From Sipunculus nudus (Eukaryota > Annelida > Sipuncula > Golfingiida > Sipunculidae), in the NCBI GenBank assembly GCA_026874595.1, contig CM049314.1, forward strand, positions 12,330,729 through 12,394,728: 64,000 bases of DNA, read 5' to 3'. This document shows, one piece after another, positions 1 to 64,000 of the stretch. Numbering within the stretch: position 1 is the stretch's first letter; each line of letters starts with the position of its first letter. Under the pieces are notes generated by a model. The model saw only the letters and a list, made by a program, of their open reading frames with translations, was not told where the DNA came from and did no database searches. The position numbers and the translations under genes are program-made.

Positions 1-480
1 GCACAGGGAAGTTCTAGGCAAATCTGCTTGGAAACATGAAATTAGGTCATGGTGATCTATATTCAGCGACCTACAGGCCGAAGATATTAATGGAGGTCTT
101 GGGTAAATGTCCGTGGAAACATGAACTAAGGTCACTGTGGAGCTACGGGGAAACGATCACCTATATTCTGTGAGACAGGCAAAAGGTGTGATTTGAGCAT
201 TTTGGAAACAGGCAAAAGACATGATTTGAGCATTTTCGAAACCCTAAATAAGGTCAATGCATCATATTTTCTAAGGCCTATGGGTAAAACGCCTGATTCC
301 ACTAATATAATAATAATTAATACATGCATCGCCTCTGTGTCAAATTTAGCTGAGCGCCATGGCCCATGGGCCAGTTGTTTATTATCGGTTTTGATACAAT
401 ATGCGTGGAAATGTCCATGCTTATCAGGACAAATACAAAATTCGATTCAATTCATTGTATGGTGCATGTAATCTACACAA
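1..480. repeat. Degenerate dispersed repeat (block P-like family)
   Basis: This stretch repeats short phrases such as 'ggaaacatgaa' and 'aggtcatgg/aggtcactg', and contains 'tgagcgccatggcccatggg' at 351-370. The same phrases end the dispersed repeat inside the spacer blocks near 25.8, 42.5 and 52.6 kb ('agctgagcgtcatggcccat'). I read it as an old copy of that family, cut by the window edge. The small open frames here are not conserved in the other copies. Confidence 0.5.
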
Positions 481-1629
481 AAGTAGTATTTTTTCAACAC
501 CTTTAAGATTTCTTAGAAATCTAAGCAAGAAAACAAATTAGCAACATAGTCCACTCCTCATTTGCCACAAAAAAAACACTAGAAACTGGAGAGGCAAATC
601 AGTTGAACATCAGTTGAATTTGTGGCGCGCTTCCTGTTCGAGGCAAAGTCTACAGCCTAACCAGCTCAGGAAGGAGTCCTTGCAAGTCTTTTCCCATGTC
701 AATGTCATATTCAATCGAGCCCAGCGTGGTTATTGCAAGATATTGCATATTACTTATACGCAGTTATATACAAGTTGGTCATCGCTGATGTCGCCCTCGT
801 TATGACACCAACTTGACAAGGAGTAACATCAGCTTGGACACATCGGAGAATATCGGGGTGACATCTGGATATTTTTTAGCATTTTCAAAAATGTTTAGTG
901 TTGGGGTCACTCCGGAACATATCGGGGCTACGTCGGCTTGTCATTGGAAATACATCGGAACAGCCTACTGGGACACATCGCGGTGAAATCGTCGAGTTGA
1001 TTTTGTAGGTTAACGAAAACATCAGAACTAAAGGTATCCAGAAACACCACCCAAAGGCAACCGCTCAAAACAATATTTATGATAGAACAACCTGCAAACA
1101 CTTAAACACAGAATAAATTCTGAGTGAGCTGTACTTTTCATCAATCACTATATGGAGCTATTAATCTCCATTTTAACTGAAACGTTTAACTTTATGATTT
1201 GGCTAATGATTTTTTTTTATCTGTTTAATGCTAAATTATCCTCCAATGAAATGTAAAAAAGATATTATCCTTCCAAAGAATTACATGACAACACAATATG
1301 TCCTCAACAAAATTTGCGTGTAGCTGGCAAACCGTTGTCCCTGCTAACTTATTTTACTAAAAAAATTCAACGTCCTAAAAAATATTGTTGAGCATATACG
1401 ATCGAAGTGATATGTAAGTTTAAAACCACGCGTATACTGATATAACATGTTTATAATATTAATCTTTGAGCTACGAGCAACAAAAGATGTTATTATTTAT
1501 TAATCTTTCGCCTTTCGACTTTTAAACCTAGAGGGTTGGCTACATGGATACATAAAATGCCAATTTGGCTACATGAAAAGTTTTCATGAGAAAATAAGTA
1601 ATATATAAGCCCTTTATCGATGTAATTAA
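481..1629. other. Non-coding stretch, nothing recognised
   Basis: I see no gene, exon pair or complete transposon. Positions 835-990 are rich in variants of 'acatcgg' and 'atatcgggg' spaced irregularly, perhaps a decayed minisatellite. The rest is AT-rich unique-looking sequence. Confidence 0.4.
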
Positions 1630-2119
1630 CAGGGTTTCCAGCAGCTAACTCTGACAAAATTCCCTGATTTTTTTCTCACTATTCCCTGACCTTTCGCAGG
1701 TTTTCAAGTATAAATTATCACAAAACTTTTTAATTTGGTTTCAAAACGTCATTTTACAGCAAAAGCTTCAATGGAAAAATGTATGGAACATCAGAATAAT
1801 ACATCAGATCCTGCATTCTTTATATTACTGCTCATGAATAGAATCGGCCCATCATTAATTGTTGGAGTTATATGTTAAATATCTATGCTCTGCATCATCA
1901 AACTTAGATTTTTGTACAAAAATATAAAGAAAACAAAAGTAAATCCTTCAAACTTAGCATATTTTTATCAGAGATGCCAATCTCTTTCAACATGATAACA
2001 AAATTCGAACGCCACAGCCATAAAAAATTCTTAGACCTTTCCCTGACTTCCCTAAATATCAAATAATTTCCTGACATTTCCCTGACTTATAATTTTTACC
2101 CTGGCCGCTGGCAACCCTG
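1630..2119. mobile_element. 490-bp non-autonomous TIR element (MITE-like)
   Basis: The left end reads 'cagggtttccagcagc' and the right end is its imperfect reverse complement ('gctggcaaccctg'). Both flanks carry 'attaa' (1625-1629 and 2120-2124), consistent with a 5-bp ATTAA or 4-bp TTAA target duplication. Inner arms carry further inverted 'ccctgac' phrases. There is no coding capacity. TTAA targets are used by piggyBac- and Kolobok-type transposases, but the superfamily is not proven here. Confidence 0.7.
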
Positions 2120-2124
2120 ATTAA

Positions 2125-2400
2125 CATTGAGCTTAAACTTGTCCAAAGATAATGCAACTTTTTTAAACGCATTCACCTTGACAGGGGCTTCCCACTTTTT
2201 GGTACTTCTCGCATTTACATGTGACTTCCCCTCCCCACTTTGACTAAAATTTTGAGCACGCCCTTGGAAAAGGTCCAAAATATAATGATCACGACCCACC
2301 CAGAAAAAATCCTGTATACACCCCTGAGATTAATATAGGTTTTACAACAAGACTTACCAAATCGTGTATATATAATTATACATAATATACACCTTAATGT
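2125..2400. other. Intergenic, nothing recognised
   Basis: AT-rich sequence with two C-rich phrases ('gacttcccctccccacttt') that look like a fragment of a dispersed repeat. No gene signal. Confidence 0.3.
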
Positions 2401-3305
2401 ATACGGTATATATTGCACTTAACTACAATTAAGTGCAAGATAGTTATTATAATTTAATGAATGTAATGTAAAATAAAATAAACAAATTATAAAATAAATA
2501 AAGCGATATTCTTTCGAAATACTCTCGCCGAATCTTATAAGTATTAGAGTGTGAACCTGCTTCCCAGAGAGTCAACCAGGAATTCTGTAAGGGAATTTCA
2601 GAAATTAAAAAAATTCTGGATGTCATCAATATAAGCATATAATGTGCAGTTCGGGTGTTAAGATAGTTCCCTAATTCTAATAATCATTGTTCCGTTCATC
2701 ACTGTAAGAGGTTGAAAAAAACAATATATATAAGTGTAGCATTGGACACATTTCGAGTTAAAGAGACCTTTTCAGATAACCCTTTTCATTTACACTGTTT
2801 CATGTCACAAGTTAAATTTCATTAATTCTATTTAGAATTGTTTGATGTCAACTTATTCAGACCGTTCCACTAATAAAAATAATAACTGTTAACACTGACG
2901 AATATGGCAAGTGTGTGTGTATTTTTACAAATGCAGTGTTACATATTCTAAAGCATAGAAAACATGATTTCCGGACACACTAAAGATATATAATACTGTG
3001 TACGTAAACCGTACATGTAGATAGGGATCTACACCTATGACAATGTTGAAAAGAGTGGCCACATCGTGTAACAGCTGTTATATTGTTTACACGTTATGTT
3101 ATAAAATAATTACCATTTATTTAAAATTTTTGTGGAAACTACAGGCACCTGCATGGCATTAAAACTTGATTAACTACTGCAATTAAACACCCGGTTATTC
3201 CACGGTAATTTTACATTATACTCTATGTTTTTCGATGTGTACCGAGACTGAGCTTTGATGGGTCTTCTCCTGTGTTACTGATTTTGCTGGTAAGCAAAGG
3301 TGTTA

Positions 3306-3348
<43 letters not shown>

Positions 3349-3641
3349 CTCTATTATAATTATAATTGTATTAAAGAGACCTTCCTAACACCGTTTTTTT
3401 TTTTGGCAAAAAAAAAGTATTACCACAATGGGAAGTTGAATAAGTAAGTAGAATATTCAAAATATGTCTCCCATTGCTTATCACAAAATAAAAAATAAGC
3501 GTCTTTAACTCTGTCGCCTGAAATTCACAATTCACAATATGTATTATATAACCACTTGTCATAGAGTAGGTCACAACTTGTGACATACCAAGGCCTTTTC
3601 TTAGACACTTTTAAGATATCTACAACTGGTGTCATGTTACA
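2401..3641 (+). repeat. Unit 0: diverged copy of the array spacer
   Basis: Landmarks occur in the same order as in unit A. 'actctcgccgaatcttat' at about 2,521 matches about 11,544. The 'aataattaccattta' region near 3,105 matches about 14,237. 'tttgtgacataccaa' near 3,570 matches about 14,652. The match is interrupted by many substitutions and indels, so this is an older tier of the tandem array. No exons of the secreted-protein gene are visible in it. Confidence 0.55.
3309..3346. repeat. (TA)n microsatellite
   Basis: Nearly uninterrupted alternating TA. It is one of several such tracts in the window. Confidence 0.95.
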
Positions 3642-5929
3642 CTGTTTTATCCTCTGTTTTATATGATTTGAACATGTATAAAATGAAAAGACAACAATTT
3701 AAAAACCTATGTGATAATAAAAAGAAGTCTAAACAACAGTCTACAATGATACACTTATCAAATATTAAGAATATAAATGATTTATGGGTCTGTATTAAAA
3801 AGTACCTTAAGAAAGAGAATAGTGTTAATCATATTCCAGCAAACGAAGGGTTTAATTACTTTAGAGCTTTGCTGAATGAAAATAAAAACAATGTTAAAGA
3901 AGAATTTTGCCTTATGGCTAACATATACTTCGAAAATAATTATAACAGTGGGTCTGTATGTGGGTCCCTTAACAATGAAATAACGGTATTTGAAATAAGA
4001 CATGCAGTAAATCAGATGCAAAGTGGTAAATCTGCTGGACCAGATGGGCTACAAGTTGATATTATTAAGTCACTTTTAGAAATTATTTTGCCCTTATTAC
4101 ATACTTTGTTTAACAGTGTTTTCAATAAGGGATCATTCCCTGGTGAATGGAGTAAGGCAATCATATTTCCTCTACACAAGAAAGGTCCTTTAAATGATCC
4201 TAGTAATTATAGAGGGATATCATTATTGAATGTTACAGGAAAAATATTCACTAAAGTTTTGAATAATAGGCTCTCTCAGTATGTGCAGGAAATGAATATT
4301 TTATCCGAGTCTCAAGGTGGTTATAGAAAGGGGTATTCTACCATTGACCAAGCATATGTCTTGCATGCTTTAGTTCAGAAATACTTAGTTAAAAGAAAAG
4401 GAAGGTTTTATTGTTTATATATTGATTTTGCAAAAGCTTTTGACTGTGTGCAACATAATTTATTGTGGTATGTCTTATTGAAACAGGGTATAAATGGTAA
4501 AATATTAAATGTTATAAAATCAATGTATTCAAAAATGCAGTCTTGTATATTAACTGACGGTGGTCTTACCGATTATTTCTCATGCTCATTAGGTACCAGA
4601 CAGGGTTGCATGGTAAGTCCATTATTATTTTCCTTATTTATAAATGAGTATTGTAATATGTTACATGGAAGTGATTGTAAAGGGATATATGTTAATGATA
4701 ATCTTTCCAATGTAATGACTTTATTATTTGCAGATGATATGGTTAATTGTGCAGATACTGTTGGTAGACTTCAGCAACAGATTAATCTCTTGCACAATTT
4801 TTGTGAAAAATATGGTTTTAAAATTAACACAGATAAAACTAAAATTATGGTTTTTAGAAAAGGTGGTCCTTTACGAAAAGTTGAAAGATGGTATTTAAAT
4901 GGTAAACAGTTAGAAGTGGTTCCATACTATAAATATCTTGGTATTACTTTCTCAACAAAATTATCTTGGTCAAAAACACAACAACAGCAAGCTTTGCAAG
5001 CAAACAAAGCTGTATGTATGATTAAAAAATTCAGTAAAAAGTGTAAATATGTTAGTACTAAACATCTCTTTTATCTTTTTGATCAAATGGTAGTGCCAGT
5101 ATTAATATATGGATGCGAATTATGGGGCTTTAAGAAATCAGAAACTATAGAGAGAGTGCAGTACACATTTTGTAAATATATTTTAAATGTAGGCCAGAAT
5201 ACTCCAAATGCAGCAGCATTAGGGGATTGTGGCAGATTTCCTTTGTTTGTAACTTGTTTATTACGTTGTGTTAAGTTTTGGGTTAAATTACTTTATATGC
5301 CAGAACATAGGTATCAGAAACAAGTGTACAGTTTGTTGAGGAATTTAGACAACAGTGGTAAATCAAATTGGGTATCTCAAGTAAGAACATTGCTATTTGA
5401 GTCTGGTTTTGGATATGTTTGGATGGCACAGTATGTTGGAGATGCGAACAAATTTTTGAAAGAATTTGAAATTAAAATAAGAGACATGGCTATTCAAAAC
5501 TGGCATAGTGATATTGAGTTGTGTAGTAAATTATATTATTATGGTGCTTTCAAATCTATGCTAACTCTTGAAAAGTATTTATACTGTATTCCTAATAAGA
5601 AACATCGCATAGCACTTGCTAAACTTCGATGCTCCAATCATGAATTGGCTATAGAAATAGGTCGTCAAAATGATATATCTCGTGAAGAGAGGATCTGTAA
5701 ATATTGTTTACATCATGGATACAATATTGTTGAGGATGAAGCTCACTTTATGCAAGAATGTATTCTATATAATGATTTGAGGATAAAATACTTTAGACAA
5801 GACTTACATTACCCAAGTGAACAAAACTTTATTAAATTATTCAATTTAGACAATCATATTGAGATAATGAATGTTGCTGCATATGTATATTATTCCTTTT
5901 TGAGGAGACGAAGAATAATAGATGGTTAA
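3629..5929 (+). CDS. LINE ORF2 C-terminal part: reverse transcriptase
   Basis: The open frame is 766 codons, but its first nine codons lie in flanking host DNA and the target duplication; element sequence starts at 3656 and its first internal Met is at 3674. The order is a linker, then RT fingers with 'GKSAGPDGLQ', a 'YRGISLLN' motif, 'YIDFAKAFDCV' (motif A), 'GTRQGCMVSPLLFSLFIN' (motif B) and 'LLFADD' at residues 366-371 (motif C, the catalytic Asp pair), followed by thumb and a C-terminal 'CKYC...HFMQEC' zinc-knuckle-like motif. This layout is typical of the Jockey/CR1/I group of LINEs; I cannot fix the clade by eye. The product would copy its RNA at nicked chromosomal DNA, but this copy has no endonuclease and could not be autonomous. 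No stops or frameshifts interrupt the RT. Confidence 0.93.
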   Translation: MSCYTVLSSVLYDLNMYKMKRQQFKNLCDNKKKSKQQSTMIHLSNIKNINDLWVCIKKYLKKENSVNHIPANEGFNYFRALLNENKNNVKEEFCLMANIYFENNYNSGSVCGSLNNEITVFEIRHAVNQMQSGKSAGPDGLQVDIIKSLLEIILPLLHTLFNSVFNKGSFPGEWSKAIIFPLHKKGPLNDPSNYRGISLLNVTGKIFTKVLNNRLSQYVQEMNILSESQGGYRKGYSTIDQAYVLHALVQKYLVKRKGRFYCLYIDFAKAFDCVQHNLLWYVLLKQGINGKILNVIKSMYSKMQSCILTDGGLTDYFSCSLGTRQGCMVSPLLFSLFINEYCNMLHGSDCKGIYVNDNLSNVMTLLFADDMVNCADTVGRLQQQINLLHNFCEKYGFKINTDKTKIMVFRKGGPLRKVERWYLNGKQLEVVPYYKYLGITFSTKLSWSKTQQQQALQANKAVCMIKKFSKKCKYVSTKHLFYLFDQMVVPVLIYGCELWGFKKSETIERVQYTFCKYILNVGQNTPNAAALGDCGRFPLFVTCLLRCVKFWVKLLYMPEHRYQKQVYSLLRNLDNSGKSNWVSQVRTLLFESGFGYVWMAQYVGDANKFLKEFEIKIRDMAIQNWHSDIELCSKLYYYGAFKSMLTLEKYLYCIPNKKHRIALAKLRCSNHELAIEIGRQNDISREERICKYCLHHGYNIVEDEAHFMQECILYNDLRIKYFRQDLHYPSEQNFIKLFNLDNHIEIMNVAAYVYYSFLRRRRIIDG
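3642..3655 (+). repeat. Left target-site duplication of the LINE
   Basis: 'ctgttttatcctct' is repeated exactly at 6147-6160, immediately outside the LINE tail. Confidence 0.85.
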
Positions 5930-6146
5930 AGTATGTGTTACATACTCACTGATGATGGCAATATAGATACATTGTGTGCTAAGGTATGCAGTCATGTTAC
6001 ATGTGTTTGTTGCATTATATATTAATTAATAATAAGACTGCTACTTTATGTTCTATTAATGCAATTATTTGATTGAAATATTGTTGAAATGTTTGGAACT
6101 TTGGGCCTGAGGCCTTTTTCCTGAATAAACTCTGTTCTGTTCTGTT
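3656..6146 (+). mobile_element. 5'-truncated LINE (non-LTR retrotransposon)
   Basis: A 2.49-kb insertion bounded by an exact 14-bp direct repeat. It has a long reverse-transcriptase ORF, a 3' UTR with AATAAA at 6124-6129, and a short pentameric tail built from 'ttctg' units at 6130-6146 in place of poly(A). The apurinic-endonuclease domain expected upstream of the RT is absent and the left border is abrupt, which is the usual result of incomplete target-primed reverse transcription. The intact frame and perfect duplication indicate a young insertion. It lies in unit-0 spacer sequence. Confidence 0.88.
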
Positions 6147-6160
6147 CTGTTTTATCCTCT
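6147..6160 (+). repeat. Right target-site duplication of the LINE
   Basis: 'ctgttttatcctct', identical to 3642-3655. The junction with the 'ttctg' tail leaves the tail end ambiguous by a few bases. Confidence 0.85.
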
Positions 6161-6686
6161 TGTTTTTGTGTAATTTCTCTCAAGTTATGATATGTTATTT
6201 ACTTTCAGTTAAGAAAATACGTAGAAACATCTCTTCCCGTTTATGTACTGACCATTCCATCGGTATGCGAAATAATAATTCCAACATACTGAGGGAAGAT
6301 GAAACAAAATGGAAGTATTCAATAACAAGCTCAATAAAATGTTATCCAATTACTTTATTTAATTATTAAAGGTTGCATCTTTCTATATAAAGTTTTCGTA
6401 ACTCATCAGCAAAACATTATATATAAAAAAAAACAATTCGTTACTTCTAGCAGACAGTAACCCACCCTTATTAATAGTAAATGTCATGCATTAGAACAAA
6501 AAAGGTAGGTGGCGTCGTTTAATATATAATACTTTTACTGGTAGATGATGGCTAGAAGGATGGTTTAATATTAATGGTAGAACTATTTATTTTAAGCAAC
6601 TCATTATTCAAATTCATATACATGTATGTGTATTAGTAATGTTTATGTAAATCAGAGTTTCATTATCTAAACATATTTTGTTACAG
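6161..6686. other. Upstream region of gene copy A, nothing recognised
   Basis: AT-rich sequence between the LINE and the first exon of copy A. It does not resemble the tail that precedes copy C. A 'ttttgttacag' acceptor-like site ends at 6686. A promoter or 5' leader exon could lie here, but I cannot point to one. Confidence 0.3.
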
Positions 6687-6697
6687 TGGTGTTATGT

Positions 6698-6773
6698 ATG
6701 GCGGTCGTCACAGCATTGACTCTATATTCAGTGATCAGTCTGGCCTCCGCCTGCAAGTTCCTGTTCTGTTACA
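6698..6773 (+). CDS. Copy A exon 1: signal peptide
   Basis: Encodes 'MAVVTALTLYSVISLASA' followed by Cys-Lys, a short hydrophobic leader with an Ala-x-Ala cleavage site. The donor is uncertain: GT at 6774 ('gtatat') or at 6768 ('gttaca') both leave the one-base overhang that exon 2 needs. An upstream AG at 6685-6686 suggests the exon starts at 6687 after a 5' UTR intron. Confidence 0.65.
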
Positions 6774-7141
6774 GTATATACGCTTCGTAATAGAAAGCGC
6801 CAGTACATAGTGATGTAAAAGCAAGAACCTGGATTATGATTAAGGACTTTACAGACAGTGACAGTTATCTTTATTCATAAGTAGATTCCTTTTTATTATC
6901 ACAAATGAATTAAATAAGCTGTAGTTATCAGCAACTAATACTGAAATCATGTGACATTAATCATAACCTCAAGTGTCAACAGAATAAAACATATGTGTAC
7001 TTTTATTCAAATTACAGTATTTGCACATTTTATTTTTAAGTAGTTTTATACTAGTATAAAGGGTTTTTTCCTGGTTTAAATACTCTGCTTTTCTTTTTGT
7101 AATTTGTAATGGTTTATTCTTATATTAATTTATGCTTACAG

Positions 7142-7311
7142 GTTGCGGTGGCACTTCCATCATACACGGTGATGATTCAGTAAACAGAGGATACATTGGA
7201 GCTGATACCAATGTTCTCTCTGTTATAAATAGTGTTTAGGGGATCAAAGCGGATGGTGACTTATATAAATGGGAATTTTACGCCACACGTACTGGTATCG
7301 TTCATTTGCAG
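7142..7311 (+). pseudogene. Copy A exon 2 (module 1, first exon) with TAG
   Basis: 170 nt, entered in phase 1 after 'cttacag' and left at 'CAG|gtaaaa'. It encodes a 'CGGTS..HGDDSVNR' start and the conserved 'YKWEFYATRTGIVHLQ' end. TAG at 7237-7239 interrupts the frame 31 codons after the first complete codon. Confidence 0.8.
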
Positions 7312-7522
7312 GTAAAAAGTTTATGGTGTTTATATAATTCTATTTCTTGTGGTACAATCAACAAATTAGCAATTATTATAGTTCAAGAGTAGGAGGTTAT
7401 ACGTACCAACAATGTGTTAGCTCACATCAATGATTCTGGTAAATGTTAAGTGTGCGTTAATTTTGCATAAGAAGATAATGGGGAAAATTCTGCGAATAAT
7501 AATCGATAGATGTCTTTATCAG

Positions 7523-7609
7523 ATTTTCAGAAAAATTGCCTCATCAGAATACAAACTAATCGGAAAAAGTATTTACAATGTTGAAAATATAGGAAGGACC
7601 GGAGGCTTG
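7523..7609 (+). CDS. Copy A exon 3 (module 1, middle exon)
   Basis: 87 nt, phase 0 at both ends, between 'tttatcag' and 'gtgagc'. It encodes 'IFRKIASSEYKLIGKS' and onward to 'GRTGGL'. It matches exon 6 in length and pattern, which shows internal module duplication. Confidence 0.8.
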
Positions 7610-8700
7610 GTGAGCATACTTAATTTTTTTTCACTTTTTTTTCAGAATCATATGACTAAGTTCTCATATGAAAGTTTCCATATATTTCGTAATCCATGTT
7701 TTGTCCAAGTTTTATTTCCAAACAAAAAAAACATTATACAGAGGCGAAGGAAGCAGATGAAAAGTTGGGGGGGGGGGGCAAATTGATATTTAGGAATTTG
7801 AAGGATGATTGTGGATGCAGTGTATTTATAGAGGCGGCTAAAACCAAATATTCATTAGGGCAATAGTAGACCAATATACGGTACTTCAAGTACTGAGGGC
7901 GCGAAGCACCCGAGCGGAGGAGGATATGTGCAAGAGGGCCCGTCACTTAGCATAGTTTCCATCTTGTCTTGCACTACAATGCCCTCACGGATGCATGGCG
8001 TAAATCCATTCGTCATCGTCCCGAATATGCATTTGAGCGTTGATATTCATATTTTGTCATCATATTGTATTATATGCTGTCCATTAAAACAAAATAGGTA
8101 ATTGCATCCAGGATGATAATAAACATGCCAAGAAATTAAAAAAAGAATAAAAATTTCCTTGCATTTATTTATGTGGAGATGCACTTCCAAAAAAGGTAAT
8201 TATTATAGATAGCGGAATCACCCACGAACTGAACATTACGTTATATCAGAGAGGATCAATGTATACAGCATTGATATCAGTTATCTAAGATTGGTTATTA
8301 CGTTTATTTTCAAATAATGCTACCTGTGTTTTGAGGTAACCCGAATGAATTTGTTACTGACTTAAAGGGCTGATTTAAAAAAAACTGCTTACGCATTCTG
8401 GTGAATTCAAGCTTTCCCCGAAATTTTCAGTTAGGTTTGCCAACATGAAAACACGGGGGGGGGGCTCATGATTTGCCATTGGCGCGCCTGCCGGACATAA
8501 ACTAAAACGAGCAGCCTGTGTGCGTTTTCTATCATAAAAATATAAGGCTCAAGAGATTGTATTTAGTTAATAGATAAAAGTTGCGCATTTGCCTATACAG
8601 ATGTTCATCAACAGGTTCCCTTATATGAATGATATATCAAGGAAAGTTATTCCAAATGAAAATCAACACAATAAATCATGACATTTATCTTTAATATCAG

Positions 8701-8917
8701 GTAAACCCTCCACTGACGGTAAAGAAAGGTGATGTGATCGGGATTTATTCTCCAGGAGCAGAAGTCATACCTTTTGATGAGAATGACTGCTCTTTCGGGA
8801 ATTCACTGCGAGCTCCGTGCGTCAGCAGAGTACTCGTTGGTGATAACTTTACGTTCATTCCAGAGGAAGGTCCGGTTCCCTGTAGATTATACTCCGTCAT
8901 GGCTACCATCGAGATTG
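8701..8917 (+). CDS. Copy A exon 4 (module 1, last exon)
   Basis: Starts after 'ttaatatcag' and encodes 'VNPPLTVKKGDVIGIYSPG' through 'VPCRLYSVMATIEIG'. It ends in phase 1 at GT 8918, or alternatively at 8926 before 'gtcagt'. It carries an 'NFT' N-glycosylation sequon and Cys residues at 'NDC', 'APC' and 'VPC'. Reading through the donor gives a stop at 8992-8994 inside an AATAAA (8990-8995). Confidence 0.8.
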
Positions 8918-9458
8918 GTCCAGCGGGTCAGTTTCTTCTTCGCGCTATACAACATAAGCTTAAAATTCAAAGATCATGTGTACATTACAAATAAATGTTT
9001 TATTGCATATAATAAAACAATTGATAAGAAGCTTTATTTCTTTTATATATGAAATGAAATAAAACGATAAAAAGATACAAAGCTAATTTTGTCATTTAAA
9101 TTATATGAGGTTAAGAAGATTTTAAGTAGTTAAGATGTGAATGTTTTTTGTAACTTACATATTTTGTATATTTTGTATTTGTAAATATTGTGATCTGAAA
9201 TGTAACCTTGTGATTTCTTTTTAATGATGTCGATGATGACAGAAAGGTCTTGAAAAAAATAAAATCAATATTCTGAGACATCATAAGAGAGAAGGAGAAA
9301 AAAAAAAAAAAAAAAAAAAAAAGAAGATTTTTGGTTGCATAACAACACAACGTACAAACACGATATTATAATTTAACATATGGCAGATTTGATCGATTTT
9401 TAAATATTCTGTCTGGTATCAATAGCTCTGATCTTTTTTTTTTTTCATCCTTTTTAAG

Positions 9459-9613
9459 CCTCCCCCCATGGATATTACGCAAATAACCGAAAATTGTTGG
9501 AACCATGGCAAAACTGCTCGTACATTGTAAACCCCAAGGAGTTCTTAAAGTTGGATGGTTATGTAGTCTACTGGGAATTCTATGCTCGAAGAAGGGGTAC
9601 AATTCATCTTCAG
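9459..9613 (+). CDS. Copy A exon 5 (module 2, first exon)
   Basis: 155 nt after 'tttttaag', entered in phase 1 and left at 'CAG|gtaatg'. It encodes 'SPHGYYANNRKLLEPWQNC' then '..VVYWEFYARRRGTIHLQ', the counterpart of exon 2. It keeps the Cys that copy C has changed to Arg. Confidence 0.8.
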
Positions 9614-9840
9614 GTAATGTCCATCTGGCTTAAGAATTATCTGTCATGTGGTTAAGCCATATTTAGATAAAGAGAAATATAGTAGGTATTTTTGTGTAAG
9701 TGTGTTCATTAATTAATATTGTGAAACTTATTTTTTCTTTTGCATCATTTAATTCTCCATTTTAAATTAAAATTAAAAAAAAACTCTTAATGTATAAATC
9801 TTTTCATCTTTCAAATACATCTTTAATGTTGCATTTAAAG

Positions 9841-9927
9841 GTCTTCAGAAAGGTTGCTGACAAAACTTTCCGCATAATTGGAGAGACTGTCTACACAGTC
9901 AACCGGACAGGGTGGCAGCACAAGCTG
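9841..9927 (+). CDS. Copy A exon 6 (module 2, middle exon)
   Basis: 87 nt, phase 0 at both ends, after 'atttaaag'. It encodes 'VFRKVADKTFRIIGETVYTV' and ends 'TGWQHKL' before 'gtatga'. Confidence 0.8.
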
Positions 9928-10297
9928 GTATGATATCGTAAATGCACCAGGTCTAAAATGTCAGAGTAACGAACTGTTTATTTAGAAATTAAAACATACC
10001 ATCATGGTGATTTATTTAATACCTTATGTTAATTAAAGATCAAAGTGAACTATGTTCCTCATGCAGCAAGAGCAAACAACAATCAAATGGAATCTTAAAT
10101 AAACATAAAACAGTACGAAAGATAAATCATCGAATGTCATAATTATTTCAATTTTCTATAACTAATTATGGGCGCTACGAAAATACCCACAGCGTTTCAC
10201 TTGTATAGATATTGTGTGTAACCCTATCAGGATTTAACATATAATGTAGATATCTTCAGTATCGTTATGTTTGTCATGGCATTACTGTAATTACCAG

Positions 10298-10520
10298 CTT
10301 TCTGAAGATTCTAAGTTTGCTGTGAAAACTGGGGATGTGATCGGGTTCTACGTCCCTGGTCTTAACATTATCCCGTATGATGAAACCAGCTGCTCAGAAG
10401 GAGTAACCCTGTACGTCAACAGTCCCCAGCGACGCAGAGACGGGACCACCTTCTCTTTTACAAATATCTCGAGTGATTTGCAGCCTTGCAGAAAATACTC
10501 CCTGGTCGTCTATGTTAAGG
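10298..10520 (+). CDS. Copy A exon 7 (module 2, last exon)
   Basis: 223 nt after 'attaccag'. It encodes 'LSEDSKFAVKTGDVIGFYVP' through 'LQPCRKYSLVVYVKG', with an 'NISS' sequon at the place where module 1 has 'NFT'. It leaves one base over at donor GT 10521. Without splicing, the frame stops at 10529-10531. Confidence 0.8.
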
Positions 10521-10751
10521 GTAAATGTTAGGAATTTTGAAATATAACCATAAACTGTCTACTGAAACATAACCAGTCCACATGTTATGTGAAGTATGGA
10601 AACTTTGAACATCACTGGCATGCATTAATGGTCGACGAACACTAGTTGTATGTCTCAGTACATTACATTGATTGCAAACTGTAATAAAAAAAAGCACATC
10701 ATGTTCTACTGTAAAGCACGCTCGATTTTTGTTTTAATGCACCATCTACAG

Positions 10752-10811
10752 GAGGATAACATGGTAGGACTATGGAGGCTCAGGTGGTTAAACCGAATTC
10801 TTTTCAATAAA
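10752..10811 (+). CDS. Copy A terminal exon and poly(A) signal
   Basis: After 'catctacag' the phase-1 frame reads Gly, Gly, TAA (10757-10759). AATAAA follows at 10806-10811, then a T/G-rich stretch, as expected for a cleavage and polyadenylation site. The same arrangement ends copy C. Confidence 0.6.
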
Positions 10812-11159
10812 GAACAGTTGTCTGATTTTGTTTTGTTTGCATAAATTATAGGTTTACTGTTTGTTGTATCATCGTATATTATGTAAACCAATGTGTACAA
10901 TCATCCAGTATCGTTCCATTCTCAGATGATCTGTAAAATATATTCAGTAGTTAATGGTTGTATATAAAAGCCATATATAACCCATTATTTTTATATCGAA
11001 GTGAAGAGATTTCACTAATAAACCTTTAGTTAACCATATATTTCGGCTGAAAAACTTACCTGATCGGCAACATTTCAGATAAAACTTCTGAAAATGCCTT
11101 TTTTTAAATATTTTTATGAAATATGTATTATATATTCTTTATCTATTACTTATTGAGAT

Positions 11160-11164
<5 letters not shown>

Positions 11165-11234
<70 letters not shown>

Positions 11235-11348
11235 ACTACGTACTGTTTTCGAGATAAATGTGTGATCGAATTCTAAAAATATCATCCAGGTAGTGAAGAT
11301 ACACCGATAAACTAAAATAGGCTTTACTACAGACGAACTGAACCGTGG

Positions 11349-11411
<63 letters not shown>
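11165..11411. repeat. Two (TA)n tracts around a 115-bp island
   Basis: TA repeats occupy about 11,165-11,235 and 11,352-11,411. The island between them ('ctacgtactgttttcgag' to 'gaactgaaccgtggattt') has no match elsewhere in the window that I can see. Translated 'YIYIYI' frames here are artefacts. Confidence 0.9.
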
Positions 11412-11415
<4 letters not shown>

Positions 11416-13311
11416 CCTGTATAAGGTATAACTAACAATTTGGTGCAAGATTATAATTATTATTTAATGAAAGTAATTCATTTTGAAGATATGATTAAAG
11501 TAAACAATTAAAAAAAAATAAAAGCGACATTTTATTACATACTCTCGCCGAATCTTATTGTATTCTAAATCTTAAAGTGTTGGTATATAAACCTGCTTCA
11601 CTGCAAGAAATTCTTTAAGGAGAATTCAGAAATTATAAAATTCCCGGATGTCACCAACAGAAGCTTGTAATGTGCAGTTCGAGGGTGTTACGATATTTCT
11701 GATCGTAATTGTTCCGTTCATTTTGCACAAAGTTTTCGGAAGTTTATATAACTGTAGCACTTAACACATTTCGATTTTTAAAAAAAATTATATTTTTCTG
11801 TTTCTTATAAAAAATCAAAAACCTTTTCATTTAAACCGTCAAGTTAAATTCACAATTAAATTCACAAGTTAAATTCATTAAGTCTATTTGAATTTTGAGG
11901 CGGTTCCACAAGTAGTACTAATAAATGTTGACACTGAAGACTGTAGCAAGTTCATGTGTAGTCTATAAAGTATACATTTCAAGTATATATAGCATGCGAC
12001 GATATGCTCTCTCCTGTCACCTGTAATATAGTTAATATCTCTGGTAAAAAGGTCAGCAATGGTTTATAATGATACAAGTTTAGTTGTAACGTTATAACTG
12101 TAATCATGACGTTGAAAATGAATAGTGGGCATTCAAAGGTGCAAGACCGCTGTTTATACCTGTGTTTTATACAGGTTACAGATTTGTCGGAGTAACAAAG
12201 CGCGAGCTCAAATTCAGGTGAGCGACCTGGATATTCTGATTATTCAAATGACAAATAAACTGAAAATCATCAAGAAACTACCGACAGACAAAGGAACATT
12301 CTTGAATTATCGAGCTGTACTTTAATGAAATTAATCATTGTAAATGTTAGGTATTAATAATAACGTTATAATGCCTATATTTTCACAGAAATTCTGTGTC
12401 TGTTCACTTGTCCCCTTGCTAGCGGTCTGGATGTTGGCAATATTAATATATAAATCAATATATTTTCATATTAAATATTGTCAAAAGTGAGTGCAATTAA
12501 AGTCCTAAAAAATCAACAAATTTGCATTCTATGGCTGCACGTCCCATGCCCGTTGGGGGGAGGAGGGGGTGTCATGTTTAGAGAGAGTAAAGGGAAGGAT
12601 GCTGTTTTCACTAGAAAAATAAATAAAAAGAACAATAATTTGTTATTAAAATTGCACTTGGAAACCCAGATGTTCATGTGATCTTGTACTAATGTTTTCT
12701 ATAACATGTGACGATATGACAGCCACGAGAAATAAATAGAAAACAATCATTAAGATGTTTTATTCAACAATAAACAAGATAAATATTATTAACTGACAAT
12801 ATGTGTTTACACGTGTCAAGTACATTTCATTGAAATGGTATGAGAATTATTGAAAAATAAATTCACAATTAATTATGGCAATGATGATAAAAAAATATCT
12901 CCCAATACAATTAATACTTGTAAGTCGGAATTCATTATGTAGAGGTAATGAAGTGTAACTGTGTAAACCTTTAATAATTAAAGGGTAAAAAGTAAAATAA
13001 TTACTTTTTTTATAAACGATTAAAGGTTTTACCTTCATGAAAATAATATCTTGATATATCAAAATGTCTTTTATACTAAAAACAAATAGAAGAGTTATTT
13101 CACAAATGGACCATCAGTTGTTATTGACAGTTCTCTTGACATGTACAAAATATACTTAAATTACTACATACATTAGTCATAGACACTGAGCGTTGACAGG
13201 AATATTTAAAAAAAAAAATCATTGCCAAAGGTCCCCTTAACTGATAGAAAAGCACATTAAATAAATGCACATGTATACAGAAAACTAAGTTATTTGCACA
13301 TACTCACAAAT

Positions 13312-13315
<4 letters not shown>
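11412..13315 (+). repeat. Spacer related to unit 0, no gene
   Basis: The first 500 bp match unit 0 near 2.4-2.9 kb. It has no counterpart in units B-D, where the downstream region runs straight into block P. It includes a G-rich phrase at about 12,555 and otherwise nothing recognisable. Confidence 0.45.

Positions 13316-13379
<64 letters not shown>
13316..13379. repeat. (TA)n microsatellite
   Basis: Alternating TA with one interruption, at the left border of unit-A block P. Confidence 0.95.
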
Positions 13380-13381
<2 letters not shown>

Positions 13382-13439
13382 AAACAAAAGATTTGGGACT
13401 TTCACATATAATACCTATATATGATACATGAATTTAAAT

Positions 13440-16400
13440 TTCTTATTTCATCCTGTGTATAAACAGGGTGATTCCTATTAAAAACATTAATATACATGTA
13501 ATATTGATTGTGATAATAATTTTAATATCAGTTTCAAATCTGTTTTATTCATTTATTTTCTCAGTACATTTAATTTTATTTAACACACATTACATATGAT
13601 TAACCACATTACCTGTGATTTTACTTACCCTTCAATAAATTATTGTTTCAGTAATGGAATGGGCAGTAGTTTTATTATAATTATTACTATTATTGAAAAG
13701 ATAGTTTTATCCCCCCCCCCCCCCGCTTCTATCACTTTGACCTGTATGAAATCAATACTTGTTACGTTCTCATTGTTAATTCTTTGTCAAAACTGCACCC
13801 TAGGTGATAAACAAATATTTTGATAACTGTTGCATTGTTGTTTTTCAAATTTCTTCTGCTAGATTTGAACAAGTCAATTTTAACAAACCGCTGAGGTGTT
13901 ATACCGAGAGGTCTGCTGATTCGTTCACTGACACCGGCCGTTTTGACCATAAACAGGCGCAAAATAATCAAAACTTCTCAATTTTTATTTAAAAACCTAA
14001 GGGTGAGTTCCTTAATAAAATTAAAACTATTTTAATATGGTGCGATGCACGGCTGAAGTGCCCGTTCCGCGTGTATAAGCAGCACGCTTTTTAAGTTTAA
14101 TATCCAGCCTGGCAACCGTACAGCAGATGGGCGGAGTTAACCCGTCTGTGCCGTCACGTCAATTGCTCACATATGAGATTAAGTGTAGCAGATGTTATAA
14201 TATGTTTACACATTAATATTGTTAACCTAGATAAAAATAATTACCGTTTAATTAAAAAACTGATGTAAACTAGACTCACCTGCTTGTATTAATTATTAAT
14301 TAATTGATTATTGCAAATAAACATCTGGTTATTCCGCCGTAATTATACATGTTATTGTATATTTTCAATAGGTACTTAGTCTGCGCTTAGTTACTTTCGC
14401 AGGTATCTTCTCTGTTGAGTAAAGGTGCTTTCTATATTTTTAAAATATATATATTTCTCTGTTATGAATGAGAACATCACAACACCCTCAGACATATTGT
14501 CGAATATGTACAAAAACGTAAAGTTTATTCAATTATAAAGGTAAGCCCATTATGAAAAATACTCATCTTCAAATAAGTATATCCAGCGTTTTTAGCTCTA
14601 GCTTTCTCTCTCCTGCTACTATCATTGCCTTGCTACAGAGTAAGTCACAATTTGTGACATACCAAAGACAGACCTTTCTTTGACATGAGCAAGCCATCTA
14701 CAACTCGTGTGTCCCCAGAGAAATGTGACGTGTTTTTTCTCGTGGTATTGCACATTAAGGTAAGGATAATTTAACCAGATTAATGTTTCGATAATTTGTT
14801 GTATATTAATATGTCGAATCATGTTTCGATGTCAGCATAGGAACGTAGTGTGATAGTGTCAATGAAAGCATTAAGACGTAATTATTAGTTTCTTAAATTT
14901 AAAAGTAATAGTATTCCATGACAAAATACGGAAGGGTGTAACCATGGTCCACCGCTGATGACAGCGCCCTCTGCCGGGAGAACGGTCATTTTCCTCTTTA
15001 GTTGGATTTTGGCTTAGAACCAATGAAAGCAACGCCATATATAAATAATGCACTTCTTAGCCAGGTAATATTCCAAACAGCAGACAATAGATTATGCAAA
15101 CACAACAGACCCTGCATATTCATGGCATGTCCAACTTGTGGCATTACTCCAGTGCCTTCAGTTCAGACTGGATTAAAGGCTTTAATTAAAGCAACTTTAA
15201 AACAGAGGTACCTTGATATCTAATACCAGGAGAGGAATGCAACAGTTGATAACTCTGTCTCTTGCTTTTCCTACAAATGTTTAAAATGCCAATTTGGTTT
15301 TGAAAACTACTTTACCAGCCTACCTTCATGTCTAGCGATCAGCCTGTGTTAACTGAGAACTAGGAACTGTAGATTGCCAGTCCCTTACTGACATAAGGAA
15401 AATAAAAACGCAAATTCTAAATGTTGCAAGTTGTGCCAAAAAATTGGTATTAGTGATGAATTCTAATATCTGTTTAACATTTTACACAAGCTAGACAAAA
15501 AAATCTACCTAAAGAAATGTATGCTCATCCATATGTATTAAAAATGAAGTAACTAATGAACAGTAACAGCAGACTGTTAATCCAACTTAGTAATCTTTAG
15601 AATTTCACACATTGTTTATGCAGTTGTTTTTCTTCTTCTGTATTATTTATCTTTGTAATTATGATTATTGTTGTTTGCACATGTTTAATGCATTCTGTAG
15701 ACTCTATACCTCACCATGAAATCACCAGGTTGATCCTGTAATTTAGCACTAGTTCAGATAATTACATTGGTCCGACAGTAGATATATTTTTGTATATAGA
15801 ATACCTGAGGCATTTGGTGCTAATCAAGTTACCTTTCCCATAGTGAAACCTTGTATCATATCCCTAGATTTCTGTAACTACACCACTTGATTGTCCATGT
15901 ACTTAGTTATCTGGATCAGTATTCATGTTTCACTACTACGCTTAGTAGCACACACTAGCAAAACCAAGTTCTTCACACTCATAATTAATCATATTCCTGT
16001 AGTTGTATATATTCTGTAATTTTAACACCACTTATGTGCATCCTAGAACCACTTCGGCACTCTATATTTTCACAGTCTCCGTATTAGTCAGTATACAGCG
16101 CCACTTGTTGTACAATACAAACACGAAATGCTTGTAATCCCACCATTCCCAAATATAGGACGCTTTTGTGAATAAATGTATGTTCTGTTTTTGGGCAGGT
16201 TATACGCCATTGCTTCTTTGGACCCGACTTTCTTGGTTTTTGTGGGTACAAGCCAGTGGCAGCAGTTAATACTTATGACAAATGTATGCATGATTCCCAT
16301 AGAGTCCTGTGACAGAGTTTTGATAACTTGTATAAATTTCTTAGCCATATTTTCGTTGGGAAATAAGTATCGAATTTTTATAAAAGGATGCGCCATTTCT

Positions 16401-18157
16401 AATTCATGTAACTAAATATAACTAGGTCAGCTTATGTTAATGAAGCCGGAACTAGTTATGAGAAAGGTAAACGGTGGGACTGCATAAAACACGTTCAGGC
16501 GTGGAATAGCATCAACAATATAATTTCTCATTGTTCAAATTAATATTATAGCTATACATCACCATACATTATAATTGCGGAAAGATTGTCAAACATGATG
16601 TATATATGATATTTTGCCATTAACTGTAATAAAAATTATTCAACATTATACTTACTAACTAAATAAACATTCTTTGAAACTTTGCCATCAAAGGTTAAAA
16701 GGGTTTTAATTACCTGTCAAAACAAAAACTGGAACAACAACCAATGTAATAATACAGCTACTATGATTTACTTAATCAGTCAAGTTTTCTCAGTCATTAA
16801 AACATCAAAGGGTCTAATCATAACTTTTTTTTTCTTTATTTAAATGGGCATAATTTCAGGTTTATCTACAACTATTTGTGCTTTTTATTTAGAAAAATCG
16901 TAAAAAAAAAATTATGATAGACAACATATATATGTATTAAAAATGTATTAAAAATTACTAGATGGAAGGGGTATACACATAAAAGTGGTTCAATTGCAGT
17001 GAACCACTTTTCTGTGTATACCCTTTCCATCTATAAAACAATGAACCAGCATGGCTATTCATACATCTATATATATTAAAAATTACTGTTATTACCACAT
17101 TGGTTTCGAGCCTTTACATAATGCTCTACCCTGAGATATGAGATATTGCTTTATTGGCCTCTAGACATTTAAAGTAAATTTTAATACTGTTTATAGTTAT
17201 TTAATTGATGATTTTTTTTTCTTTTCTTTATGATTGATACTGTGTCCATTCATGACTTAATCGTTTAAGGATACGATGCTGTTCTGTATTTTTAAATATG
17301 CTTGGTCAAATCATTCCTATACACACACTATTTCTAAAATGTAGCCATATCGTAATGTTTTGTAGTCCTTATTATTGTTTACATAGTTTTAATACTATTA
17401 ATATAATTTTATTTACAAATCCAGGATTCCTTGCATGCCTTTTTTTTCTTGTATAAATCTTGATCATATGGACCACAATGGAAATAACTTTATATTTTAA
17501 ATCTTTTTAGTGTTATCCTTGGTTATTTTATGATGAATGTTCTTTAATATGCATGTATCTGACTAAACATTCATAAAATCAATCATTAAATCTTGGTTAA
17601 ATTACCTGTAAATAACTAAACTGCAATATATACCAAATATGTTGCGAAATTTGAATGATAAAATATTGCCTAAAACTGGGAATATGCCCCCCAGCCCGAC
17701 CTCAACTAATAAATAAGATATTCGAAATCGATCATAAAAAAATTCAAAACTTATCACTGTTGCACCATAGTTGATTTGTTATCATTTTCAAGACAAATAT
17801 ATTGTATCAGTTTTCTCAATAAAATGATGATCCTCTCAAGCCAGTTCTATCTACAAAATTATACGGAGAGACATGGTAACCTATTAGTCTTCATCAATTT
17901 CTCTTTCATTACATTTCGGGCAGATAACGGTAATAGTGATATCACGAACAAGCAAAGTTTACATCTGGAGATTATGTCAAGGTCAATGTTTTGCCAGTTT
18001 TGTATGGTCAGGTTCTGCAAATATTTTATATCAGTTTTCTTGCTTGTTACATTGTGTTCACGCTTTGCTTTGGAAAAATGATGTTAACTAGTCAAATGTT
18101 ATATTCATGGCCATATATTCAAATATTCTTGGTTGGCTAGTATTTGAGTGTGCTAAG
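13440..18157 (+). repeat. Block P, unit A
   Basis: Spacer shared with 23.9-28.7, 40.7-47.3 and 51.2-57.4 kb. Landmarks are 'cctgtgtataaacaggg' (about 13,453), a poly-C run near 13,711, 'cgctgatgacagcgccctc' (about 14,953) and 'cagtatacagcgccact' (about 16,088). Unlike the other copies it lacks both the 0.8-kb dispersed repeat (site near 14,550-14,735) and the TIR transposon (empty site near 15,752-15,775). No conserved ORF is seen. Confidence 0.7.
16959..17033. repeat. 75-bp near-perfect hairpin
   Basis: Two 34-nt arms ('tagatggaaggggtatacac' and onward at 16959-16992; the complement at 17000-17033) pair at 32 of 34 positions around a 7-nt loop 'attgcag'. It is absent from the equivalent place in units C and D. 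The direct repeat 'tattaaaaattact' lies outside both arms (about 16,947 and 17,077). It could be a small foldback element or a hairpin RNA source. Confidence 0.75.

Positions 18158-18227
<70 letters not shown>
18158..18227. repeat. (TA)n microsatellite, left border of the Penelope-like element
   Basis: Preceded by 'ggttggctagtatttgagtg', which in unit C (about 47,170) continues instead into unit spacer. The tract marks a break in unit order. Confidence 0.9.
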
Positions 18228-18230
<3 letters not shown>

Positions 18231-18302
18231 CACTTGCTGGCAACGGCTTTAAAGTGGGCGGGAAAATACACCAACATCTCAGACCTGAACCTCTAAGTTA
18301 TC

Positions 18303-18990
18303 ATGCACTCTCAAAATTCCCTCTTATTTGATAACGGCACCCCCTAGCAAAACACTGAGAAAGGGCCCAGCACGTTTGATGTAACCGTGGGGAGTTACGA
18401 CGGGGTCGAAGTGTGTGGATTGGTCGGTTTATACGCCCTGAGCACCATACGAAAAGAGTTCCCCGATATGAACGTCGGTTTGTACAGAGACGATGGACTA
18501 GCAGCCCTGAAATCAGTATCAGAACCCGAAGCAGACAGGATCAGGAAAAAAAACTCGCTGAAATCTTCCCCACCATGGACCTGGAACTCAAAGTTGAAAC
18601 AAACTTGACATCAGTCAACTACCTAGATGTCTCACTGGACCTCCAATCTGGAAATTTCAGCCCGGACAGGAATCCAAACGATCAACCAATCGTTATAAAT
18701 ATCAAATCAGACCACCCCCAGCTATTATCGAAACATCCCTTCGGCTGTCAACAAGCGCCTATCAGAACTTTCTCAAGATGAAAACACCTTCAGAAAAACA
18801 TAAAAAAAATACGAACAAGCACTCAACAATAGCGGATACAAGCAAAGACTTAGTTACATCGCCTCACAGGAAGCTGCCGGAAAACGCCGCAAAAGCTGAA
18901 CCAGAAATATCATTTGGTTTAACCCTCCGTACAGTGCAATCGTGAAAACGAATATCGGCAAATTTTTCCTTTAACTTGTTGCCAAACATT
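18303..18990 (+). pseudogene. Penelope-like reverse transcriptase, C-terminal part
   Basis: Recognisable pieces spread over shifted frames: 'MHSQNSLLFDNGTP', TAG at 18345-18347, 'FDVTVGSYDGVEVCGLVG', then 'NVGLYRDDGLAAL' with the RT motif C Asp pair. The frame then shifts at an A8 run near 18,545 into 'TSVNYLDVSLDLQSG' and again later into 'NKRLSELSQDENTF', 'GYKQRLSYI' and 'FNPPYS'. This succession is characteristic of Penelope-like RTs. At least two stops and two frameshifts make it non-functional. Confidence 0.82.
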
Positions 18991-19011
18991 TTCTAAAACA
19001 CAAATCACGCA

Positions 19012-19470
19012 TTGCACAAATTATTCAACAAAAACAATCTGAAAATTAGCTATAGCTGCATGAAGAACGTTAGATCAAAAATACAGAGCCACAATACAAG
19101 ATTACTGTCTGAAAGGCAACAAAGAGAACCCACACAACAAAGGCCATGCAACTGCCGTAGCAAATCTGGCTGTCCTCTCAATGGGATGTGCCTAACCCTG
19201 TCCATTGTCTACCAAGCCATCGTATTCAGTAACGGTTCAGTTAACACATACATCGGCATGACCGGAGGCCCCTTTAAACAAAGGTATTACAACCACAAGA
19301 AATCATTTACGCACAGGACCCATTCAAACGAAACCGAACTTGCCAAACCCGTTTGGACCCTGAAAGACAAGCAACAAAGCTTCACTATCACCTGATCTAT
19401 AATCCAGCAGTCAAACACATCTATGACCCCTTCACGCCAGTGCAATTTGTGTTTGGCTGAGAAACAAGAA
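19012..19470 (+). pseudogene. Penelope-like GIY-YIG endonuclease domain
   Basis: A 127-codon open frame starting 'HKLFNKNNLKISYSCM' continues to 'CNCRSKSGCPLNGMC' (Cys cluster) and 'TYIGMTGGPFKQRYYNHK', where the YIG half-motif and the conserved Arg are visible, then 'NETELAK' with the conserved Glu. The first half-motif reads 'IVY' rather than GIY. The frame is lost near 19,395, but 'QCNLCLAEKQEII' is readable in another frame at about 19,430-19,470, the second zinc motif of these proteins. The domain would nick target DNA to prime reverse transcription. Confidence 0.82.
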
Positions 19471-19662
19471 ATTATAAGATAGAATGTATTTAAAGGTTTT
19501 TTGTTATGTTTGTGAATAGGGGTTACTGGATGCCTGGCTTATTGTACTGTATTAGGAATATTATGAAGCGCTCGAGGATTCAAATACCTGCCTCACCGAA
19601 CCTAGTAACCCGAGATTAATCCTACCTGTTCTGACAAATTTCAACCAGATATCTGATCACTC

Positions 19663-19730
19663 CAGTTTGTACCTGAAGAGTGAGCCGGCTTGAATGCTGC
19701 TCTCACGAAACAGATCTGTCGCACAAACTG
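19663..19730 (+). ncRNA. Type I hammerhead ribozyme
   Basis: All core pieces are in the right order. Stem I 5' strand 'cagtttgt' is at 19663-19670. Core 'ctgaaga' is at 19673-19679 (CUGANGA; the N position is free). Stem II 'gtgag' (19680-19684) pairs with 'ctcac' (19702-19706). 'gaaa' is at 19707-19710. A very short stem III 'acag/ctgt' is at 19710-19719. The cleavage base C is at 19720 in a GUC context. The stem I 3' strand 'acaaactg' is at 19723-19730. A minimal stem III is a known feature of hammerheads in Penelope-like elements. Predicted cleavage is after 19720. Confidence 0.82.
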
Positions 19731-19753
19731 ATGATGTCAAACTAACCGTACTT

Positions 19754-19756
<3 letters not shown>

Positions 19757-19797
<41 letters not shown>
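19757..19797. repeat. (TA)n microsatellite, right border of the Penelope-like element
   Basis: Followed by sequence homologous to gene C intron 2 just after its own (TA)n tract (about 35,896 onward). Confidence 0.9.
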
Positions 19798-19801
<4 letters not shown>

Positions 19802-22349
19802 CCAGCATAATATTGATATTTTTATTATACGTAAAGGTGTTTTATGTTATAATCATTCGGCCACAAATAGGTATCCTAAATGTGCTCTATATTTTACCAT
19901 TAAAAATGTTATGGTTTCTATATAATATCAATATCTTGTGGTACACTCAACAAATTTGCCAATTTGTTTTATATATTAAATCATTGAAAAAAAATCAATG
20001 TCTGGTTCTAGCATAAATACTCTTACGTTTTCACTAGATATCAATCAGATCGGTTCTTTCTTAACATACTTATTTTACTTATATTTCGAAGATCGACATT
20101 GTTACTTCAATGAAACGAAATGAAACCTAACCCTTCCTGGCTTCAAAAAATATTATTAAAAGTTTCAATAAAGAGGTCTGGTCAACCTAATACCAGAAAG
20201 TCATACATTATTCAAAAAACTTTGCACCTAAAGAGCGCAGAGACTCTGATCTCTGAGACTAAGACTAATATTTCCTCATGCATCTTACAAATACAGTAAG
20301 TTCATGAGTAGGAGATAACACGAACCAACAATGTGTTAGCTCTCGACAACACCTCTGGTAAATGTTAAGTGTGTGTTAATTTTGTATAGGGAGGTAATGG
20401 GGAATATTTTGTGAATATTTACCGATAGATGTCTTTTTTTCAGATTTTTAGAAATATTGCTTCATCAGAATACAAACTAATCGGAGAAAGTATGTAAAAT
20501 GTGGAAAATACAGAAAAGACCGGAGGCTTGTAAGCATACTTAATTATTTCACTTTGAATCAGAAACATATGAGTAAGTTCATCTATTAAAGTTTCCCTAC
20601 ATTTCGGAATCCATGATTTTTTTCCCAGTTTGATTTCAAAACATAAAAAAACATACAGAGGATGGTGGATGCAGTGTATATATATAGGCGGCTGAAACTA
20701 AATATTCATTTTGGGGTGCAATAGTTGACCAATATACGGTACTCCAAGTACTGAGGGGAGGAGGATATCTGCAAGGGGGCCCTACACTTGCATAGTTTTT
20801 AACCTGCCTTGCGCTAGTATGCGCTCACGGATGCATGGCACAAATCCTTTCATCATAGTCCCGAAAATGCATTTAAGCGTTGATATTCATTTTTTGGTCA
20901 CATTATTGTATTATATGCTGTCCTAAAACAGGGAGAATTTCATCAAGGATGATAATAAACATGCAAAGAAATTCAAAAATAAATTGGGAAATTTCTTTGC
21001 ATTTACATATGCTGAGATGCATTTCCAAAAAATATTTACGTTATACCAGAGAGGATCAATTTATAAAGCATTGATATCAGTGCAGTTATCTAAGATTGGT
21101 CATTACGATTATTATCATATAACGCTACATGTGATTCTAAGGGAGCATGAATGAACTTGTTATTAATTTAAAGAGCTGATTTAAAGAAAAGGGTACGATT
21201 CATCTTCAGGTAAGAATCATCTGTCATGTGGTATAGCCATAATTATATGTAGAGAAACATAGCAGGAATTCTCGTGTGTGTTTAATAACTAATAGTGAAA
21301 TGTTTTTTTTTTTCTTTTGCAAATTGAATTCTCCATTCCTATATTAGAAAAAGGTTAATAAGTTATTTCATATCAGTTGCAGGTATATCATATATATATC
21401 TTTAACGATTCATTTTAAGATCTTCAGACAGATTGCTGACAATACTTTCCGCGTTATTGGAGAGACTGCCTACACAGTCAATCAGGTATGATATCGTTAA
21501 TGCGCCAAGTACAAAACGTCAGAGGAACGAACTATTTTTTTTTTGTTAGAAATTTTAACACATCATCCTGTTGATTAACTTTCCATTTGATTGTTTTTTG
21601 CTTATGCTGCCAGTAGAACTTGGTTCATTTTGATCCTAACAAACAAAACAGAGTGGATAATATATCACCGCTCGATTAAATAGTGTAAAATTATTGCAAT
21701 TTTCTATGACGGAAAATGGGCGCTACGAAAATACCTCCAGCGATTCCCTTATATAGATATTGTGTGTAAACCTGTCAGGATTTAATATATAATGTGGATA
21801 TATTCGCTAGCGTTATGTTTACTATGGTATTATTGTCATTACCAGCTTTCTAAAGATACTAAGTTTGCTGTGAAAACTGGAGATGTGATTGGGTTCTACG
21901 TCCCTGGTCTTAAAATCATCCCATATGATGAAACCAGCTGCTCATAAGGAGTAAACCTGTATGTAAATAGTCCCCAGGTATGCAGAGTCGGGACGACCTT
22001 TTCTTTCAGTAATATCTCGAGTGATTTGCAGCCTCGCAGAAAATACTCCCTGGTCGCCTATGTTAAGGGTATATGTTAAGCATTCTCAAATTAAACATAA
22101 CCAGTCTACTGAACCATTACCAGCTTATATATTATACGGAGTATGCAAAACCATAAACTTAACTGGCGTACATTAATTTTCGGTTGACGTAAACGTTTCA
22201 TATAGATTACGTTGACCGCAAACGGTAATAATGTTAATTATGTTCTACCCTTAAGCGTACTAGATCTTTATTTAGTTCGCCATTTACAGGTGGATAACAC
22301 GGTAGGACGATGGAGATTCAGGTGGATAAATCGAATTCTTTTCAATGAA
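19798..22349 (+). pseudogene. Gene copy B: relic of the secreted-protein gene
   Basis: Begins inside intron 2, so exons 1 and 2 are missing. Exon 3 (20444-20530) has ATG-TAA in place of ATT-TAC, stop at 20495-20497, and lacks one base at its donor. A deletion ending at 21,190 removed exon 4, intron 4 and all but the last 19 nt of exon 5 (21191-21209). Exon 6 (21420-21485) has lost its last 21 nt in frame. Exon 7 (21846-22068) keeps its full 223 nt but has TAA at 21945-21947 and a Cys-to-Arg change in 'QPRRKYS'. The terminal exon region (about 22,290) remains, but the poly(A) signal is AATGAA (about 22,343). It is clearly dead. Confidence 0.85.
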
Positions 22350-23944
22350 GAACAATTATCTGATTTTGTTTTGTTTGCTTAAATTTTACGTTTACCGTTT
22401 GTTTTTTTTTTTTTTTTGTTTTTTGTTGTTTCATCGTATATTATGTTAAACCAATGTATTCAATCACCCAGTATTGTTCCATCCTCTTATTTAAAAGGTT
22501 GCATGGCAAACGTTTCGGCAAGTAAACATGAGCAAACTGTTAACTGCATGTAAGAAATGCACGCAAAAAAAACTCTCATTGTTACAAACGATGATACGGA
22601 AACATGCAGATAATGTAGAGTGATGAAGTTTTGACCAGTAACTGAATATAAAAAGAAAGATTATGCTTTTTTCCTCGTGGAAATCATAATCGTACCTTTA
22701 GTAACAAAGTGTCGAAATGTTTTTAGAACGGCACATCACCTTAAAAATCTATTCAGTAGTTTATGGTGTTATATAAATGCCAACCTATATAGCCCAATTG
22801 TTTATATTGGAGAAAAATTAACATTTAGTTTTAAACCATAAATTTCGGCTGAATACTTATCTGATCGGTTTCAGTAATACCCTCCAGTGAATAAAATAAG
22901 TACAATAGGCAACATTTCAGATAAAACTCCTAAAAATGAATGCCTTTTTAAACTTTCTTTATGAAATATGTATTATGTATACTTCATCCTAAACTTATTG
23001 AGATCGTGCATATATATTTGTGTACATAGATCTATCTCCTATTTGTGTATAATTAATATTCGAAATTGTCGATTCATATATGTTTGTATCAACGGATGTA
23101 AATGGAGACCATGAAGGGTTTAAGTAATGTAGAAAATACTTTAGTATCTCTTCATTAACACCTATAGATGGGCAGCAAAAAGCAACTCCTTTACTATACT
23201 TTATTTCAAGAGATAAGACATGTAACTTTTTTCAATCTTCAGTGAACTGAAGATTGTTCAAAAATTGATGATTCATTTATGTCTGTATCAACGGGTTCTA
23301 TACATAGGTAAATACAGACCATGAATGTAAGAAAAGTAGAAGGGATCGTGGTATCTTTTTATTAACACCACTAGATGAGGAGACAAAATCCGCGGCTCCT
23401 CATTAACTATACATGTATTTAGTATAAGTCATCCATGGACTGTAGATTAAGAGAATAATGTGTCGCCCATATACATAAGAACCCTGCGCGGGCCAAAATC
23501 CGCCCCGCCCCGCGGGCCTCGGCGGGCTGACATTTTCATGATTTTCTTGGGCATGTCGGGCCAAAATAAATTACCTACGGGGCAGGTCGAGTGCAGGCTG
23601 AAAGTTGGGATATGCGGGGCGGGGCGAGCTACATGGTATTTTAGTGCGGGTTTCTGCGGGCCAAAACACAGAGTGAGGAGATTATTACATTTAATTAAGT
23701 ACTGCAGGTCTGCTTCTTCAGTTATTCCATTTTCTGATTTAGTATACTGCACTTGTAAAATATAGAATTCTTGAGTTTTGAGACAAAATCATCTTTGCAG
23801 TGCCCACTGATCATAATATTGCACAAATGTATCTGGCAATAGTGTTGTATATTTAGACCGCTCGATAGGGCTGTACCTTTTGCCAGTCTCAGATATTACA
23901 TAACATGTAATCTATATATCATACATACAATGAAATTTATTCTT
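22350..23944 (+). repeat. Gene-downstream spacer, unit B
   Basis: Matches 39,241-40,739 almost base for base, including 'gtgaataaaataag' and the 'tatcaacggg' phrases. No ORF is conserved. It holds the GC-rich patch described separately. Confidence 0.7.
23478..23660. repeat. GC-rich patch with 'gcgggccaaaa' repeats
   Basis: Strikingly GC-rich in AT-rich surroundings. 'gcgggccaaaa' occurs at both ends in direct orientation, and 'ccgccccgccccgcgg' and 'gcggggcggggcg' are mutual inverted repeats inside. Unit C (about 40,316-40,465) has the same patch minus about 37 bp of its left GC core. Overlapping open frames on both strands reflect composition, not genes. Confidence 0.6.
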
Positions 23945-25054
23945 GTACACACATTTTCTTCCTGTGTATAAACAGGACGATTCCTATTAAAAACATCAAT
24001 ATACATACAATATTAATTTTGAGAATAATTTTAATTTCATTTTCAAGTCAGTTTGATTTATTTATGTTCTCAGTATATTAAATTTTATTTAACATGCATG
24101 ACATATGATTAACCACATTATCTGTGGTTTTGCTCACCCTTCAACAATTTATTGTTTGAGTAATGGAATTCGCACTCGTTTTATTATTATTATTACTATT
24201 ATTAAAAAGATAGTTAATCCCCCCCCCCCCCACCCCGGCATGTATCGCTTTAACCTATATGGAATCAACACGTTTTACGTTGTCATTGTAATTCTTTGTT
24301 AAAACTGCACCCTAGGTGATAAAAAAAAATATTAAGATAACTTTTGCATTGTTGTTTTTCAATGTTTTTTTCTGGCAGATTTGACAATTTTAACAAAACG
24401 CTGAGATGTCATAGCGAAGGGGTTAGCTGCTTCGTTCCCTTTAACCGGCCGTATCGAGCATAAACAGGCGCATATTAAGACTTCTCAATTTTATATTGAA
24501 AACACCTCTGTAGCCTCCATATATACACTTTAAACCCAAGGGTGCGTTCTTAATAAAATTAAAACTGTTTGAATCTGGTGCGATGTACCGCTGAAGTGCC
24601 GGTTCCGCTTTCTTGGTTTAATGTTCAACCTGGCAACTGTATCTAAGGTGGCGGAACAAACTCGTCCGTGCCGTCACATCAATTGCCCACATATGAGAGT
24701 AGGTGTAACAGATGTTATAATATGTTTACACATTAGTGTTAGAAACCTAGAAAAAATAATTACCATTTAATTAAAAAAGCTTATGTTATGTACAGTCAAC
24801 TGTTTGTTAATGCAAATAAACATCCAGTTATTCCGCGGTAATTATATATGTTACTGTGCATTTTTCGATTGGTACTTAAGCTGCGCTTAGATACATTTAC
24901 AGGTATCTTCTCTGGTAAGTAAAGGTGTTTTCTATTTTTTTATATATTTCTCTATTATGATAAGAGAACATCACAACACCCTCAGACTTAAAGTCTTAAT
25001 ATGTATCACGACTTGACGTTTATTCAATTATAAAGGTAAGCCCATTATGAAAAT

Positions 25055-25832
25055 GCTTATTTCTTTACTCATCATCAATCCTGTGACCTTGACCTTGATC
25101 ATCAAGGTAAAATATATCCAATATAGGCTTATTGTGACCCAAATAACTTTTTCTCTTTAAATCTGATACTTCAATTCTTTCTGCCAAAATATCATCAGAG
25201 TTTGAAAAGCGGTGAGCTTGACCTTCAAGGTCTAATCTGATGAAATTTAAATTTATTGTTTTGAGATATTGCATATTTTACCCCTACTGTTTTGGGATGA
25301 CCCATAGGGGAGACACATATCTATTTTGCACTGCAAAAGCCATTTATATATTTTTATATATATTTTTTTAAATCTACAAATAAAGTTGTTCATTAGCAGG
25401 ACACAAATCGTGAGTGTTGGACCTAGAATCTTCTCACCTGAAATCCTAAGAGTTCCATATTAGGTCATGGTCCACTATATTTTGCAAATTAGGGGAGAAT
25501 ACATGAATTTTTAGCACCAAGTGAATCAGAAGGGGCTCAAATTGTATCCATTTGGCCTAAAATCCTCATACATGACTTTCAGTGAGGTCCCTAAAAATTT
25601 CCTTGGAAACCTGAAATGTCACTCTGACCCATTTTCTGCAAGCTGTGTAAAAGAACTTGATTTTAACATTAAATTAGTCAGAAAGACATAGATGGTAGGA
25701 GCTGCATGTAGATTAGGGTCACTGTAACCTATATCTAAGGGCTATTTGCATGAATTTTTACTCTGGGAGTCTTTTGCCCATTGTTCAAGGCTTCTTGAAT
25801 TCAGCAGAGCGTCAGGGCCCATGGGCCACTTA
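25055..25832 (+). repeat. Dispersed repeat ending in 'cccatgggcc', unit B
   Basis: Present in units B, C and D but not at the matching place in unit A. It starts with 'tgaccttgaccttgatcatc' phrases and ends 'agcgtcagggcccatgggcc'. Such CCTTGACCTT-rich repeats ending in a CATGGGCC palindrome are common in mollusc genomes (recalled, not checked). No protein is encoded. Confidence 0.6.
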
Positions 25833-26881
25833 TTTTTATTGTGGTATTGTACATTAAAGTAAGGATAGTATAACCAGATGATTGTTTCTATAACTTGTTG
25901 TATATTAATATGCCGTATCATGTTTCGATGTCAGCGTGGGAAGGTTGTGTGTTAGTGTCAATGAAAGCATACAGACATAATTATTAGTTTCTAAAATTTA
26001 AATGTTATAGTTTTTCATGACAAAATAAGGAAGGGTGTAACCGTAAAACACCGCTGATGACAGCGCCCTTTGCCGGGAGAACGGTCATTTTCTCCTTGGT
26101 TGGAGTTTGGCTTAGAACCATTGAGAGTCTCGAAGGAAAGTATAGAAACACCATATATAAATTAATGCACCCTTAGCCAGGAAATATCCGAAATACCAGA
26201 CAATGAATTATGCAACCACAACAGACCCTGCATACTCGTGGCATGTCAAACTTGTGGCATAACCCCAATGCCTTCAGTTCAGACTGGATTAAAGCAACTT
26301 AAATCAGAGGCAGCTTGATATCTACTACCAGGAGTGAAATTCAACAGTTGATAACTCTTCTTCTTGCTCTAACTACATCTTTTTAAATGCAAATTTTGTT
26401 TTGAAAACTACCTTACCAGCATACCTCCATGTCTGGCGATCAGCCCGTGTGAACTCAAAACCAGAAACTGTAAATTGCCAGTTGCTAACTGGCATAAGGA
26501 AAATAAAAACACGAATTCTAAAAGTTGCAAGTAGTGCACCGAAAAAGATATTATGATGAATTCCAATACCTGTTTAACTGCCAACATTTTACACAAGCTA
26601 AACAAATCTTACCTTAAGAAATGTATGCTCATCCATATGCATTCAAAATGAAGTAACCTATGAAAAGCGACAGCAGACTGTTAATTTTACTCAGTAAACT
26701 GAGTTAGATAATAATTGGGAAACTTTCACACATTGTTTATTCAGTTATTTTTCTTCTTCTGTATAATTTATCTTTGTAATTATGATTTACGTTGTTTGCA
26801 CATGTTAAATGTATTCTCTAGTCTCTAGTCTTTACCTTGACACCACTAGGTCGACCCTGTATTATATCACTTGTTCAGATA

Positions 26882-27975
26882 CAGTATTTCCTTGAACAGA
26901 CACTGCGACGTAAATAGTCGCCGGCGCAAAATGATGTCACAGAAGAATAAACGCCGGTCTTAAATAGACGCCGGTCTTGTTCAGAGGCCGGATGTCAGAG
27001 CAGTTTCCATGTTTGCCACCAGATGTCTTTTCTCGCAACTATAATTGGTGCATTTACCGGTCAAATTAACCGGAGATTGTTGTATGAATTTCCGTTCGTG
27101 TTTGTGTTGATAATATGTTTAGCTTCGCTATAAATCTTTCTTTTTATTGTTACGTGCATGCCTGTTCCATAAGGGGCACCAAATATTCCGGATTCGCCAT
27201 TACGATTAAAGCCGATTACCAATCCTAATAAACGCTACACATATACGTCTGTATTGAGAAGGTAACACTATCACTTCTGACAAGATAGGTTAAATAGTAC
27301 CGCTTGACACAAATTAAGCGGTACAACGTGGTACGGTGAGAGTCTACGTACCTCATGGTTGGTTGAACAGGACTGTTCAAATCCGTTTTGACACATATTT
27401 CTTGTGGTGCATGGAGTTAAAAGGGGGTAGGAAATGTTATGAAAATGAATCATGCCGTGCCGTTATAAGTACCAACCCCCCGTATTTCGATGGAACCAAT
27501 GTTACATTTAGCTCATGGTGCACAGTTAATAGAAGAGCCACCGCGTGGTCAGAGGGAAATAGGGTTACCAACTCCACATGGTGCAAAATAAATGGAACAG
27601 CCACATGAAACGCCGGCGTACCTGGTTTCGAGAGGCCCACGCGGACATATATTCCTGTGGACAAATGCAATCTCTCTCTCTCTGATTCCCCGTAAGTTCT
27701 TATTTTGATGCGTGATTTTGCATGGAGATTGCGTGTGTCCCATATCCTTATGATATCTAAGGAAATTTCGTAAATGTATACGTGTACCGGTTGTTTTACG
27801 GTATGTTGTTAATTGTATCCCCAATTAATATAGCGACCGGTGGATTTATTGTTTCGATGTGTTCTGTGTATAAGTTTTGTCTGACGAGCCTGATAATGTG
27901 TTTTTTTATAAACGCCAGGTCAAAGCAGGGTCTTCAAAAATAAACACCCAGGCGTCTGTTCAAGAAAATACGTTA
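26882..27975. mobile_element. 1.09-kb non-autonomous TIR transposon, unit B
   Basis: The left end 'gtatttccttgaacagac' and the reverse complement of the right end 'gtattttcttgaacagac' match at all but one position. Subterminal 'aaacgcc/agacgccgg' motifs recur near both ends, as in many cut-and-paste elements. The unit-A empty site (about 15,752-15,775) confirms the insertion borders to within a few bases. The superfamily is unresolved and no transposase is encoded. Confidence 0.8.
27411..27608 (+). CDS. Small ORF with Trp-Cys repeats inside the TIR transposon (doubtful)
   Basis: 65 codons from ATG, kept open in all three element copies. Two in-frame 63-nt repeats give 'FSSWCTVNRRAT' and 'TNSTWCKINGTAT', and a third more distant 'WC' lies just upstream. 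There is no signal peptide or known domain. Conservation may only reflect recent segmental duplication, so I doubt that it is translated. Confidence 0.2.
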   Translation: MELKGGRKCYENESCRAVISTNPPYFDGTNVTFSSWCTVNRRATAWSEGNRVTNSTWCKINGTAT

Positions 27976-28690
27976 ATAACAATTGATCCGACAGTAGATA
28001 TATTTTTGTAAATAGAATAGCTGAAGGCATTTGGTGCTTATCAAGTTACCTTTCCCATAGTAAAACCTTGTATCATATTCCTAAATTTCTGTACCTACAC
28101 CTTCACTTGATTGTCCATGTTCTTAGTTTTCTAGATCAATATTAATCATTCACTTCTAGGCATAGTAATAGACAGTAGCAAAACCAATATACAGTTCTTC
28201 ACACTCATGATTTATCATATTCCTGTAGCTGAATATTTACTTGTATGTATGTATTCTGTAATTATAACACTGCACTTATCTATATCCTAGAACCACTTCT
28301 GCACTCTATATTATCACAGTCTCAGTATAAGTCAGTATACAGCGCCACATATTGTACAATACAAACACGAAATGCTTATAATCCCACCATTCCCCAATAC
28401 GGGACGCTTTTGTGAATTTATTAATGTTCAGTTTTTTGTTGGGGGGGGGGGCAGGTTATCGGCCAATGCTTTTTTGGAGGGGGGTAAAAGCCCGTGACAG
28501 CAGGTGATATTTATGACAAATGTATGAATGCCTCACATAGAGTCCCTTGACAGAGCTTGAAAACTTGTATTAATTTCTTAGCCATATTTTCGTAGGGGAA
28601 ATAACTATCGGTTTTTCTCATAAAAGTATTGCGTCATTTCTACGTCATGTAACATAATTTAACTAGGTCAGATTATGTTAATGAAGCCGG

Positions 28691-28788
28691 AACCTGTCGG
28701 GATTCCAATTTGGCCGCCAGAGCACAATCGGTAATTTTTTTTTGACGTGATATCTCAACAAGAACAAGCATGATCTTTCTCATATTTA
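28691..28788 (+). repeat. Minisatellite unit left of the DIRS element, unit B
   Basis: A single partial unit ('ccaatttggccgccagagca', 'atctcaacaagaacaagc') of the ~147-bp repeat seen in full at 47.39-47.91 kb. The rest of the array was lost with the 2.5-kb deletion ending here. Confidence 0.65.
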
Positions 28789-29003
28789 CCTCTCGTCTGG
28801 TCATTTGGATTCTGTGATATGTACGTGCACATGCGCGTAGATCAATCATGCGTTCGCTTTTTGAAGGAGAAAGACATCTTTTACTTTTACAAGTTTTATC
28901 TATAGATTATCATCGTAATTTGCAGTCATCGACTCCCTATAATTTCCTGAACTGAAAGGTTATGCCTTGGAGCATACAATCAACGACATATAGGATAGGA
29001 ATT

Positions 29004-30450
29004 CTGTCGATTTGGTCGGGGCAGTTCTGGAGGAAGCCCGTCAGAGCAAGTAATGATGGCCTAAATGCTGCTTGCAATACACCGTTCAGCAAGTAATGAT
29101 GGCCCAAATGCTGCTTGCAATACACCGTTTACTGATATAGTTCAATCTGATCAACAGAAAAGGTCATCGGCAAACAGCTCGAGCTCGGCGTCTCTGAATA
29201 GCCCGACAGACGGCGCTGGGGACGAAGGATATCCTCCGGCTCACGGGGGGGGGGGGGCATTAGTCGTTCGACAAAACGGCGGGCAACCAGGTCACCCACC
29301 AAGGAACAGGACAGAGTCGAATGACGTGACCGAGATCTGATCTCGCGCAAGAGGTCATATGACATAAACAAAGATGGCCGCGCCCATATGAACAGCCCGG
29401 GATCGTCCAAACATCAAGAACGGCCACGCCCGCCTAGCAGCAACAGCAACATTGACAAATCAAGAGACTTTGACGAAATTAAAATTGCTTAAAATCACAA
29501 ATAGGCTCAATCAGTGCTATGCTGAAAAACTTGCGCAAGTTGGAGGCTGAAAGAGGCTTATGATGACAGCCGACGCGAGGCACCTGTTAGTGAAGATGAC
29601 AAGCCCCACTCTCTGACGGAGATGATAGTGACACATTGAAAGAGGAACCCCTGCAAATCGAAACAGATTATTAGAGATGGATTATCAGCACAGCGCACAT
29701 GATAAAGAGCAGGAATTTCAAGGGCTGGATTGCTGGAATGAACTAAATGCAGCGATAAGCAATGAAGAGGCCTGATATTCAAAATAAAATGGTTGAACTG
29801 GTAAATACAGTCTTGCATACAGGCATGCCTAAGAAATTGCTAGATGAAAAAGCCAACGAGTACAATCCGCCGGGTTACTGAGGCTATATGACCCAAATCA
29901 ACTTTAATCAGAAGCCGTGGGGAACATATAGACCTGTCACAAGGTAAAATGACAAATCTTTGCAAAACTTGCAAAGCTTATTGCTAAGTGGCAGATGCGT
30001 GAACTTGACACATTGAATGAATGGGGCTATGCCTAGCCCAGTGGACATGCTAACAAAGCTAAGTGATGGTATTACCCTTCTAGCTGGTTTGGGTTTTGAA
30101 ATATCCATGCACACGAGAGACCTCATAAAACCAGACATAAATGAGCAATAGAAAGCTCTCGCGTCGCCTATGAACCTAGCTACCAAGCTGCTATTCGTTG
30201 ACAACTTGATCAGAATGACAAGGACATTGAGGAGCCCATGAAGATTGCCAACAAGACCAAAAAGATCAACCAATTTCCAAGGTCACAATTACAGGCAGAA
30301 ACAAAAAGGGACAAGAGGCAGCTACGGCTTCAAGGGTAGCAGGCTTTTTTTATAGGAAAAGCCACAGGGTAAACCAAGCAAACAAGAGACCAAAAAGAAT
30401 CGACTGTTGTGTGACCAAGGATCAGGCCCAGAAGAAGGCCAGACATTAGA
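29004..30450 (+). pseudogene. DIRS Gag-like region, unit B
   Basis: Fragments in changing frames: 'SSANSSSSASLNSPTDG' near 29,180, 'KRPDIQNKMVELVNTVLHTG' near 29,770 and 'SPVDMLTKLSDGITLLAGLG' near 30,040. A 43-bp tandem duplication at about 29,045-29,130 and many stops are present. The assignment rests on position upstream of the RT and on resemblance to DIRS Gag proteins. Confidence 0.6.
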
Positions 30451-30529
30451 TCGGCCTGTAGGTCAGACCTTTTCTGTTGGAAACATAAAAAAAAATTCTA
30501 CCCGAATGACATAGGCTGACATCAGATCC

Positions 30530-31254
30530 AGTGATATTAACCTATGTTTCAGGTGTCCTATAAGAATTTTCTAATACACCCGTTCAAACCTCTGTACCTA
30601 GAAAATCAATCTTTGGCTCCATTGAAAGAGAAATAATTGATAGTGAAATAGAGAAACTGCTTACAAAATGGATAATTGTACCCTCTATTGAAGAGCCTTT
30701 TCAATACGTGTCCCTTGTGTTTCTCAGACCCACAAAAAGATGGTACCCACTTAATGATATTAAACTTGAAATATCTGAATATATTTATTGTGTATCACCA
30801 CTTCAAATGGATACTATTCAAACCTATTTAAATCTAATGACACCAAATTGTTTCATGGCATCACTGGATCTTAAGGATACTAATTATTCAGTTCCTACAG
30901 CTTAAGGTTATTCAGTTCCTACAGCACAAGGTTACCAAAATCTATCACTCAGGCTATCTCAAATTTGGATGGAAAGAGAAATTTTACAATTACACCTGTT
31001 TTCCAAATGGTCTTGCATCAGCACCCAGAATTTTAAAAAAAATATGAAACCGGTTTTGGCACACTTAAGATTACACGGACGCACATCCAGTATTTATCTG
31101 GATGATTTGTACTTGCAGTCTGAGTTAGAAGTAATCTGTCAAGAAAATATCGACAATACAGTCCAATTACTGACAACACTTGGGTTTTTTCGTGCTTGAA
31201 CAAAAGTCTACACTTAAACCTTTAAATGTTATTGACCATTTTGGGATTACCTAA
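30530..31254 (+). pseudogene. DIRS reverse transcriptase, unit B
   Basis: 'SEYIYCVSPLQMDTIQTYLN' and 'FMASLDLKDTNYSVPTA' (motif A region) end at TAA 30903-30905. The RT resumes in other frames, reaching 'RTSSIYLDDLYLQSELEVI' with the YLDD catalytic motif near 31,100. The stop lies in the first copy of an in-frame 24-bp tandem duplication shared by all three DIRS copies. Confidence 0.8.
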
Positions 31255-31422
31255 AATTCTCACACAATGGCAAGCATGTTGACAGCTGAGAAAAAAATCT
31301 AACCTGGTCAAATTGGTAACAAATAGGATCAGTGCACAATCAAACAGGCAGCAAAACTGGCTGCTTAGTTTCGGCTTTACCTGGTGTCCAATATAGTGGG
31401 CTTCACTACAGATCCTTAGAAA

Positions 31423-31635
31423 TTGAAAAAAATAAGAGCACTGCAGCTCAGTAAGGACAAATTTGCTTTAGGCATGAAATGTAATCACAAATTAGTAAAG
31501 GACATGCAATGGTGGATAGGAAACACTGACATGATTGTAAATAGACTGAACATGAAACAAGCTCACATAACTTTTTTAGAACTTAAGGCTGTTCAGCTGG
31601 TTTTTCAAATTTTTCACAGACTACTTAGTACCTAA
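31423..31635 (+). pseudogene. DIRS RNase H region, unit B
   Basis: 'KDMQWWIGNTD' is followed directly by 'MIVNRLNMKQAHITFLELKA', typical of the DIRS RT-RNase H connection. About 95 bp present in units C and D (including 'WSFQIDVS', the Asp-bearing strand) has been deleted between 'gacat' repeats. Confidence 0.65.
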
Positions 31636-32588
31636 ACATGTTTAGCTACAAATGGACGGTAGCACTGCCGTTGCCTATATACAAAATATGGGCGGAACTC
31701 GCTCATAGCGCTGTAATGATATTACATTATCAATTTGGAACTGGACTATTGAACACAATATACACCTTATAGCAACACATATAACAGGTGTACACAATGT
31801 GGAAACTTACAACCAAAACAAGATCTTTAATAACCGGAATGAATGGACACTAGATTCAACTATTTAAAACCCTGTAATTTCACTTTGCTAAAGTTTCAGT
31901 TGACTTGTTTGGCTCAATGTTAAATTAAAAACATGCCTATTTAGCATGGAACCAAGACCCTGGTGCCCTAGGTATTGCTGCGTTTAGGCAGTGCTAGTCA
32001 AAAAATATTAACTATGTTTTCCCTCCTGTTTGCTCAATGAATCGGGCCCTGCAGAACATACAGATGGACAAAGCATATGGGGTAATCATTGCACCGTTGT
32101 GGGCCACGCAGACTTGGTTCCCAGTCGTGTTGAGATTGTTGAACAGAGAACCAGTCCTCCTTATACCAGCAGACAAGATTTTAGCTTGCCACACAACGAC
32201 GGGATAAAGCTCCCATTATCACAAAACAATGAAACTAATTGCATGTGTTCTATCATGGAAAGCCTGCAAAAAGAAAGACAATTCAGTTAAAACTGGAGAC
32301 ATTATTTAGCAATTATGGCGGACCGGAACAAAGCGACAATATGGTGCCTACATGATCCACTACAACCAAATATGTCACAGATCTTTTCCTTCCTAACGGA
32401 TTTATATTAATCGGGGTTACGCTACAGTGCCATTTCCACAGCCATATCATCTCTGTCAGCTCTAATACAGTTTAAAGGTGGTACTACGTTTTCCGACCAA
32501 TCCACTAGTCAAGTAATTTGTAAAAAAAAGTGTTTTCAATAGTAGGCCTGCTTTCCCCAGGTATCAGCTCACCTGAGATACAGACAAA

Positions 32589-33130
32589 GTGCTCAAACAT
32601 CTGAATTTGTTATCGCCACTCAGTAGTTTATCTCTGAGAAATCTCACATACAATCTAGTTATGGCGATCGTTCTAATCTCTCGACAAAGAGGCCAGTCTA
32701 AACACCTTATGGATATGACAACTTTGGCTTGGCATAACTCGGGAATTGTGTTTTACATTAACAGACTACTTAAACAGTCTAAGCCAGCAAGGGAACAACC
32801 ACTGATTCTTTTTCCTCCCTTCCCTGATAACTTCAGACTTTATGTTTAAACTGCATTATACGAATATTTAGTAAGGACTAGAACACTTAGAAATAGTGAT
32901 AGCCTTTTTATTAGTTTTAATAAACCATACAAACCAGTTTACAAGGACACTGTTGCCAGGTGGAGTAAGACAGTAATGTCAAATGCTGGAATAGATGTGA
33001 ACATTTGTTAAGGCGCAAAGTACAAGGTCAGCATCAACCAATAAGGCTTTTGCTGCCAATGTACCCATCACTACAATAATGCGGACTGCTGGTTGGACCA
33101 ACAAGAATAGCTTTGCAAAATACTATAATA
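32589..33130 (+). pseudogene. DIRS tyrosine recombinase, unit B
   Basis: 'MDMTTLAWHNSGIVFYINRL', 'EQPLILFPPFPDNFRLYV', then after a stop 'YLVRTRTLRNSDSLFISFNK' and 'VARWSKTVMSNAGID'. This is the typical central part of a DIRS-family tyrosine recombinase. The catalytic Tyr region is not readable. Confidence 0.75.
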
Positions 33131-33639
33131 AACCATGGATTTGTAGGAGTGGAGTCACAAGACCATGCCCGGTCTGTGTCCTATGTGCCTGACGGGGCCA
33201 TAAACATAGTTAATCCGTGGCACAAAGAGACGCCGCTGAAAAGACCCGCGGACAGTGAATGACCGCCCTTCGGAACCATTCCTTCGAACTCCATTTTCCC
33301 AGAACGTACATTAAACATTTGGCTATTGAATTATGGGTATTGAATATTCAACTTAAGCATATAACAGTTTCTTAAAAACAATGTGGATATCCCTGCACGA
33401 GACCGTGTCGTTGCCAAAGACGCCAGAACAATCACTTTGCGACGGAGCACACGGGCGATAATACGTGTCAAGCACCTGAAATGACACCGCCAGTAACAAC
33501 CACTACTAATCACTTAAATTCATCGTCTTCTGCTCATGAGCGCTCTAAAATGTCAGCATCAGAGGATTATTTTAAACCTCATGAATGAGAGACTCGTATA
33601 GTCCCAAATGACCAGATGAGATTTTAATTTTAAATAACA

Positions 33640-33955
33640 TGAACATGCTGTCAACAAGAACATTGGCCTACGAGGGCTCCAGACCTTCCGATTTACAGTC
33701 CCATCGAAATTCCAATATGGCTGCCAGAGCACAATCGGTTATTTTCTTTCGCGCACTATATCTTAACAAGAACAATCTTTCCGAATTCACAGGGATGATT
33801 GGCACTGATGACAGCTATAGACCTATTAAATTACAGTCTTGTTTGAATTCCAATATGGCCGTCACTGCACAATCGGTGATTTACTTTCGTGCGCAATATC
33901 TCAACAAAAACAAGCTTGATGTTTATCATATTCACAGGGATGATTGGTACTAATT
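33640..33955 (+). repeat. Minisatellite units right of the DIRS element, unit B
   Basis: Two units of about 138 bp ('caatatggctgccagagcac' near 33,713 and 'caatatggccgtcactgcac' near 33,851), the same family as on the left side. The DIRS element was inserted inside this array. Confidence 0.75.
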
Positions 33956-35170
33956 CTACTGGAGCTACGTTTATATGTTGGTTTTTTTTTCATACGCTTA
34001 ATGGGTGACATAGCATATTTTGAGTTATATAAAAAAATTATGTGCACGCGTTTTGGGCAGTCATGTCAACGGTAACATTAGTTTATTTTCAAGTAAAAGA
34101 GCGTTCTCTCATAGGTGACAGATTAATATTACTTGTGTTATGCATATGTCCATACAAACATGCATAGTTTTGACCAGAGTAGTGTTGTGAATTATATTTT
34201 ATCATAAAAGTCAGGCGTACTATTAGAATATGGACAAGCTCCGTTCATTTGATTATGAATGTCATGAGGGACAGATTAATATTACTTGGGTTATGCATAC
34301 ATCCATACAAACATGCATAGTTTCGACAAGAGTATTGTTGTGAATTATATTTTATCATAAAGTCAGGCGTATTATTAGAATATGGACCAGCTCCATTCAT
34401 TTGATTACGACTGTCCACTTAATCCATTTTGACATGGTTAGTTGATGTTTTGGAGCATTTACTGTCAGTGTTCACAGTAAATAATTGTCAGTTAAATGAT
34501 CAGCAGAGGGACGATGTCCGGTGTATTTTTATATCATAGTCTGCGGGCGGCCAGCGTAGCTCACTAACGGACTATTTTTAGCCGCTGTTTTTTATGTTTA
34601 TTAGCCGCTGTAGAGCCAAGTGAACAGACCAGGGGACAATTAATACGCTGATCGTTGTGTGTGGTACCGAATATTGTCGTTTGCTGTGACGTATTCGTGT
34701 ACAGATATTGGATTTATCGAAAGTTGATTACAGTTGGAAAGTGAGTGAGTGCCTAAGAGATAGAGACTGTGTTGAACCAGTGGCTTGTTTGACGGTGAGA
34801 GGCATCGTGTGTACCATGTTAAACCACCAGAACTCGAGAAGAACATTCCTAAAGCCTTGGTCCCAACTGGACGCACGAATTTTTGGATCGTACGTCCCCT
34901 GCGAATTTTTGGTGCCATAGAGGCCGTGGAGGTCGTAGAGGGAGAGAACAAGTTTTGGTCACAATCGGCTTACGTGGTTCTTCGACCTGTTTGCGTCATG
35001 TCTGAAAGACCACATTAAAGACCATATTATACCATCTGCCTATCAAGACCACCATTAAGCGAACCATTTATAAGACCACCAGTAATTTAAGAACCCATTT
35101 TGCTTGTCCAAGGGTGTTCTTATTACACAGGTTTCACTGTATTTCTATTAGTACTGTTTACTCTTTTCAG
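33956..35170 (+). repeat. Unit tail upstream of gene copy C
   Basis: Repeated at 63,036-64,000. It contains a 2 x 153-bp tandem duplication (about 34,118-34,423). A more GC-balanced stretch at 34,490-35,040 has overlapping 70-100-codon frames on both strands, including an arginine/glycine-rich reading near 34,917. No coherent protein is visible. A promoter or leader exon for gene C would have to lie here. 'tactcttttcag' at 35,159-35,170 looks like a splice acceptor. Confidence 0.5.
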
Positions 35171-35819
35171 CAGTGTTAAACATGGCGGTCGTCACTGCAT
35201 TGACTCTATTCACCGTGATCAGTCTGGCCTCGGCGTGCAAGTTTTTATTCTGTTACAGTGTAAAAGTTTCTTAATAGAAAGCGTCTAAGCTTCTAAGAAA
35301 TGTTCAAGCTAAAAACAAATTTCTGGATTATGATTTAAGTCTTTACAGAGAATCTTATTGAATAGACAGTGACATCAATCTTTCTTTTTCTTAAGTACAT
35401 ATGTTTACTTCTATTCACAAATAAATCTTTAGTTATCAGCAACTAATGCTAACATCATGTCACATTAATCATAACAGCAGGTGTAAAAAATTTACAAAAT
35501 ATGTGTACTTTAAAGGTATACATATACCAGTATTTTATGTTTTATTTCCTAAATATTTGTATATTGGTATAAAGTGGGTTTGACTAGTTTTAAATGTTGG
35601 TTGTGTGCTTAATATATAATGGTTTATTCTTATATTAATCTATACTTACAGGTTGTTTTGGCTCTACGGTCATACACGGCGATGATTCAGTAAACAGATG
35701 TTACATTGGAGCTGAAACCAATGTTCTCTTTGTTATAAATAGTATTCAGGGGATCACAGTTGATGGTGACCTATATAAATGGGAATTTTACGCTGCACGC
35801 ACTGGTATCGTTCATTTGC

Positions 35820-35897
<78 letters not shown>

Positions 35898-36155
35898 AGA
35901 ATATTGATCTTTTCTATTATACGCAAAGATATGTTGCGTTATTATCACTCGACCACAACCAGATATCCTAATTACACATTTATACTATACCATTAAAAGA
36001 AATATTATGGTTTCTATATATTATCTATTTCTTGTAGTACATTCAACAAATTTGACAATTCGTTTTAAATAAAAAAACAATAAAAAAATAATCAATGTAT
36101 GTTTTTTTGTATGAATACTCTTACGTTTCCTCTGGATATCCATCAGATGTGTTCA

Positions 36156-36213
<58 letters not shown>

Positions 36214-39200
36214 TATTTTGAAGATCAGGCATTGTTTCTTCGATGCACCGAAATAAAACCTAATCTTCCCTGGGTCCTCGGGTTCAAAAATATTAGAAAC
36301 ATTTTCAATAATGAGGTCGGGTCAACCCAATTTCAGAAAGACATACATAATTAAAAAAATGGGCACCTAAAGAGCACAGAGACTCTGATCTCCGCCAAAA
36401 AGACTGATATTTCCTCATGCATCTTACAAATAAAGTTAGTTCATGAGTAGGAGAGAACACGAACCAACAATGTGATAGCTCTCGACAATAACTCTGGTAA
36501 ATGCTAAGTGTGCGTTAATTTTGTATAAGAAGATAATGGGGAAAATTTTGTGTACATTTATCGATAGATGTCTTTATCAGATTTTCAGATATATTGCCTC
36601 ATCAGAATACAAACTAATCGGAGAAAGTATTTACAATGTTGAAAGTACAGGAAGGACCGGAGGCTTGGTGAGCATACTTAATTATTTCACTTTCATTTTT
36701 TCCAGAAACATATGACAAAGTTCTTATATGAAAGTTTCCATACATTTCATAATCCATTATGATAAGGATGATAATAAACATGCAAAGAAATTGAAATATA
36801 AAAACATTTATATATGCTGAGATGCACTTCCAAAAAATATGTGGTTTTTTTTATTATAGAAAGCGGAATCACCCACGGAACCACCCACGGAACTTATATT
36901 TACGTTGTACCAGAGAGGATCAATTTATAAAGCATTGATATCAGTTATCTAAGATTGGTTATAACGTTTATTATCAAATAATGCTACCTGTGTTTTAAGG
37001 GAACACGAATGGATTTGTTACAGATTTAAAAAGCTGATTTAAAGAAAACTGTTGACGTATTCTGGTGAATTCAAGCTTTCCCCGAAATTTTCAATTAGGT
37101 TTGCCAACATGAAAACACGGAGGGGGGGGGTCATGACTTGCCATTGGCGGGCCTGCCGCACATAAACTAAAACGAGCAGCCTGTGTGCGTTTTCTATCAT
37201 AAAAATATAAGGCTCAAGAGATTATATTTAGTTAATAGATAAAAGTTGCGCATTTGCCTATACAGATGTTCATCAACAGGTTCCCTTATATGAATGATAT
37301 ATCAAGGAAAGTTATTCCAAATGAAAATCAACACAATAAATCATGATATTGTATCTTTGATTTCAGGTAAACCCTCCACTGACGGTAAAGAAAGGTGATG
37401 TGATCGGGATTTATTCTCCAGGAGCAGAACTTATACCTTTTGATGAGAATAATTGCTCTTTCGGGAATTCACTGCGGGCTCTGTGCGTCAGCAAAGTAGT
37501 CGTTGGAGATAACTTTACGCTCATTCCAGAGGAAGGTCCGGTTCCCTGCAGACTATACTCCGTCATGGCTACCATCGAGATTGGTCAGGCGGGTCAGTTT
37601 CTTCTTCGCGCTATACAACATAAGTTTGAAATTCAAAGATCATTTGTACATTATAAATAAATGTTTAATTACATAAGATAAAACAGTTAATATGAAGTTT
37701 TATTTATTTTGAATATGAAATGAACTTAAAAGATGAAAAGGTACAATGCTCATTCTGTTTATTGAATTATATGAGGTAAAGATGAATTTTTGGTGGCAAA
37801 AAAAACAAAACTAATAAACCGGAAATTTAAACTAAACATATATGGCAGATTCGAACGATTTTTCAAATATTCTGTGTAGTATTATTCGCTCTGATCTTTT
37901 TTTCGCCCGTTATAAGCCTCCCCGCAAGGATATTACCCAAATAACCGAAAATTGTTGGAAGCGTGGCAAAACCGGATGTACATTTTAAACCCCAAGGAGT
38001 TCTTGAAGTTGGATGGTTATATAGTCTACTGGGAATTCTATGCTCGAAGAAGGGGAACAATTCATCTTCAGGTATTGTCTATCTGGCTTATGAATCATCT
38101 GTCATGTGAATAAGCCGTAATTATATGAAAAGAAACATACCAGGCATTCTCGTGTATTTTCAAGAACTAATAGAGATACGTATTTTACTCTTGCAAAATT
38201 GAATTTTCCATTCCTATTTTAGAAAATAGTTGATAACCATTTTCATTTAACTTGCAGGTGCATTACATATACCTTTATCGTTTCATTTTAAGATCTTTAG
38301 ACAGGTTGCTGAGAATACTTTCCGCATTATTGGAGAGACTGAATACACGGTCAATCAAACAGGATGGCAGCAAAAACTGGTATGATGGCGTTAATGCAAG
38401 AGATATAAATGTCAGAGTAACGAACTATTTTTTAATCTAAACTGATCATCCTTGTGATTAAATTTCCATTTGATTGTTGTTTGCTTATGCTGGAAGTGGA
38501 ACTTGGTTCATTTTGATCCTAAAAATCACGAAACAGTGTTAATAATATATCACCGATTAATTAGTGAAATAATTATTGCAATTTTCTATGACACATAATG
38601 GGCGCTACGAAAATACCTCCAGCGATTCGCTTATATAGATATTGTGTGTAAACCTGTCAGGATTTAACATATAATGTAGATATCTTCAGTATCGTTATGT
38701 TTGTCACGGCATTACTGTTATTACCAGCTTTCTAAAGATTCTAAGTTTGCTGTGAAAATTGGAGATGTGATTGGGTTCTATGTCCCTGGTCTTAACATCA
38801 TCCCCTATGATGAAACAAGCTGCTCAGAAGGAGTAACCCTGTACGTCAACAGTCCCAAGGGACGCAGAGTCGGGACGACCTTTTCTTTCAGTAATATCTC
38901 GAGTGATTTGCAGCCTTGCAGAAAATACTCCCTGGTCGCCTATGTTAAGGGTATATGTTAAGCATTCTTAAAATAATCATAACCTGTCTACTGAACCATT
39001 ACCAGCGTATATATTATATGGAGTATGCAAAACCATAAACTTAACTGGCGTACATTAAATTTCGGTTGACGTATACGTTTTCTATAGATTACATTGACTG
39101 TAAACGGTAATACAAAATGCACATTATGTTCTACCCGATGGCGTACTGGATCTTTATTTAATGCACCATTTACAGGTGGATAACATGGTAGGACGATGGA

Positions 39201-39240
39201 GGTTCAAGTGGACAAACTGAATTCTTTTCAATAAAGAACA
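35171..39240 (+). CDS. Gene copy C: intact secreted protein with two repeated modules
   Basis: Gene span. The spliced frame of eight exons (35182-35257, 35652-35821, 36581-36667, 37367-37583, 37917-38071, 38293-38379, 38728-38950, 39176-39183) is open for about 340 codons, with GT-AG introns. The product is a signal peptide plus two homologous ~155-residue modules. Each module has 'W.FYA.R.G..HLQ', then 'F...A...(Y/F)(K/R)(L/I)IGE..Y.V..TG', then 'GDVIG.Y.PG...IP(F/Y)DE..CS', an N-glycosylation sequon and 'PCR.YS'. Outer module borders are phase 1 and inner ones phase 0, so whole modules can duplicate without breaking the frame. I do not recognise a named family. Beta-sandwich modules of this general look occur in uncharacterised extracellular proteins of molluscs and other invertebrates (recalled). 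Function unknown. One conserved Cys in module 2 is Arg. Confidence 0.78.
35182..35257 (+). CDS. Copy C exon 1: signal peptide
   Basis: 'MAVVTALTLFTVISLASA' then Cys-Lys: a hydrophobic leader with ASA|C cleavage. The donor is at 35258 ('gtgtaa') or 35252 ('gttaca'), both phase-compatible. Unspliced, the frame stops at 35272-35274. Confidence 0.7.
35652..35821 (+). CDS. Copy C exon 2 (module 1, first exon)
   Basis: 170 nt after 'acttacag', phase 1 in, phase 0 out at 'CAG|gtatat'. It encodes 'CFGSTVIHGDDSVNRCYIG' through 'LYKWEFYAARTGIVHLQ'. The donor runs directly into a (TA)n tract. Confidence 0.85.
35822..35895. repeat. (TA)n-(GA)n compound microsatellite in intron 2
   Basis: TA repeats to about 35,864, then GA repeats to about 35,895, directly at the exon 2 donor. 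The copy-B relic begins at the equivalent point. Confidence 0.95.
36163..36204. repeat. (TA)n microsatellite in intron 2
   Basis: A second TA tract inside the same intron. Copy B lacks it at the matching position (about 20,068). Confidence 0.9.
36581..36667 (+). CDS. Copy C exon 3 (module 1, middle exon)
   Basis: 87 nt between 'ctttatcag' and 'gtgagc'. It encodes 'IFRYIASSEYKLIGESIYNV' and ends 'ESTGRTGGL'. Confidence 0.85.
37367..37583 (+). CDS. Copy C exon 4 (module 1, last exon)
   Basis: 217 nt after 'tgatttcag', with 'VKKGDVIGIYSPGAELIPFD', 'NNCSFGNSLRALC', sequon 'NFT' and 'VPCRLYS'. It ends in phase 1 at 37583, or at 37592 before 'gtcagt'. Reading into the intron adds the same tail as in copy A and stops at 37658-37660 within AATAAA (37656-37661), so a one-module isoform is possible. 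Confidence 0.85.
37917..38071 (+). CDS. Copy C exon 5 (module 2, first exon)
   Basis: 155 nt after 'cgttataag', encoding 'SPQGYYPNNRKLLEAWQNR' then 'LDGYIVYWEFYARRRGTIHL'. Arg replaces the Cys of copy A ('WQNC'). Confidence 0.85.
38293..38379 (+). CDS. Copy C exon 6 (module 2, middle exon)
   Basis: 87 nt after 'cattttaag': 'IFRQVAENTFRIIGETEYTV' and 'NQTGWQQKL', donor 'gtatga'. The length is the same as exon 3. Confidence 0.85.
38728..38950 (+). CDS. Copy C exon 7 (module 2, last exon)
   Basis: 223 nt after 'tattaccag': 'FAVKIGDVIGFYVPGLNIIP', 'TSCSEG', sequon 'NISS' and 'LQPCRKYSLVAYVKG'. Phase-1 donor at 38951 ('gtatat'). Unspliced, it stops at 38959-38961. Confidence 0.85.
39176..39235 (+). 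CDS. Copy C terminal exon and poly(A) signal
   Basis: After 'ccatttacag' the frame reads Gly, Gly, TAA (39181-39183). AATAAA at 39230-39235 is followed by 'gtctgatttgttttgtctg', a T/G-rich downstream element. Confidence 0.65.
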
Positions 39241-40739
39241 ATTGTCTGATTTGTTTTGTCTGCTTGTTGTATGATCGTATATTATGTTGAACCAATGTGT
39301 ACAATCACCCAGTATTGTTCCATCCTCTTATTAAAAGGTTGCATGGCAAACGTTTCGGCAAGTAAACATGAGCAAACTGTTAACTGCATGTAGAAAATGC
39401 ACGCAAAAAAACTCTCATTGTTACAAACTATGGTACGGAAACATGCAGATAATGTAGAGTGATCAGCTTTTGACCAGTGACTGAATATGAAAGGAAAGAT
39501 TATGCATTTTTCCTCGTCGACATCATAATCGTACCTTTAGTAACAAAATGTCGACATGTTTTTAGAACGGCACATCACCTGAAAAATCTATTCAGTAGTT
39601 TATGGTGGTATATAAATGTCATCCTATATAGCCCGATTTTTTATATTGGAGAAAAATAAACATTTAGTTTTAAACCATAAATTTCGGCTGAATAACTTAT
39701 CTGATCGGTTTCAGTAATACCCTCCAGTGAATAAAATAAGAACAATAGGCGACATTTCAGATAAAACTCCTAAAAATGCCTTTTTAAATTTTCTTTATGA
39801 AATATGTATTATGTATTCTTCATCCAAAACTTAATGAGATCGTGCATATATATTTGTGTACATAGATCTATCTCCTATTTGTGTATAATTAATATTCAAA
39901 ATTGTCGATTCATATATGTTTGTATCAACGGATTTAAATGGAGACCATGAAGGGTTTAAGTAATGTAGAAAATACCTTGGTATCTCTTCATTAACACCAA
40001 TAGATGGGCAGCAAAAAGCAACTCCTTTACTTTACTTTATTTCAAGAGATGAGACATGTAACTTTTTTCAACTTCAGTGAACTGTAGATTGTTCAAAAAT
40101 TGATGATTCATTTATGTCTGTATCAACGGGTTCTACAGAGGTAAATACAGACCATGAATGTAAGAAAAGTAGAAGGGATCTTGGTATCTTTTTATTAACA
40201 CCACTAGATGAGGAGACAAAATCAGCGGCTCCTCATTAACTATACATTTATTTAGTATATGCCATCCATGGACTGTAGATTAAGGGAATAATGTGTCGCC
40301 CATATACATAAGAACCCTTCGGGCTGACATTTTCATGATTTTCTGGGGCATGTCGGGCCAAAATAAATTACCCACGGGGCAGGTCGAGTGCAGGCTGAAA
40401 GTTGGGATATGCGGGGCGGGGCGAGCTACATGATATTTTAGTGCGGGTTTCTGCGGGTCAAAACACAGAGTGAGGAGATTATTACATTTAATTAAGTACT
40501 GCAGGTCTGCTTCTTCAGTTATTCCATTTTCTTATTTAGTATACTGCACTTGTAAAATATAGAATTCCTGAGTTTTGAGACAGATTCATCTTTGCAGTGA
40601 CCACTGATCATAATATTGCACAAATGTACCCGGCAAAAGTGTTGTATATTTAGACCGCTCGGTAGGGCTGTACTTTTTGCCAGTCTCAGATATTACATAA
40701 CATGTAATCTATATATCATACATGCAATGAAATTTATTC
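39241..40739 (+). repeat. Gene-downstream spacer, unit C
   Basis: Matches 22,350-23,944. No gene. The GC patch at about 40,316-40,465 is shortened relative to unit B. Confidence 0.7.
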
Positions 40740-43700
40740 TTATACACTAATTTTCTTCCTGTGTATAAACAGGACGATTCCTATTAAAAACATCAATATA
40801 CATACAATATTAATTTTGAGAATAATTTTAATTTCATTTTCAAGTCTGTTTGATTCATTTATGTTCTCAGTATATTAAATTTTGTTTAGCATGCATGACA
40901 TATGATTAACCACATTATCTGTGGTTTTACTCACCCTTCAACAATTTATTGTTTGAGTAATGGAATTTGCACTCGTTTTATTATTATAATTACTATTATT
41001 AAAAAGATAGTTAATCCCCCCCCCACCCCGGCATGTATCGCTTTAACCTATATGGAATCAACACGTTTTACGTTGTCATTGTAATTCTTTGTTAAAACTG
41101 AACCCTAGGTGATAAACAAATATTAAGATAACTTTTGCATTGTTGTTTTTCAATGTGTTTTTCTGGCAGATTTGACAATTTTAACAAACCGCTGAGGTGT
41201 TATAGCGAAGGGGTTAGCTGCTTCGTTCCCTTTAACCGGCCGTATCGAGCATAAACAGGCGCATATTATTTAAGACTTTTCAATTTTATATTGAAAACAC
41301 CTCTGTAGCCTCCATATATACACTTTAAACCCAAGGGTGCGTTCTTAATAAAATTAAAACTGTTTGAATCTGGTGCGATGTACGGCTAAAGTGCCGGTTC
41401 CGCTTTCTTGGTTTAATGTCTAACCTGGCAACTGTATCCAAGATGGCGGAGCTAACTCGTCCGTGCCGTCACGTTAATTGCCCACATATGAGAGTAAGTG
41501 TAACAGATGTTATAGTATGTTTACACATTAGTGTTAGAAACCTAGAAAAAATAATTACCTTTTAATTAAAAAAGCTTATGTTATCTACAGTCAACTGTTT
41601 GTTAATGCCAATAAACATCCGGTTATTCCGCGGTAATTATATATGTTACTGTGCATTTATTGATTGATACTTAAGCTGCGCTTAGATACATTCACAGGTA
41701 TATATTTCTCTATTATGATAAGAGAACATCACAACACCCTCAGACTTATTTTCTAAATATGTACCACGACTTGAAGTTTATTCAATTATAAAGGTAAGCC
41801 CATTATGAAAATGCTTATTTAATTACTCATCATCAATCCTGTGACCTTGGTCTAATCTGCTGAAATCTAAATTTGTTGTTTTGAGTTATTGCATATTTTA
41901 CCCCTAATGTTTTTTGATGACCCATAGGGGAGAAACATATCTGTTTTGCACTGCAAAAGCCATTAACACATTTTTATATATTTTTTTTTGAAAACTACAA
42001 ATAAAGAAGTTGTTCATTAGCAGGGCAAAAATCATGAGTGTTGGACCTAGAATCTTCTCACTTGAAATCCTAAGAGTTCCGTGAAAAATATCCTTAGAAA
42101 CTTGATATTAGGTCATGGTCAACTTTATTTTGCAAATAAGGGAAAAAAACATGATTTTTCAGCACCAAGTGAATCAGAAAGGGCACAAATTGTATCCATT
42201 TGGCCTAAAATCCTCATACATGACTTTCAGGGAGGTCCCTAAAAATCTCCTTAGAAACCTGAGATGTCACTATTTTCTGCAAGCTGTGTGAAAGAACTTG
42301 ATTTTAACACTAAATTAGTCAGACGATATAGATGGCAGTAGCTGCATGTAGATTAAGGTTACTGTAACGTATATCTAAAGGCTATTAGCAAAAGGGATGA
42401 ATTTTTACTCTGGAAGTCTTTTTGCCCTTTGTTCAAAGCTTCTTGAATTCAGCTGAGCGTCATGGCCCATGGGCCTCTTGTTTTTATTGTGGTATTGTAC
42501 ATTAAAGTGAGGTAGTATAACCAGCTGATTGTTTCTATAACTTGTTGTATCTTAATATGCCGTATCATGTTTCGATGTCAGCGTGGGAAGGTAGTGTGAT
42601 AATGTCAATGAAAGCATACAGACATAATTATTAGTTTCTAAAATTTAAATGTTATAGTAATTTATGACAAAATACGGAAGGGTGTAACCATAAAACACCG
42701 CTGATGACAGCGCCCCCTGCCGGGAGAACGGCCATTTTTTTCCTTGGTTGGAGTTTTGCTTAGAACCATTGAGAGTCTCTAAAGAAAGTATAGCACCACC
42801 ATATATAAATTAATGCACCCTTAGCCAGGAAATATCCTAAATACCAGACAATGGATTATGCACCCACAACAGACCCTGCATACTCGTGGCATGTCAAACT
42901 TGTGGCATAACCCTAATGCCTTCAGTTCAGACTTCATTAAAGCAACTTAAATCAGAGGCAGCTTGATATCTACTACCAGGAGTGGAATTCATCAGTTGAT
43001 AACTCTTCTTCTTGCTCTAACTACATATTTTTAAATGCAAATTTTGTTTTGAAAACTACCTTACCAGTCTACCTCCATGTCTGGCGATCAGCCTGTGTAA
43101 ACTCAAAACCAGAAACTGTAAATTTCAAGTTGCTAACTGGCATAAGGAAAATAAAAACACGAATTCTAAAAGTTGCAAGTAGTGCACCAAAAAAGATATT
43201 ATGATGAATTCCAATACCTGTTCAACTGTCAACATTTTACACAAGCTAGACAAAAAATCTTACCTAAAGAAATGTATGCTCATCCATATGCATTCAAAAC
43301 GAAGTAACTTATGAAAAGCGACAGCAGACTGTTAATTTAACTAAGTAAACTGAGTTAGATAATAATTGGGAAACTTTCACACATTGTTTATTCAGTTATT
43401 TTTCTTCTTCTGTATGATTTATCTTTGTAATTATGATTTACGTTGTTTGCACAGGTTAAATGTTTTCTCTAGTCTTTACCTTGACACCACTAGGTTGACC
43501 CTGCATTATATCACTTGTTCAGATACAGTATTTCCTTGAACAGACACTGCGACGTAAATAGTCGCCGGGGCAAAATGATGTCACAGAAGAATAAACGCCG
43601 GTCTTAAATAGACGCCGGTCTTGTTCAGAGGCCGGATGTCAGAGTAGTTTCCATGTTTGCCGCCAGATGTGTTTCTCACAACTATTATTGGTGCATTTAC

Positions 43701-46700
43701 CGGTCAAATTAACCGGAGATTGTTGTATGAATTTCCGTTTGTGTTTGTGTTGATAATATGTTTAGCTTCGCTATAAATCTTTCTTTTTATTGTTACGTGC
43801 ATGCCTGTTCCATAAGGGGCACCAAATATTCCCGATTCGCCATTACGATTAAAGCCGATTACCAATCCTAATAAACGCTACACATATACGTCTGTATTGA
43901 GAAGGTAACACTATCACTTCTGACAAGATAGGTTAAATAGTACCGCTTGACACAAATTAAGCGGTACAACGTGGTACGGTGAGAGTCTACGTACCTCATG
44001 GTTGGTTGAACAGGACTGTTCAAATCCGTTTTGACACATATTTCTCGTGATGCATGGAGTTAAAAGGGGGTAGGAAATGTTATGAAAATGAATCACGCCG
44101 TGCCGTTATAAGTACCAACCCCCCGTATTTCGATGGAACCAATGTTACATTTAGCTCATGGTGCACAGTTAATAGAAGAGCCACCGCGTGGTCAGAGGGA
44201 AATAGGGTTACCAACTCCACATGGTGCAAAATAAATGGAACAACCACATAAAACGCCGGCGTACCTGGTCTCGAGAGGCCCGCGCGGACATATATTCCTG
44301 TGGACAAATGCAATCTCTCTCTCTGATTCCCCGTAAGTTCTTATTTTGGTGCGTGATTTTGCATGGAGATTGCGTGTGTCCCATATCCTTATGATATCTA
44401 AGGAAATTTTGTAAATGTATACGTGTACCGGTTGTTTTACGGTATGTTGTTAATTGTATCCCCAAATCATATAGTGACCGGTGGATTTATTGTTTCGATG
44501 TGTTCTGTGTTTGTTTTGTCTGACGAGCCTGATAATGTGTTTTTTTTTATAAACGCCGGGTCAAAGCAGGGTCTGCAAAAATAAACACCCAGGCGTCTGT
44601 TCAAGAAAATACGTTAATAACAATTGATCCGACAGTAGATATATTTTTGTAAATAGAATACCTGAAGGCATTTGGTGCTTATCAAGTTACCTTTCCCATA
44701 GTAAAACCTTGTATCATATTCCTAAATTTCTGTACCTACACCTTCACGTGATTGTCCATGTACTTAGTTTTCTAGATCAATATTAATCATTCACTTCTAG
44801 GCATAGTAATAGACACTAGCAAAACCAATATACAGTTCTTCACACTCATGATTTATCATATTCCTGTAGCTGAATATTTACTTGTATTTATGTATTCTGT
44901 AATTATAACACTGCACTTATCTACATCCTAGAACCACTTCTGCACTCTATATTATCACAGTCTCAGTATAAGTCAGTATACAGCGCCACATATTGTACAA
45001 TACAAACACGAAATGCTTATAATCCCACCATTCCCCAATACGGGACGCTTTTGTGAATTAATTAATGTTCAGTTTTTTGTTGGGGGGGCAGGTTATCGGC
45101 CAATGCTTTTGTGGAGGGGTGTACAAGCCCGTGACAGCAGGTGATATTTATGACAAATGTATGAAGGCCTCCCACAGAGTCCCTTGACAGAGCTTTGATA
45201 ACTTGTATTAATTTCTTAGCAATATTTTCGCAGGGGAAATAAGTATCGGTTTTTCTCATAAAAGTATTGCGTCATTTCTACGTCATGTAACATAATTTAA
45301 CTAGGTCAGATTATGTTAATGAACCCGGAACCAGTTTAGAGAAAAGTCAGAGGCGTGACTGCCTAAAACGCGTGCACGCAGGGAATAGCATCAATAATAT
45401 AAATCTCTCACTGTTCATAGGAATATGACATTTGTACATCACTAACATGGCGAAATTATAAAAAATGATATATACATGTATATGATTTTTTCCATTAACG
45501 TTTATAAAATTATTCCACATTATACTTACTAACTAAATAAACATTCTTTGAAACTTTGCTATGAAAGGTTTACAGGGTTTTAATTACCTGTCAAAACAAA
45601 AACTGGAACAACAACCAATGTAATAATACAGCTACTATGATTTACTCAATCAGTAAAGTTTGCTTAGTCATTAAAACATCAAAGGATCTAATCATAACTT
45701 TTTTTCTTTATTTAAAGAGCATAATTTCAGGTATATCTACTACTATTTGCGCTTTTTATCCAGACAAATAGTAAAATTATTATATGATAGGCAACATAAA
45801 TTTGTAACTTATATTACAATCGATATAAAATGGTGTATATAGATATCTATATATGTATATTTTATATAATTACATTCTTTGGCCATTGTTATACAATTTA
45901 AGGGTTAATAATAATGGTGCTTACGTCTAGTCACATTTTAAAATTACTCCGTGACATACCACCTTGGTTTCTAGTCATTTAAATAATGAAATACCCTGAG
46001 ATATGCCTCTTTGGTTTCTAGTCATTTAAATTATGCTACACTCTGTGATATGCCACATTGGTTTCTGGTCGTTTAAATTATAATATACCCTTAATATGCT
46101 ACATTGGCCTCTATACATTTAAAGTTTACTTCTATTTATAATGATTTTTTTCTTTTACTTTATTATTAATACTGTGTCTAGTCATGACTTAGTCCTTTAT
46201 GTATTCCATGGTGTTCTGTATTTTAAAATATGCTTATTATTGTATAATCAATCAATACACACACTGTTTCTAAATATGTAGCAATACTGCAGAGTTTTGT
46301 AGTCCTTTGTTATTTTTTACATCTGTTATTAATACTATTGATTGTAAATTACTACATTTAATTTAATTTATAAATCCTGTATTCCTTGCATGCCCTTCTC
46401 TTTTGATCACAAACAACACTATGGAAATAAGTTGATATTATTAATATTTTTAGTGTTATCCTTGGTTATGTTAAGATACTTTATTTTATTATAAGTGTTC
46501 TTTTATATATGCATATATCTGACTATACCTAAATAAAATCAGTCATTACATGTTGGTAAAATTACCTGTCAATAGCTGAACTGTAATTTATTTATTCATT
46601 AAAATATTGCGAAATTTGAATAATACAATATTGCCTTAAACTAGGATAGTGATAAGTTTCAACACTTATAATCATTTTAGTTTATGTTGCCATTTGAGAA

Positions 46701-47389
46701 CAACTAACTGAAGCACCTGTGTATATTTTAAATAATACGCCCCCCCCCCCCTCCAAAATTAACTGATACATAAGATATTCCAAATGGATTATGAAAACGA
46801 TATCAAAACTTATCCCTGTTGAACCATAGTTGATTTGTAATCTTTTTTAAGACAAATGTATAAAATTGTATCAGTTTTCTCAATAATATGATGATCATTT
46901 CAAGCAAGCTCTATCTACACAATACATTGTTACCTGTTAGTCTTCATCCATTTCTCTGTCATTACATTTAAGGAGCAGATAACCAACAAGCAAGGTTTTA
47001 ACCTGGAATTATGGTCAGTGTCGATGATCTGTCAGTTTCAAATGGTCAAGTTCTACAAATATTTTATATCAGTATTATTGCTTGTTACATTGTGTACACA
47101 ATTTGCTTAGGATTAATGGTGTTTTACAAGTCAAATTTTATATCCAAGGCCATATTTTCAAATATTCTTGGTTGGCTAGTATTTTAGTGCGATAAGTATA
47201 TATATTTGTACATTGTCTCAGTAATTGGTTTGCCACAATATATTTCTCTTTTGTGCTTATTTTGTTTTTTATAAAAATAATGGTAGTCTGTATAAATTTA
47301 TTGTATTACAGATTTATGTATATATTGTTTTGTTGTAAAAATAAATTCTTTGCAACCAATATGTGCCTTCAGTTCACTTCATCTGAATG
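40740..47389 (+). repeat. Block P, unit C (long form)
   Basis: Contains the dispersed repeat (41,815-42,480, with about 150 bp of its left part deleted), the TIR transposon (43,526-44,616) and the right part (45,330-47,389) that unit B has lost. The right part also corresponds to 16.5-18.1 kb in unit A. A poly-C run lies near 46,740. No conserved gene. Confidence 0.75.
43526..44616. mobile_element. 1.09-kb TIR transposon, unit C
   Basis: Same element and insertion site as 26,882-27,975, with the same ends and flanks. The internal 65-codon frame is at 44054-44251. Confidence 0.8.
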
Positions 47390-47909
47390 TCGGTCCGTCC
47401 TTCCGTCCGTCTTACTGTCGTCCTTACATTTTCGCGCGATATCTCAACAAGACTATGCGTGATCTTTCTCAAAATCACAGGGGTTATTATATAGGCTACA
47501 GATCTGTTGAATTACAGACCTGTCGAAATTCCAATATGACCACCAGAGCCCAATCAGTGATTTTATTTCGCGCCCAATATCTCATCAGGAACATTGTTGT
47601 TCTTTCACGAATTCACAGGGATGATTGGTACCTATGAAGTCTCCAGACTTGTTGAATTACAGGACCCGTCATTATTCAAATATGGCCGCCGGAGCACAAT
47701 CGGTGATTTTCTTTTGCAATCGATATCTCAACAAGAACAAGCTTTGTACTTTTTTTTTAATTTAAAGGGATGCTTGGCACCTATGTAGGCTCCAGACCTG
47801 TTGAATTACAGACCTGTCGGAATTCCAATTTGGCCGCCAGAGCACAATTGGTAATTTTTTTTTTCACGTGATATCTCAACAAGAACAAGCATGATCTTTC
47901 TCATATTTA
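47390..47909 (+). repeat. ~147-bp minisatellite, unit C
   Basis: 'caatcagtga', 'caatcggtga' and 'caattggtaa' at about 47,551, 47,698 and 47,845 mark a 147-bp period. Each unit holds 'ccaatatggccgccagagca' and 'atatctcaacaagaacaagc' variants. The array starts after a 'cggtccgtccttccgtccgt' stretch. Confidence 0.75.
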
Positions 47910-48119
47910 CCTCTCGTCTGGTCATTTGGATTCTGCGATATGTGCGTGCACATGCGCGTAGATCAATCATGCGTTCGTTTTTTGAAGGAGAAAGACATCT
48001 TTGACTTTTACCAGTTTTATCTATAGATTATCACCGTAATTTGCAGTCATCGACTCCCTATAATTTCCTGAACTGAAAGGTTATGCCTGGGAGCAAACAA
48101 TCAACGACATGTAGACCAT

Positions 48120-49545
48120 GTCGGATAGGAATTCTGTCGATTTGGTCGGGGCAGTTCTTTAGGAAGCCCGTAAGAGCAAGCATGGGGCTTCAGCAAGTAA
48201 TTCTGGCCCAAATGCTGCTTGCAATACACCGTTTACTGATATAATTAAATCTGATCAACAGAAAAGGTCTTCGGCAAACAGCTCGAGCTCGGCGTCTCTG
48301 AATAGCCCGACAGACGGCGCTGGGGACGGGGAATATCCTCCGGCTCGGGGGGGGGGCATAAGTCATTCGACAAAACGGTGGGAAACCAGGTCACCCACCA
48401 AGGAACAGGACAGAACTGAATGACGTGACCGAGATCTGATCTCGCGCAAGAGGTCATATGACATAAACAAAGCCCATAAACAAAACAGCCCGGGACCGTC
48501 CAAACATCAAGAACGGTCACGCCCGCCTAGCAGCAACAGCAACATTGAAAAATCAAGAGACTTTGACGAAATTAAAATTGCTTAAAATCACAAATCGGCT
48601 CAATTAGTGCTATGCTGAAAAACTTGCGCAAGTTGAAGGTTGAAAGAGGCTTATGATGACAGCCGACGCGAGGCACCTGTTAGTGAAAATGACAAGCCCC
48701 ACTCGCTGACGGAGATGATAGTGACACATGGAAAGAGGAACCCCCTGCAAAGCGAAACAGATTATTAGAGATGGATAATCAGCACAGCGCACGTGATAAA
48801 GAGCAGGAATTTCAAGGGCTGGGTTGCTGGAATGAACTTAATGCAGCGATAAGCAATGAAGAGGCCTGATATTCAAAATAAAATGGTTGAACTGGTAAAT
48901 ACAGTCTTGCATACAGGCATGCCTAAGAAATTGCGGGGTGAAAAAGCCAACGAGTACAATCCGCCGGGTTACTGTGGCTATATGACCCAAATCAACTTTA
49001 ATCAGAAGCCGAGGGGAACATGTAGACCTGTCACAAGGTAAAATAACAAATCCTTGCAAAACTGGCAAAGCTTATTGCTGAGTGGCAGATGCGTGAACTT
49101 GACACATTGAATGGATGGGGCTATGCCTGGCCCAGTGGACATGCTAACAAAGCTAAGTGATGGTATCACCCTTCTAGCTGGTTTGGGTTTTGAAATATCC
49201 ATGCACACGAGAGATCTCATAAAACCAGACATAAATGAGCAATAGAAAGCTCTCGCGTCGCCTATGAACCTAGCTACCAAGCTGCTATTCGTTGACAACT
49301 TGATCAGAATGACAAGGACATTGAGAAGCCCATGAAGATTGCCAACAAGACCAAAATAAATCAACCAATTTCCAAGGTCACAATTACAGGCAGAAACAAA
49401 AAGGAACAAGAGGCAGCTACGGCTTCAAAGGTAGCAGGCTTTTTTAATAGGAAAAGCCACAGGGTAAACCAAGCAAACAAGAGACCAAAAACAATCGACT
49501 GTTGTGTGACTAGGGATCAGGCCCAGAAGAAGGCCAGACATTAGA
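48120..49545 (+). pseudogene. DIRS Gag-like region, unit C
   Basis: 'KRPDIQNKMVELVNTVLHTG' at 48,856-48,920 lies within a 61-codon frame, and 'KLSDGITLLAGLG' near 49,150. Multiple stops and frameshifts parallel those of the unit-B copy. Confidence 0.6.
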
Positions 49546-49617
49546 TCGGCCTGTAGGTCAGACCTTTTTTGTTGGGAACATAAAAAAAATTCTACCCGAA
49601 TGACATAGGCTGACATC

Positions 49618-50350
49618 ATATCCAGTGATATTAACCTATGTTTCAGGTGTCCTATAAGAATTTTCTAATACACCAGTTCAAACCTCTGTACCTAGAATAT
49701 CAATCATTGGCTCCACTGAAAGAGAAATAATTGATAGTGAAATAGAGAAACTGCTTTCAAAATGGGTAATTGTACCCTCTATTGAAGAGCCTTTTCAATA
49801 CGTGTCCCTTGTGTTTCTCAGATCCACAAAAACATTGTACCCACATAATGATATTATACTTGAAATATCTGAATATATTTATTGTGTATCACCACTTCAA
49901 ATGGATACTATTCAAACCTATTTGAATCTTATGACACCAAATTGTTTCATGGCATCCCTGGATCTTAAGGATGCTAATTATTCAGTTCCTACAGCTTAAG
50001 GTTGTTCATTTCCTACAGCACAAGGTTACCAAAATCTATCACTAAGGCTATCTCAAATTTGGATGGAAAGGGAAATTTTATAATTACACCTGTCTTCCAA
50101 ATGGTCTTGCACCAGCTCCCAGAATTTAAAAAAAAATATGAAACCGGTTTTGGCACACTTAAGATTACACGGACGCACATCCAGTATTTATCTGGATGAT
50201 TTGTACTTGCATTCTGAGTTAGAAGTAATCTGTCAAGAAAATATCGACAATACAGTCTAATTACTGACAACACTTGGGTTTTTCGTGCTTGAACAAAAGT
50301 CTACACTTAAACCTTTACAAGTTATTGACCATTTGGAGATTACCTAAAAT
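49618..50350 (+). pseudogene. DIRS reverse transcriptase, unit C
   Basis: 'MASLDLKDANYSVPTA' is followed by TAA and the 24-bp duplication at about 49,981-50,028. 'SSIYLDDLYLHSELEVI' gives the catalytic Asp pair near 50,190. Confidence 0.78.
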
Positions 50351-50499
50351 TCTCATACAATGGCAAGCATGTTGACAGCTGAGAAAAAAATCTAACCTGG
50401 TCAAATTGGTAACAAATAGGATCAGTGCACAATCAAACAGGCAGCAAAACTGGCTGCTTAGTTTCGGCTTTACCTGGTGTCCGATATGGTGGGCTTCCT

Positions 50500-50790
50500 T
50501 AGAAATTGAAAAAATAAGAGCACTGCAGCTCAGTAAGGGTAAATTTGCTTTAGGCATGAAATGTAACCACAAATTAGTAAAGGACATGCAATGGTGGATA
50601 GGAAACACTGACATACCAAAATCCATAAATGTTCAAAATTGTGACTGGTCCTTTCAGATTGATGTATCCATGCAAGGATAGGGTGCAGCTTTTCCTAGAC
50701 ATGATTGTAAATAGACTGAACATGAAACAAGCTCACATAACTTTTTTAGAACTTAAGGCTGTTCAGCTGGTTTTTCAAATTTTTCACAGA
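50500..50790 (+). pseudogene. DIRS RNase H region, unit C
   Basis: 'MQWWIGNTDIPKSINVQNCD' then 'WSFQIDVSMQG' and a stop. This is the segment deleted from unit B. 'ITFLELKAVQLVFQIFH' follows in another frame. Confidence 0.65.
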
Positions 50791-51149
50791 CTACTTAGTA
50801 CGTAAACATGTTTAGCTACAAATGGACGGTAGCACTGCCGTTGCCTATATACAAAATATGGGCGGAACTCGCTCATAACGCTGTAATGATATTACATTAT
50901 CAATTTGGAACTGGACTATTGAACACAATATACACCTTATAGCAACACATATAACAGGTGTACACAATGTGGAAACTTACAACCAAAGCAAGATCTTTAA
51001 TAACCGGAATGAATGGACACTAGATTCAACTATTTAAAACCCTGTAATTTCACTTTGCTAAAGTTTCAGTTGACTTGTTTGGCTCAATGTTAAATTCAAA
51101 ACATGCCTATTTAGCATGGAACCAAGACCCTGGTGCCCCAGGTATTGCT

Positions 51150-51158
51150 GCGTTAACA
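51150..51158. other. Rearrangement breakpoint between units C and D
   Basis: To the left the sequence is DIRS ('attgctgcgtt'); to the right it is block P ('aacaaatcgctgaggtg', matching about 41,184). Only two or three bases (TT/TTA) are shared by the two parent sequences, so this is a non-homologous join. Confidence 0.8.
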
Positions 51159-54100
51159 AATCGCTGAGGTGTCATAGCGAAGGGGTTAGCTGCTTCGTTC
51201 CCTTTAACCGGCCGTATCGAGCATAACAGGCGCATATTAAGACTTCTCAATTTTATATTGAAAACACCTCTGTAGCCTCCATATATACACTTTAAATCCA
51301 AGGGTGCGTTCTTAATAAAATTAAAACTGTTTGAATCTGGTGCGATGTACCGCTGAAGTGCCGGTTCCGCTTTCTTGGTTTAACGTCCAACCTGGCAACT
51401 GTATCTAAGGTGGCGGAACTAACTCGTCCGTGCCGTCACGTCAATTGCCCACATATGAGAGTAGGTGTAACAGATGTTATAATATGTTTACACATTAGTG
51501 TTAGAAACCTAGAAAAAATAATTACTATTTAATTTAAAAAGCTTATGTTATCTACAGTCAATTGTTTGTTAATGCAAATAAACATCCAGTTATTCCGCGG
51601 TAATTATATATGTTACTGTGCATTTTTCGATTGGTACTTAAGCTGCGCTTAGATACATTTACAGGTATCTTCTCTGGTAAGTAAAAAGTTTTCTATTTTT
51701 TTATATATTTCTCTATTATGATAAGAAAACATCACAACACCCTCAGACTTATTGTCTTAATCTGTATCATGACTTGACGTTTGTTCAATTATAAAGGTAA
51801 GCCCATAATGAAAATGCTTATTTCTTCACTCATCATCAATCCTGTGACCTTGACCTTGATCATCAAGGTCAAATTTATCCAATATAGGCTTATTGTGACC
51901 CAAATAACTTTGTAATTAATGCAGATTTTCTCTTTAAATCTGATACTTCAATTCTTTCTGCCAAAATATCATCAGAGTTTGAAAAGCGGTGACCTTGACC
52001 TTCAAGGTCTAATCTGCTGAATTCTAGATTTATTGTTTTGAGATATTGCATATTTTACCCCTACTGTTTTGGGATGACCCATAGGGGAGACATATATCTA
52101 TTTTGCACTGCAAAAGCCATTTATATGTTTTTATATATATTTTTTTTAAATCTACAAATAAAGTTGTTCATTAGCAGGACACAAATCGTGAGTGTTGGAC
52201 CTAGAATCTTCTCACTTGAAATCCTAAGAGTTCCATATTAGGTCATGGTCCACTATATTTTGCAAATTAGGGGAGAAAACATGATTTTTTAGCACCAAGT
52301 GAATCAGAAGGGGCACAAATTGTATCCATTTGGCCTAAAATCCTCATACATGACTTTCAGGGAGGTCCCTAAAAATTTCCTTGGAAACCTGAAATGTCAC
52401 TCTGACCCATTTTCTGCAAGCTGTGTGAAAGAACTTGATTTTAACACTAAATTAGTCAGAAAGACATCGATGGTAGTAGCTGCATGTAGATTAGGGTCAC
52501 TGTAACCTATATCTAAGGGCTATTTGCATGAATTTTTACTCTGGGAGTCTTTTGCCCATTGTTCAAGGCTTCTTGATATCAGCTGAGCGTCAGGGCCCAT
52601 GGGCCACTTATTTTTATTGTGGTATTGTACATTAAAGTAAGGATAGTATAACCAGATGATTGTTTCTATAACTTGTTGTATATTAATATGCCGTATCATG
52701 TTTCGATGTCAGCGTGGGAAGGTAGTGTGTTAGTGTCAATGAAACCATACAGACATAATTATTAGTTTCTAAAATTTAATTGTTATAGTATTTCATGACA
52801 AAATACGGAAGGGTGTAACCGTAAAACACCGCTGATGACAGCGCCCTCTGCCGGGAGAACAGTCATTTTCTCCTTGGTTTGAGTTTGGCTTAGAACCATT
52901 GAGAGTCTCGAAAGAAAGTATAGCAACACCATATATAAATTAATGCACCCTTAGCCAGGAAATATCCGAAATACCAGACAATGAATTATGCAACCACAAC
53001 AGACCCTGCATACTCGTGGCATGTCAAACTTGTGGCATAACCCCAATGCCTTCAGTTCAGACTGGATTAAAGCAACTTAAATCAGAGGCAGCTTGATATC
53101 TACTACCAGGAGTGAAATTCAACAGTTGATAACTCTTCTTCTTGCTCTAACTACATCTTTTTAAATGCAAATTTTGTTTTGAAAACTACCTTACCAGCAT
53201 ACCTCCATGTCTGGCGATCAGCCCGTGTGAACTCAAAACCAGAAACTGTAAATTGCCAGTTGCTAACTGGCATAAGGAAAATAAAAACACGAATTCTAAA
53301 AGTTGCAAGTAGTGCACCAAAAAAGATATTATGATGAATTCCAATACCTGTTTAACTGCCAACATTTTACACAAGCTAAACAAATCTTACCTAAAGAAAT
53401 GTATGCTCATCCATATGCATTCAAAATGAAGTAACCTATGAAAAGCGACAGCAGACTGTTAATTTTACTCAGTAAACTGAATTAGATAATAATTGGGAAA
53501 CTTTCACACATTGTTTATTCAGTTATTTTTCTTCTTCTGTATAATTTATCTTTGTAATTATGATTTACGTTGTTTGCACATGTTAAATGTATTCTCTAGT
53601 CTCTAACCTTTACCTTGACACCACTAGGTCGACCCTGTATTATATCACTTGTTCAGATACAGTATTTCCTTGAACAGACAATGCGACGTAAATAGTCGCC
53701 GGCGCAAAATGATGTCACAGAAGAATAAACGCCGGTCTTAAATAGACGCCGGTCTTGTTCAGAGGCCGGATGTCAGAGTAGTTTCCATGTTTGCCACCAG
53801 ATGTCTTTTCTCGCAACTGTAATTAGTGCATTTACCGGTCAAATTAACCGGAGATTGTTGTATGAATTTCCGTTTGTGTTTGTGTTGATAATATGTTTAG
53901 CTTCGCTATAAATCTTTCTTTTTATCCTTACGGGCATGCCTGTTCCATAAGGGGCACCAAATATTCCCGATTCCCCATTACGATCAAAGCCGATTACCAA
54001 TCCTGATAAACGCCACACATATACGTCCGTAGTGAGAAGGTAACACTATCACTTCTGACAAGATAGGTAAAACAGTACCGCTTGACACAAATTAAGCGGT

Positions 54101-57100
54101 ACAACGTGGTACGGTGAGAGTCTACGTACCTCAAGGTTGGTTGAACAGGACTGTTCAAATCCGTTTTGACACATATTTCTTGTGATGCATGGAGTTAAAA
54201 GGGGGTAGGAAATGTCATGAAAATGAATCACGCCGTGCCGTTATAAGTACCAACCCCCCGTATTTCGATGGAACCATTGTTACATTTAGCTCATGGTGCA
54301 CAGTTAATAGAAGAGCCAACGCGTGGTCAGAGGGAAATAGGGTTACCAACTCCACATGGTGCAAAATAAATGGAACAGCCACATAAAACGCCGGCGTACC
54401 TGGTCTCGAGAGGCCCGCGCGGACATATATTCCTGTGGACAAATGCAATCTCTCTCTCTGATTCCCCGTAAGTTCTTATTTTGGTGCGTGATTTTGCATG
54501 GAGATTGCGTGTGTCCCATATCCTTATGATATCTAAGGAAATTTTGTAAATGTATACATGTACCGGTTGTTTTACGGTATGTTGTTAATTGTATCCCCAA
54601 TTAATATAGTGACCGGTGGATTTATTGTTTCGATGTGTTCTGTGTATAAGTTTTGTCTGACGAGCCTGATAATGTGTTTTTATAAACGCCGGGTCAAAGC
54701 AGGGTCTGCAAAAATAAACACCAAGGCGTCTGTTCAAGAAAATACGTTAATAACAATTGATCCGACAGTAGATATATTTTTGTAAATAGAATACCTGAAG
54801 GCATTTGGTGCTTATCAAGTTACCTTTCCCCTAGTAAAACCTTGTATCATATTCCTAAATTTCTGTACCTACACCTTCACGTGATTGTCCATGTACTTAG
54901 TTTTCTAGATCAATACTAATCATTCACTTCTAGGCATAGTAATAGACACTAGCAAAACCAATAAACAGTTCTTCACACTCATGATTTATCATATTCCTGT
55001 AGCTGAATATTTACTTGTATGTATGTATTCTGTAATTATAACACTGCAATTATCTACATCCTAGAACCACTTCTGCACTCTATATTATCACAGTCTCAGT
55101 ATAAGTCAGTATACAGCGCCACATATTGTACAATACAAACACGGAATGCTTATAATCCCACCATTCCCCAATACGGGACGCTTTTGTGAATAAATTAATG
55201 GTCAGGGTTTTTTTTTGGGGGGGGGCAGGTTATCGGCCAATGCTTTTGTGGAGGGGGGTAAAAGCCCGTGACAGCAGGTAATATGAATGCTTCCCATAGA
55301 GTCCCTTGACAGAGCTTTGATATCTTGTATTAATTTCATAGTAATATTTTCGTAGGGGAAATTAGTATCGGTTTTTGTAATAAAAGTATTGCGTCATTTC
55401 TACGTCATGTAACATAATTTAACTAGGTCAGATTATGTTAATGAAGCCGGAACCAGTCTAGAGAAAAGTCAGAGGCGTGACTGCCTAAAACGCGTGCACG
55501 CGGGGAATAGCATCAATAATATAAATCTCTCACTGTTCATAGGTATATGACATTTGTACATCACCAACATGGCGAAATTATAAAAAAATATATATACATG
55601 TATATCATTTTTTCCAATAACGTTTATAAAATTATTCCACATTATATTTACTAACTAAATAATCATTCTTTGACATATTTCTTTTTAAGGTGTACAGGGC
55701 ATTAATTAGCTTGTCAAAACAAAATCTGGAACAACAACTAATGTTACTTTGATTTATTTATCAGTCAAGTTTGCCCATTCAATAAAAACATCAAAGGATC
55801 TAATCATTTATGTTGTCTCTTTATTTAAAGAGCATAATTTCAGGTATATCTACTACTATTTGTGCTTTTTATCCAGAACAAATAGTAAAATTATTTAATG
55901 ATAGGCAACATATATTTGTTACTTATATTACAATCAATATAAAATTGTGTATATAGATATCTATATATGTATATTATATAAAATTACATTCTTTGGCCAT
56001 TGTTATACAATTTAAGGGTTAATAATAATGGTGCTTACGTCTAGTCACATTTAAAAATTACTCCGTGACATACCACCTTGGTTTTAGTCATTTAAATAAT
56101 GAAATACTCTGAGATATGCCATTTTGGTTTCTAGTCATTTAAATTATGCTACACTCTGTGATATGCCACTTTGGTTTCTAGTCATTTAAATTATAATATA
56201 CCCTATAATATGCTACATAGGCCTCTTGACATTTAAAGTATACTTCTATTTATAATTATTTAATTGATAATTTTTTTTTCTTCTCTTTATGATTAATACT
56301 GTGTCTAGTCATGACTTAGTCGTTTATGTATTCCATGGTGTTCTGTATTTTAAAATATGCTTGGTATAATCAATCCTATACAAACACTTTTTCTAAATTT
56401 GTAGCAATACTGCAGAGTTTTGTAGTCCTTTTTTATTTTCTACATTTTTTAATACTGTTGATTGTAAATTACTACATATAATTTAATTTATAAATCCGGT
56501 ATTCCTTGCATGCCCTTCTCTTTTGATCACAAGCAACACTATGGAAATAAGTTGATATTATTAATATTTTTAGTGTTATCCTTGGTTATGTTAAGATACT
56601 TTATTTTATTATGAGTGTTGTTTTATATGCATGTATCTGACTATACCTAAATAAAATCAGTCATTACATGTTGGTAAAATTACCTGTCAATAGCTGAACT
56701 GTAATTTATTTATTCATAAGAATATTGCGAAATTTGAATAATACAATATTGCCTTAAACTAGGATAGTGATAAGTTTCAACACTTATAATAATTTTAGTT
56801 TATGTTGCCATTCGAGAACAACTAACTTAAGCACCTGTGTTAATTTTAATAATACGCCTCCCCCCCCCCCCCAACCTCCAAAATTAACTGATAAATAAGA
56901 TATTCCAAATGGATTATGAAAACGATATCAAAAACTTATCCCTGTTGAACCATAGTTTATTTGTAATCTTTTTTAAGACAAATGTATAAAATTGTATCAG
57001 TTTTCTCAATAATACGATGATCATTTCAAGCAAGTTCTATCTACACAATACATTGTTACCTGTTAGTCTTCATCCATTTCTCTGTCATTACATTTAAGGA

Positions 57101-57509
57101 GCAGATAACCAACAAGCAAGGTTTTAACCTGGGATTATGGTCAAGGTCTATGATTCGTAAGTTTCAAATGGTCAAGTTCTACAAATATTTTATATCAGTA
57201 TTATTGCTTGTTACATTGTGTACACAATTTGCTTTGGAGTAATGGTGTTTTACAATTCAAATTTTATATTCGAGGCCATATTTTCAAATATTCTTGGTTG
57301 GCAAGTATTTTAGTGCGATAAGTATATATATATTTGTATATGTCTCAGTAATTGGTTTGCCACAATATATTTCTCTTTTGTGCTTATTTTGTTTTTTATA
57401 ACAATAATGGAAGTCTGTATATATTTATTGTATTACAGATTTATGTATATATTGTTTTGTTGTAAAAATACATTCTTTGCAACCAATATGTGCCTTCAGT
57501 TCACTTCAT
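51154..57509 (+). repeat. Block P, unit D
   Basis: Starts mid-block at the breakpoint. It includes the full dispersed repeat (51,820-52,610), the TIR transposon (53,660-54,749) and the right part (55,450-57,509). In the dispersed repeat it has the ~150 bp that unit C lost, and it also has the 2.5 kb that unit B lost. Confidence 0.75.
53660..54749. mobile_element. 1.09-kb TIR transposon, unit D
   Basis: Same ends and site as in units B and C. The internal 65-codon frame is at 54189-54386 with both Trp-Cys repeats. Confidence 0.8.
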
Positions 57510-57996
57510 CTGAATGTCGGTCTGCCTTCCGTCCGTCTTACTTTCGTCCTTACATTTGCGCGCGATATCTCAACAAGACCTTGCATGATCTTTCTCAAAA
57601 TCACAGGGGTGATTATATAGGCTACAGATCTGTTAAATTACAGACCTGTCGAAATTCCAATATGGCCACCAGAGCCCAATATCTCATCAAGAACATTCTT
57701 GTTCTTTCACGAATTAACAGGGATGATTGGTGACTTGTTGAATTACAGGACCCGTCATTATTCAAATATGGCCGCCAGAGCACAATCGGTGATTTTATTT
57801 TGCAATCGATATCTCAACAAGAACAAGCTTTATACTATTTTTTTTAATCTAAAGGGATCATTGGCAACTATGTAGGCTCCAGACCTGTTGAATTACAGAC
57901 CTGTCGGAATTCCAATTTGGCCGCCAGAGCACAATCGGTAATTTTTTTTTTCACGTGATATCTCAACAAGAACGAGCATGATCTTTCTCATATTTA
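57510..57996 (+). repeat. ~147-bp minisatellite, unit D
   Basis: Same array as in unit C, with small deletions in the first full units ('agagcccaatatctcatcaa' near 57,670). Confidence 0.7.
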
Positions 57997-58219
57997 CCTC
58001 TCGTCTGGTCATTTGGATTCTGCGATATGTGCGTGCACATGCGCGTAGATCAATCATGCGTTCGCTTTTTGAAGGAGAAAGACATCTTTGACTTTTACAA
58101 GTTTTATCTATAGATTATCACCGTAATTTGCAGTCATCGACTCCCTATAATTTCCTGAACTGAAAGGTTATGCCTGGGAGCAAACAATCAACGACATGTA
58201 GGATAGGAATTCTGTCGAT

Positions 58220-59530
58220 TTGGTCGGGGCAGTTCTGGAGGAAGCCCGTAAGAGCAAGCATGGGGCTTCAGCAAGTAATGATGGCCTAAATGCTGCTTGC
58301 AATACACCGTTTACTGATATAGTTCAATCTGATCAACAGAAAAGGTCATCGGCAAACAGCTCGAGCTTGGCGTCTCTGAATAGCCCGACAGACGGCGCTG
58401 GGGACGAAGGATATCCTCCGGCTCACGGGGGGCATAAGTCATTCGACAAAACGGCGGGAAACCATGTAACCCACCAAGGAACAGGACAGAGTCGAATGAC
58501 GTGACCGAGATCTGATCTCGCGTAAGAGGTCATATGACATAAACAAAGATGGCCGCGCCCATATGAACAGCCCGGGATCGTCCAAACATCAAAAACGGTC
58601 ACGCCCGCCTAGCAGCAACAGCAACATTGACAAATCAAGAGACTTTGACGAAATTAAAATTGCTTAAAATCACAAATAGGCTCAATCAGTGCTATGCTGA
58701 AAAACTTGCGCAAGTTGAAGGCTGAAAGAGGCTTATGATGACAGCCGACGCGAGGCACGTGTTAGTGAAGATGAAAAGCCCCACTCTCTGACGGAAATGA
58801 TAGTGACACATGGAAAGAGGAACCCCTGCAAAGCGAAACAGATTATTAGAGATGGATAATCAGCACAGCGCACGTGATAAAGAGCAGGAATTTCAAGGGC
58901 TGGATTGCTGGAATGAACTTAATGCAGCGATAAGCAATGAAGAGGCCTGATATTCAAAATAAAATGGTTGAACTGGTAAATACAGTCTTGCATACAGGCA
59001 TGCCTAAGAAATTGCTAGATGAAAAAGCCAACGAGTACAATCCGACGGGTTACTGTGGCTATATGACCCAAATCAACTTTAATCAGAAGCCGTGGGGAGC
59101 ATGTAGACCTGTCACAAGGTAAAATGACAAATCCTTGCATAACTGGCAAAGCTTATTGCTAAGTGGCAGATGCGTGAACTTGACACATTGAATGGATGGG
59201 GCTATGCCTAGCCCAGTGGACATGCTAACAAAGCTAAGTGATGGTATTACCCTTCTAGCTGGTTTGGGTTTTGAAATAACCATGCACACGAGAGACCTCA
59301 TAAAATGACAAGGACATTGAGGAGCCCATGAAGATTGCCAACAAGACCAAAAAGATCAATCAATTTCCAAGGTCACAATTACAGGCAGAAACAAAAAGGG
59401 ACAAGAGGCAGCTACGGCTTCAAAGGTAGCAGGCTTTTTTATAGGAAAAGCCACAGGGTAAACCAAGCAAACAAGAGACAAAAAAAAAAATCGACTGTTG
59501 TGTGACCAGGGTTCAGGCCAAGAAGAAGGC
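58220..59530 (+). pseudogene. DIRS Gag-like region, unit D
   Basis: A 94-codon frame (58220-58504) rich in Ser and Asn, then 'KRPDIQNKMVELVNTVLHTG' and 'SPVDMLTKLSDGITLLAGLG'. A deletion near 59,304 removes about 100 bp present in the other copies. Confidence 0.6.
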
Positions 59531-59620
59531 CAGACATTAGATCGGCCTGTAGGTCAGACCTTTTCTGTTAGAAACATAAAAAAAATTCTACCCGAATGAC
59601 ATAGGCTGACATCAGATCCA

Positions 59621-60290
59621 GTGATATTAACCTATGTTTCAGGTGTCCTATATAAATTTTCTAATACACCCGTTCAAACCTCTGTACCTAGAAAATCAAT
59701 CTTTGGCTCCACTGAAAGAGAAATAATTGATAGTGAAATAGAGAAACTGCTTTCAAAATGGGTAATTGTACCCTCTATTGAAGAGCCTTTTCAATACGTG
59801 TCCCTTGTGTTTCTCAGACCCACAAAAAGATGGTACCCACTTAATGATATTAAACTTGAAATATCTGAATATATTTATTGTGTATCACCACTTCAAATGG
59901 ATACTATTCAAACCTATTTGAATCTAATGACACCAAATTGTTTCATGGCATCACTGGATCTTAAGGATGCTAATTATTCAGTTCCTACAGCTTAAGGTTA
60001 TTCAGTTCCTACAGCACAAGGTTACCAAAATCTATCACTAAGGCTATCTCAAATTTGGATGGAAAGAGAAATTTTACAATTACACCTGTCTTCCAAATGG
60101 TCTTGCATCAGCACCCAGAATTATTTTAAAAATATGAAACCGGTTTTGGCACACTTAAGATTACACGGACGCACATCCAGTATTTATCTGGATGATTTGT
60201 ACTTGCATTCTGAGTTAGAAGTAATCTGTCTACACTTAAACCTTTAAACGTTATTGACCATTTGGGGATTACCCAAAATTCTCACACAAT
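59621..60290 (+). pseudogene. DIRS reverse transcriptase, unit D
   Basis: The longest DIRS frame in the window (124 codons to 59995) reads from 'STEREIIDSEIEKLLSKWVI' to 'DLKDANYSVPTA' and the shared TAA. 'SSIYLDDLYLHSELEVI' is near 60,175. About 30 bp after the catalytic motif is missing compared with unit C. Confidence 0.8.
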
Positions 60291-60429
60291 GGCAAGCATG
60301 TTGACAGCTGAGAAAAAAAATCTAACCTGGTCAAATTGGTAACAAATAGGATCAGTGCACAATCAAACAGGCAGCAAAACTGGCTGCTTAGTTTCGGCTT
60401 TACCTGGTGTCCAATATGGTGGGCTTCAC

Positions 60430-60740
60430 TACAGATCCTTAGAAACTGAAAAAAAATAAGAGCACTGCAGCTCAGTAAGGGTAAATTTGCTTTAGGCATG
60501 AAATGTAATCACAAGTTAGTAAAGGACATGCAATGGTGGATAGGAAACACTGACATACCAAAATCCATAAATGTTCAAAATTGTGACTGGTCCTTTCAGA
60601 TTGATGTATCCACGCAAGGATAGGGTGCAGCTTTTCCTAGACATGAGTGTAAATAGACTGAACATGAAACATAAGCTCACATAATTTTATAGAACTTAAG
60701 GCTGTTCAGCTGGTTTTTCAAATTTTTCACAGACTACTTA
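60430..60740 (+). pseudogene. DIRS RNase H region, unit D
   Basis: 'DMQWWIGNTD' near 60,525 and 'WSFQIDVSTQG' near 60,590, then a stop, as in unit C. Confidence 0.6.
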
Positions 60741-61699
60741 GTTCGTAAACATGTTTAGCTACAAATGGACGGTAGCACTGCCGTTCCCTATATACAAAAT
60801 ATGGGCGGAACTCGCTCATAACGCTGTAATGATATTACATTATCAATTTGGAACTGGACTATTGAACACAATATACACCTTATAGCATCACATATGACAG
60901 GTGTACACAATGTGGAAACTTACAACCAAAGCAAGATCTTTAATAACCGGAATGAATGGACACTAGATTCAACTATTTAAAACCCTGTCATTTCACTTTG
61001 CTAAAGTTTCAGTTGACTTGTTTGGCTCAATGTTAAATTCAAAACGTACCTATTTAGCATGGAACCAAGACCCTGGTGCCCCAGGTATTGCTGCGTTTAG
61101 GCAGTGCTAGTAAAAAACATATTAACTATGTTTTCCCTCCTGTTTGCTCAATGAATCGGGCCCTGCAGAACATACAGATGGACAAAGCATATAGGGTAAT
61201 CATTGCACCATTGTGGGCCACGCAGACTTGGTCCCAGTCGTGTTGAGATTGTTGAACAGAGAACCAGTCCTCCTAATACCAGCAGACAAGATTCTCAGCT
61301 TGCCAAACAACGACGGGATAAAGCTCCCATTATCACAAAACAATGAAACTAATTGCATGTGTTCTATCTGGGAAAGCCTGCAAAAGAAAGACATTTCAGG
61401 TAAAACTGGAAACATTATTTTGCAATTATGGCGGACCGGAACAAAGCGACAATATGGTGCCTACATGATCCACTACAACCAAATAAGTCACAGATCTTTT
61501 CCTTCCTAACGGATTTATATTAATCGGGGTTACGCTACAGTGCCATTTCCACAGCCATATCATCTCTGTCAGCTCTAATACAGTTTAAAGGTGGTACTAC
61601 GTTTTCGCACCAATCCACTAGTCAAGTAATTTATAAAAAAAGTGTTTTCAATAGTAGGCCTGCTTTCCCCAGGTATCAGCTTACCTGAGATACAGACAA

Positions 61700-62240
61700 A
61701 GTGCTCAAACATCTGAATTTGTTATCGCCACTCAGTAGTTTATCTCTGAGAAATCTCACACACAATCTAGTTATGGCGATAGCTCTAATTTCTGGACAAT
61801 GAGGCCAGTCTAAACACCTTATGGATATGACAACTATGGCTTGGCTTAACTCGGGAATTGTGTTTTATATTAATAGACTACTTAAACAGTCTGAGCCAGC
61901 AAGGGAACAACCACTGATTCTGTTTCCTCCCTTCCCTGATAACTGCAGACTTTATGTTGAAACTGTATTACACGAATATTTAGTAAGGACTAGAACACTT
62001 AGACATAGTGATAGCCTTTTTATTAGTTTTAATAAACCATAAAAAACCAGTTTACAAGGACACTGTTGCCAGGTGGAGTAAGACAGTAATGTCAAATGCT
62101 GGAATAGATGTGAACATTTGTTAAGGCGCAAAGTACAAGGTCAGCATCAACCAATAAGGCTTTTGCTGCCAATGTACCCATCACTACAATAATGCGGACT
62201 GCTGGTTGGACCAACAAGAATAGCTTCGCAAAATACTATC
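61700..62240 (+). pseudogene. DIRS tyrosine recombinase, unit D
   Basis: A 73-codon frame (61821-62042) reads 'MDMTTMAWLNSGIVFYINRL' through 'YLVRTRTLRHSDSLFISFNK' without the stop seen in unit B, then frameshifts before 'VARWSKTVMSNAGID'. Confidence 0.75.
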
Positions 62241-62759
62241 ATAAACCATGGATTTATAGGAGTGGAGTCACAAGTCCATGCCCGGTCTGTGTCCTGTGTG
62301 CCTGACGGGGCCATAAACCTAGTTAATCCGTGGCACAAAGAGACGCCGCTGATAGGACCCGCGGACCGTGAATGACCGCCCTTCGTTCGAACTCCATTTT
62401 CCCAGAACGTACATTAAACATTTGGCTATTGAATTATGAGTATTGAATATTCAACTTAAGCATATAACAATTTCTTAAAAACAATGTGGATATCCCTGCA
62501 CGAGACCTTTTCGTTGCCAAAGACGCCAGAACAATCACTTGGCGACGGAGCACACGGGCGATAATACGTGTCAAGCACCTGAAATGACACCGCCAGTGAC
62601 AACCACTACTAATCACTTAAATTCACCGTCTTCCGCTCATGAGCGCTCGAAAATGTCAGCATCGGAGGATTTTTTTAAACCTCATGAATGAGAGACTCGT
62701 ATAGTCCCAAATGACCAGATGAGATTTTAATTTTAAATAACAAGACATGCTGTCAACAA

Positions 62760-63035
62760 GAACATTGGCCTTCTGAATTACAGTCCCATCGAAATTCCAA
62801 TATGACTGCCAGAGCACAATCGGTTATTTTCTTTCGCGCACTATATCTTAACAAGAACAATCTTTCCCGAATTCACAGGGATGATTGGCACTGCTGACAG
62901 CTATAGACCTATTAAATTACAGACTTGTTTGAATTCCAATATGGCCGTCACTGCACAATCGGTGATTTACTTTCGTGCGCAATATCTCAACAAAAACAAG
63001 CTTGATCTTTATCATATTCACAGGGATGATTGGTA
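62760..63035 (+). repeat. Minisatellite units right of the DIRS element, unit D
   Basis: Two units matching 33,640-33,955. Confidence 0.7.
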
Positions 63036-64000
63036 GTAATTCTACTGGAGCTACGTTTATGTTTCTTTTTTTTTCATACGCTTAATGGGTGACATAGCAT
63101 ATTTTGAATTATGTGCACGCGTTTTGGGCAGTCATGTCAACGGTAACATTAATTTTTTTTCAAGTAAAAGAGCGTTCTCTCATAAGTGACAGATTAATAT
63201 TACTTGTGTTATGCATATGTCAATACAAACATGCATAGTTTCGACCAGAGTAGGGTTGTGAATTATATTTCATCATAAAAGTCAGGCGTACTATTAGAAT
63301 ATGGACAAGCTCCGTTCATTTGATTATGAATGTCATGAGGGACAGATTAATATTACTTGGGTTATGCATACATCCATACAAAGATGCATAGTTTCGACCA
63401 GAGTATTGTTGTGAATTATATTTTATCATAAAAGTCGGGCGTATTATTAGAATATGGACCAGCTCCATTCATTTGATTACGACTGTCCACTTAATCCATT
63501 TTGACATGGTTAGTTGATGTTTTGGAGCATTTACTGTCAGTGTTCACAGTAAATAATTGTCAGTTAAAAGATCAGCAGAGGGACGATGTCCGGTGTATCG
63601 TATGTCAGAGTCTGCGGGCGGCCAGCGTAGCTCACTAACGGACCATGTTACAGAGCTATGTTTACAGAAGGACTTGGCCGATGTTTATTAGCCGCTGTAG
63701 AGCCAAGTGAACAGACCAGGGGACAATTAATACGCTGATCGTTGTGTGTGGTACCGAATATTGTCGTTTGCTGTGACGTATTCGTGTACAGATATTGGAT
63801 TTATCGAAAGTTGATTACAGAGGGAAAGTGAGTGAGTGCCTAAGAGATAGAGACTGTGTTGAACCAGTGGCTTGTTTGACGGTGAGAGGCATCGTGTGTA
63901 CCATGTTAAACCACCAGAACTCGAGAAGAACATTCCTAAAGCCTTGGTCCAAACTGGACGCACGCATTTTGGGATCGTACGTCCCCTGCGATTTTTGATG
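63036..64000 (+). repeat. Unit tail, unit D (cut by window end)
   Basis: Matches 33,956 to about 34,918, including the 153-bp tandem duplication (about 63,188-63,493). The sequence upstream of gene C reaches its ATG about 265 bp after the point where this copy leaves the window. Confidence 0.7.

Follow-up and report, generated by a model that had tools for sequence, protein, structure and literature searches.

A type I hammerhead ribozyme and its probable Penelope-like family in Sipunculus nudus

We analyzed a 64,000-nucleotide stretch of the Sipunculus nudus genome (hereafter the window) that carries a type I hammerhead ribozyme on its forward strand at 19663-19730. Very probably, this motif is the hammerhead of a dispersed Penelope-like family, family C, where it lies in the 3′ (pseudo-LTR-type) region of the element, and the window copy is a relic within a composite of families A and C. 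Type I hammerheads borne by Penelope elements are an already known class, and the window ribozyme is a real, structurally complete member of it. Direct reading of the motif, a descriptor search, covariation across families and genome matches identify the ribozyme.

Anatomy and detection of the hammerhead motif

Reading the strand directly, we find every conserved position of the type I hammerhead: the core invariants, the A15.1-U16.1 pair and an H at position 17, scored on a list that we take to be the invariant positions of this ribozyme. The sequence-only reading, an earlier note made from the letters of the window, had claimed a hammerhead core and three stems in type I order at this place, and this is borne out. 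Stem I is open-ended. The earlier note had counted eight of eight pairs in it, and 19663-19670 do all pair with 19723-19730, but the count omitted an internal A19671 × C19722 mismatch and the C19672-G19721 pair that follows it, so that the two strands span 19663-19672 and 19721-19730. The core CUGAAGA (C3-U4-G5-A6-A7-G8-A9) occupies 19673-19679. Stem II (span 19680-19706) has the five of five pairs claimed for it, with GUGAG at 19680-19684 opposite CUCAC at 19702-19706, and its arm contains an inner 4-bp helix (19686-19689 with 19696-19699). The second core strand, G12A13A14, lies at 19707-19709, with A15.1 at 19710.

Stem-loop III (19710-19719) is a perfect palindrome, ACAGATCTGT, which is kept in 35 of the 40 family C copies aligned below. 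It was rightly called very short; its stem is ACA/UGU, 3 bp closed by a GAUC tetraloop, or alternatively 4 bp with a 2-nt loop. U16.1 is 19719 and G1.1 is 19721. H17 is C19720, after which cleavage is predicted; the 40 copies, window included, have A (22) or C (18) here. On inspection, stem I near the core shows no internal loop beyond the single mismatch that could serve a loop I-loop II contact.

Fold prediction for the lone strand, with tertiary energy excluded, gives a minimum of -19.9 kcal/mol in which the core CUG pairs with the CAG of stem III, and the hammerhead fold has -16.7 kcal/mol. The best predicted fold with the core held single-stranded has -18.1 kcal/mol, and the pairs of stem III reach a probability of 0.03-0.04 in the lone-strand prediction. 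Self-cleavage of the window ribozyme is possible, and we expect it to be slow or assisted. By analogy, the palindromic stem III would permit a form made of two ribozymes with a 10-bp helix III. A two-ribozyme form with shared helix III is described for newt ribozymes in the excerpted text of PMC6155905.

To gauge chance, we used a strict descriptor (the core, stem I of at least 6 bp with at most one mismatch, stem II of at least 4 and stem III of at least 3). Its single match on both strands of the 64-kb window is 19663-19730, and it matched in none of 150 first-order shuffles. With a looser descriptor (5/3/2), 4 of 150 shuffled windows gave matches (0.027 per window).

Position 17 of a hammerhead follows the NUH rule, being H and never G. 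Searching the genome with the 3′ half of the motif and N at position 17, we obtained 171 exact matches, against 0 for the reversed control. A hand count of position 17 among the 100 listed of these 171 finds A in 68, C in 30, T in 2 and G in none.

The Rfam models behaved differently. The whole 64 kb gave no hammerhead match at the gathering threshold and no hammerhead family at E ≤ 3, and the 401 bases around the motif gave none at E ≤ 10. The sequence-only reading had named a missing covariance match above threshold as part of what would refute the ribozyme, and this is what Rfam returned for the window motif. The miss says little, because related loci are missed as well: two family B and three family C loci had no hammerhead match at E ≤ 5, and six family A/D loci yielded only two sub-threshold matches, both in family A (L074, RF00163 at 25.6 bits, E 0.021, gathering 34; L098, RF00008 at 20.7 bits, E 3.1, gathering 48.5). 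The gathering score is a detection threshold, not a structural feature, and a search of the Rfam catalog can overlook Penelope hammerheads of the kind found in this genome. A custom covariance model built from six family C sequences, the window among them, and one family B sequence scores the window copy at 92 bits, a circular value because the window sequence is part of the model. In family A, where the score is non-circular, seven rows have 13.5-24 bits (E 0.0003-0.39).

Might the motif be a chance resemblance with no ribozyme history? The missing Rfam match and the other fold favored by the lone strand would fit this. We consider it extremely unlikely in view of the empty shuffles under the strict descriptor, the absence of G at position 17 among the listed matches, the RF00163 match in a sister family, sub-threshold as it is, and the covariation across families described below.

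Family C copies and the composite element in the window

Searching the 1.43-Gb assembly with 19600-19757, we obtained 42 matches (40 scored of 561 candidates). The alignment holds 40 full-length copies, window included, from all 42 places; these are the copies most similar to the window, with 26 distinct sequences and four identical copies from one host array. The 39 other sampled copies are 92-95% identical to 19579-19757. A full consensus ribozyme is present in 27 of these 39, and the core is intact in 34 of the 40 (window included), so an intact ribozyme is the norm in family C. The earlier suggestion that the integrity of the window ribozyme marks a surviving function is not supported against this background. 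We likewise rejected integrity as proof of selection. All 8-9 differences between the window and each of L003, L004, L006 and L007 fall outside the ribozyme (Fisher 0.011 each), and the comparisons with L005 and L008 have one difference inside it (Fisher 0.139 and 0.044), but these tests are interdependent and possibly reflect subfamily differences.

Across the 40 copies, minor alleles amount to 1.7% in the ribozyme (1.0% without position 17), 5.1% in 19600-19648, 1.8% in 19649-19662, 0.6% in 19731-19751 and 15% in the last six bases. The quiet block is therefore wider than the ribozyme, as variation is also low in 19649-19662 and 19731-19751, and it may reflect protein binding or initiation of reverse transcription. 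We also considered the ATG at 19694, in loop II, as the start of the element ORF, a position in keeping with pseudo-LTR geometry as published. In most of the 40 copies this site is CTTTAG or CTTTAA, which ends the frame after 20 codons, and this candidate was discarded.

Upstream of the ribozyme, three-frame translation shows a 5′-truncated, frame-broken Penelope-like element of family A on the forward strand (18228-19478). Its remnants are a reverse transcriptase (RT) palm with YRDDGLA at about 18375-18554 and a GIY-YIG-type endonuclease that is open over 18997-19395 and then meets an in-frame TGA. We take these motifs to be those of an RT and an endonuclease; the domain names come from the motifs, because Pfam searches gave no match for the remnants and a PDB search found nothing. 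A search of a viral collection found nothing either. The telomerase-like RT and GIY-YIG endonuclease of a Penelope-like element are thus present as remnants only, in a broken frame. Against L001, which is deposited as part of a bacterial MAG but has Penelope frames on both strands of the contig, the RT is 59% identical over 58 amino acid residues and the endonuclease 47%. The family A part of the window carries 62 substitutions in 958 positions (6.5%) relative to the family A majority; a count of insertion columns was set aside as an artifact of the alignment edges.

Similarity to the family A copies stops at 19478 and family C sequence starts at 19484, leaving the junction at 19479-19483. This led us to reject the window element as a simple 5′-truncated element with its own 3′ end. 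First comes segment X of the family C 3′ region (19484-19580, reverse strand), inverted relative to the ribozyme, and then the family C 3′ region of pseudo-LTR type with ribozyme and tail (19579-19757, forward strand). At E ≤ 1e-4, none of the 29 loci L073-L101, 26 of them family A, contains family C segments. Of five family A copies read, four have a frame that, counted from shortly before the equivalent of 19478, remains open over 30 codons or more, with a C-terminus resembling the one in L001. The window has therefore lost the C-terminal end of family A. Segment X has the opposite orientation in 36 of the 37 sampled placements that carry it, and four placements are without it. The one exception, L018, has the window-like order, located on an inverted arm. 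Because Penelope elements are known to carry inverted pseudo-LTRs (PMC3846280, excerpted text), an inverted spacer between pseudo-LTRs is a plausible isomer.

The sequence-only reading had placed the ribozyme at the end of a Penelope-like element. It does lie at an element 3′ end beside coding remains, but the end is that of family C and not of the adjacent family A frame; a ribozyme found intact beside a ruined frame may belong to another element. The relic would be a family C 3′ end joined, inside a TA microsatellite, to a truncated family A element. The simplest origins would be a single insertion in which the template switched from C RNA to A RNA, or a nested insertion with deletion, and both fit. 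The apparent A/C chimera is known from this one assembly.

A (TA)35 microsatellite (18158-18227) forms the left edge of the element. The tail (19731-19757, forward strand) leads to its 3′ end, 37 nt from the cut, where a (TA)20 microsatellite (19758-19797) follows. Host segments duplicated at a distance of about 10 kb make up much of the window. The duplicates of the left flank (46734-47196 and 56886-57322) have a short TA tract only and no element. The duplicate of the right flank has (TA)n at 35823-35865, also with no element, so the right TA tract is probably older than the insertion. A host block present in other units appears to be missing between the flanks of the ribozyme unit.

Further features of the window were observed. 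Direct host duplications, for example 41842-49224 with 51996-59305 (93% identical), are probably tandem gene copies. A near-perfect long hairpin at 16956-17035, with a sub-threshold mir-590 match (38.9 bits, gathering 65), is probably a small inverted-repeat element. At 3605-5929 lies a 774-aa stop-to-stop frame with RVT_1 (E 3e-36), apparently an open LINE-type frame.

Related families, covariation and element 3′ ends

Family A is represented by 26 loci of the same genome (L073-L098) and has its own 43-nt hammerhead. Using a tolerant pattern, we find a hammerhead-like core in 12 of the 26, located 100-131 nt after the endonuclease match; four of these 12 (L082, L083, L090 and L093) have a changed core or stem base. 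Decayed or cut remnants are left in L077, L078, L085, L092, L094 and L095, and neither the tolerant pattern nor alignment detected a hammerhead remnant in L086 and L089. Six loci do not extend to the ribozyme site in one alignment, and L098, which is among these, has a match to the custom model. L001 shows a hammerhead core with stem II at the same place (CTGACGA-GTGC..GCAC-GAAA), ended by the contig end.

With the L001 endonuclease as protein query, 150 of 2482 candidates were scored, and these revealed a second family, B, which has many 713-aa open frames. A tandem array of this family on C17:42718942-42850968, partly contained in L071, holds 46 endonuclease matches spaced 2919-2933 bp apart. 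In the family B ribozyme (L044:2688-2735) the stems are different, stem II has a U.U at its base, and H17 is U. An exact 23-nt pattern of its 3′ part occurs at 31 sites in L041-L071, the preceding 45 nt being identical in 31 of 31, and the 28-nt sequence at the cut has 1261 exact matches genome-wide. A further hammerhead variant sits at the equivalent place in family D (L099). As a separate observation, two families adjoin one microsatellite in L033: a ribozyme of family B type (L033:1051-1098, 51.2 bits), reversed in orientation, and a family C copy are separated by a TA tract.

For covariation, seven sequences from families A (four), B, C and D were aligned with MAFFT, and 92.1% of the alignment cells are paired. 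Seven pairs changed on both sides, a number reached in 1 of 500 shuffles; this count takes the first pair only of stem III, uses a structure drawn from the same sequences and covers about four lineages. The covariation score is 0.421 against 0.157 for shuffled alignments (0 of 500), and slid partners reach at most 0.091. Compensatory stem changes are also seen in two further comparisons, one of them on a model-fitted alignment.

A further alternative assigns the ribozyme to a non-autonomous retrozyme, made of short tandem repeats with no coding frame, rather than to a Penelope element. Upstream of the ribozyme, the similarity among many of the sampled family C copies is confined to a short stretch, an endonuclease frame was found in L010 only among five copies inspected, and helix III is closed as in retrozymes (PMC7229834, excerpted text). 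Against this, about ten family C copies match one another for at least 600 nt upstream, which in L010 is where the endonuclease frame lies, and the same 3′ geometry recurs in families A and B, both of which have RT-EN frames. Nor do the sampled copies (40 of 561 candidates) contain tandem units of 150-450 bp; the sole regular array has a spacing of 6.4 kb. We regard a retrozyme as improbable and assign the ribozyme to the Penelope-like family C.

The distance from the cut to the 3′ end is 37 nt in family C, 33 in family B and 31 in family A. A script placed the 3′ ends of the 40 family C copies (window included) at (TA)n in 22, at a longer tail in 15 and at other sequence in three; one of these three, L036, resembles a long tail too. 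In family B, an exact 3′ end followed by TA repeats occurs 932 times (control 0). The AT-rich target and the alternative 3′ ends (tail) that mark Penelope elements are thus both found here. The geometry of families A, B and C agrees with the account in PMC11167929 of internal RT initiation, an AT-rich target and alternative tail ends. A GCTC..GAGC hairpin just 3′ of the RT-start site (L071, L075, L079, L009 and L018) is predicted in A, B and one of two C copies; as modeled, this weak feature is a possible binding site for the element protein.

This genome therefore offers a natural test set, with at least three Penelope families whose covarying hammerheads lie at a similar distance from the 3′ end. 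Its TA microsatellite targets mark insertion ends closely, and family B adds many long frames in tandem arrays.

Possible roles of the ribozyme and comparison with known systems

We infer that the element 3′ end would be the start of reverse transcription. In tandem or read-through transcripts, the ribozyme would then cut after position 17, either in cis or in a dimer joined by the palindromic stem III, and yield unit-length RNAs with a 5′-OH end. In A, B and C this presumed start borders TA repeats, and the cut would precede it by 31-37 nt. A single ribozyme in a truncated copy cannot release such a unit, so the window copy would at most nick host read-through RNA at 19720. According to PMC11167929, the ribozyme studied there showed no cleavage when the element protein was absent, and ribozyme mutants insert normally in vitro. 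PMC7761336, as excerpted, treats the reason why Penelope elements carry hammerheads as an open question.

The ribozyme-cleaved linear RNA might itself be the insertion template, and the first base of full-length copies would then be the one at the hammerhead cut. Such cleavage would divide the tandem family B arrays, with their repeat of about 2.92 kb, into units, and 5′-end processing has been proposed for other element-borne ribozymes (PMC7761336, in excerpt). Yet none of the 16 family B 5′ regions begins at the cut, and insertions starting there were accordingly rejected: two regions begin at the RT-start site, two at other TA-rich sites and four at inverted junctions (two of them, L108 and L114, being two sides of one), and the remaining eight extend past the fetched stretch (six), are masked (one) or have no match (one). 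The normal insertion of ribozyme mutants in vitro also speaks against it. Because no region starts at the cut, linear unit templates do not explain the role of the ribozyme in this small test, and we hold them to be quite unlikely.

Penelope elements here could also replicate through RNA circles. Array transcripts would be cut, a host ligase would close the units, and reverse transcription, beginning 31-37 nt downstream of the cut, would run one or several laps. If so, one lap would give a single copy with its 5′ and 3′ ends at the same site, and several laps would give the 2.92-kb arrays. The two of 16 family B regions with 5′ ends at the RT start, together with nine exact genome-wide junctions between a TA run and the RT-start site (control 0), are a possible signature of circles. 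TATA microhomology with the TA target explains shared 5′ and 3′ ends equally well so far. We think that circles are unlikely.

The preferred reading, a family C hammerhead in a Penelope 3′ region, can be set beside published systems. With the known Penelope type I hammerheads (Cervera & De la Pena 2014 and Lunse 2017, as cited in later papers; PAc of Anolis, PMC11167929), the window ribozyme shares the type I order and the universal core. It also shares the place in the pseudo-LTR region of GIY-YIG elements, with the tail just beyond and an AT-rich target, and family B shares the tandem organization. The published Penelope hammerheads are described as minimal and usually without helix III (PMC7761336, PMC6155905), whereas in A, B and C helix III is closed by 3 bp, and in C it is palindromic. 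In PAc of Anolis the cut lies 26 bp inside the ORF (PMC11167929), whereas the family B core lies 215 nt upstream of the first ORF ATG (L071).

Metazoan non-LTR retrozymes share the type I hammerhead with a short closed helix III, and the U.U at the base of helix II in HHR_Amex2 (PMC7229834) occurs in family B as well. Retrozymes are tandem repeats of 150-450 bp without a frame; the window ribozyme, in contrast, is part of RT-EN element families. Penelope and Poseidon (PMC3846280, PMC11167929) share with the families described here the RT and GIY-YIG domains, inverted pseudo-LTR arrangements, two alternative 3′ ends, 5′ truncation and an AT-rich target. Unlike in these elements, a TA microsatellite is here the commonest 3′ neighbor, and a few bases are common to the RNA end and the target.
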